From positions 78,001-142,000 of the forward strand of contig CAMXCT020006756.1 in the NCBI GenBank assembly GCA_947184155.2: a DNA stretch of 64,000 bases. The letters run 5' to 3'. A program made the translations under genes and the position numbers. Positions 1-64,000 of this stretch are shown one piece after another (the stretch's first letter is position 1; the number at the start of each line of letters is the position of its first letter). The DNA is from Cladocopium goreaui. Taxonomy: Eukaryota > Sar > Dinophyceae > Suessiales > Symbiodiniaceae. Below the pieces are notes generated by a model. That model made no database searches. It saw only the letters and a program-made list of their open reading frames with translations, and was not told the DNA's origin.

Positions 1-290
1 CGCGCCACAACGGCGTCCAATTTTTCATCTCTCATCTGGCCAGCTGGCTCCGCACCCGCCGCTTTAGCGAGCCTACTTTTCGACCCTCCGGAGCCTCCAA
101 TCATTGGAAAAACACAGTGTTTCGCGACTTTCCTGCCTTTTCGCGCATCTGCATCTTCTTTCTTCTGACTCTTTCTCTTCTGATCTTCTCTCTTCTACTC
201 TTTCTCTTCTCTCTGCCTCTTCCCTGCTCTGCTTTTCATCTGTCCATATTGTCGGAAGTTTGACTTCTAAACTTCCTTCGATCATTTACA
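1..290. other. Non-coding flank with CT-rich tract
   Basis: No convincing exon is visible. From about 150 to 240 the plus strand is a degenerate TCTTCT/TCTCTT pyrimidine tract. The two overlapping open frames here are serine/leucine-rich or arginine/glutamate-rich translations of that tract. They are better explained by composition than by coding. Confidence 0.5.
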
Positions 291-535
291 TATTCATATG
301 CATATGTATACATATACATATGTACATATGCACATATATACACATACATATTTACATAAATACATATGTATATACATACATAGATACATCGATACATAAA
401 TACACAGATACATACTTACATATATACACGCATGCATGTGCATGTATATGTGTATATGTGTATCCGGGTAAATATTTATATATGTATATATGTATAAATG
501 TAAACAAATATAGAGGTATACATGTATGCATGTAT
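290..535. repeat. ACATAT-type microsatellite
   Basis: Degenerate array of CATATG, ACATAT and ACATACAT words. Open frames across it encode only tyrosine/isoleucine/histidine-rich low-complexity peptide and are not genes. Confidence 0.9.
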
Positions 536-630
536 ATTGCCACGACTACCGCGTGTAAAGGTGCCAATGATCCAGCTTCTTTCCTGTTTGCACAGATCCA
601 GATACCTGATAGCGACCACAGCAGAGTAGA

Positions 631-815
631 TTGTGGGGAGGACCTAAGAAAGACTTCATGCCAACTAGGGTACTTCCAAGCTTGGATTTGAATGCACCTT
701 TTGATTACAGGGCCTCAGAAGTGGATCTTATTATAGTAGATGAAACAGGCCCTGTGGATAAGTTCCCTAAGGCCAGAGTACTACTAGACTACTTGATGGA
801 ATCCGATTGGCAGCC
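631..815 (+). CDS. Orphan open frame, possible exon or element remnant
   Basis: About 60 codons between two microsatellites read with normal, non-repetitive composition (for example [20 protein letters not shown]). There is no ATG at the left end; the frame merely opens at a TTG. I do not recognise a family. It could be an exon of a gene to the left of the window or a piece of an old retroelement polyprotein. No clear acceptor or donor fixes its ends. The frame runs on into the next microsatellite, so the true right end is earlier than the ORF end. Confidence 0.3.
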
Positions 816-1862
816 CATATATGTATTTATATATATACACATATATTTTTATATGTATGTATCTATAAATGTATAAACATAACATATATATATATAGGTA
901 TATATACATGTGTGTATATATGTATACATGAATATATATATATATATATGTAAATTTAAATATATATATATATGTAAATAGATATATATATATATGCAAA
1001 TATATATATGTAGATATATGTAATATGTTTGTTTTTTTATTTCAATATATATATATATATATATATGCATATATTGATACATTTTATTTTTGAAAATAAT
1101 TCATGTATTTATTTGTATATATATATGCATATCTTTGTATTTATATATGCATATATGTATATATATATATATATATTTGCAAATGTAAATTCATATATAT
1201 GTATGTATGTATGTATGTAATGTAATGTATGTATGTATGTATGTATGTATGTATGTATGTATATGTATATATATATATATGTTTTTATTTTTTATTTTTA
1301 TATGTATGTATACAAATGTTGAAATAATTATATATATGTATATAGGTATATATATATATGTATAAATATATGTGTACATTTGTATATATATATATATTTA
1401 TGTATATATATATATATGTGTACATATATAAGTATATATAATATATGTGTATATGTGTCTATAAATGTTTATGAATGTAAATACATGTAAATATATGTAC
1501 ATATATGTATATATATATATATTATTTCATATTTATACATATTTTTTAAATGTGTTATATGTGTATATATGTATATATTTATTTTGCTGTATATATATAT
1601 GTGTATTTGTATATATATTTTTTTTTGCAAATGTATATATATATATAATTATATATGTGTATATATGTATATTTGTAAACTTGTGTATAGATGTTTTTTG
1701 TACTTTTACAATGTGCCTATGTGTAAAATACATATTCATGGTTATGAATATCTGTGTGCGTATTTATGCGTATATCTATTTGTATATCTGCAGGTTGTTA
1801 TTGCATATGCCTGTGCACATATGAATATGTATATATATATATTACTGTTATATTTACGTATG
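816..1862. repeat. Long AT-rich microsatellite tract (TATA, TATG, TGTA words)
   Basis: About 1 kb made mostly of TA dinucleotide runs, GTAT/TATG tetramers and a clean (ATGT)n block near 1199-1262. Several long open frames on both strands are pure tyrosine/isoleucine/valine peptides and are artefacts of the repeat. Confidence 0.92.
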
Positions 1863-3020
1863 CTGTATTTGTATCTGTACCTTTATCCATTTTTTTCTTG
1901 ATTGGCATCACTTTTTCATGGATCTGCACCAAGGCGGATGACCGAGACCCAGGCTGATTGGTATGGGAACTGGGAACTACTTGGTTTGGTTGCAACTAAC
2001 TTTCAGATGATGCGAAAATTTGGATGCACTTTGATGTAGTTCCTTTTTCGTCCTGGTTATTAATGTTGTTTCAATTTAATCGGAGGTGCCAGGACATCAT
2101 TTTTGCAGAGTGGTGCAGTGCAGTGGCTAATACGAGAGATGAAAAATCGAAGGGTTTAATGCTATATTTATACAAACGGGGAAACCTTTCTGAAGTGGAA
2201 ATCGGAAACCCCAAATTTCCCAGTGCTGTTTGCTCTTAAAAGCCATTTCGGTCTCTGTCGCCAGGTTTGCTAGACGTCGATGAACCGGAATGCGCCACCC
2301 GGCAGTAAACTGGAGCATGCTACACGTCGATGAACCAGGTTTCCGTCATATTTCCTCTACAAATATGTTTTGTTTTTGGGGTCAACCACCATTTGACCAA
2401 AAAAGTGATGAGTTCAGCCGATGACAATGTGAAATAGAAGGACCTGTGCATCAAACCCTTGACCAGGGGGTGTGTACAGCAGTCACCTTGGAGATCAGCT
2501 GCGGGCAGTTGCTGCATTGCAAGGAACTACAACATCCGTGAAAGAATGGCAAACCGATTTGAGGTGCCATCGGTCGCGACCGCAGTTTCACCACTGCAAA
2601 TGGGTTTGACCAAAAATAGGATACCCCCAACCCAATGATTTATCAACATTATCCCTCCCCATTAAAGTGGTCCCCATCTCCAGACACATCCACGTTGTTG
2701 TAGTTGCACTAAATTCCTGCGGTTTTTACAAGTTCCGTGAGGGTGACCAGCTGTATTGACTAGGATCGCGTTTCTGTGGATGGCTCAAGCTTGGCGTAGG
2801 GAAGAAAACAAGGCGCAACAGAAAAGTGTCAGGTTGGAAGTCTTCTGATCAATGGAGGGTAGCAAGATGTGACAGTCTTTGGAAAGATGATCCAACATTC
2901 TCCCCGACGGTTGCAGCAAAATTCCAAAATTCTGAGTGTTTCTAGTACCAGTCTCCTGTTTTTTTTTTTCCTCCATTTTGGTGCCTCAAAAACGTGGCCC
3001 CTTGGGATTCACCGGGTGCC
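1863..3020. other. Intergenic or intronic DNA, no gene seen
   Basis: Unique-looking sequence without a supported exon. The short open frames in all six frames lack paired splice sites and have no recognisable motif. A pyrimidine-rich run at 2957-2972 lies upstream of the first supported exon and may serve its acceptor. Confidence 0.4.
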
Positions 3021-3176
3021 ATGGTGCCTGCCATGTTCTCCACCAGTGTGCTGGAGCGCCGCAAGTCACTGGACCCAGAGATGGTGCGGCAGCTGGAAGT
3101 CAGCGAGGGCATCTTCGTGGATAAGGAGAATCGGCCACCGAAGGCTGGAAATGGAGCCATCAAGGAAGCTGTGAAG
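3021..3176 (+). CDS. Coiled-coil gene, first supported exon (possible start)
   Basis: The frame begins with an ATG at 3021 and reads MVPAMFSTSVLERRKSL, followed by a charged, proline-containing stretch (FVDKENRPPKAGNG). It ends in AAG before a GTGAAG donor; a second donor lies 6 bases on. An acceptor inside the codon run, at the CCACCAG before 3051, would make this an internal exon instead, so the start is undecided. The following exons are in the same orientation, and most are in compatible phase. If the gene has a motor or other N-terminal domain, it is not visible in this window. Confidence 0.6.
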
Positions 3177-3863
3177 GTGAAGGTGGGGGATGGCTATGGA
3201 TTGGGTGGGTGGTTTGTCCAGTTTTTTTTTCGAACCTTTAGGGCTATTTTCATGGGGATATTGTTACGCTTGTTGTGTGTACCACATTTTCAGAACACAT
3301 TTGATTTGGAGAGTGGGGTGGTAGCAGGGTCCAGGGTGGTGGGAATCAGTTTCAGAGTGGAAAAGTCAAGTAGAGGCTGAGAGAGCAAAAGATGAATGGG
3401 AGATTTTTTTATCTTTTGGATGCCATCAGGAAGGTCAAACTCCGCCATTGGAGAATGGAATCAGTGGCCCCAGCATGGATGGGTCAAAATCGCCTAAGTT
3501 TGATGTTTTGAAGTGGCTTAAGGTTTTTGGAAAGAAAGGTACAGCCCCCCTTGGTCAACCCCAACCCTGATGGCTTTGCGATTTTCTTCTCTTCATAATG
3601 GGCTTGATGGAACATGTCCAGCCAATCCGCGGTTCCAAATTCTAAAATCCACTTTCCTGCCCAACCTTTGATGTGTTTATGGGACCAAATTCCCTTCCCA
3701 AGACATGAAACATGAGCTTGATGGTTTACTGTGCCAGAAATCACTCAAATCACTGGTTCTCAAGGTATTTTGGATTCATCCCTTCAGCATCATTGCTATG
3801 AAAATTGCCACAAGTCAAATCATGTTAAATCCAAATCCCAATTTTGTCTCCGTAAATCCCCAG

Positions 3864-4013
3864 ACCCGCCAGGATCTGGGAGACTGGTGGCTCCAGCAAC
3901 GTCGTGTGGACGAGTTGCAGCAGCAGCAGAGCTTGGAGGAGCGCCGGGTCAGTCGTGATGGAGCCAAGGGCCAGTGGCAGAGACGTTGCGAAGAGTTGGA
4001 AGCGGAGAGTCAG
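3864..4013 (+). CDS. Coiled-coil gene exon (Gln/Glu/Arg rich)
   Basis: After a CAG acceptor the frame encodes 50 residues of clear helix-forming, coiled-coil composition: TRQDLGDWWLQQRRVDELQQ, then QRRCEELEAESQ. A GC donor (GCACCG) at 4014 leaves phase 0, which matches the phase-0 start of the next exon. GT alternatives nearby break the frame. Confidence 0.7.
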
Positions 4014-4646
4014 GCACCGCGGGATGGGTCAGATATGGGGGGGCTTAAAATGGGGGATGCCCAAAAACATCCAAAAACCATAGGTTTCAATACTAAAATT
4101 TGGTCTAATGACCCCATTGTAGGAAACCTTCACATATGATGCATATTTGCATACTGACATTGATGCCCAGGTACATTCAGAGTTACAATTGTTCATTGTG
4201 TTTATGTTGAAATATATATACCTGTAACCCCAAAGAAGAAGCGGCAAAAATGAATGGGACCATGCGCTGGTCGGGGATGAATCCATCCTGCTATAAATAC
4301 CAGTATTTTTGGTGTGCAAAACCAGGGTGAAAAAGTGGTCCCCTAGCAGCAGATTTCTGGTGCCCAGCTCGATTGATCCAAATCTGTGTGTTTCTTGCCA
4401 AATTTAGGATGCGAGTGAATCCGACATCATTGCTACCAAGTAATATGGTAGAAATCGTTGGCGGACTATACCCCTTAATCCCAGCCCACTAATACTAAAA
4501 ATCCCCTAGAACCGATGGTTTAATAGGGGATTTCCACTTATTTGGGACCATTTACAGTAAGGGGTGTTTAAAAATTAGGGGGATGGGATTAGAAATGAAC
4601 CTTTCGGGGTTTCGATTCACTGGAAATCTACACCATTCGACACAAG

Positions 4647-4709
4647 GCCCAAGCCAAAGAGCTATCCCAGTTGAAGGATCAGCTCAAGAGGGAGGAGGAG
4701 CAGCGGAAG
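4647..4709 (+). CDS. Coiled-coil gene exon
   Basis: Phase-0 exon of 21 codons, AQAKELSQLKDQLKREEEQR then K, with textbook heptad spacing. The donor is GTGCGG. A longer version to 4734 also stays open but leaves a phase that does not fit the next exon. Confidence 0.7.
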
Positions 4710-5422
4710 GTGCGGGAGCTGCCATGTTCCAAAGGTGGGGAAACTCGAGGAATATCCACCCAAATTAGATAAGATTGTTTTTTTTGTTGTCTGATTTGCC
4801 AGACATCAACTTTGTGATTGACCAATGAATGTAATGAATGGTAGAAGTGGAATCTCAGTGCGGAAATAGTAGGGAAGGTCAACGGGATCAACTTTGTAGT
4901 TACCGTGGTATATATGGGCATGAACCAAGGCGCATGCAGCCCCTACCAACAGTGGGACTCACAAGTAGGATGGTTTCGATCTCTCAACATCAATGGATCG
5001 AAATTGAAATGGTTTGGAGAGCCCAGTAAATCTCACGAGTTTTTTTTTTAAAGTACCAAAGATTTCATATCCCAGAAAAAGGTCATTATTCCAAGCACAT
5101 GGGCTGACACAGCTTGAACACACGACCAAAAGCGAAACACAACACCTCAACTTAAGGGGAATCACAAGTTGACGCCTCAACTTTTGGGGTCTCAAAATTT
5201 CAGATGTCCCAACAAAAACCATTCCCAGCGGTCCAACAATTCGCACTTGGATGACTGTCGTATTCGGCTTTGGCGGTAATAACCCTGGTTTCCCATACCT
5301 CCCCGCAGGAACCAAGGCATCCTAAGGCCTGATCCCTATTGGATCATCCCAGAAATTGTAATGACCCGGTTTACCAAGTCCCCTCGGAGTTAGCCCACGA
5401 ATTCCTGGGGTCCCGTTGACAG

Positions 5423-5483
5423 GCTCAAGCTGAACGCTTCCAGCTGATCCTCAAAGGTTCCGAGGCTGTGGATCGTCTCGCAG
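5423..5483 (+). CDS. Coiled-coil gene exon with GC donor
   Basis: Reads AQAERFQLILKGSEAVDRLA and one further base. The donor GCGAGA leaves phase 1, exactly what the next exon (two leading bases before TTG CAG) needs. A shorter form ending at 5456 with a GT donor gives the same phase and cannot be excluded. Confidence 0.6.
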
Positions 5484-5672
5484 GCGAGACTGGAAGCCGT
5501 TGACGCCAAGTGACACCAAGTGGCATTTCTGACCTTGTGTAACTGTTATAACTTGATGCAACTTGTGTATTCGCCTTGTATCTTGTTGTTATGGCAGCAC
5601 CAACTCATCAGTCGGGTTGGACAACAATGTAAATAGTCACAGTTTCCAATTGCATCGACTCATTTGGACAAG

Positions 5673-5731
5673 GCTTGCAGAAGCTGCAAGAGCAAATGCA
5701 GAAGCTGCAAGAGAAGTCTTCTATGCAAGAG
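5673..5731 (+). CDS. Coiled-coil gene exon (LQKLQEQMQKLQEK)
   Basis: Encodes LQKLQEQMQKLQEKSSMQE, a short tandem-like leucine/glutamine heptad segment. The GT donor at 5737 leaves a phase that runs into a stop in the next exon. A GA donor (GACCAG) at 5732 leaves phase 0, which fits. GA donors are reported in dinoflagellates, but this one is inferred. Confidence 0.6.
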
Positions 5732-5920
5732 GACCAGTGACATCCAGTGACCAGCAGTGGTTCTGGTTGTAGTTGCGTGGTTGTCCTTATGAGATTCTTG
5801 CGTTGATTTTTGTTTGGCAATCTACTTGGGTTGAAATCCAGCTCCTAAGATATTTTGCCATGCGGAAATCAGAAACTCACCGCCAATCACTGCTGCTTCA
5901 ACGATAGACCACTCTTCCAG

Positions 5921-5943
5921 GAAGAATTGGAAGCCTTGACCAG
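5921..5943 (+). CDS. Coiled-coil gene micro-exon (EELEALT)
   Basis: A 23-base exon between TTCCAG and GTGTGG. It reads EELEALT and leaves AG, completed by the first G of the next exon to give Arg. Its small size makes it weak alone; phase agreement on the 3' side supports it. Confidence 0.55.
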
Positions 5944-6161
5944 GTGTGGGCACTTGTTTGGACTGTGCAGGTTATCAGACTGGCCTGGCTTGGAAGTGGT
6001 GGAAGGGATGAGTTTTTGTGGATTGCAGTCTCCATTGCTGGTTGTCAGGGTCCACAGATACCGAAAGTTGAGTTGCGGAGTGTCGAGTGTCCGTTTCGGT
6101 GGGACTGACAGGCGCAACATTCCACCCCATTTTGCAACATAGCTGGTACACCTGTCCTCAG

Positions 6162-6231
6162 GACAAAGAAAGACGCAGAACAGCGTAGCCTGCATAGCCT
6201 CTGTACGCAGACAGATGCTGAAGAATCTGAG
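6162..6231 (+). CDS. Coiled-coil gene exon
   Basis: One leading base then 23 codons, TKKDAEQRSLHSLCTQTDAE then ESE V-type acidic residues. The CAG acceptor and GTGGAG donor leave phase 0, matching the next exon. The CTQTDAE wording resembles the QTD turns often found in coiled-coil cytoskeletal proteins, but that is only a resemblance. Confidence 0.65.
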
Positions 6232-6337
6232 GTGGAGTTGGGCACTGGCGGTTCATCTAAGTGGAGATTCCATTAGACTTAATTGCTTGTAAAAGATCCG
6301 CAGATTTCCAGTTTTTGCTGATTTTCAACATTGGCAG

Positions 6338-6406
6338 GCTGTGGTCCATCAGCTGCAGGAGGAACGTGCCAGGGGAGCTTCCAGTTGTGGGGAGGGTGAC
6401 TGGTTG
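6338..6406 (+). CDS. Coiled-coil gene exon
   Basis: Phase-0 exon reading AVVHQLQEERARGASSCGEG then DWL, with a GTACCG donor. A nearer GTGACT donor would put the next exon out of frame, so the longer form is preferred. Confidence 0.6.
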
Positions 6407-6928
6407 GTACCGTGAAAGTCTTTCCCTTCACCAAGAAAGCATCCCTTGATTTTCACGGCAAGTTACTTTTTTGCCATCAAAAGATCACTCTATGCGGTTT
6501 AATTTTCACTTCGTTGGAAAGATATCTAACATTTGCCATGCTCAGTCGTTTATGGTTCTAAGATGGGACCTTGAGATTTCGGGTATTGTCTCACAAACGA
6601 GGGGGATGGAGTCCTGTGCATGATATATGATTGTGGGGAGATGAGCTCGAGCAAAGCCAACTTGGAAAAAGAATGCATTTGCATCTGCATGCGTGTCGGA
6701 CAGAGTAAATGATTATATAATATTATAATATATTATATATGTATGTATATTATGTATTCTTCACAAACATCTTTGATTGCCCTGCATTGGAGGCCATTTC
6801 GCATTCCACATTTGTTTCAGGCCATGGCTTGTCTCACAATGGGGTATACTCCAGAAACATCCATGGGGTGTGTTGGGGTTCAATCCCACATCGTTTTTGA
6901 TGACGATTTCCTATAGCGCGTTCGGTAG

Positions 6929-6982
6929 GAGCTGAAGACTGTGAAGGCAGAGGCTGAAGTACGTACAAAGTGCTACCGTCAG
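6929..6982 (+). CDS. Coiled-coil gene exon
   Basis: Exactly 18 codons, ELKTVKAEAEVRTKCYRQ, between GGTAG and GTGCCT. It is phase 0 at both ends. Confidence 0.65.
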
Positions 6983-7199
6983 GTGCCTGAACTTGAGTTG
7001 GGCAAAGGCAATTCCAATGTTTTTCGTTGCGTGCTTGTCAAATAGACAGAAATCAGAAACTTGACATTTGGCAAATTAACCGCTTAAGCGAGACTTAGAT
7101 CACATTTGCATCATTTGCAATTTTGAAGATCACGCCTAAGCTGTTCATTTCAGTACCATGGGGATAAATTCTCACCTCTTCACCATTCCCGCCAGCTAC

Positions 7200-7300
7200 A
7201 AATTCGGTTCTTCTCAAGACCAGGAAATGGCTAGTCTATTATCTATCCATCTATTTGTAATATACGTATGTATATATATATTATATTACACACATTAGAT
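7200..7300. repeat. Short AT-rich microsatellite in intron
   Basis: TATC/TATG/TATA-rich patch centred on 7255-7290, inside the 1.3-kb intron of the coiled-coil gene. No coding potential. Confidence 0.6.
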
Positions 7301-7559
7301 ACAACAATTGCAGCAGCATAGACCCCAAATAGCAAGAACGTATATTGGGTCTCTGTGGTGACGTATCAGATGTGGACATGTCTTTTTGCACTGGGTCTTT
7401 CACTGCAAGCTGTGGCCATAGACCTGAGACAAGACAGGGACAGCTGAGAAGTGGTGAGTGAAACGAGCAATACATAGCTGCATTCAGTGATGTTGCCAAG
7501 CGAGACAAGCAATGAGTGTTGTTGGATGTTGTTGGTGTTAGCGCGTATCAGTTGCATCA

Positions 7560-8150
7560 TTGCAAGATTGCAAGATTGGCAGCAAAAAGGCCCGCAGTAG
7601 GTTGTGTGTTCCTACGCGCCGGAAGAAGTCTGCGAGGCAAAGAGACCACAGAGAGTTAGTCGTGACGGTGTCGCCGCAAGCTCTCAAACAATGAAAAATG
7701 CGACGCGCGAAGGTCAAAAATGCTAATTTCACGCGCGCCGCCAAACTTCCCTTTGATCTTCCTCTTCGCCGCCTGTTCCGCCCCCGCCTCCTCCCCCTGT
7801 CTCCCCTTGTTCCCTTAATCGAATACCTACAGGTTGCATTCCTGCACGCCTCCCCTGTTCCCTTTTTTCGCCTTGTTACCCCAAATACAATCCAAAAAAA
7901 CACTTGTTTTGCAGTTTGCAAAACTTCTTGGCAAACAAAATGGCAGCGGCAGCCAAGAGCAGCCGAGAACGAAATCCACCAGAAAAGGGGCAATTTGGGA
8001 GACAGCTTCGGAGACAAGGCGGTAGCGGCGGCTAAGAGCGGTTTTAAAGCGAAATTTCACAAGGGAAACAGACAATAGACAAATCTGGGAGAAAGGGGGA
8101 GCGGCAGAGACAATTTGAGAAGGCGGAATCAGCCACCAGCCCATTGAAAA
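7560..8150. other. CGCG-containing, CT/GA-skewed island in intron
   Basis: This block differs in composition from the AT-rich introns around it. It has several GCGCG and CGCGC words at 7696-7741, C+T-rich runs on the plus strand to about 7870 and G+A-rich runs after 8000. Open frames exist on both strands over the same bases (126 aa plus, 159 aa minus). Neither shows a domain or splice context, so neither is called as a gene. It may be a dispersed repeat. Confidence 0.35.
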
Positions 8151-8311
8151 GCAAGAATTGCTGCAACGGACGGTATTTGGAAAAATATGATATGGTGTAT
8201 ATTTGATACGCATCATTTTACAAGGGCAGTTACAATGACAAACATTTCATATCATTTCATACATCATAAATGAGTATGGTAAATTGGCATTGCGTGTAAA
8301 ATGAGTCGCAG

Positions 8312-8371
8312 GTGCAGGAGGAACTACAACGCGAGTGCGATACCTGGCAACGCCGGGCTCAGGCCCTGGAG
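8312..8371 (+). CDS. Coiled-coil gene exon
   Basis: Exactly 20 codons, VQEELQRECDTWQRRAQALE, between CGCAG and GTGGTG. It is phase 0 on both sides and clearly helical and charged. Confidence 0.7.
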
Positions 8372-8509
8372 GTGGTGCCAAAAAGTGAAGGCACGGGCCC
8401 TTGGGGATGGTGGTGGGAAACATCACCAGGAACGGTGTGGATTTGATGATTTACATGATAATATACGTGATGTATATGTATTTATGATTCTGCTATGCAT
8501 CGTTGCATA

Positions 8510-8640
8510 TTTATATACACATAACACACACACACGTGTATATATATACATATATGTGTATAAATATATATATATACATATATATATACATATATATATA
8601 CATATATATATACATATATATAGATATACATATGCATGTC
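8510..8640. repeat. TATACATATA microsatellite
   Basis: Near-perfect (TATATATACA)n array with an ACACAC start. It lies in the intron just after the VQEELQ exon. Confidence 0.9.
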
Positions 8641-8909
8641 CATGATGTTCATGAATGTACATAGTCTCTTTTTACATATGTGAAACGTGTCTACACAAAA
8701 TATCAAATTATATAGGATGCAGACACTCTGTATGGTATATGCTAATGTATATATAATCTGCTGGTATCAATGGTCGGGGTGGCAGAAACAAGGTTTTGAA
8801 TTCCATCCCCAACAAGTGGATTCAGCACTAGTTAAGAAACATTGGACACACAAATTTCTACTTTTATTTTTAAACAGGTATTGAGTGTGTGAATATGCAC
8901 GCAAATAAG

Positions 8910-8952
8910 GGTATTACTGAATTGGAGAGACAAACAGCAGCTTGGGATGGCG
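8910..8952 (+). CDS. Coiled-coil gene exon with GC donor
   Basis: Reads GITELERQTAAWDG plus one base, after AATAAG and before GCTAAA. The phase left over joins to the next exon as Gly-Cys. The acceptor lacks a good pyrimidine tract, so support comes mainly from the two-sided phase match. Confidence 0.45.
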
Positions 8953-9324
8953 GCTAAACGAACTGCTCATGGTCTCTGCCACGAGAAGGATTTACTTTAG
9001 AGGGTCGTGACATAGGAGAGGTCTCACATTCAAGGACTAAATGGAAGGGTGATGTCGTCTCCGTCTATGACAATTATCAGGATGGAATTGGTCAGATTCA
9101 TTTTTAGACCTGTGCAGACTGAGATAAATGCAAATGGTTATACCTCTTCAAGAAGATGTGGGGTGAGGAAACATATCGTGCTCCCCGAAATCACTACATT
9201 TATACTACTCACCACCCCTTTGTGGGTCCATTGGTATCCCAGTTTCGACCCATAAAAATTATTTGATAAATAACTCCAGTCAGGTAACTGAAATGGAATT
9301 ACTGTGCCATATATTGCCATACTC

Positions 9325-9520
9325 TGATGATATATACAGTATGTATATATAAATATATACATACATATTGTGTATGTATACTGCGTATATCCATACATAA
9401 GCAAATGAATAGATAAACAAGTAAATGAATAAATATACATAAATATATTGTTATTGTCATTATTGTTATTATTATAATTGTATATGTGTGTATGTATATA
9501 TATATATATAAATATGTGTA
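9325..9520. repeat. AT-rich microsatellite (TATATA, ATTGTT words)
   Basis: Mixed simple-sequence tract including a TTATTGTCATTATTGTTATT patch and a final (TA)n run. Minus-strand open frames across it (166 and 227 aa) are partly repeat-encoded and were rejected. Confidence 0.85.
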
Positions 9521-9577
9521 GATTTGGAGTGTTCCCTTGCATAAGCCTTCCACATTTCTTTTTTGCCAGTGGGCCAG

Positions 9578-9651
9578 GCTGCAAAGCCTGTGAAACCCTT
9601 CTTGCCGAAGGGCGAGAGCTGAGTAGCACTGTCGCCATGTTGAAGGAGACG
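9578..9651 (+). CDS. Coiled-coil gene exon
   Basis: Two leading bases then CKACETLLAEGRELSSTVAM followed by LKET, ending before a GTTGAA donor in phase 0. There is a good pyrimidine tract just upstream. Confidence 0.65.
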
Positions 9652-9761
9652 GTTGAACCGAGCGGTGCTCCATGCTGAAATCAAAAAAAAAACTGGTAAA
9701 TCTGCAAAGCACCTGAGCACCTGATGGAGATGGTGCTGATCGTGCTGTCTTGAGCCCACAG

Positions 9762-9802
9762 GAGCAGTGCGAAAACCTGGAGGCGGAAACCTTAGAAAGA
9801 AG
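9762..9802 (+). CDS. Coiled-coil gene exon
   Basis: Reads EQCENLEAETLER and leaves AG, completed by the first base of the next exon to Arg. Acceptor CCCACAG, donor GTCCAA. Confidence 0.65.
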
Positions 9803-10109
9803 GTCCAATCTGATGTGGACATGTTCCATAATTTGGGTCTTTCCGTTGCATTCCGCTTCAGTTGCAGGTCTGAAACTGAAAGAGCCTACGGCATAGAAAA
9901 TATCATCGTTGTCTTCAAAGGGAACCCTTGCAAGATACAGATTTCCTTGGGAGCAAGCGGAAATGATAAAGGGTGAAGCCAAGAATAGTACCTCAGTTTT
10001 GCGATTTTTTGACTCCTTTTGGAGTCAAACAATCATTATCTCCACTTTGAGTGAACGTAACTTACCTTGGTTTGTGAGGTGGATCTTTGAATAGGGTATC
10101 CCTAAACAG

Positions 10110-10230
10110 GGAACTTCGTCTATTTCAAGACGCCAAATCATCCGAGTTTGCCGAGGTCGAAAATCAAAGCCTCCGCAGCAAGGTGGATTCGCTTCAGGAC
10201 TGGCAACGGAGACATTTGCCCTGCGGTTTG
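10110..10230 (+). CDS. Coiled-coil gene exon
   Basis: One leading base then 40 codons, including ELRLFQDAKSSEFAEVENQS and LRSKVDSLQDWQRR, with a GTGTGA donor. It joins in phase on both sides. Confidence 0.75.
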
Positions 10231-10553
10231 GTGTGAATTTGAAATACAGTTGGATGGCCAACATGCGATGCAAGACTGGGAATAGTGTCCCGTAATTCAT
10301 TTAGAGCTGCCTATCATTTTCCTCCGATTTGGTGATTTGGAGCCAGGCTTCTTCTGTTGTCTGACACTGCCAAAACCGATGAAACAGCCAAGTCTATAGG
10401 TCCGGAAAGGGGAACCCGACCATAGCCCGTGAATAAGTCTGCATCAGGAATTCAACAGTTTCTTCTCTACCATTCATAAGACGAAACCAGCCTCTTTTTC
10501 GTGGGAAGAAGCGCTTTCAGCCTGAACCAGCCCTTGATGGTGTGGTGCTGCAG

Positions 10554-10677
10554 GAGAATTTGGAGTATGTCTCCTCCTCTCACGCCGAGTTGGCTGGTCA
10601 CGCCAATCACCGCCAGAAAATTCGCCACACCATTCAGCTGAAGACGGACCGGGACAATACACGGGAGGAGATGCTCA
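10554..10677 (+). CDS. Exon with HMMR/kinesin-12 tail-like signature
   Basis: Phase-0 exon reading ENLEYVSSSHAELAGHANHR then QKIRHTIQLKTDRDNTREEM. The GHxNxxQKIxHxxxLKxxxxxxxxE pattern is the signature seen in the C-terminal coiled coil of HMMR (RHAMM) and in kinesin-12 (KIF15) tails. This is the strongest family clue for the gene. The exact 3' end is uncertain: a GC donor at 10678 and neighbouring possibilities are all within a few bases. No motor domain is seen, so the protein may be a motor-less relative or the tail of a kinesin whose motor exons lie elsewhere. Confidence 0.65.
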
Positions 10678-10869
10678 GCTGCGATACAAAATCTATGATA
10701 TCTGGGGATGGTATTGCTTGGGAACATGGAAGGGAAACCTGACTTCTATGTGAGTCTTCCAGGAAGTAAGGATTGCTTGATCTTGACTGGGAAGGATGAT
10801 GGTGAGGCCCCAAAGTCACATAAATCAGCCGGTGAACTTCGCACAAGTCGCTGCAATGAGGAACTTCAG

Positions 10870-10912
10870 GTTGAAGCAGCGGATCCGTCAGCTGGAGGCA
10901 CAAGCTCACTGG
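10870..10912 (+). CDS. Coiled-coil gene exon following the HMMR-like motif
   Basis: Reads LKQRIRQLEAQA after an ACTTCAG acceptor. This continues the helical pattern of the previous exon, as HMMR/kinesin-12 tails do. The right end is approximate; the frame stays open into the intron. Confidence 0.5.
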
Positions 10913-11879
10913 AATTCAAGACATTTCCATTGTTTAAGCTTGGTTTTTTTCAAAGCATATAATTGTTGGGATATTTGGTGTAAACCTTGCGGTCTATAGT
11001 TTGGAATGGACAAGATGGGTTGCCCTGTTGTTTGGTGAAACATTTGGTATTTTCTCTTTGGGTTATTGAACTGCCATGGTCGGTGTAGTGAAATCTCGTG
11101 AGTGTTGGCTTCAGGCTGGCAGGAACAGCCAGGGGATCATCAATGCCGTGGCTGGATTTTCTGGAGCTGGGGGAGTTTCCCTATACGTGGGCATGTGAAT
11201 GGGAAAATCATCGACCTAAATGTTGTCATGTTTGACTGCCAGAGGGTATTTGTATTTGGGATGCATGGTTTGTCGCATCAAATCTGGTGGTTTCGCGTAA
11301 ATTTGTCCTTGCACCAATCCGACAAACAATGGAGATATACGGGTGTGTGTGTGTCAACATGGAAGATGCGGGCATGCAGGCTCCGGTTATATATTCTTAA
11401 TATGTCATCAACCAACAAAGTGGAGGGATATAGCCAGCAAAGAACGGGAGATATCCAGCAAACATGACAAGGCCAACACGAGTTGGGACGTGCTAAACAA
11501 AGTCGGAAATAATTGGCAACATGAAGATACAAAGGGCAAAGACGTGGATGGTGTATATATAGCCAAAGAATGCCAAAGGCTAGTTGGACGAGATAGACTT
11601 TGAATCATTTGGATATTTCGGGCCACGTTTCAGGTACTACCTGCCAAATATAGATGAGGCTTCAGCGATATACATGTCCACCAAGGAACACATGTTTGGT
11701 TTTTGTTACTGACCAGTGACCGTCCTTTTTTTTGGGAAACGAATTGTCGGAAGATGGCCCTGCTCAAAGTAGTCTCCAAAACATTGTTTTTTTTGTCTCT
11801 TTGTTTTCTTGGGCAGGTTGCATGTAAAGGATTCTCACAAAAATAAATTTGTTATGAGCAGCAAACAACTGTCAGTTCC

Positions 11880-12040
11880 AAGAAAGTGAAGGATATCATG
11901 TCTCAAGAATGGCAGAACTTTTCTGCGCTCACAACTGAAACCCTTCAGGAGCCACACCTGATCCAAAGACGCCGACAGCGTCGCAGCGTTCAAAGTCTGG
12001 ATTCAGGCGGAAGGGCAGGTTGTTCTGCGATGCATCTAAG
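11880..12040 (+). CDS. Possible exon (KKVKDIMSQEWQNF)
   Basis: An open stretch reads KKVKDIMSQEWQNFSALTTE then TLQEPHLIQRRRQRRS before a stop. Composition is protein-like, but no donor fits cleanly and the phase to neighbours is unknown. Could be chance. Confidence 0.25.
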
Positions 12041-12145
12041 ATAATACACTCCAGAAATCACAGGCTTCGATGTAGTCCGGGCTGGAGCTGAAAAACCAAA
12101 TTTAATCATAATTGATGGTGTTTTTTTTTTTGTTTTGAACCTTAG

Positions 12146-12203
12146 CAACCCAGATCGGACCATTCTTAACAAGATCCGGAGCAGAGTGGATTCGAGACAG
12201 CAG
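12146..12203 (+). CDS. Coiled-coil gene exon
   Basis: One leading base then 19 codons, NPDRTILNKIRSRVDSRQQ. It follows a long T tract and CTTAG and precedes GTATAG. It leaves phase 0, matching the next exon. Confidence 0.65.
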
Positions 12204-12274
12204 GTATAGCAGCAAAAAAAGGTAGTATTCAGGTAGGAAGCAAATTAGGGACTACAATGTACGATGACAGTTCT

Positions 12275-12360
12275 GTGTTGGTCATATATGTATGTAGTAT
12301 GTAGGTAGTATATAGGTAGCATGTAGGTATAATACGGAAGTACGCAGTTCGCAGTTCGCA
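12275..12360. repeat. Short GTATGTAG-type tandem repeat
   Basis: Degenerate copies of GTATGTAGGTAGTATATAGG followed by two copies of GCAGTTC. Intronic. Confidence 0.6.
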
Positions 12361-13018
12361 TATTACTATTTTATAGTTGGTTATGTGGCAGTGTGTCAAA
12401 ACCTTGTACCCTTGGTGAACATCAAAATAGCTGGTAAGTGGATGTTCATCCCCCTAAAAATGGTATTAATAGGTATTGATCCATAGCCATTTCATGTTAT
12501 GTCTATATCTCGTAGCTTGTTGCATGTACTGTAGCACATATAGCCCCCACCTTGCCAACTGGAGATGCCAAGCTCTGCAAATGCAGGCAGCCACGCTTTA
12601 GCGGTTTGGAAACGAATCGAGATGCAAAGGCCAATGGATTGGTGGAGGTTTTCCATGGCACATTGTTTGGAACCTTCTGAGACGACACAAAGCATATTAT
12701 TTTGAATAAAAAGTGGCATGGCCATCATGGCATCCGGACTACTTGGGTCTGTTCTAGATAAAGCAGTAGAGCATACTATTCGATCTACTTGGCATCTCTC
12801 TAGTATATACGGACACTTTCTGGTGATTTACAGAAGGCACGCGACCCTTGCCAGAACAGGCAATCAAGGTGATGATTTGATCTTCATCGCAATTTCTAGG
12901 AGGTTCAAATTTTTGAAGGCACTGAGGAGTTCGGGTAAAATCAGTACCTATTCTGCAGTATGATCTAGGGGATTGCAACTCACATCCAGATGATTTTGGG
13001 AAACTCGCACCATGACAG

Positions 13019-13090
13019 GAGATGATGAAGATTCAGCAACTGGAGCAACTTGGTGCGATGAAGGATTCGGGATTCCCAGACATTCTCAGA
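13019..13090 (+). CDS. Coiled-coil gene exon
   Basis: Exactly 24 codons, EMMKIQQLEQLGAMKDSGFP then DILR, between ATGACAG and GTGACT. Phase 0 at both ends. Confidence 0.65.
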
Positions 13091-13355
13091 GTGACTGCCA
13101 TTGTAGGGAAACCATGAATCATGTCACCATTTTTCTTAGGAATTCAGGTTGGAAAAGTGGGTCAAACCTTAGTTAGCCCTTTTCCAGGCGGGCCCCTTGA
13201 AAAGTCAGAATGCTTACCCAGAGGCAACATCATTTTTGCTGCAAAGTCTTTGGTTCCACTTTCGACTCAACATTGGAGGTGAAATTCCAAGAGTCGAAAC
13301 AAATGACATGTTTCTCCCTGTCCGTTTGGCCTTGGCAACCAGCACCAGGCACCAG

Positions 13356-13433
13356 TTGGAGAGGAACCGAAACAACGTGATGCATTTCCTGGTCCTCATT
13401 GAGCGAGCTGTGTTGGGGACCCTGTTGGGCCAA
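13356..13433 (+). CDS. Probable coiled-coil gene exon
   Basis: After ACCAG the phase-0 frame reads LERNRNNVMHFLVLIERAVL then GTLLGQ. Two in-phase GT donors are possible, at 13410 and 13434. The acceptor is one of three AGs in a row; the others hit a stop. Confidence 0.5.
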
Positions 13434-13638
13434 GTGACTGTTGAATGCGGACGTAGAATGGGGAGAACTGGTCATAGGAATAGTTTTCGGGCCTTATTAT
13501 TTGTGATTTTGGTGACAGTGATACCAATATTTAGGATTATTTAGGTTGGATTTACTGACTGTGGAACAATGACGAGTGCTTGACTACTGGGATGCTGGTA
13601 CAAGCAAGAAACAAAGGAGCAAAAATTGGGCCTACCAG

Positions 13639-13672
13639 CAGCAAGAGTTGAAGCCTAGTTCCTCCAGCAAAG
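13639..13672 (+). CDS. Short exon (QQELKPSSSSK)
   Basis: Between TACCAG and a canonical GTGAGG donor. It reads QQELKPSSSSK with one base left over. The next candidate exon needs two bases in this position, so at least one junction here is misplaced or a small exon is missing. Confidence 0.4.
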
Positions 13673-14018
13673 GTGAGGGCTACAACCACCGGAAATGTGG
13701 ATAGAACTAACAGAAATAAATGATGCGAGACACTCCAAGATTTTTGGGTTGGCCAGACATTGACGTTTGAAACCACCATGGTTTGGAAGATTGCCCTCAA
13801 ACCTTTGGCTTCCTGGAAAACCCATTGTCAAATTTCAATCTAATAATATTGGTCGTGAAAATTAGAATGATTACCAGATATTTTGATTATGAAAAAATCC
13901 GATATATTTAATCTAGTCTATATCATAGTAATCTAATTTTCATATATGGTAAGGTTGTAAACCCAATGCCATGTTCTCTACCATGACTGGGGATGATTTT
14001 TACCACCTATTTAGTGCG

Positions 14019-14095
14019 TGATGTTGGGGATGGTTTATTATTGATTCATATCCCATTGATGTGGTAAACCCAATAATGAACCATCCCCAATATCA
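14019..14095. repeat. Hairpin element with 25-base inverted arms
   Basis: Left arm 14019-14043 and right arm 14071-14095 are reverse complements with two mismatches, separated by a 27-base loop. The segment 14059-14077 recurs exactly at 63413-63431, and its last 14 bases recur inverted at 28157-28170. This suggests a dispersed miniature element rather than a chance hairpin. It sits in an intron. Confidence 0.6.
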
Positions 14096-14201
14096 CAAAA
14101 AAAATCACTAATAGTGGACCCCTATTCAGGATATTAATCGAATATCTATTGGTTTTAATGGGAAAAAACATTAAACAAATCAATGCTTGATTCCATTGCA
14201 G

Positions 14202-14261
14202 GGCACAGGGCGATGGTGCGGCCAGCGATGCTGCCACCTTACTGGGGGCCCTGCGATCCAG
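14202..14261 (+). CDS. Probable exon (AQGDGAASDAATLLGALRS)
   Basis: After CATTGCAG the frame with one leading base reads AQGDGAASDAATLLGALRS and leaves AG before GTGCCG. The other two frames are also open over this short span. This one has the most natural composition. Confidence 0.5.
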
Positions 14262-15069
14262 GTGCCGTGGCTGAACCTGAAATGATGGGGGTTCACCAGC
14301 AAAAATATGGGGATTGATTCATACAAGATGGGATTAATCTGTAGAAAACTGGGAGGTAACAATCAAACATTGATTATTTAACCTCTGAAAATTGGGGTTT
14401 AACCTACTGGAACTGGGATCCAACAACCTATATAGACCGCGGATTTACGCTGCGAAAATTCGAACTTGACCAACGAAAAGGGGGCTTTAACCCAGGATAG
14501 CAGACATTGAACCAAGAAATAGAAGTTACATAGCATAAGGATGAGGATTTCTTTTACTGACAAAACAGGCGATGTGTCATACTGAGGATCTTTGTGAAGC
14601 TGCTCATGCAACACGCATCCAGCATGAAATAATATGTTATATGGATCTGGGTCAAAATTGAAGGCGCAGGAAAACCATCGGACGGATTTGATCATTTTTG
14701 GTATCAACCATCGTCTTTCTGGTACCCAATGTCAACTCTTAACCCAAACAGTTTGGTTCCCTCCACCAAAGGTTCCTGAGCTGAGTTGGGCTTCAAGTCC
14801 GCTGGCAGAAATTGTGTTTGTGGCTTCCTTGGTATCCTCCGGATGATGGAGAAGAGTCTGAGGAAATTCGTAATTCAGGTTCTGCAAACCTGGTGCATGC
14901 GAAGGTGAAAGCAGCAAGAAGAGGCGATGTCAAATCAAGAACAAAAAAGCATTTGGAATTCCATGAAAAACAAATGTCACTTTTCGTTGGCACTTTTGGG
15001 CTTCGCCCAAAATCTATGACAGCTTTGACCCAGATCAGGTCGGTTTCTTCCATGTTGTTACTTTGTTTG

Positions 15070-15165
15070 CCCAGAAGGAATATGCCACAGGACATCCCCT
15101 GGGCGGCTGATCAGGCTGTCCCCCGACTGTTTAAGGCCCCGCATATGCCGATGCGCGGCAGCTGA
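15070..15165 (+). CDS. Weak exon candidate
   Basis: After TTTGCCCAG one frame reads RNMPQDIPWAADQAVPRLFK to a stop at 15163-15165. It would be a terminal exon, which conflicts with the in-phase exons further right. It may be an alternative end, an exon in a different frame or chance. Confidence 0.25.
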   Translation, partial: PRRNMPQDIPWAADQAVPRLFKAPHMPMRGS

Positions 15166-15503
15166 CCTGGGCTGGTGGTGAAAAATCGGGCCGAGAGGTT
15201 GTGCAGTTTTATGGTGGAATCCATTTGTGGGAGATACGGGATATAATATTGAAAGTACGTATGAAAACTTCCAGTGATGATTGCTGGTTGGGGGCTCTAC
15301 CAGGATTCAAAAGGGGATTTGTCGCTTTGTACGGATGTGTGAATTCGCTTTGAAAGCAGCTATTGTAATGCATTCAGTTCGCAAGTGTTGGTTGGATGCG
15401 CAAATCCCATCAAATCCCTGTGATTTAGTTGGTGAGGATTTCCCAAATTTCTTTGGGGGGGTCCGTCTTTATTGGACCTATCCCCAAAATTTCCCTGGGG
15501 CAG

Positions 15504-15590
15504 GTAGATCAACGGGCCGCACTCTTCGGCAGCCGATTTCCAGGCAATACCGCGGATGCACTGGGATGGGAAAAGATTGGACTATTTATA
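15504..15590 (+). CDS. Probable exon (VDQRAALFGSRFPGNTADAL)
   Basis: Exactly 29 codons between GGGGCAG and GTAAGA, a good donor. It reads VDQRAALFGSRFPGNTADAL then GWEKIGLFI. Phase 0 at both ends. Not helical like its neighbours. Confidence 0.5.
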
Positions 15591-16120
15591 GTAAGATTTT
15601 ATGTAAACAAGATATATCAAGATAGAAAAGCAGATTCCAACTTATACAGTGATGAATCACTTTTCTATCTCATCTTTTTTGGGTTCCTACAATATTTAAA
15701 CTGTTGATGCCTCAAGACATGAAGACATCTTGCGGGTGAAGACCTATGGCCTATGGACCCAGATGTCAATCTTGAAGAGATATCGCGAGATCGTACTTTT
15801 TCGAGGATGTTTTTTTAAGATGGTGACTTGAATGCTGTGGGCTTAGGTACTCTGGCGGATATGTGAAACAAGAAAACATGGTCATAGGAAGGTGTGGTGG
15901 TTCAAGGCACCATGAAGATTTTGACCCTGTGAAGGCAAGGCGGGTGCTGGATCAAAGCAGAAGGATGATATGTATGCAGCCACCTCGAGGCCCGAACTGG
16001 AGAGGAGGTCTATGGCAGTCTATGGCAGTCTATGGGCTAAGCACCATGGCACCGGTCCAAGCTACAAATCCTTTGGGTTTTTCAACAATTTCCTCTGGTC
16101 CGTAGGATCTGTGTTTTCAG

Positions 16121-16184
16121 TCCATCGCCCTGCAGGGAGATGATGGAGCGTCAGAATGATCAAGCCATCGAGGAGCGATTTCTG
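16121..16184 (+). CDS. Coiled-coil gene exon
   Basis: After a strong TGTGTTTTCAG acceptor, one base then 21 codons reading PSPCREMMERQNDQAIEERF then L. The donor is GTGCCG and leaves phase 0, matching the next exon. Confidence 0.65.
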
Positions 16185-16351
16185 GTGCCGTCTCGGTTGG
16201 GGGACTTTGGAGGCGTTGTAAACGTTTGGACCGTCCCAGGGGCCCAGGGGGTTTCCTGGAGATTTTGGGACCTACCCCTACCCAGAATTCATTGGGGACT
16301 TTGGGACCATGTCCACCGGAATCCCCACGTGATCCCAACAGCTCCTGTGAG

Positions 16352-16394
16352 GACCTCGAAGCCAAGGTGGGCCAGCTGAAAGATGTGACCAGGA
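16352..16394 (+). CDS. Coiled-coil gene exon immediately left of the LINE
   Basis: Reads DLEAKVGQLKDVTR plus one base, with a GC donor (GCGCAG). The leftover base joins in frame to the exon at 23334, on the far side of the retroelement. The LINE therefore appears to lie inside one intron, enlarging it to about 6.9 kb. Confidence 0.55.
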
Positions 16395-16406
16395 GCGCAG
16401 CTTGAG

Positions 16407-19400
16407 ATGGGTTCATGGTGGGAGTTTTTTTTTTTCAAACGGCGTGTGGCATATGAAGTCTTCGGAGCCAAACCAGGGTGTGAGCTTGTGTACGACTCCC
16501 TCACTGTAGGAAATCAAACAGTGGGACTTTGGAAGTCTACCAGAGCCGTCCATGCGTGTCATTTGGCTCGCAGTATGTTGCGACTTTGCGAAACCAGATT
16601 TGATCTCACATGTGATCATTTCTTTTGCCCAGGCCACAAAGGTGAACCAGGGAACGAGTTGGTTGACACTCTTGCGCGCTGCGCTGCTCTGGGCAGCCCA
16701 CTGCAAGACTGGCAACACTTCATTTCCTTCACACAAAAAAGCCAGTTTGTCAAAGCTATTGAATGGGCTTGGATGTTGCACACACAATGGAAAGATGCAG
16801 AGTTAGCCAGCACAAGTTGGACGTGTCCAGCGAGGCCGTCCACGCAGCCTGATCTGCATGTGTTGCCGTCTAGTGACAGCATTGACAGGAATCCCAGCGT
16901 CCTACAATTTACATTCCAGTTGAGAGTCGCCACTTGCAACATTCTCACACTCAAGAGCAGATCGGCAAAACAACACTGTACTATCACGGGGACAGATGGC
17001 CCTGCAAGGCTTGAGTGGATTTTGAGAAGTTATGATGATTTGGGTATCCACATTTTTGCGCTTCAGGAAACCAGGATGCGTACAGTAAAGCAGACAGCTG
17101 ATGATAGGTACCACCTGATCAAGAGCCCAGCAAATGAGTCGGGCCAATTTGGCATGCTGGTTGGTATTTCCAAGACCCATCCTTTTGCTAGCCAAACTGC
17201 AATTGAAGGAACGGAATCAACAAGTGACCTCTTCTTTCAAGAAAGTGATTTCACTATTGTTGCGACCACACCGCGCTCATTGATTCTCAAAGTGCAACGG
17301 ATAGGGTTTCGCTGTATTATCATCGCTGCCCATGCTCCGCATACAGGTGCTGCGCTGTTGGAGATTGAAGAGTTCTGGCACTCCATTGATTCAAGTATCC
17401 CTCATGCTTTTCATGATTGGCCCAAACTTGTGCTTGCAGACGCCAATTGCCGGCTTGGTAGCCAACCATGTGACCGCATAGGTGACTGGCAAGCTGAAAT
17501 CATGACAGACAAAAGTGAACCCTTTGCTCAATTTGTGGCGCGATCAGATGTGTTTTTGCCATCCACCTTTGAAAGACTGCACACGGGAGAAGGTGGAACG
17601 TGGCAACATCAGTCTGGATTGTGGACGCACAACGATTATATTGGTATTCCCTGTTCATGGCCTTTGCAGACATGCATGTCCTGGATCCCAAGTGAAGTTG
17701 ATTTCTCGATGATTAAGGAAGATCACCGCACAGTGTGTGCGGAAGTTGCGTGGACGATTTGTGTTGCCTCTGACAGTCGTTCTACCAATCAACGTGGCAA
17801 GCCTCATGTTTATGAATTTTGCCCACGCAAAATTGGGAGGTGTGCAGGCAGCACATATCCGGATTTTACCGTTGATGTTCACACTGATGCTATTAACATC
17901 CAGGAAACACTGCTGACATGTAGAGACAAGAAGAAGAAAGCGCCCAGGAAGCCACGCAAAGAGACTCTTTCTGCACATACATGGGAGTTGATCTGCACCA
18001 AGAAGCAATGGCGCAATAAGCTCCACGAGAACACCAGTCTGCGGAAATCTACCCTGCAAGCTATGGTTTTCGCTGCTTGGCGACTTAGTCGCTGGGAACA
18101 AGATGCCACTCCGCATGTCCAGGGTTTTGACCACCTTCTTTGCCAATTGGATTGTGCCATTGCACAAGCTCTGCATTGGTTTCAACGGCTAGGCGCAGAG
18201 GTGACACGTGCTCTGCGGCATGATGACCGAATGTTCTTTGCTGGACTTATGCAGGAGGCGTCGGACTTCTTGGCGCCAAATCATGTCAAAGATATGTGGA
18301 GAATCATTCGTCGCCACTTGCCAAAATTCCGATCTCGCAAGATAGGTCAAAATCCGCAGAAGATTGAGCTTTTGAAGGATCAGTGGGTCCCTTATTTTCA
18401 GCAGTTGGAGGTTGGTGCAACTCATGATGCTGCTGTGATTGTCGAGACCTGCCACGCACGCCAGAAGAACATGCCCATTGTGCAGTATGACTTCCAGCTT
18501 GATGATCTCCCCTCGCTCATTGAAGTTGAAGATGCTATTCGGACTACCCAGCCAGACAGATCTACAGGGTTCGATCCCCTACCGTCTAGCCTTTTCCGAC
18601 GGCATGCAGTGGATATTGCCAAGATGTACTTTCCTTTAATTTTAAAGCAGTGTTTATGGCAGAGCGAACCACTAGCTTCGAAAGGAGGTCAAATGGCAGT
18701 AATCCACAAGCGAGGATCCTCCTTGCTAGCTGAGAACTACAGGGGTATCATGCTTTTGCCCACCATAGCTAAGCGATTTCATGCCCTGATCCGCTCACGT
18801 TTGATGGAACGTCTGCACAGACAGAGACCAGCCGGTCAGATTGGAGGGTTTGCTCATATGCAGGTCCCTTTTGGATCACAGCTTCTTCAAGTCTTTGGAC
18901 GTATTATGGATGCACAAGGGTTTTCATCGGCCATTGTCTTCTTTGATTTGACTAATGCGTTCCATAGACTTCTCAGGGAACTAGTCTCGGGCATCCATGT
19001 GCCGGAGGCTATTGATGAAGTGTTGCAAGCATTAGATGCTGAAGGGGTGCCGGTGCAGGAGGTTGCAACCTTGCTCGACCTGCCCCATCTGTTGACGCAA
19101 CTGAATGCCCCACCTTTTTTGATCCAGCTGTTGCAAGATTTGCATACCGATACATGGCTCAAAGCTCCGGGCGATGAGCGGTTCATTATCACCAGACGTG
19201 GCACACGTCCCGGCTCCCCGCTAGCAGACTGTATCTTTCATATCCTGATGGCAGATGTTACGAAAGATATCAACTCCTGGATGGGAGAGCAGGTGGAATT
19301 CCAGAACATCCTCACAGAGCTGGATATTGAGATTGAAAGCATTGTCTGGGCAGATGATCTGGCCTTGCCGCTTGCCTCTAAGCATGCAGACCACCTTCCC

Positions 19401-22226
19401 CAGTTGATTGAGTCTGCAATTCGCCATGTTCATCGAGTTTTCTTGCAGCGGGGGTTTTTATTAAATTTTAGCAAAGGGAAGACTAGTGTGGTAGCCACCT
19501 TCAAAGGGAGCGGAGCAGCGGAGTTGCGCCGACAATATCAATTGAGTGATCGACCAGGATTCACCCTGGCATTAGGGGACCAGGAAGCCTTCATCCATTT
19601 TGTTGCACATTACAAGCATCTGGGAACCATCTTCAGTTCTTCCCATTCACTGGATCTGGAGATTTCTACTCGCATCGGGATGGCCCGAGGAGCATTTGCT
19701 CAGTTGGCAGCACCTGTGCTTTGCAACAAACACATTCCTGTGCACACCAGATTGCAGATGTATCGTGCCCTAGTGGAGTCGAAATTGTACTTTGGATTAG
19801 GAGCCTGGGCACCCACCACAGCCCGGCAGAACGCTAAAATCCAAACTGCAGTGCTTTACATGTTAAAGCGTGTGTTGAGGCTCAGCAAGGAAGAGCACGA
19901 AACGCTTACCACAGCCGATGTTTTCCATCGAGCCGGCCACAGCTTCCCTAGAGCAAGAATGGCATTGGATAGACTCCTCTATGCACAAAAACTTTGGCAG
20001 CATGGCCCTGCCATGCTCCAGCACATTCTGCATATTGAAGAAGGTCTGCGCACAGATTCCTGGCTTTTCGGATTGAAACATGACCTTGCTTGGCTGCACC
20101 AGCTTGAGCCTGATTTGCTTCCTTGGCTTGGTTCGTGCAATGATCTGACTCATGTCTTTGATTTCTGGCAATCAGGGAATCGCCAATGGCGAGTGCGAGT
20201 GAAAAGAGCATGGTCTCGGTTCCTCATGCAAGAAAACATGACTAATAGCTTGTTTTCTCTACACAAGACTTTTTTCAAAGTTTTCGAGCAACATGGAGGT
20301 GCCTTCTTGCCCTCACCGTTTTCGGCATCAGACCATACGAGACAGGAGTTCCAATGCCATTGCGGCAAGAGTTTTTCCAGTCAGCAAGGATTAGCTTGCC
20401 ACCAACGGCAGAAACATCAGCAGTTTGCGCCAGAGCATAAATTCCTCGTAGGAGAGACGTGTCCTGCTTGCCTGAAATTCTTTTGGACAAAACAAAGATT
20501 GTATTTGCACCTGGCGTATGTTTCTAGACGCACAGGGCTCAATCGATGCTTTCAGCAACTTAGTCAGCAAGGATTTCAGGATTTGCCCAATGGCCAATGC
20601 TTTCAAGTCAAGCCTTTGGAGGTTAGAGGATTAGCTCGTGTGGAAACTGTCCAGGCGCAAGGACCACTTTTGCTTGCAGATGATCATCGAGCACAAGAGA
20701 TCCAGCACCTTACTCAAGAGCTGGAGACTCTTCAGAAGGAACTGCAAGTTGATATGCCCGAAGATGCTGGTCAAGCCTCTCTCAGATTGCGACAGTCCTT
20801 GTCCAAGACTACAGAGGAATGGTTTAGTGATTTTCAGGTTGCAGGTTTTGATGAGAGCTTGGCGGAAGATTTACCTGATCGCTGGATCCTTTTGCTGGAT
20901 GATGCTGATGGGAACTTTGGGCCATGGTTTGAGGCTGAGTTTATGCGATGGGGACAAGATGATTTGCCAGATGTGATCGCCGAATTTCTTGATGGTAGGG
21001 CAGAAATTTTGGTTGATGAAGCATTCTGTGAACTGACATCTGTTTTCCCACGATTTGAGCTCTTGCAAAAGCGAACCGCTCTCCAAGCCAGATTGCGACG
21101 CCTCACTGTTGAAATGCAGACCCGCTTTCCGCACAGAGACGTGCGAAAAGGATCAGCAAATGTTCAAGAAAGAGCTGCTACTGCAGCGTATGTACCCGCA
21201 CAGTTTGATGAGCAAACAGCCCTTTTTCAGCAAGTTCGAACAACACGCTGGTTGGACCTTCCTCATGAAAAGAAGGTTCCCCTTTGGAGCCAGCCTAACT
21301 GTAAGCCAATTTTCTTGATCGCACATCTTTTCAGTGGTAGAAGAAGGGAAGGAGACATCCATGCACATCTTGCGAGATGGGCAGCAGCCGTAAATTTGCA
21401 GGTCATTGTACTCTCGTTGGACACTGCGAATTCTGCGACGATGGGTAATCTCCTCCTTCAGTCAGTGACATGGCAACAGCTCATCCGATTATATAGGGAA
21501 GGACGCATTGCGGCTACCGTTGCAGGAGCCCCATGTGAGACCTGGTCTGCAGCCAGGCACCAGCCCATTGTAATCGAGGGCGATGCAGAGGGTTCCCATG
21601 GACGAGGACCGAGACCGCTGAGAAGTGCTGAGAGAATTTTTGGATTGCAGGGACTGACGAAACGTGAGCTCAGGCAGCTCAGTCAAGGCACACATTTTTA
21701 TTTACAAACCACCATTACCATTGCTTGGGCAATTTGCACTGGGGGACTGTATGTAAGCGAACATCCAGCCCCGCCGGATGACCCACAAATTGCAAGTGTT
21801 TGGACTGCTCCGTGGACGGAACTTTTGCGTCAACATCCGGAAGTCGCCCTTCACATTATGAGCCAGTGGAAGTGGGGTTGCGCTATGATCAAGCCCACAG
21901 GGCTTCTGGCGCTGAGGATGCCGCGTTTTGCTCAGTCAATGTATCGCAGACAGCTCCCTGAGGCTACCCGGCCGACACAGGTTGCGATAGGAAAAGGGCC
22001 TGATGGGCTTTTCAGAACAAGTGCCTTGAAAGAATACCCAGAACCCTTTTGCGCTGCGATTGCAGGTGCAGTCATTGATGAGTTGTACAGACGCAATCGT
22101 AGTAGCCTGTGCACACCAGTGGATCCCCCGGAGGACGACCTAGTACAGTGGGTCATTGAAGCAGAGAAACTCTGTGGGCAAATCCGTGCAGATGCCACGT
22201 GGTTGCCCGACTATCAAGGTCGTTAA
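16407..22226 (+). CDS. LINE polyprotein: RNase H remnant, endonuclease, RT, zinc fingers, C5-MTase-like domain
   Basis: 1939 codons without a break. The first 15 residues (MGSWWEFFFFKRRVA) are read from host flank and the duplicated site; element coding starts at residue 16. Residues about 25-95 look like the second half of an RNase H fold (VYDS at D30, GHKGEPGNELVD ending at D87). Residues 172-450 form an APE-type endonuclease: N178, LQETR with E221, DANCRLG with D344/N346, and EDH at 437-439. Residues 700-1030 are the reverse transcriptase: FFDLTNAF with D846, GTRPGSPLAD, and WADD at 980-983. Residues 1317-1372 hold two zinc-finger-like motifs (CHCGKSF...CHQRQKH and CPAC...H). A charged segment follows. 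Residues about 1634-1890 resemble a C5 cytosine methyltransferase: LFSG at 1641, APCETWS with C1710, SEHP with E1785. The RT and endonuclease motifs are intact, so the copy could be active for those steps. That is inference. Confidence 0.88.
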   Translation: MGSWWEFFFFKRRVAYEVFGAKPGCELVYDSLTVGNQTVGLWKSTRAVHACHLARSMLRLCETRFDLTCDHFFCPGHKGEPGNELVDTLARCAALGSPLQDWQHFISFTQKSQFVKAIEWAWMLHTQWKDAELASTSWTCPARPSTQPDLHVLPSSDSIDRNPSVLQFTFQLRVATCNILTLKSRSAKQHCTITGTDGPARLEWILRSYDDLGIHIFALQETRMRTVKQTADDRYHLIKSPANESGQFGMLVGISKTHPFASQTAIEGTESTSDLFFQESDFTIVATTPRSLILKVQRIGFRCIIIAAHAPHTGAALLEIEEFWHSIDSSIPHAFHDWPKLVLADANCRLGSQPCDRIGDWQAEIMTDKSEPFAQFVARSDVFLPSTFERLHTGEGGTWQHQSGLWTHNDYIGIPCSWPLQTCMSWIPSEVDFSMIKEDHRTVCAEVAWTICVASDSRSTNQRGKPHVYEFCPRKIGRCAGSTYPDFTVDVHTDAINIQETLLTCRDKKKKAPRKPRKETLSAHTWELICTKKQWRNKLHENTSLRKSTLQAMVFAAWRLSRWEQDATPHVQGFDHLLCQLDCAIAQALHWFQRLGAEVTRALRHDDRMFFAGLMQEASDFLAPNHVKDMWRIIRRHLPKFRSRKIGQNPQKIELLKDQWVPYFQQLEVGATHDAAVIVETCHARQKNMPIVQYDFQLDDLPSLIEVEDAIRTTQPDRSTGFDPLPSSLFRRHAVDIAKMYFPLILKQCLWQSEPLASKGGQMAVIHKRGSSLLAENYRGIMLLPTIAKRFHALIRSRLMERLHRQRPAGQIGGFAHMQVPFGSQLLQVFGRIMDAQGFSSAIVFFDLTNAFHRLLRELVSGIHVPEAIDEVLQALDAEGVPVQEVATLLDLPHLLTQLNAPPFLIQLLQDLHTDTWLKAPGDERFIITRRGTRPGSPLADCIFHILMADVTKDINSWMGEQVEFQNILTELDIEIESIVWADDLALPLASKHADHLPQLIESAIRHVHRVFLQRGFLLNFSKGKTSVVATFKGSGAAELRRQYQLSDRPGFTLALGDQEAFIHFVAHYKHLGTIFSSSHSLDLEISTRIGMARGAFAQLAAPVLCNKHIPVHTRLQMYRALVESKLYFGLGAWAPTTARQNAKIQTAVLYMLKRVLRLSKEEHETLTTADVFHRAGHSFPRARMALDRLLYAQKLWQHGPAMLQHILHIEEGLRTDSWLFGLKHDLAWLHQLEPDLLPWLGSCNDLTHVFDFWQSGNRQWRVRVKRAWSRFLMQENMTNSLFSLHKTFFKVFEQHGGAFLPSPFSASDHTRQEFQCHCGKSFSSQQGLACHQRQKHQQFAPEHKFLVGETCPACLKFFWTKQRLYLHLAYVSRRTGLNRCFQQLSQQGFQDLPNGQCFQVKPLEVRGLARVETVQAQGPLLLADDHRAQEIQHLTQELETLQKELQVDMPEDAGQASLRLRQSLSKTTEEWFSDFQVAGFDESLAEDLPDRWILLLDDADGNFGPWFEAEFMRWGQDDLPDVIAEFLDGRAEILVDEAFCELTSVFPRFELLQKRTALQARLRRLTVEMQTRFPHRDVRKGSANVQERAATAAYVPAQFDEQTALFQQVRTTRWLDLPHEKKVPLWSQPNCKPIFLIAHLFSGRRREGDIHAHLARWAAAVNLQVIVLSLDTANSATMGNLLLQSVTWQQLIRLYREGRIAATVAGAPCETWSAARHQPIVIEGDAEGSHGRGPRPLRSAERIFGLQGLTKRELRQLSQGTHFYLQTTITIAWAICTGGLYVSEHPAPPDDPQIASVWTAPWTELLRQHPEVALHIMSQWKWGCAMIKPTGLLALRMPRFAQSMYRRQLPEATRPTQVAIGKGPDGLFRTSALKEYPEPFCAAIAGAVIDELYRRNRSSLCTPVDPPEDDLVQWVIEAEKLCGQIRADATWLPDYQGR
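16441..16451. repeat. Left target-site duplication of the LINE
   Basis: The 11-mer GGCGTGTGGCA here is repeated exactly at 22318-22328, just after the 3' tail of the retroelement. Bases flanking the two copies differ, so the match is bounded. Confidence 0.75.
21300..22100 (+). other. C5 cytosine methyltransferase-like domain of the LINE ORF
   Basis: Sub-region of the ORF. AHLFSG (F1642) corresponds to motif I of C5 methyltransferases. GAPCETWSAAR corresponds to motif IV, with C1710 as the would-be nucleophile, 68 residues later; in M.HhaI the spacing from F18 to C81 is 63. LYVSEHP (E1785) corresponds to motif VI ENV. LKEYPEPFCAAIAGAV corresponds to the motif X helix. The second glycine of motif I is replaced (FSGRR), and about 40 extra residues lie between motifs IV and VI. 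SAM binding and catalysis are therefore uncertain. An alternative is a related Rossmann domain that keeps the PC motif for another use. Confidence 0.6.
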
Positions 22227-22317
22227 GGGCCGGTGTGCAATTCGACGCATGTTTTTGTCAATTCGATGCTGACTGCGGCAAGGGTACGACCCTTTCAAGC
22301 GCTTAATGAAATGAAAT
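22227..22317 (+). other. LINE 3' UTR and tail
   Basis: 91 bases from the stop codon to the right target duplication, ending in AATGAAATGAAAT. No poly(A). The short A-rich pentamer tail is of the kind used by several non-LTR clades for RT recognition. Confidence 0.65.
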
Positions 22318-22328
22318 GGCGTGTGGCA
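22318..22328. repeat. Right target-site duplication of the LINE
   Basis: Exact copy of the 11-mer at 16441-16451. Confidence 0.75.
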
Positions 22329-23333
22329 ATTTTTGGTTTGTTGTATGTTAATCTGTGATTGAAACAAACTTGACTGCACGACACGAGACTTAAGAATGAT
22401 GTGTGAAATTCCATCGAATGACCACAGGATGGTTCAATTGATGCTAGTCCGATATCTTGGTACGTCTACCGTCCCAGTCACTCATAAGGACAATTCCCAG
22501 TTACAAGCGGATTCAAAACGCCTGTCACTACTTCAATGATAGCAAGTGATGATGAGGGTAGTTTTTGTGGGCATAGAAGTGCTAAGTGCTGCAGGGTCGG
22601 TGCGTGTGCTCTAGATAGCTTATCAGTTTCTCAGTTGAAACTTGAAACAGACAGGAAAACCATGGATATACTTTGTTTTTGACAAACTAACGATTCATCA
22701 TTTCTGATTGATACCAACCCAAGTCTATTGGTCGTGTAGCAGGTGGTATCAGAATAGCAGGTTCTATTCTCATCAAGAGACTTGATATTTTCTGTTGTAT
22801 TTTCACATTTTCCAGTTGTGATTGCCCCAGGAGTATAGGATCGTCCATCAAGGACTCCAATAGCTTACTGGACCAAATGGGTGCCGACCTCAAGGGCTGA
22901 CACCAGGCCTTTGGGCAAGTGTCAAGCCGTTGGGGCACCTGGTGGGGCACCTGTGGGATCCGGGGATAACACTGATGATCCAAGCTGAGGTATCGATTTC
23001 GACAAGGCAGCGAGCCTTTTGAAAGGAACCCTGACGCATCTGAAGGCGCCGTCTTGGCACCCCTGAAGGGATTCTGTTTGGATACTTGGGGTGGGTCTTG
23101 TCCCGGCAGCAAATCCGCATAAACATCCCAGACAATGATTGGATAGACGAAAACGGGATATGAATATGTTGCCCTCCAGTACTGCAAACGAAACGAAGAT
23201 AGCACTGGAAGATCCACTCTAGACATCCTCTGTCCCGCAGATTTTCGTAGCATGTTGCCACATCCATGTGAGTTGACTACCCAAGTTTTGGGGTTTACGA
23301 CCTAATTTGATGATCCCTGAAGTCGCGCCCCAG
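22329..23333. other. Intron sequence right of the LINE
   Basis: No supported exon. Two overlapping minus-strand open frames (22687-23253 and 22890-23267) have ordinary composition but no motif, no start context and no splice support. They were not called as genes. Confidence 0.4.
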
Positions 23334-23403
23334 GGAATGATGGCGAACAAGAGCAGCAAGCACATGATTTACATGGTTCTCTTCGCTGCTCGGCGCTGGC
23401 AAG
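23334..23403 (+). CDS. Coiled-coil gene exon right of the LINE
   Basis: Two leading bases then NDGEQEQQAHDLHGSLRCSA and LA, leaving AG before a strong GTATGT donor. The acceptor is GCCCCAG. Incoming phase matches the exon ending at 16394, giving Arg at the junction. Composition matches the rest of the coiled coil. Confidence 0.6.
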
Positions 23404-24239
23404 GTATGTCCAAGAGATCTTCAATGATGGAAAATAGGGACCTAAGTGGTTGAAATTTGAATCATCACAAGAGAGGCTCCGAGAATCAAGTTCCCTCCTG
23501 AAGAGGACATGTCATGTGACATATCGAAAGGATAAATATTTTGCTTTTCATTCAGGACCTGTTTCGGGGTCACTGGGTCTATCTGCAAAACCATTCCACA
23601 TCTTGCTCGCTAGTGATCGTCACAGTCAGCCCGCTATACCCAAAATTCATGGCCTTGCCAAGTACCCCCTAGCTCTGCATGGATTTGAGTCATTTGAGGT
23701 CTTGGTCCTCTTCATGCTGATGTATTTCCTGAGGAAGCTGAGTTTTGCGTGCGGCGGCCCGTTGGTGCATCTTCGGGCCATGATTGTGGGCCCCCAAAAT
23801 CAAGAGACATGGATCTTATAGGATTTGATTTCCCAAGGGCTCCCGGCAAAAAAAAACGTTTCCCATCCGAGTTTCATCTCCAGTTTTTTTGGTCCCATCT
23901 CCCACTGGCTGGTCGAGCCGAGGTCGGGCGCCACTTCAATCCAGTTGTGGGGCTTCTCAGTGGGGTGAAGGTCCTGGAGCCAAAAGGGACAGAATTTTCC
24001 GAGCCAACCTTGGTGCTCCAGTTGTGGATCCTTCCCAAAGGTGCTCTGACACCACTTCACCACTCCATAGCTTGGGACGCTCAAAATCATCATCTCTCTG
24101 CTCGAACTAGATCCAGGGCAGGGGTTGCCCACCAGGAGACCAGCTCACCGTGTGCATGTTCCAGTTTTTTGAGATGTCCTGATAGGAGTCATTTTGCAGT
24201 TGTGGTTTTATCAATGTTTTTCATGATCTTGTTTTTCAG

Positions 24240-24318
24240 GATGGTGTGTGCAACTCTTGGAATCTTGATCCGCATTGGAGCCGACACCTTCTGGTCATGT
24301 CCCAGGAAGGAGAATGCG
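24240..24318 (+). CDS. Possible exon (MVCATLGILIRIGADTFWSC)
   Basis: After TTTTTCAG the frame that fits the previous exon phase reads MVCATLGILIRIGADTFWSC then PRKENASQGN to a stop. A second frame over the same bases stays open for 106 codons from 24246 (DGVCNSWNLDPHWSRHLLVM). The two cannot be separated here; the right end is arbitrary. Confidence 0.35.
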
Positions 24319-24676
24319 TCTCAGGGCAATTGAGATCTGATGCTCAGTCGGCTTTCGGTGGTTCTCTGTCTTGGAAGAAAGGATTCCTTGTGCAGAAGAG
24401 AGCTGCCCTTCAATTTTTGAAGTCTGAAGAACTTCGAAGAACTTCAGACTCGGAATCATGGAATTGCAAAACATCAAATGGGAGGCATCAAAATCTGAAA
24501 CCATCAAGTAGCGTAGCCAGGACAACAGGAGAACAGTACAACATCCCGAAACTTTTGGATGAATAAGTGCACTTGAGCAAGATTGACATGCCGCATTTTC
24601 ATGCATTTTTATCTGCTTTTGAAGCATGACTGGTCATTTCTCCCTTGTCAACTAGTGCACATGGCACATGTTACAG

Positions 24677-24713
24677 ACCGTGCCGGGAGCAGAAAAAGTT
24701 CTGGATGATGGAG
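24677..24713 (+). CDS. Possible exon (PCREQKKFWMME)
   Basis: Between TTACAG and GTGATG, one base then PCREQKKFWMME. Helical and charged like the coiled-coil exons. Confidence 0.4.
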
Positions 24714-24773
24714 GTGATGAGCTCAAACTTTCAGTCCCTTTTAATTTTGGTACACCATTCCAGAAGCATAGTA

Positions 24774-24802
24774 TGGCATAGCCGGCATAGCCGGCATAGC
24801 CG
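24774..24802. repeat. CATAGCCGG tandem triplicate
   Basis: Three head-to-tail copies of GCATAGCCG. Confidence 0.8.
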
Positions 24803-25044
24803 TAGTTGTTTCATCATGCACTCAGACAACAGATCTTCTTCCACCCTTCCGCAGCCGTTTTGGCGCGCTTTGTTGGCTTCCCGGGGCGTCAACAGATGCT
24901 GTGTGATGTTCAGTTCCAACAGCACTATAGGGGCCCTTGATATTCCCATGAAGGGTGGCAGATGCATTAAACGTTGTGATGTACAGGCGGAAGGTACTTC
25001 GGGTTGGACGTGTTGGAACAAGTTGGAACTGAATGCATACAGCA

Positions 25045-25130
25045 CTGCACCAAAGAATTATGGCGGCCCATGAGGACGAGGTCGTGGCACACAGGGTTGG
25101 AGATTTGTTGGCTGATGATCTATGAAGATT
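25045..25130 (+). CDS. Possible exon (HQRIMAAHEDEVVAHRVGDL)
   Basis: One frame reads HQRIMAAHEDEVVAHRVGDL then LADDL to a stop near 25124. Good protein-like composition. An acceptor at ATACAG is possible and the donor is unclear. Confidence 0.35.
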
Positions 25131-25539
25131 GGACACGCCATGCCTGTAGGTGCACATGTCCAACGAGCGCATGGTCAACCAGCACTCCTGCCATCGTTTG
25201 GCCCTATGGATTGTGGATGTTCCAAGCGGTCCAAGCGGTTTTCGAAGGGATGAACTGGTGATATAATATGGGTTACACCGAGTTCCACCGTGTAGTTACG
25301 CTCCTCACTTTCGTACACCCCAAAATGACTCTATTAAAATCATATAAACATCATCTTCCAAACGAAATTTCTTCTTTTGTTTCCATGTTCAAATTGGTGG
25401 GTGTAAATTCGATGCAGCTCCGTTGTGGGACCTTGGCCCTGGCAACGATAGTTTAGTGGGATCCAAGCGACATCAGAGGAGCAAACTTGTGGTGACTGTA
25501 TGGTTTATCTATGTTTATCTCCTGTATGGTCTCCTGTAT

Positions 25540-25616
25540 GGTGTATGTGTATATTATATAGATATAAGATATTATACGATTATATATAAATATATATAAT
25601 ATACGTGTTTTTTACA
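25540..25616. repeat. AT-rich microsatellite
   Basis: TATATAGATATAAGATATTATAC-type tract, non-coding. Confidence 0.8.
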
Positions 25617-25639
25617 TGGTTCGATACCCCAAGCTTGAG

Positions 25640-25755
25640 CCAAACCCCATGCGAAGCTGGTTGCTAAACGCCAGGCTCCGCCGCTCTGGTGCACTGCGAT
25701 CGCAAGCCTGCAAGGGGATCCCAGGGGCTGCCACGACGTGGGTTGGAAGGGTGAC
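25640..25755 (+). CDS. Possible exon (LEPNPMRSWLLNARLRRSGA)
   Basis: After a CCCCAAG acceptor the frame reads LEPNPMRSWLLNARLRRSGA then LRSQACKGIPGAATTWVGR, ending before GTGACG. Base composition is GC-rich relative to the flanking microsatellite. No family recognised. Confidence 0.4.
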
Positions 25756-25883
25756 GGTGGCGTTATTTTGTTTGGTATGTTTAATTTGAACCACCAAAAA
25801 CTATCCAAAACTTGATTTTGGACAACCAACTTTGAGAAAACCGTCCGAACTTTTTGGGCCAGACTCTTGGGGCCGGCTGCCAG

Positions 25884-25963
25884 ATTGGCGCACGCGAGGC
25901 GTCGATGCTTTTAAAGCAGTGGACCGAGCACATTTCTGGATTCGAGGCAGGGCCTGTGGTGGG
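25884..25963 (+). CDS. Probable exon (IGAREASMLLKQWTEHISGF)
   Basis: Between GGCTGCCAG and a strong GTATGT donor. Phase-0 start reading IGAREASMLLKQWTEHISGF then EAGPVV. No family recognised. Confidence 0.55.
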
Positions 25964-26084
25964 GTATGTGAAACAGCCAGAACGAGACGTATTAGGATTT
26001 GTGAGGTTGAACTTCTGAGGATTGTCAATACATGTCAATACTACATATGTACTTTTCTTTCCACATGAATATCAACAGAATAGG

Positions 26085-26150
26085 TGTATAATATAATATA
26101 TATATATACATATATGTGTATATATATATATATGTACAGATATGTATTGT
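26085..26150. repeat. TATATA/CATATA microsatellite
   Basis: Simple TA-rich tract. Confidence 0.85.
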
Positions 26151-26594
26151 TTTATTTGAAGTGACTTTAAATGCAACAAACATGATTCATATCTATTTCA
26201 ATCTTGTTTGTGAGCATGGGTCAAGGGCCCTGGGAACCAGAATCTTGGCTCATTTCCAGTCGAAACGACGCCAATCCCCTGTGGATGTCCGAGTTGAACC
26301 TAGCCAGTACGGGTCGGCAATGTGCTAAGATGGATTAACGACCAGTTGATTCTGACCTATGTCCAACAGGGTCTGGACATCCTCGTTTTTTCCCATCAAA
26401 CTGGAAAGCCTAACTGCTTGTTGGTGATGGTTTGATTCCCCTTTATTCTGTAGCCCTATTGGACCCATGCTTGATGGTTTGAAACCACCAACCAATTCTT
26501 GATACCCGAATATGATTATATTACAGTACTTACCCTCCGGTAATCATCCATGCATAATCACTTATAGATTATTTTCCCATTAAAAGGTGAAAAG

Positions 26595-26627
26595 GGCCTG
26601 GCTGAGGCCTTCGCAGCGAGATCTATG
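26595..26627 (+). CDS. Short probable exon (GLAEAFAARSM)
   Basis: 11 codons between GAAAAG and GTACCG. Small, but with well-placed splice sites. Confidence 0.4.
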
Positions 26628-26699
26628 GTACCGAAGTCTATGGAGTGAGGGGCCTCGGTATGAATACAATGGTATGGTATGATATCTACATCTACATCT

Positions 26700-27345
26700 A
26701 CATACCACTATGTTGCGTTACATTACAGACATACATGCACATATGTAGCAGCAACAAATATGGGGGCGTGGAGGATATATTGGGTTTGTAATTAGCAGTC
26801 AATTTGGGTACAAGCATTGTGAAACAACAACAGTGGGGAGATGGTGATGTACCAAAAATTGATGAATTTCTTGAACATAATTCAAACCACGGTATATCCT
26901 TCCAAGTACTGGCAATTAACATGAATCCCAAACATTAAAAAGAGAATATGAGTAAACATATGATGGACCAAATCATTTGATACGAAAACATTTTCCATTC
27001 GAAAAGATACTAGTGACAATGACCAGCACTTGCTTGTGAGATCTCCATTGGTCTCAATTTTGAGTTGAAGCCCCCAGCTAGCAAAACCAACTCTGCAGTA
27101 ACGGTTCGCTCAATGCAAGATAGTTACTTGCTGGCCATTTCATAGGGTTTTGAAAGCAATGATGCAACTAGTTAACTTAGCTATATAGCAAAGACTTTCC
27201 ATTACAATTCCTGCTTTGAATCCCGACAAATTGTTTGTTGGAAACCAGGTCTGACATTCAGCTATAATAATTATAACTTAAAATCATGTTTGCTTTCAAA
27301 AATTGATGGCTAAAAAACTTCGCTTTTACGGCTTGGCGGCCTCAG
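26700..27345. other. No gene seen
   Basis: AT-rich sequence with no exon that has paired splice sites. The 77-codon minus-strand frame at 26698-26931 was not supported. Confidence 0.4.
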
Positions 27346-27403
27346 CTGACTGCGAGGATGCCCCGCTACGCTATGGAAAACTGCACCAGTGCCGCACTCG
27401 GCA
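27346..27403 (+). CDS. Probable exon (DCEDAPLRYGKLHQCRTR)
   Basis: After GGCCTCAG, two bases then DCEDAPLRYGKLHQCRTR, ending before GTGTGG. Other frames are also open. This one is preferred on composition. Confidence 0.4.
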
Positions 27404-27884
27404 GTGTGGATGATGATCCTTGGAACGGGGGCAAGAACTAGGATGGATCGACAAAACATGGGGATCGAAACAACAAAAACGGCCAGAAAGACTAGTCAGC
27501 AATCGATTTTTTCCGGTAGTAAAATGCATTTTGCAGGGCTGGAGGTTCGAAAGTGTAGGTGGAAATCCTCGGAGCCAATTGCTTCGTTTGTTTTCTTTAC
27601 CACGCTTTCCACAGTTGCAGGGGTCCCAGCAAGTTTTGTTTTCCTATTTTACTCGCGGCTATGTTTTCTGCAACCGCCTTCCAAGGTCACTTTTGAGGAG
27701 CTGTAGAGTAGGTAACCATCTGTAACCCATTTTCTGTGAAACCCTGAGGTCTATAATTCTACTCACATTCGGGTCGTCGAAAATGGCTCGCTGGAACAAT
27801 TCAGTATATATAAACTATCCCAGCAACCAGCCATTTGGGTCATTTTACAGCATCCCAAGACCAGACCTCAATTCTGGATGGTTT

Positions 27885-28135
27885 ATATATATATATATAT
27901 GTATTATATTATATTATATTATATTATATTTATATTATATTATATTACATTACAGTAATTACATTACATTACATTACATTATATTATATTATATTATATT
28001 ATATCATATTATATTATATTATATTATATTACAGTAATTACATTACATTACATTACATTACATTATATTATATTATGTTATATTATATTATATTACATTA
28101 CATTATATTACATTATATTATATTATATTATATCT
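27885..28135. repeat. Pentanucleotide microsatellite (TATAT/ATTAC)
   Basis: Alternating blocks of (ATATT)n and (ATTAC)n, with two near-identical transitions containing ACAGTAATTAC. Non-coding. Confidence 0.9.
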
Positions 28136-28216
28136 ATATGATGTTCATTGATGTTCATTATTGGGTTTACTTCATTACGACCATAGATGTGGATCACTCA
28201 TGGATTTCGAGGTCAG

Positions 28217-28245
28217 CTCCGCACATCTACGCGCGGGCGCTGGAG
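28217..28245 (+). CDS. Short possible exon (PHIYARALE)
   Basis: Between GTCAG and GTGATT, two bases then PHIYARALE. Confidence 0.4.
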
Positions 28246-28965
28246 GTGATTCGATCCTGGGAGACATGGGATGTTTTCACCAACAAAGATGCAGGATGAA
28301 GCCTGAAATCCGCCCATTTTGATGGGTTTCTGTTCCTTTTGAACATGGAGATGATAGAAACTGTGACTAATCTGGGGATGGATGTGGTTCGAAATGCCAA
28401 GCCTGGGGGTTTGCAATTGCATGAAGAGCTGCTTGGCCCATTGTATATATTTTTAAAATTTGGGCGACGCTTCACATGGGGTGTGGGACGACCCACAAAC
28501 AATCAGGATATAACAAACAAAGATTAGAACTACAAAAAAACACGGAACAGAAATGAGGATGCACCATCATGAAGAGATGGCAGAAGGTTCAGGGCGCCCC
28601 CCAAGTTTTCCATCAAAATCAATAAACTTGTTCTACCTTGATACAATTTTTTGGGGAACGGGAACTCATCGTTTTTTGGGTAAAGTCTGTGAGTTTGATG
28701 TGAATCCAGTAGCGGCTGGATCGAAGGTCAGCGATTTTTGGCACTTCTCAGATCGGTTCTCGCTCTACTTCTTTGGCACCAGTGATTCTCCGTCTTCGTC
28801 GGCTACTTTTCCCCAAAGACGCTGATCTCCACTATGTGGGTACGCTTATTGGAAAATTTGGCCCAGATTTCAAATGTTTTGGTGCACATATTGTATTTAG
28901 ACGACATTTTGAGAAGACCATTGCAGTCCTTTTAAGGACATGCTTCGAATATCATGTAGCCATGA

Positions 28966-29511
28966 CGAGCGGTCGCAGCAAAGCTTCTGCTGCGGCTGGT
29001 CACTGCTGGCAATGTCTTAGATCCGTGCAAATCTCTGGAAGCTGCAGGCATTGACGGAGACAACCTCACCGCTGTTGCGGTTCAAAGGCTGTGCTATGGA
29101 GGTGACTGGATCATCACATGGGGCCACACCCGCACAAAACCCAAGTTCCGAAGAGTGCAGCAGCTCAATGTTACAGACTATGCATTTGCTGCTATCCTGG
29201 CTGATGGATCTGTTGTAACATGGGGTGAAGACTTTGTTGGCGGTGAGAGCTCTGCAGTCCAACTTCAACTCAGGAGTGTGCAGCAGGTCCAGGGTACGGC
29301 GAGGGCATTTGCTGCTGTTCTGAAAGATGGATCTGTGAGTACATGGGGAAATCACGCTCATGGGGGTGATAGCTCCCGAGTCCAAGATCAGGTCCATGCT
29401 ACAGATGGTGCGTTCCTTGCAATCCTGGCAGATGGATCTGTTGTTACTTGGGGCAATCCGCAGTATGGTGGGAAGAGCTTTTCAGTCCAAGATCAGCTCG
29501 CGTGGTTGTAG
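28966..29511 (+). CDS. Ubiquitin-like/RCC1-like repeat protein fragment, probably 5'-truncated
   Basis: Continuous frame from just after a TGA (28963) to a TAG at 29509, 181 codons. The N-terminal part, KLLLRLVTAGNVLDPCKSLE then AAGIDGDNLTAVAVQ, reads like the second half of a ubiquitin-like fold (LV..G..LD....L...GI.DGD.LT). At least three RCC1-like units follow, of the form F-A-A-I-L-A-D-G-S-V-V-T-W-G with G-G-[ED]-S-S-[AR]-V-Q. This pairing is widespread in Symbiodiniaceae proteomes, usually with many more repeats. There are no introns, unlike the neighbours, no start codon, and the stop comes just after a repeat. That fits a retroposed or truncated copy. Function unknown; RCC1 repeats generally form beta-propeller blades for protein binding. 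Confidence 0.75.
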   Translation, partial: RAVAAKLLLRLVTAGNVLDPCKSLEAAGIDGDNLTAVAVQRLCYGGDWIITWGHTRTKPKFRRVQQLNVTDYAFAAILADGSVVTWGEDFVGGESSAVQLQLRSVQQVQGTARAFAAVLKDGSVSTWGNHAHGGDSSRVQDQVHATDGAFLAILADGSVVTWGNPQYGGKSFSVQDQLAWL

Positions 29512-29981
29512 CATAGACCAGCGCGTCAGACTCATCTGTGCGGATGCTTCTGAAGGCTGTCCATGGCTGGCAGCTACATTTTAGGATGCGTGATGATGCG
29601 TTACAATACCTTTGCTGAAAATGATAGTTGCTGATTCAGAGCCCTTATTTTTCTCGATCATGGCTACTTTTCTGATCATGAAACATGAAAGTTCCAAACT
29701 TGTGGTTTTATGTTTGTTCGGGCACCTCTGAGACAAGCCTTGGAAATGCACTGACTCAAACGCTTGGACACATGGTATGAAGCTCTCCGAACAACTTGAC
29801 TCCTTTTGTGTCCTTTCGCGTGAGAGGCCTTGATGCCATTGAAGACCGGCATGTCGTTCAAAGCTCAGCTTTTGCCTATCCAAAAATAGGATATTAATCC
29901 TTCAATCCCCCAAGGTATGGCAATTTTAATGGGGATCATGATGATTCACCTGTGGATGGCATGGGGTTTTCCCATCCCCAG
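29512..29981. other. No gene seen
   Basis: Sequence between the RCC1-like fragment and the methyltransferase-fold exon. The minus-strand open frame at 29581-29883 lacks any supporting motif. Confidence 0.35.
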
Positions 29982-30076
29982 TGATTCGCCATCGCCGGAG
30001 GTTTCTGAACATTGGCTCCGGCACGGGGTACTTCAGTTCCTTGGTGGCTGAGATCTTGGGAGAGTCGGATGCCCCA
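29982..30076 (+). CDS. PCMTD-like gene: SAM-binding motif I exon
   Basis: After CATCCCCAG, two bases then 31 codons containing FLNIGSGTGYFSSLVAEILG. The GSGTGY motif is the glycine-rich SAM-binding loop of the protein-L-isoaspartate O-methyltransferase (PCMT) fold. FLN-GSGTGY-S is the wording found in PCMT-domain-containing proteins (PCMTD1/2). The GTGATT donor leaves phase 0, matching the next exon. Confidence 0.75.
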
Positions 30077-30733
30077 GTGATTTGGTGGAGCGAAATGATG
30101 CGAAATGCACAGTTTGGCCGTGTTCGATGCATGGATCGTGTGGGTTGTTATGACTTTCTCCTACAGGTTGATATTAAGAAGTGCTACAAGTACACACTGC
30201 ATAGAGATACAGACTTGGATCATCTTGAATCACTGAATTTCCGATTGACAACCAGACCAGGATCAAACCCGTATTGTATATCTTGTATCTTGCGTGCTGT
30301 TGCTTCCCTGCCTCCTATTTTGCATAGTTTGCACACACATTGGTCATCCAAACATTGTTGTCGGCCTATCTTGATCAGTCATTGTTGCTTTTCATATCGC
30401 CACCATTATCGGTTGCATCCCCATCATGATTGGATGGTGATCCGGAGCCGTCATGATCATCGTGTCCTGCAAAAAGATTCGAAACAAGAAACAGTGTGTC
30501 AGGCTACGTTGAAATCAAGGCCAAAAAACATGATCTTTTTAACTGCCGATTTTGCTGGTGAAATCCACGCATAATTCCCGATGAAACTCCACGGTTTTTG
30601 TTTTTTTTGTTCTGATTGCCATGGAACTACAAGTTTTCAGCTGATTTTTTGGATAGTTCAGCTGGTTCAGCTGAAAAAACTCGAATTTTTGTCACCATTT
30701 TGGCCCACTGTGGGGACCCATTGAACCCCCCAG

Positions 30734-30857
30734 TGGGCGTCATCACCTGCCAGTGGCGTGAACGATGGGTTGGAGCTGTGGCCAGAAAACGTGGCGCACG
30801 CACAGGCGCAGCGGCGCATATGGTGGATGTGGTGGGTTTCCTGGAAGTTACCCTCTG
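30734..30857 (+). CDS. PCMTD-like gene: motif II exon
   Basis: Phase-0 exon after CCCCCAG reading WASSPASGVNDGLELWPENV then AHAQAQRR. NDGLEL..ENVAHA matches the post-I acidic strand of PCMT (HGIE....V..A). The end is uncertain. A GT at 30823 leaves phase 2, while the GTAAAC donor inside the adjacent inverted-repeat element leaves phase 1, which the next exon requires. That reading adds a tryptophan-rich tail. Confidence 0.6.
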
Positions 30858-30952
30858 GTAAACATACAAAAAACTATGGAAAGATCCACCATTTTCAATG
30901 GGAAAATCCACTATTTCTATGGTCATTTTCAATAGCTATGTGAAATTACCAG
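30848..30952. mobile_element. Introner-like miniature element, diverged copy
   Basis: About 105 bases starting TTACCCTCTGGTAAAC and ending TTACCAG. The internal part is nearly identical to the element at 36485-36592 (shared ACTATGGAAA, TTTCTATGG, CATTTTCAATAGCTATG). The left end provides a GTAAAC donor directly after a coding exon. The right inverted end has decayed beyond TTACCAG. Confidence 0.6.
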
Positions 30953-31305
30953 GTAGGACGGTGAAATTTTTGTGAAATATGGAGAAAAGATATGTAAAAA
31001 GTGAGAAACAATATGTGGCACGTGTGAAATGTAGGGTAGAAAATTAGAACTTAGGACCATTTTGGCGGATTTAAGAAACTGTTCTGTTCTGATAGGACCA
31101 ACGGGTTGATGCGATAGGGCCTGACAATGAGAGCTTCGCCACTAAGTTATTGGGAGAAACTCAAGCGATTGAGTCACATCATATTGGCAACAAATTCTCT
31201 GTACAACCGGCAAACAAAAGGAACAAAACCAGCAAGTTTTGAGCCCACTGCCTTAGCCTGTAAGTTGGATTGCCCAACAGGTGGGTGGTGTCTGATTTTT
31301 TTCAG

Positions 31306-31411
31306 TTCAACGCAGCTGTAAAGAGGACGACCCGAATCACCTGGGTGTGCAGGAGCGTTGTAACATGCTCGGCAAGCATCACATCACCTTCAACGTGGGC
31401 AATGTGTATCA
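31306..31411 (+). CDS. PCMTD-like gene: motif III exon
   Basis: After TTTTTTTCAG, two bases then QRSCKEDDPNHLGVQERCNM and LGKHHITFNVGNVY, leaving CA before GTCATG. ITFNVGN corresponds to the FVVGN strand of PCMTD proteins. The leftover CA joins the next exon's G to give Gln. Confidence 0.7.
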
Positions 31412-31819
31412 GTCATGGCAGCCCAGTGGCGACTGATTGCAACTGGTTTTTACGGATGTCAAACTTAGGCTATCAAACTAAGTTAGTAAGGCTTCTATAG
31501 AAGATATTTACAGTTGGGTACAAGATTAAAAAGTGATGCATATCCGCATGCACACCTCACAGTGGGTACTCCTAGGGGCAAGCCCAAACTCCGAGATATT
31601 TATATAGTTGCTTTTGAGTGGCCTGTCAAGAAAGCAAACTCCTGTGACGTAAATGTATTTACAATGGTTTCAGGGATCATCCCAACCTTTGGGGAATGCA
31701 TTCCATTGTGAACCCAAAATGACACGAGTCTTTTCCCATGGCTTTTTCGGTTTCGACTGCATTTACCACATTGGATCCTTAGCATCGACCAAGACAAGGC
31801 GGGATTTTTCGCTCCCAAG

Positions 31820-31859
31820 GCTGGATGTGAATCTGGGAATGCGCTACTCGCGCATCTAT
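31820..31859 (+). CDS. PCMTD-like gene: motif IV exon
   Basis: After CCCAAG, one base then LDVNLGMRYSRIY. YSRIY aligns with the YDRIY strand of PCMT proteins. Together with the preceding exon the frame reads NVYQLDVNLGMRYSRIY, in perfect phase. The end is at a GTGTGG donor or a few bases later. Confidence 0.65.
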
Positions 31860-32099
31860 GTGTGGCTTCCCAGATGCGGGATTTTTCACGGCCAGGTGTG
31901 GAAAATGGTGAAAATGCATCTGAGATCTGGGATTGTTGGGGATTTTCCAACTGGAAACAATATAAAACAATCACATTTCCAAGATTTTGGATCGGATGAG
32001 AAGCTTTAAAGTTGATCTGGGGGACAAGCCATTGAGTGTCCGATTGGGTGAGGTTCTATGCACAGCTCTTTGTTGCTTCGTCATGGTCCCAATATACAT

Positions 32100-32400
32100 T
32101 TCGATACATACGAACTACATACATACATAATCATGTATATATATAATATAATATATAATATATATATAATATAATATATATATATATAAATATAATATAT
32201 ATAATATATATAATATATAATATATATATATATAATATAATATATAATATATATAATATATATAATATATATAATATATATAATATATAATATATATAAT
32301 ATATATATATAATATATATATATAATATATATATTATATATAATATATAACATATATTATACATATTATATACAATTATATATACATATACGCATACAAC
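32100..32400. repeat. AATATATATA microsatellite
   Basis: Nearly pure TA/ATAATATAT array of 300 bases, inside an intron of the PCMTD-like gene. Minus-strand Tyr/Ile frames are artefacts. Confidence 0.93.
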
Positions 32401-32995
32401 TCCATAATGGTACACACCTACAACCATTTAATTTAAAGACGTCCTGTAAAGCTGATATTTTTTGATCCCGGGGACACTTCATTTGACCGATCCCTGGCCT
32501 GTTTGGCTCCAAGTGCCCAGTAACGGCACCTGCGGTGCGCTCGGGCGCCGCGGGGCTGGGGCTGAAATGAAGCAGGCAGCGGTTGATTCATTGTGTGTGC
32601 GTCCCAGCTAGGATCCGTGGTTAATCACCATGGTATAAGCCACTGATTGACAGGATATCCCCACTTATGGCTTAAAATCCAATTATGGAACAACATATGA
32701 ACAAGTGGGTTTCCAGCCCTGTCAGATGCATGATACGGTGTTGCCGACTATGCCTTTTCTGGCATGCGCAATACCCTTAAAAGACAGACATGTTTGCGCT
32801 TTTCAGGAGATGCTCTGTCATGTTGGCCCCCAAAAACTTCAGCAAAAGCATACATCCAGAAAACCATCTTCCAAAAATACCATAGACTGCAATAGACCAT
32901 AGAAGTTCGTCTTCAAGGTCTTCAAGGTGGCACTCAAACCATAGCAATATCCATCTCTTCCCCAACATTTCACTTTCTTCCCATGTTCCCAGCTG

Positions 32996-33055
32996 CAGGT
33001 GGGCCTCGGTCTTGCCTTGCTTGGGCTGTGTGCCCAGGTGCGACTCCGGAGAGTT
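32996..33055 (+). CDS. Possible PCMTD-like exon (LQVGLGLALLGLCAQVRLRR)
   Basis: Reads LQVGLGLALLGLCAQVRLRR around CTGCAG. In position it could match the LLKVGGILV strand and the following Q-rich turn of PCMT proteins, but the glycine pattern is only partly kept. The splice ends are unclear. Composition fits coding. Confidence 0.35.
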
Positions 33056-33104
33056 TGAGGGGCAGGGGATCTGTGCTTTGGTGAATCTTTTTGATGTTTT
33101 AACG

Positions 33105-33205
33105 TATATATATATATATGTATTATATATAAATATGTATAGATGTACGCATGCACCTAGTATATAGTATTAATAATATATAGCAATATATATATATATA
33201 TAATA
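33105..33205. repeat. AT-rich microsatellite
   Basis: TATATATATGTATTATATATAA tract and a second (TA)n run. Confidence 0.85.
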
Positions 33206-33457
33206 AATTACATTGTACAAACATTAAGAAGTCGGATAGTCCCTCATGGTTACGAGTTAGTTTTTCATGTTTTTTTTGCAAAATCCCTGGACGTTTCTCT
33301 ACCTCAACCAGGGATGGTATGTGCCACTAGACTACACCAACTTCTTGCAGCTTGAAGGCCTCAAATTTCAGAGGACATACTCATGAGAAGAATACCGAAA
33401 TCCCGAGCAAGTCACCAAAGTAAATCAGAATGGGATTTTTCCTTGTGGTGTTGGTCA

Positions 33458-33705
33458 TATATATATATATATATGTATATGTATATATACATCTATATAT
33501 AAATGTATATACATACATATATATATACACATGTACATATATTATATATATACATGTACATATGTATACATATATATATACATGTACACATATATAATAT
33601 ACATATTATACATATGTATGTATACATATATATATACATATATATATGTATACATACATATGTATAATATGTAATATATATATACATATAAATATTGAAG
33701 CATAC
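33458..33705. repeat. TATACATGTACATATA microsatellite
   Basis: Degenerate (TACATATA)n with TACATG interruptions. Confidence 0.9.
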
Positions 33706-33772
33706 ATCATACATCTATTTTTATACATACATCTATTCACCACTATGTCTTGTTGGTTCGATCGTGTCGCAG

Positions 33773-33808
33773 GCGGCCAAGTTGCACCTAGAGGCCGCTG
33801 GGCTGGGC
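33773..33808 (+). CDS. Probable exon (AAKLHLEAAGLG)
   Basis: Phase-0 after GTCGCAG, AAKLHLEAAGLG; helical. Donor unclear, possibly GC. Confidence 0.4.
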
Positions 33809-34174
33809 TGTGGATCAATGGGGATTTAATGGTCATCTAACCAGCAGTGCTGGGGATTTAATCCAGTAAAAATGGAGAGAATCACCCAATCATATTAAAT
33901 ATTAGCCATCAAAGAATGGGCATTTATCGCTTTACCATCGTGAAAGTGGCCAGAACTCAATCAGGGTTTTGGTTGGGGGTATTCAATATTGGGGAAGGGA
34001 TTATAGAAATGGTAAATATTCTTGGCCCTAAATTTGGTAAACACACGCCTATAATATAGACCAAAATCATTTGGCTTAATGACCATTTCTTTATGTCACA
34101 TCCTGGCGGGATTTTTGGGATGTTAACTCCAGGGTACCAGGGGTTTGGCCCATGGCTTGACACAATATCTGTAG

Positions 34175-34220
34175 AAAACATCCGAGAATTGGATGAAGGA
34201 CACGCCATCCGATCTGGCAG
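34175..34220 (+). CDS. Probable exon (KTSENWMKDTPSDLA)
   Basis: 15 codons plus one base between CTGTAG and GTTCAG, KTSENWMKDTPSDLA. No family recognised. Confidence 0.5.
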
Positions 34221-34500
34221 GTTCAGGGGAGCTGTTCCGCAGCTGCACGAGTTGTCTTGAACCATCAATGAAGTTGGATAAAGTGGGAAAAAGCAGCAAA
34301 TTTGGAGGTTGAGGATCAATGACCTCTCGAAATAGATTGATTAGATTGAATCCCTGGTATTATCTGGCTATTATCTGGTATCTTCGAGCACTACTGTCTT
34401 ATTGGTTGAAATGTGGCTGCCACCCGTTGCCGAGCAAAGGTGACTCCTTTCAGTGCGATTTAGAGAAGGGCTGGTCTCCAAAGTTGGGATCCTCGGGGCA

Positions 34501-34549
34501 TCTTGCCATCGGTGCCGTATCTTGCCATCGGTGCCGTATCTTGCCATGG
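34501..34549. repeat. 19-bp tandem repeat, 2.6 copies
   Basis: TCTTGCCATCGGTGCCGTA twice in a row, then a partial third copy that runs into the acceptor of the next exon candidate. Confidence 0.85.
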
Positions 34550-34554
34550 CTCAG

Positions 34555-34635
34555 GCCGGAGCACTTCAAAGTGCAAGGCAGCACCAACGAGCAATGCTGC
34601 AGGGGACTCAGAGGAATGCGCTCCAACTGGGCTCC
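34555..34635 (+). CDS. Probable exon (AGALQSARQHQRAMLQGTQR)
   Basis: After CATGGCTCAG, AGALQSARQHQRAMLQGTQR then NALQLG. Alanine/glutamine-rich helix. The donor is unclear; the frame stays open beyond. Confidence 0.45.
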
Positions 34636-34953
34636 AGATTTTCGTCTTGGGATGGGACAAGTTGTTGGGTTCCCAAGGATCCACAAAAATTCATCATAGA
34701 TTTTTGGAGCTTGACAATGTTGGTACTTGTGAACCATCCCCTTTTGTTGACTGTCGAAGGTTCATAGAAAAATTGGGACGTGGACGTGACGACATGATCT
34801 TTGATCGATTATGGATGTTTCCAATTCTTCGTGAGAATTGTACCCCCAACACATGGACTGTTTCTTCAAATTGGCCCCTTTTGCAGAGACGACATTAGGT
34901 TCCAAGCTTGGCTGTTGATATCCCTTTGATTTACGATTCCATTTCCATTCCAG

Positions 34954-35001
34954 CAACGTCTGGCATGGAGCTCTCGTTTTAGACTCGACAGTGGGTCAAG
35001 G
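34954..35001 (+). CDS. Probable exon (QRLAWSSRFRLDSGSR)
   Basis: Exactly 16 codons between CATTCCAG and GTGAAC. Confidence 0.5.
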
Positions 35002-35054
35002 GTGAACCCTCTGGCTGGGCAATTTCTTTCGGACCTAAACAGTGCAATTTCTTA

Positions 35055-35305
35055 CTATAAATATATATATATGTATTATATATATATATATACATATGCA
35101 TTATATGTAGACATATACATGATTAAACCAAAAACTATAATGTAGATATGATATGATATGATATGGTATGATATGATATGACATGACATGATATGATATG
35201 ACATATATATATACACACTATTATTTCTATTTTCATTTTTATGATTATTGATTATTGTTATTATTGTTACAATATATATATACACATACAGTATATATAT
35301 ATAGA
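35055..35305. repeat. AT-rich tract with (ATGAT)n pentamer block
   Basis: TA runs, then ATATGATATGATATG pentamers at 35147-35203, then ATTATTGTT-type words and a further TA run. Confidence 0.9.
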
Positions 35306-35358
35306 TGAGACCCAAAAGCACTATCAAAATTACTCCCTGCCTAAAGAATCTGTCCCAG

Positions 35359-35402
35359 GCCGACCAACTTGCAGACGCTGGAAATGTGGCCATGGCTACA
35401 AG
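35359..35402 (+). CDS. Probable exon (ADQLADAGNVAMAT)
   Basis: After TGTCCCAG, ADQLADAGNVAMAT, leaving AG before GTTCGC. The A-x-x-L-A-D-A-G-N pattern is reminiscent of a TPR helix turn. One unit is not enough to call it. Confidence 0.5.
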
Positions 35403-35950
35403 GTTCGCTGTTGCTGGGTATAGGTCCTGTGGGTGTCAGAAATTGGGATCGATCCACCCAAGTCATGGCAATTTTGATGTGGACAAGTATGGGAAACCAT
35501 AGTATAGGATTTAGAGTTGATTTAGAGGGTTTACCATAAATTTTCAGGCAAGGTTTCTGTCGATATCCTTCCAGTTTAGGAAGGGAAGCATGATGATTTT
35601 CGGAACGGGTTGCCTGCGGAACAGATAGATGCTGTAATTAGAATAGGATAGAATCGGGAGATATTGCAGCCAGCAACACCGCAAATGTGCAACCAATTTG
35701 TCACATGCCTGGCTGGGTGAATCCGCGGAATTGTTGAAGCTGTGCTGCTTGGTTTTGGGATGCTGACCAGCAGCACAAGGGAGAAACTCATTGCTTTGGG
35801 TCTGAACAATTGCGGTGAATAGGGATTCTTTGTTGCATCTACTTCTGTTCATGTGTCATATCCATCGCATGGCTTTCCCATCTTTGGCATGAACTCAAAT
35901 CCATCAACTCCAACGCAACCCAAAAAAAAAATAGAAACGGCAAGCCTCAG

Positions 35951-36118
35951 TTCTTCCAACCTTGGACGTCTGAAGTAATAGATTTGGACCCCGCAGCCGT
36001 TGTTGCCTTCCGCGGAGCCCACGTTCCGCCGTTGAGCTGGATGACTTCGCCTGCAGATCTGCTTCAGAGGTTTCCGGAGCATGTCCCAGTGCTGGTGACC
36101 GTGCAACTGGAAGGAACG
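35951..36118 (+). CDS. Probable exon, unrecognised globular domain
   Basis: Exactly 56 codons between CCTCAG and GTCGGT, reading FFQPWTSEVIDLDPAAVVAF then RGAHVPPLSWMTSPADLLQR and FPEHVPVLVTVQLEGT. Mixed hydrophobic composition typical of a folded beta/alpha domain. Phase 0 at both ends. A minus-strand frame over the same bases is considered a shadow. Confidence 0.6.
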
Positions 36119-36484
36119 GTCGGTCCAAAAAGCAAGGTGGCTCCAACTGGCTCCAATCCATAGGTCCATAGGTGAATAAAGCCACACGGGGGGAGAAGAG
36201 GTCATTTGATCAAATTTAATCCAACCATTTTATCTTGTAGCTGGGGTGGTGGGAGCTACCCTGAAAAGGGGGGATGATAGAATCGGCAGAGATGGGTAGA
36301 AAACAAGGTGCAGACATTTTAAGGCAACGGAACATTTTCATTGCTAGACGATGTTCATAACTTGGAGTGACGATGTTCAGTTGCCATGTTTGTGATCTGG
36401 AGGTTTCTAGACCAGGAGGTGTGAAGCCACAACCGATATGGGATATGAAGCCATAAAAACATATAAAAACTGTGAATCCTCCAA

Positions 36485-36592
36485 TTACCCTCTGGTAAAC
36501 TAACATAACTATGGAAAATCACCATTTTTAATGGGAAAACTCACTATTTCTATGGCCATTTTCAATAGCTATGTTAGTTTACCAGAGGGTAA
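36485..36592. mobile_element. Introner-like miniature element with 23-bp perfect terminal inverted repeats
   Basis: 108 bases. The left end 36485-36507 begins TTACCCTCTGGTAAAC. The right end 36570-36592 is its exact reverse complement. Inverted similarity continues inward with mismatches. The left repeat contains a GTAAAC donor and the right repeat a TTTACCAG acceptor, 91 bases apart if used together. The right end abuts a coding exon in frame. A related copy lies at 30848-30952. Confidence 0.75.
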
Positions 36593-36789
36593 AACCTATG
36601 ACTCCTCCAAGCAGCCCAGCCCTCCGCAGTCGTCAGGATCCAAAACATCCAAGAAGTTGCTGCTCCCAAAGACTCTGAAGGCTGGCCAGGTGCTGGCAGT
36701 CCTCTCCGAGCATGTGGAGCTGGAGGACAAAGATATCCCATGGCCCAACATGCAGATCCAGGCCATGGGGCCATGGGGACTTTACGCAG
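36586..36789 (+). CDS. Probable exon, lysine-rich then globular
   Basis: Begins at the acceptor provided by the inverted-repeat element: two bases, then GKTYDSSKQPSPPQSSGSKT, SKKLLLPKTLKAGQVLAVLS and EHVELEDKDIPWPNMQIQAM, ending before GTCATG. 67 codons. A flexible Ser/Pro/Lys segment leads into an ordered part. No family recognised. Confidence 0.6.
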
Positions 36790-36949
36790 GTCATGAATCA
36801 TATTCCATTATAGTTATAGATACTGTATATACTGTATATAACCATCATATTCCACTATTATACTAATAATAATAATAATGGTAAAAGCATCACTAATAAT
36901 GATAATCATATCTATATATATATATCCCTCTGAGGCGGACGTTTGCCCA

Positions 36950-37195
36950 AAGTTTCATTGGGGGTTTAGTTACGTTGTGGTTTGTTTAGGATCTATGTCA
37001 GTTTATTTTGGGGTTTACTTCGGGTTGGTTTGGATCTTCTTTAGAGTTTATTTAGGGTTTATTCAGTGTTTGTTGGATGAATATTTTTGTGCTGTTTAGG
37101 GTTGTTTAGGGTTTGTTCAAGGTTCTTTTAGGGTCTATTTGGGATTACTTATGTTTGATTTGGGTTTGTTTAGGGTTAAGTTATTTTGGTGTGTT
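36950..37195 (+). repeat. Degenerate TTTAGGG-like interstitial repeat
   Basis: About 245 bases of G/T-rich sequence with five exact TTTAGGG words and many near variants (TTTAGTT, TTTGGG, TTTATTCAG). TTTAGGG is the plant-type telomere motif also found in dinoflagellates. It is intronic here. Confidence 0.55.
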
Positions 37196-37230
37196 TTCAA
37201 AATTTTGCGGTTTGTTGAGTGAGGTCTCAG

Positions 37231-37255
37231 TCAACGGCTCAAAAGACTTCAAAAG
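37231..37255 (+). CDS. Micro-exon before canonical GTGAGT donor
   Basis: 25 bases between GGTCTCAG and GTGAGT. With two bases carried in, it reads QRLKRLQK and leaves phase 0 for the next exon. With one base carried in it reads VNGSKDFK but then the next exon hits a stop. Confidence 0.5.
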
Positions 37256-37365
37256 GTGAGTCTGGCGTCCTGCTCGCAGTCTGCCAAAAACACGCACCGA
37301 AACAACACACCGCAAATCCACATGGAATTCCGTGGATTTCGGGCAAACGTCAGCCCCCTAGCGAT

Positions 37366-37425
37366 CTATATATATATATATTGTATGTATGTATGTATAT
37401 ATATATATATGTATATTCATATATA
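37366..37425. repeat. TATATA/GTATGTAT microsatellite
   Basis: Short simple-sequence tract in an intron. Confidence 0.85.
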
Positions 37426-37521
37426 TTCCCATCATGGTGGGATGCAAATCACCATATTACGTTCCCAGTATGGTTGATTATATCCTCATTGATGCTTACT
37501 TTTAAGCTCCAAACTTGTCAG

Positions 37522-37645
37522 GTGGCTGGAAAGCTTCCTGCCGCAGAGCAGCAGATGGGTGAGATTTGGTCTTCTCTGGCTGCTGACGTGCTACCCATGA
37601 CCCTACAGCAGCTGCCCAGTGAAACCCCACATCAAGACCCAGCAG
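37522..37645 (+). CDS. Probable exon (VAGKLPAAEQQMGEIWSSLA)
   Basis: 41 codons plus one base between TTGTCAG and GTTGGG, reading VAGKLPAAEQQMGEIWSSLA then ADVLPMTLQQLPSETPHQDP. The leftover base joins to the next exon as Gly, in frame. Confidence 0.65.
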
Positions 37646-37817
37646 GTTGGGACTCTGCAAGGTTGAGGGCCCACGGTCACCCTTGATTGGACTGCAACAT
37701 GGGGCCCAACTGCTTTCACTGATTAATGCAATGGTGTTCCCATGATTGCCGTTGACCAAACGACATTCGTATTTGCTTGCGAATGTTCTTGGGACATAGA
37801 CATAGATAATGCATGAC

Positions 37818-37925
37818 ATCTCTCTCTCTCTCTCTGTCTCTGACTCTCTCTCTCTCTGTCTCTGTCTCTGTCTCTGTCTCTCTTTCTCTTTCTCTCTCTC
37901 TCTCTCTCTCGCGCTGTCTCTCTCT
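37818..37925. repeat. (CT)n / TCTCTG microsatellite
   Basis: Over 100 bases of CTCTCT with CTCTGT interruptions. The minus-strand Arg/Glu frames are artefacts of GAGA codons. Confidence 0.93.
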
Positions 37926-38036
37926 TTTTCCATACATATAGAATAATAATATATATATATATAATAAAAATGATATATATACATAGATATTGACCAGCTC
38001 TTACACAAACTTCGCTGCTCCATCCACTCACCCCAG

Positions 38037-38127
38037 GTGCTGCATCTGCCAAGCGCAAAAACACAGAGGAACTTCCCACCGAGCCGCCCAGGAAGCGGTG
38101 CAAAGCGGCTGGCGCCTCGGCCCGGGG
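38037..38127 (+). CDS. Probable exon with basic, nuclear-localisation-like cluster
   Basis: After CACCCCAG, two bases then AASAKRKNTEELPTEPPRKR followed by CKAAGASARG. KRK and PRKRCK, separated by ten residues, resemble a bipartite nuclear localisation signal. That is a pattern match only. Incoming phase agrees with the previous exon. The right end is approximate, possibly a GC donor. Confidence 0.6.
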
Positions 38128-38750
38128 CGATATATTATATTTATAATTGTACAAATTGTACATACAGATGTAATATGTAGATATTTGTAAATTGGGATTT
38201 TGAAGGTTTTCCTTTGGGGGATGAGGCTTATATCAAGCGATTTTAACTAGAAACGGGATGAAATGGGACAAAATGGAGCTTCTACTCAGCCTTTTTGGCT
38301 ATGAATCAGATTATACGACTCAGCTGAATATATGTTTGCACGTAAACAATCCCGCCCATGCCCAGAAATTTGTTGGGAGTGGAAACGACAAGTCTTAAGA
38401 CGGCCTCATCTTCGATGTCAGGGGTGGAACATGATGATTTAGCAGCGATGTTTGAGGCATCAGGTTTCACACAAATTAGTCTGTGTGGATCTTAATAACT
38501 AAACTAGCAGAACGCCGTTGAACATGCGAATCTTCGTTGAATAATATGTCTCACTGTTTCCTGTCCTGCTTCCATTGGTTGGCCATTTTGATTCTCTTTC
38601 AACCGATGGGTTGAGACGGGCCTCGGGTCCAAGAAGTGGTTGCAGGGAAAAACATGAGCCCCCTACTTTTGGGGTAAACACAGCAAGCACATGTAAACAC
38701 CATGAAATTTGCCGCTATAAATTGTCCCTTTGGCGGCCAGTTTGGCTAAG

Positions 38751-38881
38751 GCGGCTTTGGAGGTATCGTGGTGGACGTGGCTCGCATGGCTTTGTGGAGT
38801 CTGGCAGGCTACATCCTGGTGGGTTCAGAGGCAGCGGCCGCCGCAGGCTTCACTGCGGCCTGTGCAAAGGCACTGATGTGA
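38751..38881 (+). CDS. Possible terminal exon with hydrophobic helix
   Basis: After GGCTAAG, two bases then GFGGIVVDVARMALWSLAGY and ILVGSEAAAAAGFTAACAKA, ending at a TGA (38879-38881). The GIVVDVARMALWSLAGYILVG part could be a membrane segment. Two other frames are open over part of the span, including an arginine/glycine-rich one. The terminal-exon call is tentative. Confidence 0.4.
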
Positions 38882-39212
38882 GGAACTTCAGCTTCCGGAA
38901 TGGAAACAGAAACTGAGTCGAAGAAGAACATAGAAGAACCAGCAACAAGGCAACAAGGATGGTATTCATATGTGCGTATTTATGTTTCAAGAATTCTGGA
39001 TCTCAAAAAGATGAGAGAACTTCAACACCAAGGGGGGCATATTCAAGACCAATTTTGAAAGCAAACAATTCAAAACCCATTTAACAGTATTTGCTGGCCT
39101 GGGAACATTGGGTTTGGTATGAATGAAACGGTGACTATTTAATTTGGACATATTTTAACATTTCTACATGGTATACTATCTTATTGATGGTTCGTTAAAT
39201 CACTGCCGGAAG

Positions 39213-39371
39213 CTGCGGTTCATGTACAAAGTCTCCAATGCAAAGCTCTCCGAACCGGACTGCGCGGCCTAGTTGTGCAGAAAACTTGTGGCCAGCGACG
39301 CGTTGCGGAGAAAAATGTGGAGGTGTCTTTTTACCGTGGACCGTGGGGGCACGGTATCCATACGGAGTACA
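39213..39371 (+). CDS. Probable exon (VEVSFYRGPWGHGIHTEY)
   Basis: Two bases after GGAAG, then AVHVQSLQCKALRTGLRGLV, VQKTCGQRRVAEKNVEVSFY and RGPWGHGIHTEY, to a canonical GTAAGT donor. 52 codons of good composition. Family not recognised. Confidence 0.6.
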
Positions 39372-39888
39372 GTAAGTATGTTACGTTTATGCGTATACAT
39401 ATGTATGTTTATGTAAGTTAACAATGCTATTGGGTATACATATTCTTCCCAGACAAGGTGCTGTCTCCATGGTACATGCAAATACATATGTATATATATA
39501 TATAATAAAACCATATTGCTACCCATATACATGTGATATATTGCGGTCGATTGGGGTTGGCGCCAGCACGGTATCCTCCGGCAATCTGAAATGGCAATCG
39601 AACGGCAGATATGAAGAGGAATTCTAAACTGCCAGGTTTGATTGTCTAAAGGTATATTTTGGAAGCGCAGAATCCACCACTGGCAACTTGAAGCAAGACC
39701 GCTTCTAGAGTCGTGCTTAGCGTGGCATTTCACGTTTTTTTTTTTTCCAATTTCCATCTCTGTTTTGTTGATCCTATTTTCATGCTTGAATCCCTATTTG
39801 ATGGTGGTTAAACCATCTTAAGCCACCATTGATGATCCAATTCGATAACTCTTTTTGGGAAGGGAACTCTTTTTGGCCTCCTCTCCAG

Positions 39889-39980
39889 TACCATGGAGGC
39901 GCACCCGGATTACTTCGACAACGTGGCATCTTCTAACCTCGAATGTTGCGATCAACTTTGTTCGCCGCCTGGCTGAAAAG
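39889..39980 (+). CDS. Possible exon with frame conflict
   Basis: Between CTCTCCAG and GTGAAA. One frame begins MEAHPDYFDNVASSN; another, offset by one base, ends NVAINFVRRLAEK directly at the donor. Each is convincing in its own half. This suggests a one-base indel (sequence error or decayed copy) near 39935. Left as observed. Confidence 0.35.
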
Positions 39981-40244
39981 GTGAAACTCGCTAAGTACAA
40001 CTAGACTTCTTTGGGAACAACTTTTAAATGGGGGGATACCATACAAACATTTTCCAAATACTTGGAGAAACTAATGGTTTGGGGCTTCTAATTTGCAAGA
40101 AAGAACCATTTGCGTGTATTTCCTTGAAATTCGTGCGCTGCCCTGACGGAAGTACAGTACACCCAAAACCTTCAAGGTTTCAGTCTCTGAGCCCCGTTTG
40201 GGTGACAATCTGTGACCCTTGGATGACCTTCCACTGCGTCGAAG

Positions 40245-40347
40245 GAGCGTGGCCTGCAACAAGAGCTATGGGGTTCCCCTCAGCAAGCGAGATGCCCTGG
40301 GCTCGACGCAACAGGACTGGCGGGGCCTCCAGTTTTTTCTTGAGGAT
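40245..40347 (+). CDS. Probable exon (SVACNKSYGVPLSKRDALGS)
   Basis: One base after GTCGAAG, then SVACNKSYGVPLSKRDALGS and TQQDWRGLQFFLED, to a GTCTGA donor in phase. No family recognised. Confidence 0.55.
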
Positions 40348-40688
40348 GTCTGAATATTTGGGAGCTGCGAAGTTTTGTTCAGTTTGGATCAATAATGCTC
40401 CAACATTTGGGGTTTCGTCAGTCAGTCTTCATCTCTTTATCGATCAGAAATCTTGACTCTGCAAATCTCTGATTCTTTTGGTAAACAATTTCGAGGTGTT
40501 TGGCCAAAGGTTTTGACAGCTTTACACCAGAATTTAGTCCCATGTCGGGGAAACTCAGGAGTTGGTCGCTGGGTTGACGAAAAACATCTACACAAAGCGC
40601 TGATACAAATGCAGATTAGGGTTCCTGTACATAGGTTGACCATGATTGAACATTTTACGCTACTTTAGGAACAATTTTAGGATTTCAG

Positions 40689-40852
40689 CACTGATTATGG
40701 CGCACTGGGTGCAGTCTTGTTGACCCGGGAGATGCTGGCAGCGCTTGAGAGGAGTGCTGCAAGCCCCTGTGCTCCAAGCACGTTTGCATGGGAAGTTGGG
40801 CCACCGATCCCAAGAAGAAGAACCAGGCCAGAACAGGGCGCCATGATGAAAG
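40689..40852 (+). CDS. Probable exon (TDYGALGAVLLTREMLAALE)
   Basis: One base after GATTTCAG, then 54 codons: TDYGALGAVLLTREMLAALE, RSAASPCAPSTFAWEVGPPI and PRRRTRPEQGAMMK, leaving G before GTGGAT. A helical start, then a proline/arginine-rich linker. Confidence 0.6.
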
Positions 40853-41002
40853 GTGGATCCCATGGTTGAAGAGTCTGCAGCTTTGTGACGCAGATGGACG
40901 ATATCAATGATATCCCTCTGCTTTTTGTAGCAGCAAACTGCCTCCCGGAGAAGATGACCGAATTCGAATCCTTTTCCTTCCACTGGTTCGTCCTTTCTTC
41001 AG

Positions 41003-41049
41003 GCTGGAAGCAGCAACGAGGAATGCTGCACACCGGTCGGGAAGCCTGG
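41003..41049 (+). CDS. Possible exon (WKQQRGMLHTGREAW)
   Basis: Between TTCTTCAG and GTACAT. The phase carried from the previous exon gives G-WKQQRGMLHTGREAW. All three frames are open. Confidence 0.4.
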
Positions 41050-41713
41050 GTACATGCCATTGGATGGGTTGCTTCACCCTTCTGTGAAAACCATTTCAGA
41101 TAGATCATAGCGTTGCCAACATGGGATTTGTTTACTCATCAAGTCCAAACACATTCGTATTACATACAGTCACAAACATCAAAATACACGCACACAAACA
41201 CTTTTTGAAGTGGCAAAGGATTTTCAACCCGCAGCGATCTGACCATCCTGCCATCTCCCACTTTTGCAGTCTATCTTGCCACTCAAACTTGCCGGGAAAC
41301 AAAAAACATTACCATTGACATCCGCTATGGTAGCTTGTAAATGATCTCCTTCCCAGAAGCTGTGTTGAATTTCCAGTACATCATTTTCACTATTTGGCAG
41401 TATGATGTTGCATTGCTACATTCATTTACCAGAGGATACACATTTTCTGGAATCTTCCCATTTTGGCTGCGTAGGTTGTGATTATGTCTGTTCTAGCCAC
41501 GAAAAAACGGGATTCACAATGAAACGATGTATGATTTATAATCCAAATGGAGAACAGCAACATGCCAATCTTCCCATGGTACTTGGGGGTGCATCCCAAT
41601 CGCAGCTACTACTTGATTAAGAACCCATACATTACTAGGGTCTCTATTCATGTATATCCCAATTACCCTGGGTCCTGCACATTCTGTGCGTATGATGATC
41701 CCAGCCTGCCCAG

Positions 41714-41847
41714 TCTTGTGCGGCGCTGGCTTGTGACAGCTCCAAAGGCTACAAATACCGCCTCGAGCGTCATGCCGGAAACCCAGTGCTGGGGAGTTTC
41801 TGGGAGAATTGGCGATGGATCACTAGCAATGGAACCAGCAACGGGCG
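41714..41847 (+). CDS. Probable exon (GYKYRLERHAGNPVLGSFWE)
   Basis: After CTGCCCAG, SCAALACDSSKGYKYRLERH then AGNPVLGSFWENWRWITSNG. Strongly protein-like. GT donors occur at 41848 and just after. No family recognised. Confidence 0.55.
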
Positions 41848-42273
41848 GTCGTCATTGGATCTGAAACCATCTTTTTTTGGTTGATTATTTATTTTGACCC
41901 AACAAGGCCTATACCCATGAAGAGACCGTGGCCGACATTTTTTTGTGATGGGATAGTAGTGATGCAGGAATGGATCAATACTTATGGGCTCACGACGGTT
42001 GCAAGCAATTCAACTTGATGTTCATGAAGTACCAGGTTTTTGATCTAGAACCATATCAGGAACTGAACATATTGCGGAGGATTCAGTTATCAAAGGCGAT
42101 CTACTCCATTCGGTTACAAGGGAGTACACAAACTGCCAGTATAGATTTAAGTCCGAAGTTTGAGAAGAGGGTCAAAAGTGGTACTAGTAATTAGATGTAA
42201 TTAGTAATAACCCCCTAGACTCCTGAACTTACGGAATATTCCCATCTGATGGGTAGATCTGTACCACGTTAAG

Positions 42274-42353
42274 GACCGAGCGCAGCCCGCGAAGAATCCG
42301 GAAGACTTCTGCTGTGAGACTACCTGCGCGTTCTTCAAGGATTGGGGCAGGGG
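42274..42353 (+). CDS. Probable exon (DRAQPAKNPEDFCCETTCAF)
   Basis: After CGTTAAG, DRAQPAKNPEDFCCETTCAF then FKDWGR, ending before GTGGTT. The frame is open further left for 7 codons (WVDLYHVK), so the acceptor could be earlier. Confidence 0.5.
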
Positions 42354-42968
42354 GTGGTTGGAGACGCATTCCCGAGGCGTTTTCTAGGATTTGGGATGGG
42401 GCAAAACCTATTACCATATTTGGAGGAATAAACATTCATAAACCAGCTATTTGAGGATACTCAGGGTACCAGGGTTTTGACTCATAGCTGTCATAGCCAT
42501 TTCTTGTTGCACTGTGAAGGTTGACCTGTGTGGTAGAGCTGGATTGGTGGATCTGTGGGGTGTTGGAATTTCGGAATGGATTCCCCCAAGAGCAGACCCC
42601 CACAACCCAGCCCTGAGTGGATTGGATGTCCATGTGGGGATGGGTACCAAAAAAGAATTGATACATCCTACCTCGAAAACGGATGTGGAAACTACAAAGA
42701 TATGATTCTTGCCTGTTTCGTTTTAAAAAAGCATCATTTTTCATTTTTGCAGCCTGCAGGCAGACAGTGGCGATTGGGTTGTTAGCTTGCTTGTTTGGAA
42801 ACCAAGGCAACGTAAGACAAGGCGGCTATCTCCAGGATTCCAAACCACCAATTCAAAGCCTCAGTTGCCCATTGGCTGATGGAACTTCTCCTTGAGTTTG
42901 GACCATTTTTCACCTTCCAAACCCCATAAAATTTGGGGTCAATTTGGTTTCTGTCAACGGATCTCAGC

Positions 42969-43040
42969 AAGGACCAGTGTGGACGCGGTCAAGGTGCGCT
43001 GCCACACAGCCACTGAGGGCAGACCTGCTGCGTTGTTATT
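42969..43040 (+). CDS. Possible exon (ARTSVDAVKVRCHTATEGRP)
   Basis: One frame reads ARTSVDAVKVRCHTATEGRP then AALLFG. Splice ends unclear. A GTGCGC donor after DAVK is possible. Confidence 0.35.
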
Positions 43041-43222
43041 TGGAATTCAGGGAATAGCCATAGGCCCATGAGCAGGCCCATCATCCAGCAACCAAATGAC
43101 CAGTTAACCATTGGTTGATGATTCGGTGCATAATTTTTAGCCAATCTTCTTTCTGGGATCCGAAATGACTCATACTTTTTAAGGGGAGTACTAGACTTCA
43201 AACCAAAGAACACTTGAGTCAG

Positions 43223-43530
43223 GGTTCTTGGAACCCTGACATGTGGAGAGATATGTCAGATCCACTATTCTACAACGATCTCTCTATCTTTGCTATTCGG
43301 TATTTCATGCAAGCCCAAGCCACCAATGGACCCGCACGCAAACTTGGTCCTGGCTCTGGAGGCATGGATGAGGCGGATGAGGTCAAGATGAAGCAGGCCC
43401 TGATGGGTTTGTTCAGTTGGGACCCTGCACCGCCCCGAGCTGGAGATATATACCAAGCGGACGAATCTTCGCCGGAGTGGATTGAGCAAATTGAAGGCAC
43501 CAAACCCACGTTGTTTCAACTCGGTAATAC
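43223..43530 (+). CDS. Possible exon within a 124-codon open frame
   Basis: A long plus frame contains MWRDMSDPLFYNDLSIFAIR, then KLGPGSGGMDEADEVKMKQA and LMGLFSWDPAPPRAGDIYQA. Composition is plausible. A second frame over 43315-43390 (PPMDPHANLVLALEAWMRRM) is equally coding-like, so the true exon may be shorter and in the other frame. Confidence 0.4.
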
Positions 43531-43826
43531 TCGGTGTCTCAACTGCCAGTGCTTTAGCCTCCAACTGAGTGAGCCAGACAGATCTTAATGCTCGCCAGTC
43601 GGCCACCGCCACTGACTTTCGTGGCAAATGCTGCGAGCCAGTGTGTTCTGGAGTGATGGGGGGATGGGTGTCAGGGTTGGGCAAGGTGCGATGCATGTGG
43701 ATGTAGATGTAGCTGTAGTCAAACTATGAAACTGTATTGATGTATCTAAGGTGGAGATACGATTTCTAGCTACAGGCCTTTTCAGCTTCCTTCCTGCTTG
43801 TTCATTTATTTATTGCGACCACGTAG

Positions 43827-43923
43827 GCGCGCGTTTCATGCGCGGTGGAGAAGTGCCAAGCTCACTCCACGAGCCATCGCTAGGAGTCACGTGCCCTGCG
43901 GGCTATCTTCATCACCCGACGAA
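43827..43923 (+). CDS. Possible exon (GGEVPSSLHEPSLGVTCPAG)
   Basis: After CCACGTAG, two bases then ARFMRGGEVPSSLHEPSLGV and TCPAGYLHHPTK. The GC content rises sharply here relative to the flanks. Donor unclear. Confidence 0.4.
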
Positions 43924-44199
43924 GACCTCATACCTCGTTTCCAAGGCCGTCCCAACTGGGAAAAACCGTAACCTGCTGGAAAACCCACCAGACATGTGGA
44001 TGAGATATAGACCATTGATCTCTGGAAATCGGGAGGATTTCATTAGGTTCGAAAGACAGGGCAAATCTGCAGGAAACCAACAATGGGACAGTTGACAGTT
44101 CTGGAAACTTAGTGATGCTTGTTGAAGGTGGTCCAACAAAAACAAAACGGGATGTGGGACCTCATAAGTGACATCACAGACATAAGTGACATATAGTGA

Positions 44200-46140
44200 C
44201 ATAAATGTCTATCTCCTCTTGGGCTGTGATCGGGATGGTCATCCCCATGCCATTTAGAGATAGGGGGGCCACCTGCTATGAGGGAGAAAGCAGACAGTTC
44301 GACTGGGGGATTCTCCTGGCAACCGGCAACTGCAGCATCCTGCGAATTGTAGGCCAACCACAAACCTTAAAAGTGAGCTTGATCCCCGGAGTTTTCACAT
44401 GGAAGCTGGACAATTTAGGTTGCCATCCATGACTTTAAAAATGGACTTGGCATGACTTGGCCATTTTTTCAGGCACATGGATGCTGCCTGCCTACTTGCA
44501 AAGCCTTCAAATGCTCACCTGGTCACCTGGCTGTGGAATTGACAAAGTTTGATACATCGAGTTTGGAATTTCGTACTGTTCCAGAAGGATGAACTAGGTA
44601 ACTAGGAGGAAAGACTTTCCACTTGACATCACTTGACTTATTTTTTCATTTTGCATATTTTTTCACCTTGCAATCTGCACGGGGAGTTTTGCACCAGCGC
44701 GACATCGATCTGTTTTGAACTGTCAGTACCGAGGCTGGGTAAAGAATTCAGTGGCTGCCGGGAGTCTCAAGAGACTCAAGAGATATGGTTGGTTTACAAC
44801 TGACATCAACTGACCAAATCGGAAATTCAAATTCCATGCTCATCTGATGTTTAAATGGCAATAGCTTGCATCGAACTGAGTCCAACAGAAGGATATCATC
44901 AATCAACTCGAGATAGTGTTTGCCCCGTCCAACGCACGTTGGGAGATAGACCGAACACATGAAGATACAACCAACAAACACTGAATATGCCATTAATGAC
45001 TGGTGATTCTGATCTTGTCCCACCTGGCGTGTGTCCCGACCCAACGTGATGTCTGGACATGACGTGGGCGAACCTTGTCTACGACGAATGTTAAGCTCCT
45101 ATTCCGGGTGAGTTAAGCTCCTGCAAGCTGCCATGGACCGTGCGACGTATGTTCATCTTCTGAAGCAATCTGTGACATCGAGCATGAATGGCATTAGTGA
45201 CAGTGACATGAGTGTTAAGAATGGGTTTCTTGCCCCGCAAACATTCCAGTCTGGACGGTCATGAACCACATCCCCACTCATCCCTCCAAAATCCTAGACA
45301 GCACGAGGGTTTGTCTGAAAATAGGATATACAGTAGATATATACACCCAAATTTTGCTGGTGTATCATCCTTTAAATAGGCACCCAATCGTGGGGGCAAA
45401 CTCACCAGGGGATGATTCGTTGCTGAGGAGCCCTTCGTGTCAGCTTCTTTGAGAGACAAAGATTGCTGCCTCGAAACCTGTGCCCTGCACAACTGTGGTG
45501 CTGGCTGGTTCAACAGCCCCTTGGATCATGTAAAGATAGAGAGACAGGCCAGGCAGGTAGGGGCGGGTACAGAATTTCAGCTCAACGCTTTCACAATGAT
45601 TCTGACTTCCTCGCACCAGCTGTCAACCTTGGGGCCGTTTGGCAACCAAGGCACTCAGAAAAGCAAGCTGTCGAAAGCAGGAACCTAAGGATGGGACTCA
45701 AGTAGCTATGACCGAAAAAAATCAGGTAATGTAGAATGAAATCTCCCAAAGATGAATCTGCCAAATGGTTTGGGCAGCAATTCTTGCTGGCTTCATGGCA
45801 GATTTACCTGTTGTACTTGGATCATCCCAGCAACTGTCGATCTGCCGGGTGAGGTAGCTGCCTCGGATAAAGCCTGCTGCGATTCCAGCTGTCAGGGATA
45901 CCAATGCCCTGCAGGTGGGCATGGGTTTGTCCATGGGCTACCCCAACGTATCTTTAGTTACTTTATAGAGTATTACAGTATTATTGAAACTGCTATTTTG
46001 TGGGGTATACCCAATTTTGGAACAAACCCGCATAGCAAAACTTGGAGAAATGTGGGGGAAAGACAACATGCTTTTGGAGAGGCATCTTAGTTCTTGACTT
46101 TCCTAAGACCTGAAACAGTCATTTTTCCCAATAATGTTGT
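44200..46140. other. No supported exon
   Basis: About 1.9 kb with only short, unsupported open frames. A small coding-like patch at 44670-44705 (VLHQRDIDLF) has no splice context that could be fixed. Confidence 0.35.
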
Positions 46141-46150
46141 CCCACAGTAG

Positions 46151-46197
46151 GTGTCGCCGGTGACCCAGACCCTCGACTCATGAAAAAGCAAGAGGAA
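46151..46197 (+). CDS. Probable exon (VAGDPDPRLMKKQEE)
   Basis: Two bases after CACAGTAG, then VAGDPDPRLMKKQEE, ending before GTCGCT. Confidence 0.5.
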
Positions 46198-46659
46198 GTC
46201 GCTAGTGTTTTGGGCCCACCATTTTGACTCATTCTAGATGTGGTCAATGAGGGGAACTGGAACCCGGCTGGACATGTGATCATCGTCATGGTGACAGTGC
46301 CGTTCTGGGTGCCAGATTTCCAGAACACCATTTTGATCTCATTTGAATTGGCTAAATACTATTGTTTTTGCTTGTTGATACATATCCCGCATTTGTTCTT
46401 CCATATTCTATCCCCGTTGGTAAATATCAAGCGTAGGCTGCTCAAACATTCCATGTTTTCGGGTAGATCGCTGGTTTGTCCCAATTTTCTTTGCTTCATC
46501 TCCTATTGGTCAATGCCACACCACCCCTCAGTGGATTTGTTCACAGATAAAGAATATACTAGAAATTGCCAAAAGTTTTATGAAACAAATGCAGGACTTC
46601 CAATCTTTTGTGCTAGGAACCGCAAATCGAAAAACCCATGCACTTCCTAAATCACCATA

Positions 46660-46745
46660 CCACACCATATATACGATATATACCATGTTAACATATATAT
46701 ATATATACCATGTATATATATATATATACACCATGTATATATGAA
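46660..46745. repeat. TATATACCATG microsatellite
   Basis: TA runs with ACCATGTATATA interruptions. Confidence 0.85.
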
Positions 46746-46782
46746 ACAGAATCACCCAATCCATACCGATCCGCCCCCGCAG

Positions 46783-46903
46783 CCAGCAGCCCGCAAGCAA
46801 CCCCCAGCGCTCTCTTCGGAGGCCAAGTCTTGCGCTCTGGCGCTATGAACATCTCCAGCCTCAACGCGGATGCCTGCTGCGAGTCAAGGGGCCTGAGTGC
46901 AGG
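46783..46903 (+). CDS. Probable exon (ALWRYEHLQPQRGCLLRVKG)
   Basis: After CCCCCGCAG, one base then QQPASNPQRSLRRPSLALWR and YEHLQPQRGCLLRVKGPECR, ending before GTGGCG. Another frame is open over the same span. The called frame has the more structured composition. Confidence 0.45.
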
Positions 46904-47984
46904 GTGGCGCTTGGGTCATGATTGTTAATTATTCAATGGTCTAATATGATGCCCAACAATACACCATGCCACATTTTCCAGAAATGGGTGGTATAAACAA
47001 TCCATAGTTGGAGGTTTATTAGTTTATTTACCGGTACTGAGTGCTTTTTTTCTCCATTTGGGAAGATAAGAATAAGCCTGAAGCAAAACGTTGGAGTATA
47101 TTGTTGGGTTACGGCATTTGAGTCAAGGAACTTATGGGTATAGGATGATATCAGCGATATCTGCGTGTGTGGAAAATTGGGTATACCCAAGAATGCGAGT
47201 GTAGTTCTTATAGAACACGACTATCCATCTGGAAACTGCCAGACCGAGTCTTGAATTGTATCAAGAGGACAAGGGGACACACACTCTAGGAACCGGGTGC
47301 TGTAAACCAGCAATCCTGAGAAAGGGGTTTTGGCTAGCCAAGACCGAAAAGACTTGGATTCCAACCAACAAAAACACCAAGTCGGACGGACTATTCCTGG
47401 TGTTCAAGCTACTGGGTCTTTGACCAACCCTCCCAGTTGCACTGCGCTGCCCTTTGGCTCGATTTTGGAGAATAGCTGTGACATCAGTCGTGGACGGGTG
47501 AGTTAAAAATCCCCCCGCGCATGGGAAACTTGGATAGCCTTGGCCCTTGGGGGGAGCTTGGTGAGGAAGAACTACAGACATCAAACTGATGGTTGAGCGC
47601 ATTTTATTTCTTGGGGGCATGGTTTGATCCATGTGGCCGGATGAAATCACAAAAGAGGCAACGCCAGCACATCTGTAGCATCCTGTAGCCATCATGAATG
47701 CCAAGGCTAAAGGGGCCAATGCCCAGCCCACAGCATATGCTCAATTTCCATTTAGGTATTGGTGATTCTTCTGGGGTTGAGTTCGGAGGTGTCAAAACCA
47801 GCCCACTACAACAAATCGAGCCATCCCATTTTCGGATCAAATTAGCCAGGGTTAATACTAAAGGTAACCAGTACACTTGTGGAACTAGGCCTTACGATTG
47901 ACCCAGTACCAGATTCCTCCATCATTTCCGTTTTGTTCGGTGACCCTATCTCCAATTCCAAAGCATACCTAGATCAAGATCTGT
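46904..47984. other. No gene seen
   Basis: About 1.1 kb. Minus-strand frames (85, 156 and 90 codons) overlap one another and show no motif or splice evidence. They were not called. Confidence 0.35.
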
Positions 47985-48232
47985 ATACATATAAATACAT
48001 ATAAATACATACAAATACATACGAATACATACGAATACATACGAATACACACAAATACATACAAATACATACAAATACATACACATGCATACAAATACAT
48101 ACAAATACATACAAATACATACAAATACATACAAACATACAAACATACAAACAAACATACATACATACCTACATACCTACATACCTACATACCTACATAC
48201 CTACATACCTACATACCTACATACCTACATAC
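47985..48232. repeat. ATACAAATAC and ACATACCT tetramer-based array
   Basis: (ATACAAATAC)n from 47990 to 48130, changing to (ACATACCT)n from about 48160. Confidence 0.95.
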
Positions 48233-48545
48233 CTACATACCTGCATACCTGCATACCTGCATACCTGCATACCTGCATACCTGCATGATTGCATACCTGC
48301 ATACCTGCATACCTGCATACCTGCATACCTGCATACCTGCATACCTGCATACCTGCATACCTGCATACCTGCATACCTGCATACCTGCATACCTGCATAC
48401 CTGCATACCTGCATACCTGCATACCTGCATACCTGCATACCTGCATACCAGCATACCTGCATACCTGCATACCTGCATACCTGCATACCTGCATACCTGC
48501 ATACCTGCATACCTGCATACCTGCATACCTGCATACCTGCATACC
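48233..48545. repeat. ACCTGCAT octamer array, about 38 copies
   Basis: Nearly perfect tandem octamer with two interruptions (GATTGCAT near 48287, ACCAGCAT near 48448). Every frame on both strands is open and gives low-complexity frames that look like proteins of 97-161 residues. These are artefacts. Confidence 0.97.
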
Positions 48546-49314
48546 TACATACCTACATACCTACATACCTACCTACCTACCTACATACCTACATACCTAC
48601 ATACCTACATACCTACATACCTACATACATAATAATATACATACATACCTACATACCTACATACCTACATACCTGCATACCTACATACCTACATACATAC
48701 ATACATACATATACATACATATACATACATATACATACATATACATACATATACATACATATAAATACATATAAATACATATAAATACATATACATACAT
48801 ATAAATACATAAATACATAAATACATATACATATACATACATACATACATACATACATACATAGATACATACATATATACATACATATATACATACATAT
48901 AAATACATATAAATACATATAAATACATATAAATACATATAAATACATATAAATACATAAATAGATATGAATACATATAAATACATACAAATACATACAA
49001 ATACATACAAATACATCATACATACATACATACATACATGCATACATAGTTACATAGTTACATAGTTACATAGTTACATAGTTACATACCTACATACCTG
49101 CCTACCTGCCTACCTACCTACATACCTACATACCTACATACCTACATACCTACATACCTACCTACCTACCTACCTACCTACATACATACATACATACATA
49201 CATACATACATAACTAACATACATACATACAGACAGACAGACAGACGGACATACAGACATACAGACAGACAGACAGACATACATACACATACATACATAT
49301 ACATACATACATAC

Positions 49315-49353
<39 letters not shown>

Positions 49354-49424
49354 CATACATATACACATGCATGTACATATACATATACATATACATATAC
49401 ACATGCATATACATATACATGTAC

Positions 49425-49455
<31 letters not shown>

Positions 49456-49490
49456 CATGTATATATATATACACATGTAATATGTATATG
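48546..49490. repeat. Mixed CATA/CCTA/CAGA tetramer arrays
   Basis: Successive blocks of ACATACCT, ATACATAC, ATAAATAC, GTTACATA (49045-49087), CCTA, CAGA (49229-49278) and ATACAC, ending in TA runs. Non-coding. Confidence 0.95.
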
Positions 49491-49559
49491 TACATGTTTG
49501 AGAGACCTTTCTGTACTATTTGACGGCTGAAGATTCCTTCCGAATCCCCTTCACATATG

Positions 49560-49700
49560 TATATTTTATAGACATTTTAATATAGGTAGCATTTGTGTAT
49601 AGTGTATGCACATATATATATGTACACGTATTTTGCGTATGTATACTGTCTATAGATATATATATATACATACACACACATATTTACACATACAGATACC
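49560..49700. repeat. Short TATACATACACACA tract
   Basis: Residual simple-sequence DNA after the large array. Confidence 0.6.
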
Positions 49701-49750
49701 ACATATCCCTTGGTTGGTTCAAGTCCCTGGTTCTTTCCTCGGTGCCCCAG

Positions 49751-49854
49751 GACAGCGAATCGGTCCAGTCGGACTTGGACGAGTCAACCACGGGCAGCGC
49801 CGACGGCGCGTTGCCTATGCTTTTGCCGCTGGGATGTCGTGATATTCCTGGGAG
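49751..49854 (+). CDS. Probable exon (DSESVQSDLDESTTGSADGA)
   Basis: After GTGCCCCAG, DSESVQSDLDESTTGSADGA then LPMLLPLGCRDIPG, before GTTCCA. Acidic/serine-rich start. A second open frame gives an arginine-rich peptide and is less likely. Confidence 0.45.
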
Positions 49855-50424
49855 GGTTCCACAGTGGACGGGATATACTTGGCCAACATTTTGGATTATT
49901 TGGGAGTTGACAAAATGAGAATTTAGCCCTGAAAAATGGAGGTCGAAACAGCCAGGAGGTGGACTTCACCAAAAAGAATGGGGGGTTAACCTATGAGAAA
50001 CGTGTTCAGAATCTAGGAATTTAGGATGATTTCTCCATCAAAATGGACCTTTTTAGGATATTTCTGGATTCTGGACAAACCCAAATGAGGTAATTGAATC
50101 TGCAAACACAGCACGTATGAGAAAATTCTGTGGATTTGCTTTGCCAAACATTGCATCTGTTTTTTTTGGGACCACATATGTCATGTATATATATATATTA
50201 TATTACATATATATTATATTTATATCATATCGTATTAAATATATTATATCAAATATTTTATATACATGTTATATTATATATATACATTTACTTGTTTCTC
50301 TTGAGCTTTTGAATCACATTCCATCCTGTTGGATTTAGCATCATTTTCCAATTTTTGGATGGTCATGGATTGATTGGGGCATCCCCCAGTTTGAGACAAA
50401 CCAAATCACACAACTATATACAAC

Positions 50425-53062
50425 TATAAATACACATACACATACATATACATTATACATATACATTATACATATACATTATACATATACATTATACATA
50501 TACATTATACATATACATTATACATATACATTTTACATATACATTATACATATACATTATACATATACATTATACATATACATTATACATTATACAGTAT
50601 ACATTATACATTATACATATACATTATACATATACATTATACATATACATTATACATATACATTATACATATACATTATACAGTATACATTATACAGTAT
50701 ACATTATACATTATACATTATACATATACATTATACATATACATTATACATATACATTATACATATACATTATACATATACATTATACAGTATACATTAT
50801 ACAGTATACATTATACATTATACATTATACATATACATTATACATATACATTATACATATACATTATACATATACATTATACATATACATTATACATATA
50901 CATTATACATATACATTATACATATACATTATACATATACATTATACATATACATTATACATATACATTATACATACATTATACATATACATTATACATA
51001 TACATTATACATATACATTATACATTATACATTATACATATACATTATACATATACATTATACATATACATTATACATATACATTATACATATACATTAT
51101 ACATATACATTATACATATACATTATACATATACATTATACAGTATACATTATACAGTATACATTATACATTATACATATACATTATACAGTATACATTA
51201 TACATTATACATATACATATACATTATACATATACATTATACAGTATACATTATACATATACATTACATTATACATATACATTATACATATACATTATAC
51301 ATATACATTATACAGTATACATATACATTATACATTATACATATACATTATACATATACATTATACATATACATTATACATTATACATTATACATTATAC
51401 ATATACATTATACATTATTATACATATACATTATACATATACATTATACATATACATTATACAGTATACATTATACATATACATATACATTATACATATA
51501 CATTATACATATACATTATACATATACATTATACATATACATTATACAGTATACATTATACATATACATTATACATTATACATATACATTACATATACAT
51601 TATACATATACATTATACATATACATATACATTATACATTATACATTATACATATACATTATACATATACATTATACATATACATTACATATACATTATA
51701 CAGTATATACATTATACATATACATTATACATATACATTATACATATACATTATACACATACATTATACATATACATTATACATATACATTATACATATA
51801 CATTATACATATACATTATACATTATACATATACATTATACATATACATTATACATATACATTATACATATACATTATACATATACATTACATATACATT
51901 ATACATATACATTATACATATACATTATACAGTATACATTATACATATACATAATACATTATACATATACATTATACATATACAGTATACATTATACAGT
52001 ATACATATACATTATACATATACATTATACAGTATACATTATACAGTATACATTATACATTATACATATACATTATACATGTACATTATACAGTATACAT
52101 TATACATTATACATATACATTATACAGTATACATTATACATTATACATTATACATATACATTATACATATACATTATACAGTATACATTATACATATACA
52201 TTATACATTATACATATACATTATACATATACATTATACATATACATTATACAGTATACATTATACATATACATTATACATTATACATATACATTATACA
52301 TATACATTATACATATACATTATACATTATACATATACATTATACATATACATTATACATATACATTATACATTATACATTATACATTATACATTATACA
52401 TTATACATATACATTATACATATACATTTTACATATACATTATACATATACATTATACAGTATACATTATACATATACATATACATTATACATATACATT
52501 ATACATATACATTATACAGTATACATTATACATATACATTATACATTATACATATACATTATACATATACATTATACATATACATTATACATTATACATT
52601 ATACATATGCATTATACATATACATTATACATATACATTATACATTATACATATACATTATACAGTATACATTATACATTATACATATACATTATACATT
52701 ATACATATACATTATACATATACATTATACATTATACATTATACATTATACATATACATTATACAGTATACATTATACATTATACATATACATTATACAT
52801 TATACATATACATTATACATATACATTATACATTATACATATACATCATACATATACATTATACAGTATACAGTATACATTATACATATACATTATACAT
52901 TATACATATACATTATACATATACATTATACATTATACATTATACATATACATTATACATATACATTATACATACACTATACATTATACAGTATACATTA
53001 TACATATACATTATACATTATACATATACATTATACATATACATTATACATATACATTATAC
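50425..53062. repeat. 2.6-kb array of TACATA and TACATTA units
   Basis: Built from a hexamer TACATA and heptamers TACATTA and TACAGTA. The commonest period is 13 bases (TACATATACATTA). Runs of pure heptamer and TACAGTATACATTA pairs are interspersed. A 337-codon open frame at 52079-53092 is entirely repeat-encoded Tyr/Ile/His/Thr peptide and is not a gene. Confidence 0.97.
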
Positions 53063-53134
53063 ATTGTAATGTTTGTATATACATGTAAATAGTCTATAAA
53101 TATATAGATTAGTATACATACATATTACATATAT

Positions 53135-53275
53135 ATATATAAATACACATACATACATACATACATACATACATACATACATGACATGACATGACATGAC
53201 ATGACATGACATGACATGACATGACATTACATTACATTACATTACATTACATACATATATATATATATATAAATG
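53135..53275. repeat. (ACAT)n, (ATGAC)n and (ATTAC)n blocks
   Basis: Clean switches from ACATAC tetramers to about nine ATGAC pentamers, then about six ATTAC pentamers and a TA run. Confidence 0.95.
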
Positions 53276-53760
53276 TATACGCATACATTTTCCAGTCCCA
53301 AAAACAAAGGTGAGAACCCTCCAAACGTCCTCCTTTCCGGCCGTAATTTCTCAAAAATCGATGGCCTCACCCTTCCGTATCCACAATCCTGCAACAGCCG
53401 TTAGGGTCAGATGGTGGGCCGTTCACCAAGGCAAGACTCGAATGTCAGACAAAAGGATCCGCCTACAAGTCTAAGTTACAAGGCGCACCCAGGGCGATGA
53501 TCAGGTGACCGTTGGAGCTGCTCCTGTAGACTTAACTTATGATGATGAGATCCTACCAGTTGCAGCTGATGTTTTTTGGTTCCATTAAACCAGTAGATAT
53601 ACACACACATATATATATGTATATATATGATATAATCCAGGTCACGGATGTATAGGAAAGATACAGCTCCACAATGAACGTCCATGAAAACCAGCCCAGC
53701 AACCCAAAGTTGCGATGCTAAAATGCAGTTCAAGACTGAACTGGTTCCTGCTCTCCGCAG

Positions 53761-53803
53761 TCTCCAGCTGTCTGGTTTGGCCATGTTCGGTTCGTTCATG
53801 ATG
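53761..53803 (+). CDS. Possible exon (LQLSGLAMFGSFMM)
   Basis: After CTCTCCGCAG, one base then LQLSGLAMFGSFMM. The same frame is open further left (KMQFKTELVPALRS), so an earlier acceptor at ACCCAAAG is an alternative. Confidence 0.4.
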
Positions 53804-53943
53804 GATCTTCACTGGGGGTCAAGAATTAGGACCATGGTCCATTTTGGCACAAACCATTCATTTTGGGGGGCAACAAACACCTTACCAAATGGTTGTGGGT
53901 AAAAAACCCTGGAACGATATCCACTTTTGGGCAAGGCAAAGGA

Positions 53944-53985
53944 TCCTGACAGCTTCGCCGACCCTCGGCGCTGGAGAAACTGTGG
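53944..53985 (+). CDS. Possible exon (DPDSFADPRRWRN)
   Basis: After GCAAAG the frame reads DPDSFADPRRWRNCG. Short; the donor is ambiguous. Confidence 0.3.
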
Positions 53986-54771
53986 GGTTGTTTCACCCAA
54001 CAGGAAACCAAGGATGGGGATGCGGGGATGCAATCTCAACATGACAAAATGGATCACCATGGTATGTCCAGGAAATTGAGGACAGAACGATACTTAAAGA
54101 TGGTGTACTTTGTCACCAAAATGGCAGAGGGGAACTCGCTGGCGGGGTCAGATCATCAACGGTCAACGGGGGGTAAATGGAGAAATTGTCAGATCCCAAT
54201 TTTAGTACATGGTGACATAGCCATATGGGGATGACCAATACGTATTATACCATGCTTGCGGGAATGAACCCTCCATTTACCAGCTATTTTGGTGTTTGGG
54301 CACAGCGTTTTGGCCCACAGCCATGAATGCATTCCATTGCCAAACAGCTTATTTTCGCTCATTGGAGATATACCATGTTTTTGACTTGGTGAGTTTATTT
54401 CTCACAGTTCAAGAAAAACAATGAGTATGAGGCCGAAGAAACATCTAATCTGCAAAAAACACCCATATAAAGGATAATAAAAACCATTCCACTGTGCAGG
54501 GACCCTCTGATGGAAATGTGAGCCTGGATGGTATCTAAACCAATCGGGGTTGCAAGAAAACTGTCCCAGTCTTTGCAGCTGATGCGACATCTGAAAGATA
54601 GCATCAGGTGAAGGGAAAAAGTTGACTCCCAACTCACATGAAATGGTGCCCCATAGTTAGCTAAGTTGGTTTGTAACTCCAATAACCAAGGTTTATGGTG
54701 TATACTGTATCCATAGTTAATGGGGGGAATATAAACCAAGTAAACCTGTCCTGGGCGTGTTTCTGCCGAAG

Positions 54772-54832
54772 TAACTCAGGACTTTTCCATCGTAGATGAC
54801 TCGCCTAAGAAGGCTGCCTGGCAGATTTGGGA
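54772..54832 (+). CDS. Probable exon (TQDFSIVDDSPKKAAWQIW)
   Basis: Two bases after TGCCGAAG, then TQDFSIVDDSPKKAAWQIW. The end is uncertain; the frame continues (EFAWPPND). Confidence 0.45.
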
Positions 54833-55189
54833 ATTTGCTTGGCCTCCAAATGATTTCTTACCCCTTGGTGAAGGATGCTTTGTGGAAGTCCCCAACAGCT
54901 TTCGGACTATTTGGAGGTTTCCTAAAATGTTCCTACCCCTAAATCATCAATTTTCATAGGATTTTAATAGGATTTTCCATTTTAAACCATCAATCAATGG
55001 GGGTACCACCATGGCTATGGAAACCCCCATTTTGGACTGATGAAGTCTTCAATCCTCATCCAGGTGAGTGAGAGAGATCTTTTTCGTTGACTGCTCGTGC
55101 AAAGAGATCGAAATGGCTTTCACTTGTGATGATTCTCAACAAAAAGATAGAACAAGTAAACATCAACATCAGATTTCTGTATAAGTATA

Positions 55190-55215
55190 TGTATATATAT
55201 ATATATAATATAGCA
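55190..55215. repeat. (TA)n microsatellite
   Basis: Short pure TA run. Confidence 0.8.
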
Positions 55216-55284
55216 ACACTTTCTTACAGGGTTTTGTTATTTGCATATTTGTACCATAGCTATACTACATATTTTCCACGGGAG

Positions 55285-55349
55285 CCGTTCTCAAGGATTC
55301 GGATCAGCCCCTGTCGTCAAGCCGGGAGCCCACGGATGCAGAGAAGAAG
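55285..55349 (+). CDS. Probable exon (VLKDSDQPLSSSREPTDAEK)
   Basis: Two bases after ACGGGAG, then VLKDSDQPLSSSREPTDAEK and K, before GTGCAT. Polar, probably unstructured. Confidence 0.5.
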
Positions 55350-56084
55350 GTGCATCTGCCGGGTCCAAAACCTTGGTGATGGGTGATTTTACCATATTTC
55401 ACCATGAAAAAATTGTGATTTTACCAGATTTAGGCATCAAAAAAATGTGTTTTGGTAATATGAGTCATATGACTGTGATATTTTACGATATTTAACTTGA
55501 GTTTACCTGCACGAATTAGGGGGATATTTGTACAGTACCCACTCACATGGGGATGCAAAAAACATCAGCTCCAGGTCAGGTGGAGTCGATGGTGCTACCC
55601 AGGCCGTGTGGCTTGTAGCTATATCTTCAATCTGTTAATTGGAAGTTGTTGAGAGTAACCCAATGCACTGACATGCTGCCTCAATGTAGAATGTAGCCAC
55701 AGTTTTTCGTTGGGTTGAACCCCGGTAGTGTGGTAAGGCCAATCAGAAACCATCTGCCACTCACATCCGTTTAAATACTGTGCCAACTTTACCATTTGGG
55801 GAATATTAGAAACCAGGCCCACCAATGAAGGGGGTTCTGGCATTGGTTCTGTAACCCACATATTTCGTGCAATATTCCTATTAAATTTATTTAAATTTCA
55901 AATAGTGGTTAGGTAAAGCTCAGCTTTTTCCTGGAGCACCACTTGCATTGAATGCCCATGGCATTTCTTGGCTAAATCATTTTAGATTCCTCAGAATCTC
56001 TGAGTATTCTTCAGAATTTTAGGGATTAAATCCTCATTGTTTTTGGAGATTACAAGGGTCGGATACTCCCTATTATCGTATTAT

Positions 56085-56285
56085 TTTTATTATAGTTATT
56101 ATTATTATTATTTCATTATTGATAATTATCACTACTATAATTATACGATCATATGATGAAGACTCGTTACGATTATTATTACTACTACCACTAGTATGAT
56201 TATTACCAGTATTATTGTGACTATTATAATTCTTATCATCATTACTATTATCATTACTATTACTCTTACTATCATAATCATTTTT
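56085..56285. repeat. ATTATT/ATCATT trinucleotide-rich tract
   Basis: Degenerate ATT and ATC triplets over 200 bases, directly upstream of the next exon. It makes isoleucine-rich artefact frames. Confidence 0.9.
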
Positions 56286-56321
56286 GGGTCAGATGACTCA
56301 ACACCTGAGATTCTTTTGCAG

Positions 56322-56452
56322 TGCCCCGTTGGGAGCAGGTGCTCCGGCAGTTCCGACACCACTGGACGGAGCAACGGGCAGAGATCGAGCGGGTAGCCAG
56401 GCGCACCTTGGGGGCGGTTCTTCAGATCCCGTGGCCTGCACTGCTGGTAGAG
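56322..56452 (+). CDS. Probable exon (WEQVLRQFRHHWTEQRAEIE)
   Basis: Two bases after CTTTTGCAG, then PRWEQVLRQFRHHWTEQRAE, IERVARRTLGAVLQIPWPAL and LVE, before GTCCCC. Amphipathic helix rich in Arg, Gln and Glu. Good splice sites on both sides. Confidence 0.65.
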
Positions 56453-56633
56453 GTCCCCTCTAACAACAGCTCCCATTTGACCCATTTGACCCAGTTTTCA
56501 CTAGTTCAAAGAAATTCAACGATGAATTCGTTACTGTGTTAGATAGAAAACTGACCATTAGCTAGTTTTCACAACCGGATCTGGCCATGTTTGCGCCGTC
56601 CAACGTCCCATGCAAGCACTTTCGCCGTCGCAG

Positions 56634-56745
56634 GCATAGAGAACTCGAGGAGCTGCTGGAGCGCACGCACGAGCAGATGCGTAAAGATACGTTGCGAATC
56701 GTCATCCCGGCAGCACCAAACCGGGCGGTCGGGAAGGTGACCCAG
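56634..56745 (+). CDS. Probable exon (HRELEELLERTHEQMRKDTL)
   Basis: After CGTCGCAG, one base then HRELEELLERTHEQMRKDTL and RIVIPAAPNRAVGKVTQ, before GTATAT. The frame is also open leftward to an ATG at 56587 (MFAPSNVPCKHFRRRR), so a longer exon is possible. Confidence 0.6.
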
Positions 56746-56961
56746 GTATATAATGGTTTGGCCGTCAAATTTGACCATCAAGATTGTGAAGTTTACCAAA
56801 ATTTACCATGAGTTTTTTCATGGGAATAGGAAGCTCATCTAACATGGTGAATTTTCCAGTGAACCATGTTGGAAGGTATTTCAGTAGGGTAGGTTCAGCT
56901 GCAACATTTTTGCTAGTTGGTGGTATCCACAATTTGTGATATTCGTTTTTTATCCCACTAG

Positions 56962-57074
56962 ACTATGTCCCCTGCCAAGCTGAACACCCGGAAAGCCGAC
57001 AATTCTCAGGATGCGTTGCCAGCCAACCGCTACGGCACCGACACACGCCTGCCCCACTTCAACAAAGATGAGCA
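56962..57074 (+). CDS. Probable exon (MSPAKLNTRKADNSQDALPA)
   Basis: After CCCACTAG, TMSPAKLNTRKADNSQDALP then ANRYGTDTRLPHFNKDEH. Donors GTTCCT and GTACTG both leave phase 2, matching the next exon. Confidence 0.65.
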
Positions 57075-57642
57075 TGTTCCTGTACTGGTTCCTCGGGCCT
57101 GAACCTGGGAAATCCTGGGAATACCCTAACAACCTCACGACCTCAACATAGATGATCATAGATAGTTTGTAGTGGGAGAATCACCTCATTATCACCGAGA
57201 GTCTCGGGTCTGTGAACGGTTATGGCTGTGATTTAGCCAGAGGTTTTGGTAGGTCTGAATAGTCTGAATAGTCATTGATATCAGCTTTTGTGGGGTGAGT
57301 AATGATTGATGTGGATTGATTGTGATTCACTGAAATTCCCCAGACATGATGTTTACGGGGGATACGTCAGGAACCCTGTTGACTTTGGCATTAGACGACC
57401 TAACAATGGTCCTGAAACATCGTGCAGACAGATGCTGGCAATGACCTTTTTGAGACACAAACAGATAATTAGATTAACCAACTAAATACATCTATATAAA
57501 TACAATAAGTAAGATAAGTTGAATAGATATGCAGTTTAAGCTGTAAAGCAGTGGACTAAGCAATCAAAAACATTCAAATCATTCAATCACACCGTATGCA
57601 TTTTTTTTGCTATACATAACACCATATCTCTTATCTACACAG

Positions 57643-57707
57643 AGACACAACAAGTTTTTCCGATGACCCAGCTGACCGTCTTGAGGCGCTTATCAACCCC
57701 TTTGCAG
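57643..57707 (+). CDS. Probable exon (DTTSFSDDPADRLEALINPF)
   Basis: One base after CTACACAG, then DTTSFSDDPADRLEALINPF and A, leaving G before GTGGCC. In phase with the previous exon. Confidence 0.65.
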
Positions 57708-59619
57708 GTGGCCCGGTCCAGATTTCGCTGGGTCTGAGGATCGTTGAGACCCCTTCCACTCCCCAACGCGGGCCATGCCCTGGCCGTGGTTGAGGTATGT
57801 TGGGGTGGTTTTGTTTCCTTGAATCAGCACTAAATCCCTCCGATAGTATCAATGTCAACCCAGATACATTAAACCCTAGTGGATGAAATTGGACCACAGC
57901 TTGTGACAACGTACTACTTCTCATGACGGATGAGTTCGGACTCAGCACCATTTGTCAAGATCGGTACCCCAAACTTGTATCTTCAAAACTAAGACATGAC
58001 ACGAGCTTGTGGCGGCTGTCTCCCAAACAATGATCCATGCCCAGTTGTTCTTGGTTTAAACCAGCTACCAGTATATTCTTTTTGTGTTGGACATATCCCC
58101 ATTTTTGATTGTTGATGATTGCATACTTTCTATGCAGACACATATCCTGTTCTTACTATGTATTGATGTTCCTCCAACAGATAACATCATACATAGGCCA
58201 CTAAGGCCCCCACAAGTGATGGTTACCTAGCCGCTAGGTGCCATGGCCGGATCAGATATCTTGTCCATTGCGAGGCAGACACCTTACTATCAGGACCCAG
58301 TTAGTTGCCGGCAGCCTATAGTTAGATGATCTTAGATGCAGAGATAGTTTTGTTTCTGATAATATATTTAAATGCAACCATAATGCCAGCCCTGGTTATG
58401 GCAACCTGTGCCTTCCACAGATGGGCTTCTGATAGACTTCCCCCATGCTGTTTAAGTGGTACCCCCCGACACTGCAAAGGTGGTGTGTATGGATGCAGTA
58501 GTTGACAAAACAAGAATTTCCAGGTCGGACTGCTACATTTGGATGTGCCATGGAAGGGACTGGTTAGTACGTGAGTTCTACCCCCATGTCAATGTGTTGT
58601 ACCTGGGCTCATCATTTTGTTCACCTGAAGCCCTTTGGCTACCTGGGTCCCCGTTGAAGACTCAGGGGCCAAACAGCGTTGGTCATTGAAATTGGATGTA
58701 TCCAATTTCTTGGAACACCGGGGCTTGACTCATTGACATATCATGGCCTTCTCAGCCTACGGCATCAAATCCCATCATGGGTTCCATTCATCTCATCGTG
58801 GTCTCATTTTGCCTCCGATTTTTGGTTAGTGCCGGCTTCAAATGCTTCCTTTTTTCAACCACCAAGCATAGTTTAGCAAGGTTGGAAGTGACCCCAGATC
58901 AATTGTTGCAAGTTGTTTGGAACCCTGGTCACAACGTCGTATTAAGGACATACAAATCAGCAAGCACATGCGTCCAAGTCAGGCTTAAATTGATAGCAAC
59001 TGATCCCTCACTGAATTGATCTTGGTTGGCGAATGATCTCGAATTGATTGATTCATTTATTTGTATCTACTGGATCAATACTGGATCCACACTAGGAAAC
59101 ATATACATGTATTTTAACCTATAGTTTATTTTATTTCCGTGCCATGTTTTGAAATATACTATACAAAAACACCGATAAGTATAACACATACAAAGAGATC
59201 AAATATTCCTTGTGACATGATACATATCACACGATATTGCTGTTTAATCTATCCCTATAGTATCTCCATTCTAAATTTGCCATTTTATCCCATCATATCC
59301 CCATCATTCCCCACATGATTTTGTCAGAAAATGCTCTACCCCCATCATTATATACTAGGAAACCCCAATATTTTCCCCACTAATGCTGATCAACGTATCC
59401 CCATCATTATCCTATTGCTGTATATTCCACCCGAAAATAATCTATCCCTACCCCGTTATATCCCCCAATATATCCCCCAATATATCACCATTTTAAACCA
59501 TGATATCCATAATGAAATTCCCATGATATGATATCATGATATACCATATATATATATATACATACACATAAAATATAATATACATCCCATATCCCAATGA
59601 TCCAATGATCCCCATTTAG
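57708..59619. other. Long intron or spacer, no exon seen
   Basis: 1.9 kb with no supported exon, AT-rich toward the right with repeated CCCCATCAT/ATATCCCC words at 59280-59480. The phase mismatch between the exons on either side implies that a small exon is missing or that the gene changes here. Confidence 0.35.
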
Positions 59620-59773
59620 TTCGATGATTTCACCATCCAGGACCGTTTTTTCAACATCATCGACGTGGTGCGCGACCAGCGCCGCGGCGGCCTGTTGGAT
59701 CTGTTGCGCCGGGAGCTCTGCGCTGCCAAAGCAGAAGCCAAAGCCTTGGGGCATCGGCCGCGAGTGATCTCAG
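59620..59773 (+). CDS. Probable exon (FDDFTIQDRFFNIIDVVRDQ)
   Basis: After CCATTTAG, 51 codons: FDDFTIQDRFFNIIDVVRDQ, RRGGLLDLLRRELCAAKAEA and KALGHRPRVIS, leaving G before GTGGGG. GC-rich and strongly protein-like. Not recognised. Confidence 0.7.
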
Positions 59774-60523
59774 GTGGGGAAGGGGGAGTTGCTGGGTTTT
59801 TGTTAAGCAAAGATATGGGGATTTCACTAGGCAAAATGAGGATTTGAGCAGCAGATGGACATTTCACCCAAGAACTTGAGGAGTTAAGATAAGCAGAGAT
59901 AGGGATTCTTAAGCATTGGAGTAGGAACTTGGAATTGGACGGCGAAAGCCAAGTTGTTTCACTACTGGCAAAGCCTTGATTGGTGCTAAAGGAAGCAATC
60001 AGATGGGGTGGATGTTCACGAAGATGGACATTTTCAGTTGGTAGAAGGCTGCAATTGATTGTTTCTGCCATATTGTTCTTTTGGGTGTCGACGACCGGGA
60101 AGATGGTTGTATCTATGCATATGTGTATGTATATATATAATATACAATATGTACACACACACACATACACGTCAATTTATAGCACAGATACACGCAATTA
60201 ATACATATGTTTCTTTTTTCCAACAGTGTGCAAATGATGCTCCCGGTCAAAGATGGTGCCAGCAGGCACAATTTGTATATTCTCATACCATGACCAGGTC
60301 TATGGGGCAATTGGGACCTAGAACATACATCAAAGTCCGTCCGTTCTTTGATCCCCCTGAGTTTTGTCTCTGTGTAGATGTGACAAACCCAAATCTACCC
60401 CCAAAACACAGGTCACTAGTTCACATCCCACTATTTCATTTCCTCAGTTTTGGCACACTTTTTCGGACTTCAAAACCAGAAAAAACCACCAGGATAGTGT
60501 CAGGTTGTACTCCCAAATCTCAG

Positions 60524-60650
60524 CTGTACCGAGAATGGTGGCGGCCCAGGTGGCGGTGACGGCACGGCCTCCTTCACTCTCTTCATGATCTTCGCCGCGC
60601 TGCGAGCCGACGACTCGCGCGCGGACGAGGTGACCTGGATGTGCATCACC
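60524..60650 (+). CDS. Probable exon (GTASFTLFMIFAALRADDSR)
   Basis: One base after AAATCTCAG, then CTENGGGPGGGDGTASFTLF, MIFAALRADDSRADEVTWMC and IT. In-phase donors occur at 60630 and 60651. A glycine-rich loop precedes a hydrophobic helix. Phase 0 into the next exon. Confidence 0.65.
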
Positions 60651-60887
60651 GTTTGATGAAAAACGATGTTGTCCATGTTGTTGATTGGATTGCTCATAGA
60701 AGTCATCATTTTTTTGGGAATGTTCTGATTCTATCTGATTCTCTGATATCTTCAAATGTGTATTCACTCATGCATCTTAGAATCTTGAAATTGTTTTCCC
60801 GAACATATTTCGAAACTATATTCCCCGTGTTTCACGGCTGATGTTCATTTGGTGTTTGCCATGGGACCTGCCATCGTTTCGATTCAG

Positions 60888-61039
60888 GGCCTGCAAGACA
60901 CCGGCAATGGCTTCATCTGGACGGACCAGGAGATGGCCGACTTTTTCCCAGCGTTGGCGCAGATGCCGTTAGGCGACATGGCCCTGGGGGGTCGCTATAA
61001 CAACCTTTTGAATCCTTTTGAAGTGTTTGACTGGCAGAG
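60888..61039 (+). CDS. Probable exon (GLQDTGNGFIWTDQEMADFF)
   Basis: After TCGATTCAG, GLQDTGNGFIWTDQEMADFF, PALAQMPLGDMALGGRYNNL and LNPFEVFDWQ, leaving AG before GTGGGT. Phase fits on both sides. Looks like part of a globular enzyme-like domain, but no family is recognised. Confidence 0.7.
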
Positions 61040-61787
61040 GTGGGTACAGCATCATTGGAATTTGGATGCCAAGTTGTCACTCATTGAAATAAGCATCAGA
61101 ATTAGGCAAATCAACAATTTTAAACATGATAAACTATGGAATCAATAGTCCGCTGGAACGAGATATAGATACGGAAAAACATTTGAGACCCACTGGGAAC
61201 CAGAAATTGACAGGTCATTTCAAGCATTGACCAGTTGGATCATTTAGTGTTGGGATGTGTTGGGTGTGCTCAATGACGTGACCCTTACCCAAGGTAGATT
61301 TGCACTGGGTCTCGACAATCTCTGGTATCCAAAGTCAAAACTCTGGAGTTTATGCTCCGATGTTCACCAACCTATCCCAAGATCGGATGAGGGGAGGAAT
61401 TTCCCGAAACTTCTAAATTTCAGCGTAAATACATGTAGAGATAATGGTTTGCCATAGATTCTCCTTTTTAACAAGTGGCCAATTTGACCTCAGACCCTGC
61501 ACCCTTGCCTCTGGGCCAGGGGATTGAGTAGCCCGTGATCGACATTTTGTTTGTTATTTTCCCGTGTTGAGTCAGATTGACTCGCACAATCTCACACAGA
61601 GGCACATGTCACATGACCCATGTTTTTTATTCTTCTTTTCAGAGATTGGATCTTGTTGGAGTGATTTGCTACACCCTGGACATTTTTGTAAATTGATTGG
61701 GTACGAGCTGATTCTTTAGAGGTCCATTCCTGTTCCAGGCAGTTTCTAGATGTTTCTAGTCAATTTCTACTCTGTTTGACCTGACAG

Positions 61788-61831
61788 GGTGATCTGGCCA
61801 GGCTCAGCCAACGACTTCGGGCGAACCTTAG
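61788..61831 (+). CDS. Probable exon (VIWPGSANDFGRTL)
   Basis: One base after CTGACAG, then VIWPGSANDFGRTL, leaving G before GTGGCT. This frame is the one that joins in phase to both neighbours; another open frame (GDLARLSQRLRANL) does not. Confidence 0.55.
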
Positions 61832-62402
61832 GTGGCTGTGGCAGCACCATGACTTTTGGGCTGCCCTTTGGGAATCAAACATGGCCGGAATTTCGCTTGA
61901 TTTTTAGGGTAAAATCTGATGGATTCGGAGTCGGCCAAGAGAAAGACGATTGACACAACCAAAAAAGACAACCGTGCATATCCCGGCTTCCCTTTCGTCA
62001 GTTGCAGTTCGATTCGGCCATGATTCCATGTATTTCCCACCATTTGACCACACGTAAAAGTCTGAATCCCGACATATGAACCAATTGGCACCCTGCAATA
62101 GCTCATCTTGATTCATTTTGGGAATTTGAATAGAATCAACAAGTGGGCTTTCATAGAATGTCTGACAGAACATGCGATAAATTCAGAAAGAATTTTCATA
62201 GAACATTGTTGAACATTTGCATATTCCAAGAGTTCGCAAGAACTATGTCTATAACTCCCATATTAATCCATATATTAATCCATATATTGATCCATATATT
62301 AATCCATATATTAATCTCTATATTAACAAATATGAACATATATTAAGCATTATGAACTCCCATAAGTGGCCTATTTCTTGTTCACCTCCAACTTGTACCG
62401 AG

Positions 62403-62468
62403 GCTGGGGCCGAAAATACCCGGGAGATGCCGAAAGCCGCTTCAAGCTAGACTGGAGGATTCTGGGGA
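62403..62468 (+). CDS. Probable exon (GRKYPGDAESRFKLDWRILG)
   Basis: Two bases after GTACCGAG, then WGRKYPGDAESRFKLDWRIL and G, leaving A before GTAGGT. In phase with the preceding exon. Confidence 0.6.
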
Positions 62469-62538
62469 GTAGGTGGTGGACCAAAGTGGGGTCTTTATGC
62501 ATAAAAAATGATAATGTATACACATATATATATATATA

Positions 62539-62822
62539 TATATATGGTGGTCGATCTAAAGGTCCTTGTAAGGAGTTTTAATTGCGAAAGCCGTGCATGT
62601 TATGTTGGAAACCCTCGCAAAAGTTTTTTTTTTTTCGAGCCCCGAAAGTAACATTTTTTTTTCCGCGAAAGTTTCGCGAACGTTGGATATCATGATTGCG
62701 TAACATAGGTTCCGCGAAAGATAAACATGGAGTTCGCGAAAGTTTTTCGCGAAAAAAACATCTTTATTCGCGAAGAATGGCCGTTCCCGGATAAAAGATT
62801 TTTGATCAACAACCATATATAT
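62539..62822. mobile_element. Candidate miniature element with imperfect inverted ends and TTCGCGAA cluster
   Basis: The left end 62539-62561 (TATATATGGTGGTCGATC...) matches the reverse complement of the right end (62800-62822) at 19 of 23 positions. Between the ends are six CGCGAA words in about 115 bases, four inside the palindrome TTCGCGAA. The flanks are TA repeats, a common target. No protein is encoded. The call rests on repeat structure only. Confidence 0.45.
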
Positions 62823-63198
62823 ATATAGTATATGTAGTTGATTGTAGTTGATAGTGTGTGTAATATATGTATACATATACACATAATTTTGTAGATTGTG
62901 GTTATTTGTTGCGTGAAAAAAACCGTGGTTAAATCAGTATGATTCTGTGGTTCAACGCATCAGCAGGAAGTGGCGGTTGAACTGTGGCTAACCCCACAAT
63001 AACAAGGTGACTTTTGGGGAGTCAGAGTATACCATCAACAGCACTCTGGATACTGTATCACAAACAATCACAGTGACATGTGCAAAGATCGGGGGATATG
63101 ACCAACAAAAAGGTGCGATGAACCGAGACCATAGCTATCCACAGACCACAATTCACACATGATGTTTGGTGCGATCCACTGCCAGGAGACATGCTAAG

Positions 63199-63271
63199 GA
63201 TGCCCTGATGAATTGGATCGAGGCTGCGATTAGCGCGAAGCTCGGGTTTTTCCAGGCCACTGGAGTCAGAG
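63199..63271 (+). CDS. Probable exon (DALMNWIEAAISAKLGFFQA)
   Basis: After ATGCTAAG, DALMNWIEAAISAKLGFFQA then TGVR, leaving G before GTGACG. It does not join in phase to the exon at 62403, so an exon between them is likely missing from this model. Confidence 0.6.
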
Positions 63272-63809
63272 GTGACGACACCTGACCAATGAACAGCTCA
63301 CTTAACTCGTCAGATATAGAAACCATAATCTTGGGAACACGCCCCTCCATGCTAGTTCAAACAATCGGATACCTCTTTGGAGGAGAACCAATACCATTAT
63401 TGGCATCGTCTAATGTGGTAAACCCAATAATAGTATATATATATATATTTTTAATAATTATAAAATGTCGTTAATAATCCCCAAACTCACCATAAATGGG
63501 TTGGAGCTATCATCCCCAAATGGTAGGTTTATTAATTATCGGGTGCACCACATCAATTTGGATGGGATCCAAGTGATGATAAGTTGCCAACTGAGTCATT
63601 GGGAGGATCTCATTCTGGACCCAAGGTCCAGAGTCCTCCGTGGTGAATTTTGATATTTTTGGAATCGTAGGGGTCTCAGCCTGGCCGTCTCTGTCGGGGG
63701 AAGAAACATGGGTCTTGAAACTGAAATGATTGACAATTCATGATGATGTATGACTAGTAACTGACTAGTAGTTCAGGATTCGATGTATGAAGCTTGCCGT
63801 TTCTTTCAG

Positions 63810-63865
63810 CCTTTGCAATTTGTGGCTCAAAGGGCAGATTGATGACGATGAGTATGAGGATGCAA
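63810..63865 (+). CDS. Probable exon (LCNLWLKGQIDDDEYEDA)
   Basis: After TTTCTTTCAG, one base then LCNLWLKGQIDDDEYEDA, before GTCAAT. This acidic frame is the most natural one, but the phase left by the previous exon favours another frame (FAICGSKGRLMTMSMRMQ). Unresolved. Confidence 0.5.
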
Positions 63866-63944
63866 GTCAATTTTCAACTTTCCATGTCAATCTCAACAAA
63901 CATAAGTCTTTATCCATTTCCCATCATTTCCCCATTCTTTGAAG

Positions 63945-64000
63945 CTCTTGATCAAAGGGCCAGCTTTAAATTGGCTGCAAGGTGCCTGAGCCTGGTCAAG
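63945..64000 (+). CDS. Exon running off the right edge (DQRASFKLAARCLSLVK)
   Basis: After TTTGAAG, LDQRASFKLAARCLSLVK, open to the window end. Helical. Partial by truncation of the window. Confidence 0.5.

Follow-up and report, generated by a model that had tools for sequence, protein, structure and literature searches.

A predicted C5-methyltransferase-fold domain at the C-terminus of a dinoflagellate LINE polyprotein

Introduction

SymbioLINE-Dnmt is a dinoflagellate LINE with a reverse transcriptase (RT), a domain of the cytosine-methyltransferase type, and target-site duplications (de Mendoza et al. 2018, PMC5890265). No DNA methylation by it was seen in yeast, a test that its authors call inconclusive, and they raise RNA as its substrate (PMC5890265). 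Symbiodinium has unusual CG methylation across most of its genome (PMC5890265), and surveys of dinoflagellate methyltransferases began from the profile PF00145 (PMC5890265, PMC9998398).

Here, we describe a different arrangement, found in a 64,000-nucleotide stretch of Cladocopium goreaui DNA (the window). Our analysis suggests that a LINE of this coral-symbiont alga may chemically mark nucleic acid while copying itself.

The LINE insertion and its open reading frame

The element is recognized as a LINE (non-LTR retrotransposon) by an RT and an endonuclease in one open reading frame (ORF), a target-site duplication, and 5' truncation. Its boundaries follow those of two near-identical copies (on contigs C791, 96.6% identical, and C2634, 97.0%, over about 5.87 kb), the matches to which start at position 16452 and end at 22315-22318. 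The features of the insertion are as follows.

16407..22226, + strand: ORF of 1939 aa, the first 15 codons being flanking DNA
16441..16451, no strand: target-site duplication, 5' copy GGCGTGTGGCA (11 bp)
16452..22317, + strand: 5'-truncated LINE insertion, with near-identical copies elsewhere in the genome and a target-site duplication on both sides
16452..16682, + strand: RNase H domain, N-terminal part missing through truncation (HMM of relatives, E 1.2e-32)
16914..17780, + strand: endonuclease domain, of Exo_endo_phos type in relatives (HMM of relatives, E 1.9e-135)
18498..19550, + strand: RT (PF00078, E 1.3e-6, its 28.7 bits lying below the 29.6 cut-off; HMM of relatives)
20343..20570, + strand: C2H2-like zinc-finger region (PF13894, E 0.1, below cut-off; kept in relatives)
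20748..21080, + strand: conserved helical linker domain with no function assigned (HMM of relatives)
21150..22223, + strand: predicted C5-methyltransferase-fold domain, aa 1582-1939 (AlphaFold2 model, structure searches, profile comparison, conservation)
22318..22328, no strand: target-site duplication, 3' copy GGCGTGTGGCA (11 bp)

An earlier, sequence-only reading had spoken simply of a LINE ORF. The ORF of 1939 aa stands, but codons 1-15 (16407-16451) are not element, since the insertion begins at 16452, directly after the 11-bp target-site duplication. The endonuclease assignment is supported by PF03372, annotated in six of the listed relatives; a Pfam scan of the window's own ORF found no endonuclease match. 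PF00075 (RNase H) is present in the longer relatives P0160, P0163, P0167, and P0168, and the linker forms a separate helical unit in a 500-aa structure model (pTM 0.68). Rfam and tRNA scans of the whole window were empty.

Fold and motifs of the C-terminal domain

The AlphaFold2 model of the C-terminal domain reached a pLDDT of 91.7 and a pTM of 0.91. Searched with this model, Foldseek and VIA-align each returned C5-methyltransferase (C5-MTase) entries exclusively among the 50 PDB matches listed, and the structural alignments to C5-MTases have sequence identities of 8-13%. In a viral structure library the top matches were mostly cytosine methyltransferases or unnamed, and the lower ones include DNA polymerase, FtsJ-like methyltransferases, and AAA-ATPase. 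The predicted fold supports membership of the C5-MTase superfamily, in line with the C5-MTase-like domain first proposed at 21300..22100, although the domain is larger than that span (21150-22223). Its motifs are listed below, with conservation counted over 117 aligned rows (the window's sequence included; in domain numbering C129 = C1710 and E204 = E1785).

21324..21347, + strand: motif I-like HLFSGRRR, aa 1640-1647 (F61, G63, and R64 each in 116/117 rows)
21414..21428, + strand: motif II-like SLDTA, directly after the model's second strand (D91 in 117/117)
21444..21452, + strand: motif III-like GNL (N in 78/117, D in 39/117)
21525..21557, + strand: motif IV GAPCETWSAAR, aa 1707-1717, with the proposed nucleophile C1710 (C in 117/117)
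21609..21626, + strand: family-specific insert motif PRPLRS (P154 in 117, R155 in 115, R158 in 116 of 117)
21756..21767, + strand: motif VI-like SEHP, aa 1784-1787, with E1785 (E in 116, H in 116, P in 117 of 117)
21864..21899, + strand: motif VIII-like Q..W.....KPT (Q239, K248, and T250 each in 116/117)
22026..22100, + strand: motif X-like helix, LKEYPEPFCAAIAG onward, from aa 1874 (model helix 298-317; K294 and Y296 each in 114 of 117)

All four landmarks named beforehand in the C-terminal part of the ORF (LFSG, APCETWS with C1710, SEHP with E1785, and the motif X-like LKEYPEPFCAAIAG) were thus recovered, and the spacing of 68 residues between motifs I and IV was reproduced from F1642 to C1710. 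P1709 (P128), which precedes the cysteine, is P in 117/117 rows, and in a 90% non-redundant set the counts are 114/114 for C1710, 114/114 for P1709, and 113/114 for E1785. The median frequency of the majority residue in this set is 0.45 over the 350 columns of the domain alignment, against near-invariance at the catalytic positions. Neither of the outcomes that had been set as counting against the proposal, an unrelated fold or an unconserved PC motif and E1785, occurred. Because of this motif conservation and the structure matches, chance resemblance was rejected.

The domain also departs from the canonical pattern. Motif I lacks the second glycine (F-S-G-R-R-R against F-x-G-x-G), and motif VIII reads Q..W.GA..KPT and not QxRxR, with K and T for the two arginines; contacts to cofactor and base must therefore differ from those of canonical enzymes. 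From T250 to K294 there are 43 residues, in which the model shows one helix and short strands, leaving no target-recognition domain (TRD). The proposed reading as a C5-MTase-like domain is supported by the fold and the family alignment, with the refinements that the TRD is missing, that motifs I and VIII deviate, and that the domain does not belong, by its sequence, to the PF00145 DNMTs.

Relation to canonical and viral methyltransferases

PF00145 did not match the window's domain at E<=10 and is missing from the families listed for 48 scanned family members. Direct sequence searches with the domain brought up no relative in Pfam, NCBIfam, or PHROG (0 families for the PHROG profiles) and no meaningful one in the PDB, and in the prokaryotic or viral DNA searched no relative was confirmed. 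Likewise, the family HMM had no match to 30 canonical PF00145 loci in the Cladocopium goreaui genome.

Profile-profile comparison, on the other hand, linked the family to short viral C5-MTases without a TRD (PHROG 757/2882) at 96.1% and E 3.4e-9, with controls at or below 0.3%. Removal of the family-specific insert gave 96.7%, and the C-terminal part of the profile alone 48.8%, with E204 off the viral ENP in both cases. Four short viral proteins gave 33.6%, 12 canonical C5-MTases (11 phage, 1 dinoflagellate) 8.1% over 12 columns, and four sequences of the window's own genome 2.4%, in each case over the motif IV stretch only; a first mixed set (26 viral DNMTs plus one) gave no alignment (0.04%). 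A first sequence pattern for the short viral type retrieved three stretches, none of them a methyltransferase.

In the hhalign comparison with the viral group, E1785 does not fall on ENP; this pairing comes from a joint MAFFT alignment, run in three modes, together with strand order. The alignment held the first 60 of the 117 family rows, 12 canonical rows, and 31 viral rows. The viral set was drawn from 80 of at least 120 stretches, of which 74 gave a frame with the motif; 31 of these were kept for the PC motif and 43 dropped. C1710 aligned with C in 31/31 viral rows (PC and W.IENP having been selected for) and in 12/12 canonical rows in all three modes. E1785 met the similarly selected viral E in 31/31 rows in 3/3 modes and the canonical E in 12/12 rows in 2/3 modes (2/12 in the third, 10/12 being lost). 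C1710 and E1785 thus fall on the catalytic cysteine and glutamate of the short viral and the canonical C5-MTases (for the canonical Glu in two of the modes), the outcome that the sequence-only reading had named as support. K248 and T250, at a position that was unselected in the viral set, aligned with K and T in 31/31 viral rows each in the three modes, and in 2/3 modes K248 lies opposite R in 12/12 canonical rows. G63 and D91 match no single residue consistently across the viral rows.

Copies and selection

The methyltransferase-type domain is kept intact by purifying selection. In nine close pairs of family copies dN/dS is 0.06-0.12 (about 0.1), and the domain's divergence keeps pace with that of the RT (mean distance 0.58 for the domain and 0.57 for the RT; r 0.846). 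Motif sites number at least 186 in the genome, against 4 in the control, giving at least roughly 180 places.

Proposed function and alternatives

Our favored reading, held with modest confidence, is that the C-terminal domain is a working enzyme that methylates the element's nascent copy or nicked target DNA. C1710 would attack C6 of the pyrimidine, E1785 would activate the flipped base, and S-adenosylmethionine would donate the methyl group. As the domain has no TRD of its own, the choice of substrate would presumably be supplied by the tethered polyprotein. Most likely, cytosines in the new strand or in the nicked target would be methylated while target-primed reverse transcription is under way, and the new copy might benefit from carrying the same mark as the CG-methylated host genome around it. 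Several results weigh against this reading: the deviating motifs I and VIII, the lack of a sequence match to any canonical C5 profile together with the low direct profile scores, the dependence of the E1785 pairing on MAFFT and strand order, the inconsistent alignment of G63 and D91 in the viral rows, a CpG ratio that is equal in element and flanks, and the yeast result for SymbioLINE-Dnmt.

The foremost alternative, albeit an unlikely one, is an RNA cytosine-5 methyltransferase that marks the element's own or host RNA in a ribonucleoprotein and alters its stability or packaging, like DNMT2-like enzymes on tRNA. LINE proteins bind their own RNA, the C5-MTase fold is common to DNA and RNA enzymes, and the absence of a TRD would suit such a role. 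RNA is also what de Mendoza et al. suggested for SymbioLINE-Dnmt (PMC5890265). Moreover, an element-specific CpG footprint was sought and not seen, the CpG ratio of the element (0.62) being equal to that of its flanks (0.59 and 0.61). Against this stand the 48 scanned members without a match to PF00145, a profile that would include DNMT2 and DNMT6, and the nearest profile group, viral proteins that PHROGs annotates (by annotation, not assay) as DNA methyltransferases.

Next, and also unlikely, comes a catalytically dead C5-MTase fold, retained as a nucleic-acid or SAM-sensing module that places the polyprotein on DNA. The deviating FSGRRR of motif I and KPT of motif VIII fit this idea, and the basic RRR could contact the phosphate backbone. 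The catalytic cysteine, however, is invariant, unlike the other six in the domain, the preceding proline, the glutamate, and the motif II-like aspartate are conserved with it, and dN/dS is about 0.1.

Convergence of a Rossmann-like domain with another function, carrying PC and E by chance, would explain the lack of direct matches to PF00145 or PDB sequences, but is made very improbable by the exclusively C5-MTase PDB matches listed, the order of motifs I, IV, VI, and VIII, and the profile link with its clean controls. Just as improbable is an unneeded, drifting relic of a captured gene: the window's copy is 5'-truncated and therefore presumably unable to move autonomously, and the C2634 copy is frameshifted, yet the low dN/dS and the shared pace of domain and RT argue against drift.

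Significance

Since the 48 scanned members escape the profile on which surveys were based, dinoflagellate genomes probably carry more methyltransferases than has been estimated. A minimal, TRD-less C5-MTase-like domain that is physically part of one protein with an endonuclease and an RT makes possible a direct test of retrotransposons methylating their own copies, and the family may bear on the genome-wide CG methylation of Symbiodinium.

Comparison with known systems

The catalytic domains of M.HhaI, DNMT1, DNMT3, and DNMT5 carry FxGxG, ENV, QxRxR, and a TRD, whereas the LINE domain has none of these. With SymbioLINE-Dnmt, our element has in common a methyltransferase-type domain in a dinoflagellate LINE with an RT and target-site duplications. 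The DNMT of SymbioLINE-Dnmt, however, is recognizable by PF00145 and its ORF lies mostly upstream of the RT ORF, whereas the domain described here is C-terminal to the RT in the same frame and has no PF00145 match. SymbioDIRS-Dnmt3 and KnitGypsy-Dnmt3 (PMC5890265) also place a methyltransferase within a retroelement Pol polyprotein, but they belong to the DIRS and LTR Gypsy classes and carry Dnmt3 domains.

The short viral C5-MTase-like proteins (PHROG 757 and PHROG 2882, "DNA methyltransferase") have the PC of motif IV and the E-x-P of motif VI in common with the LINE domain, as well as K-x-T replacing QxRxR, a small size, and no TRD. Three of four tested match PF00145 above cut-off, and 3/3 tested match PHROG 757 or 2882. 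They differ in their length of about 200-280 aa, their place in viral contigs, ENP against EHP, and the absence of the PRPLRS insert and of the basic RRR in motif I; none of those examined is fused to a retroelement.

Tentatively, and with less confidence than we attach to the enzymatic role itself, we propose that a dinoflagellate LINE lineage captured a minimal TRD-less C5-MTase, probably viral, as a C-terminal module of its RT polyprotein, in an event separate from those behind SymbioLINE-Dnmt and SymbioDIRS-Dnmt3. The polyprotein would set the target, each new copy or insertion site would be methylated during synthesis, and the family, at its many genomic places, would have been missed by PF00145 surveys. 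The domain is apparently a very divergent relative of DNA-methylating enzymes that standard annotation misses.

The LINE Insertion and Its Boundaries

The frame that carries the methyltransferase (MTase) domain runs for 1939 aa without an internal stop. Copies were compared within the species' own genome (1.166 Gb, 6202 contigs), and in the DNA comparison the match to the copies on two other contigs, C791 and C2634, begins at 16452 and stops at 22315-22318, with a short direct repeat at both ends. The element in the window is therefore a LINE insertion whose 5' end has been lost within the RNase H domain, and the ATG and first 15 codons of the reported ORF are flanking DNA.

16407-22226 (+): LINE ORF
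16441-16451 and 22318-22328: 11-bp direct repeat, GGCGTGTGGCA
16452-16682 (+): RNase H domain
21150-22223 (+): C5-MTase-fold domain, ORF residues 1582-1939
48000-53270: tandem arrays of units including ATACATT and ATACATAC, very AT-rich and strongly GC-skewed

RNase H in LINEs usually follows the reverse transcriptase (RT); here it lies N-terminal to the endonuclease and RT, as it also does in the relatives P0142, P0160, P0163, and P0168. The approximately 1350 aa N-terminal to RNase H in P0163 gave no Pfam domain at E<=0.1. A 337-aa frame at 52079-53092, within the tandem arrays, is the AT-rich satellite read as codons.

Conserved Motifs of the MTase Domain

The sequence-only reading had proposed that the ORF ends in a C5-MTase-like domain, and the domain is indeed a real, conserved C5-MTase fold in a LINE, with the PC motif and E1785 kept across the family. 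In a 117-row alignment of family domains (domain numbering, C129 and E204 being C1710 and E1785 of the ORF), the motif I-like residues F61, G63, and R64 are each found in 116 rows and D91 in all 117, while position 100 is N in 78 and D in 39. Then comes motif IV (P128 and C129 117/117, S133 114/117), followed by motif VI (E204 and H205 116/117, P206 117/117) and a motif VIII-like segment (Q239, K248, and T250, each 116/117). D91 and N/D100 would match the motif II and III residues of M.HhaI. The E-to-K spacing is 44 in 79 rows and 45 in 35; E119 and R163 of M.HhaI are 44 apart. From C to E there are 75 residues in the window and 66-77 in the commonest rows, against 38 in M.HhaI.

Relationship to Viral and Canonical Enzymes

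The profile libraries searched do not recognize the domain. In a profile-profile comparison, the LINE family matched 31 short viral C5-MTase-like proteins, picked by PC...S/T and W.IENP, over columns 56-304 (hhalign 96.1%, E 3.4e-9). Controls stayed low: 0.1% with either the viral or the family profile reversed, 0.3% for the best of 20 column shuffles, and at most 0.3% for the family against four other LINE domains. The viral group in turn matched 12 canonical C5-MTases (98.2%, E 4e-14); three of four short viral proteins tried scored above the cut-off of PF00145 (the canonical profile), and all three tried matched PHROG 757 or 2882 ("DNA methyltransferase").

In the family-viral hhalign path the two Cys residues are paired, as is KPT with K-x-T, but E204 does not fall on ENP. 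When 60 family rows were aligned jointly with the 31 viral and 12 canonical sequences in three MAFFT modes, C129 fell on C in all viral and canonical rows, and every viral row had K at K248 and T at T250, whichever mode was used. E204 fell on E in 31/31 viral rows in every mode and in 12/12 canonical rows in two modes (2/12 in the third), and G63 and D91 aligned less consistently to the viral rows. Neither GTDB genome contigs nor IMG/VR contigs yielded a confirmed relative. Some IMG/VR viral C5-MTases vary at motif IV: L001, L003, and L004 have ECTNFS, with Glu for Pro before the catalytic Cys, and L090 and L095 have PVC, with Val before Cys.

Domain Order, Copies, and Selection

Domain order was read with HMMs built from the window's ORF and 12 relatives (RNase H, endonuclease, RT, zinc finger, linker) or from the 117-row alignment (MTase). 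They were applied to 119 long proteins, namely the window's ORF and 118 of the best 120 of 367 relatives, a set that only proteins of ~1066 aa or longer could enter and that is thus biased toward fused forms. The order RNase H-endonuclease-RT-zinc finger-helical linker-MTase, whole or lacking N-terminal domains only, was found in 109. In 116 the MTase domain lies downstream of RT, in 111 no more than 60 residues separate its end from the C-terminus, and all 119 carry at least one other domain of this LINE. Among the other matches listed (P0002-P0141, n=140), the MTase domain stands alone in 46 and is accompanied by linker, zinc finger, or RT in 94; in six, it is preceded by more than 150 residues in which no LINE domain is recognized.

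The species' own genome holds at least 115 family matches (from 114 scored candidates) and 186 HLFSGRRR sites, versus 4 for the reversed control. Open frames around copies reach 4442 aa; several copies, including C378:210419, C2580:228470, and C248:90838, sit in frames of 3600-4400 aa.

Among 435 pairs of 30 domain copies, dS was saturated in 407 and one pair was identical. Nine close pairs from five clusters (dS 0.02-0.24) gave dN/dS of 0.06-0.12, and of the remaining 18, the 15 listed gave 0.05-0.24 at dS >1.9. The window and the C791 copy differ by 148.5 synonymous and 47.5 non-synonymous changes across the whole ORF (dN/dS 0.09), and by 24 and 8 within the MTase domain (0.10). RT and MTase distances are correlated (r 0.846, 0/999 permutations as high; 101 of the 119 proteins, both domains long enough). 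The fusion thus seems to be old and to have been passed down with RT.

Proposed Activity

Nucleophile and acid are both retained, as is an acidic residue in a position like that of the one for the cofactor ribose, so the domain is predicted, with good confidence, to transfer methyl groups. Because it lacks a target-recognition domain (TRD) and its fusion is fixed, the LINE polyprotein may bring it to its substrate where target-primed reverse transcription occurs, a site at which the newly made DNA, the target DNA, and the RNA:DNA hybrid would all be within reach. On balance we lean slightly toward DNA, with RNA as a possible substrate, because the proteins of the nearest profile group are annotated as DNA methyltransferases and because, in yeast, DNA is methylated by some related retroelement enzymes. 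The element's CpG ratio equals that of its flanks and copies show a modest C-to-T excess at CG sites; in a group whose CG methylation is nearly ubiquitous, these neither support nor exclude self-methylation.

Comparison with Known Methyltransferases

That retroelements bearing methyltransferases occur in dinoflagellates, as the earlier reading had noted, is already on record for SymbioLINE-Dnmt and SymbioDIRS-Dnmt3. There (De Mendoza et al. 2018, PMC5890265), the DNMT of SymbioLINE-Dnmt lies mostly in an ORF upstream of RT, and DNMT genes were counted by PF00145. Passages of later papers give these known cases or none (PMC12344493, PMC9998398, PMC11453091, PMC8045281, PMC6338049), and listings of open-access papers turned up no account of a methyltransferase at the C-terminus of a LINE RT ORF.

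PF00145 has 125 matches in the species' own genome, none of those listed being on the window's contig, and the LINE MTase HMM gave no match on 30 of these loci. The canonical enzymes are abundant there, mostly in stop-free frames, several with identical scores. In P0237 the LINE MTase domain is directly followed by a canonical PF00145 methyltransferase (aa 974 onward), probably a fused gene model, though the adjacency of both kinds is notable. Compared with canonical C5-MTases, the LINE domain lacks the second glycine of motif I and a TRD, is longer between C and E (the extra part holding PRPLRS), and has KPT in place of RxR.
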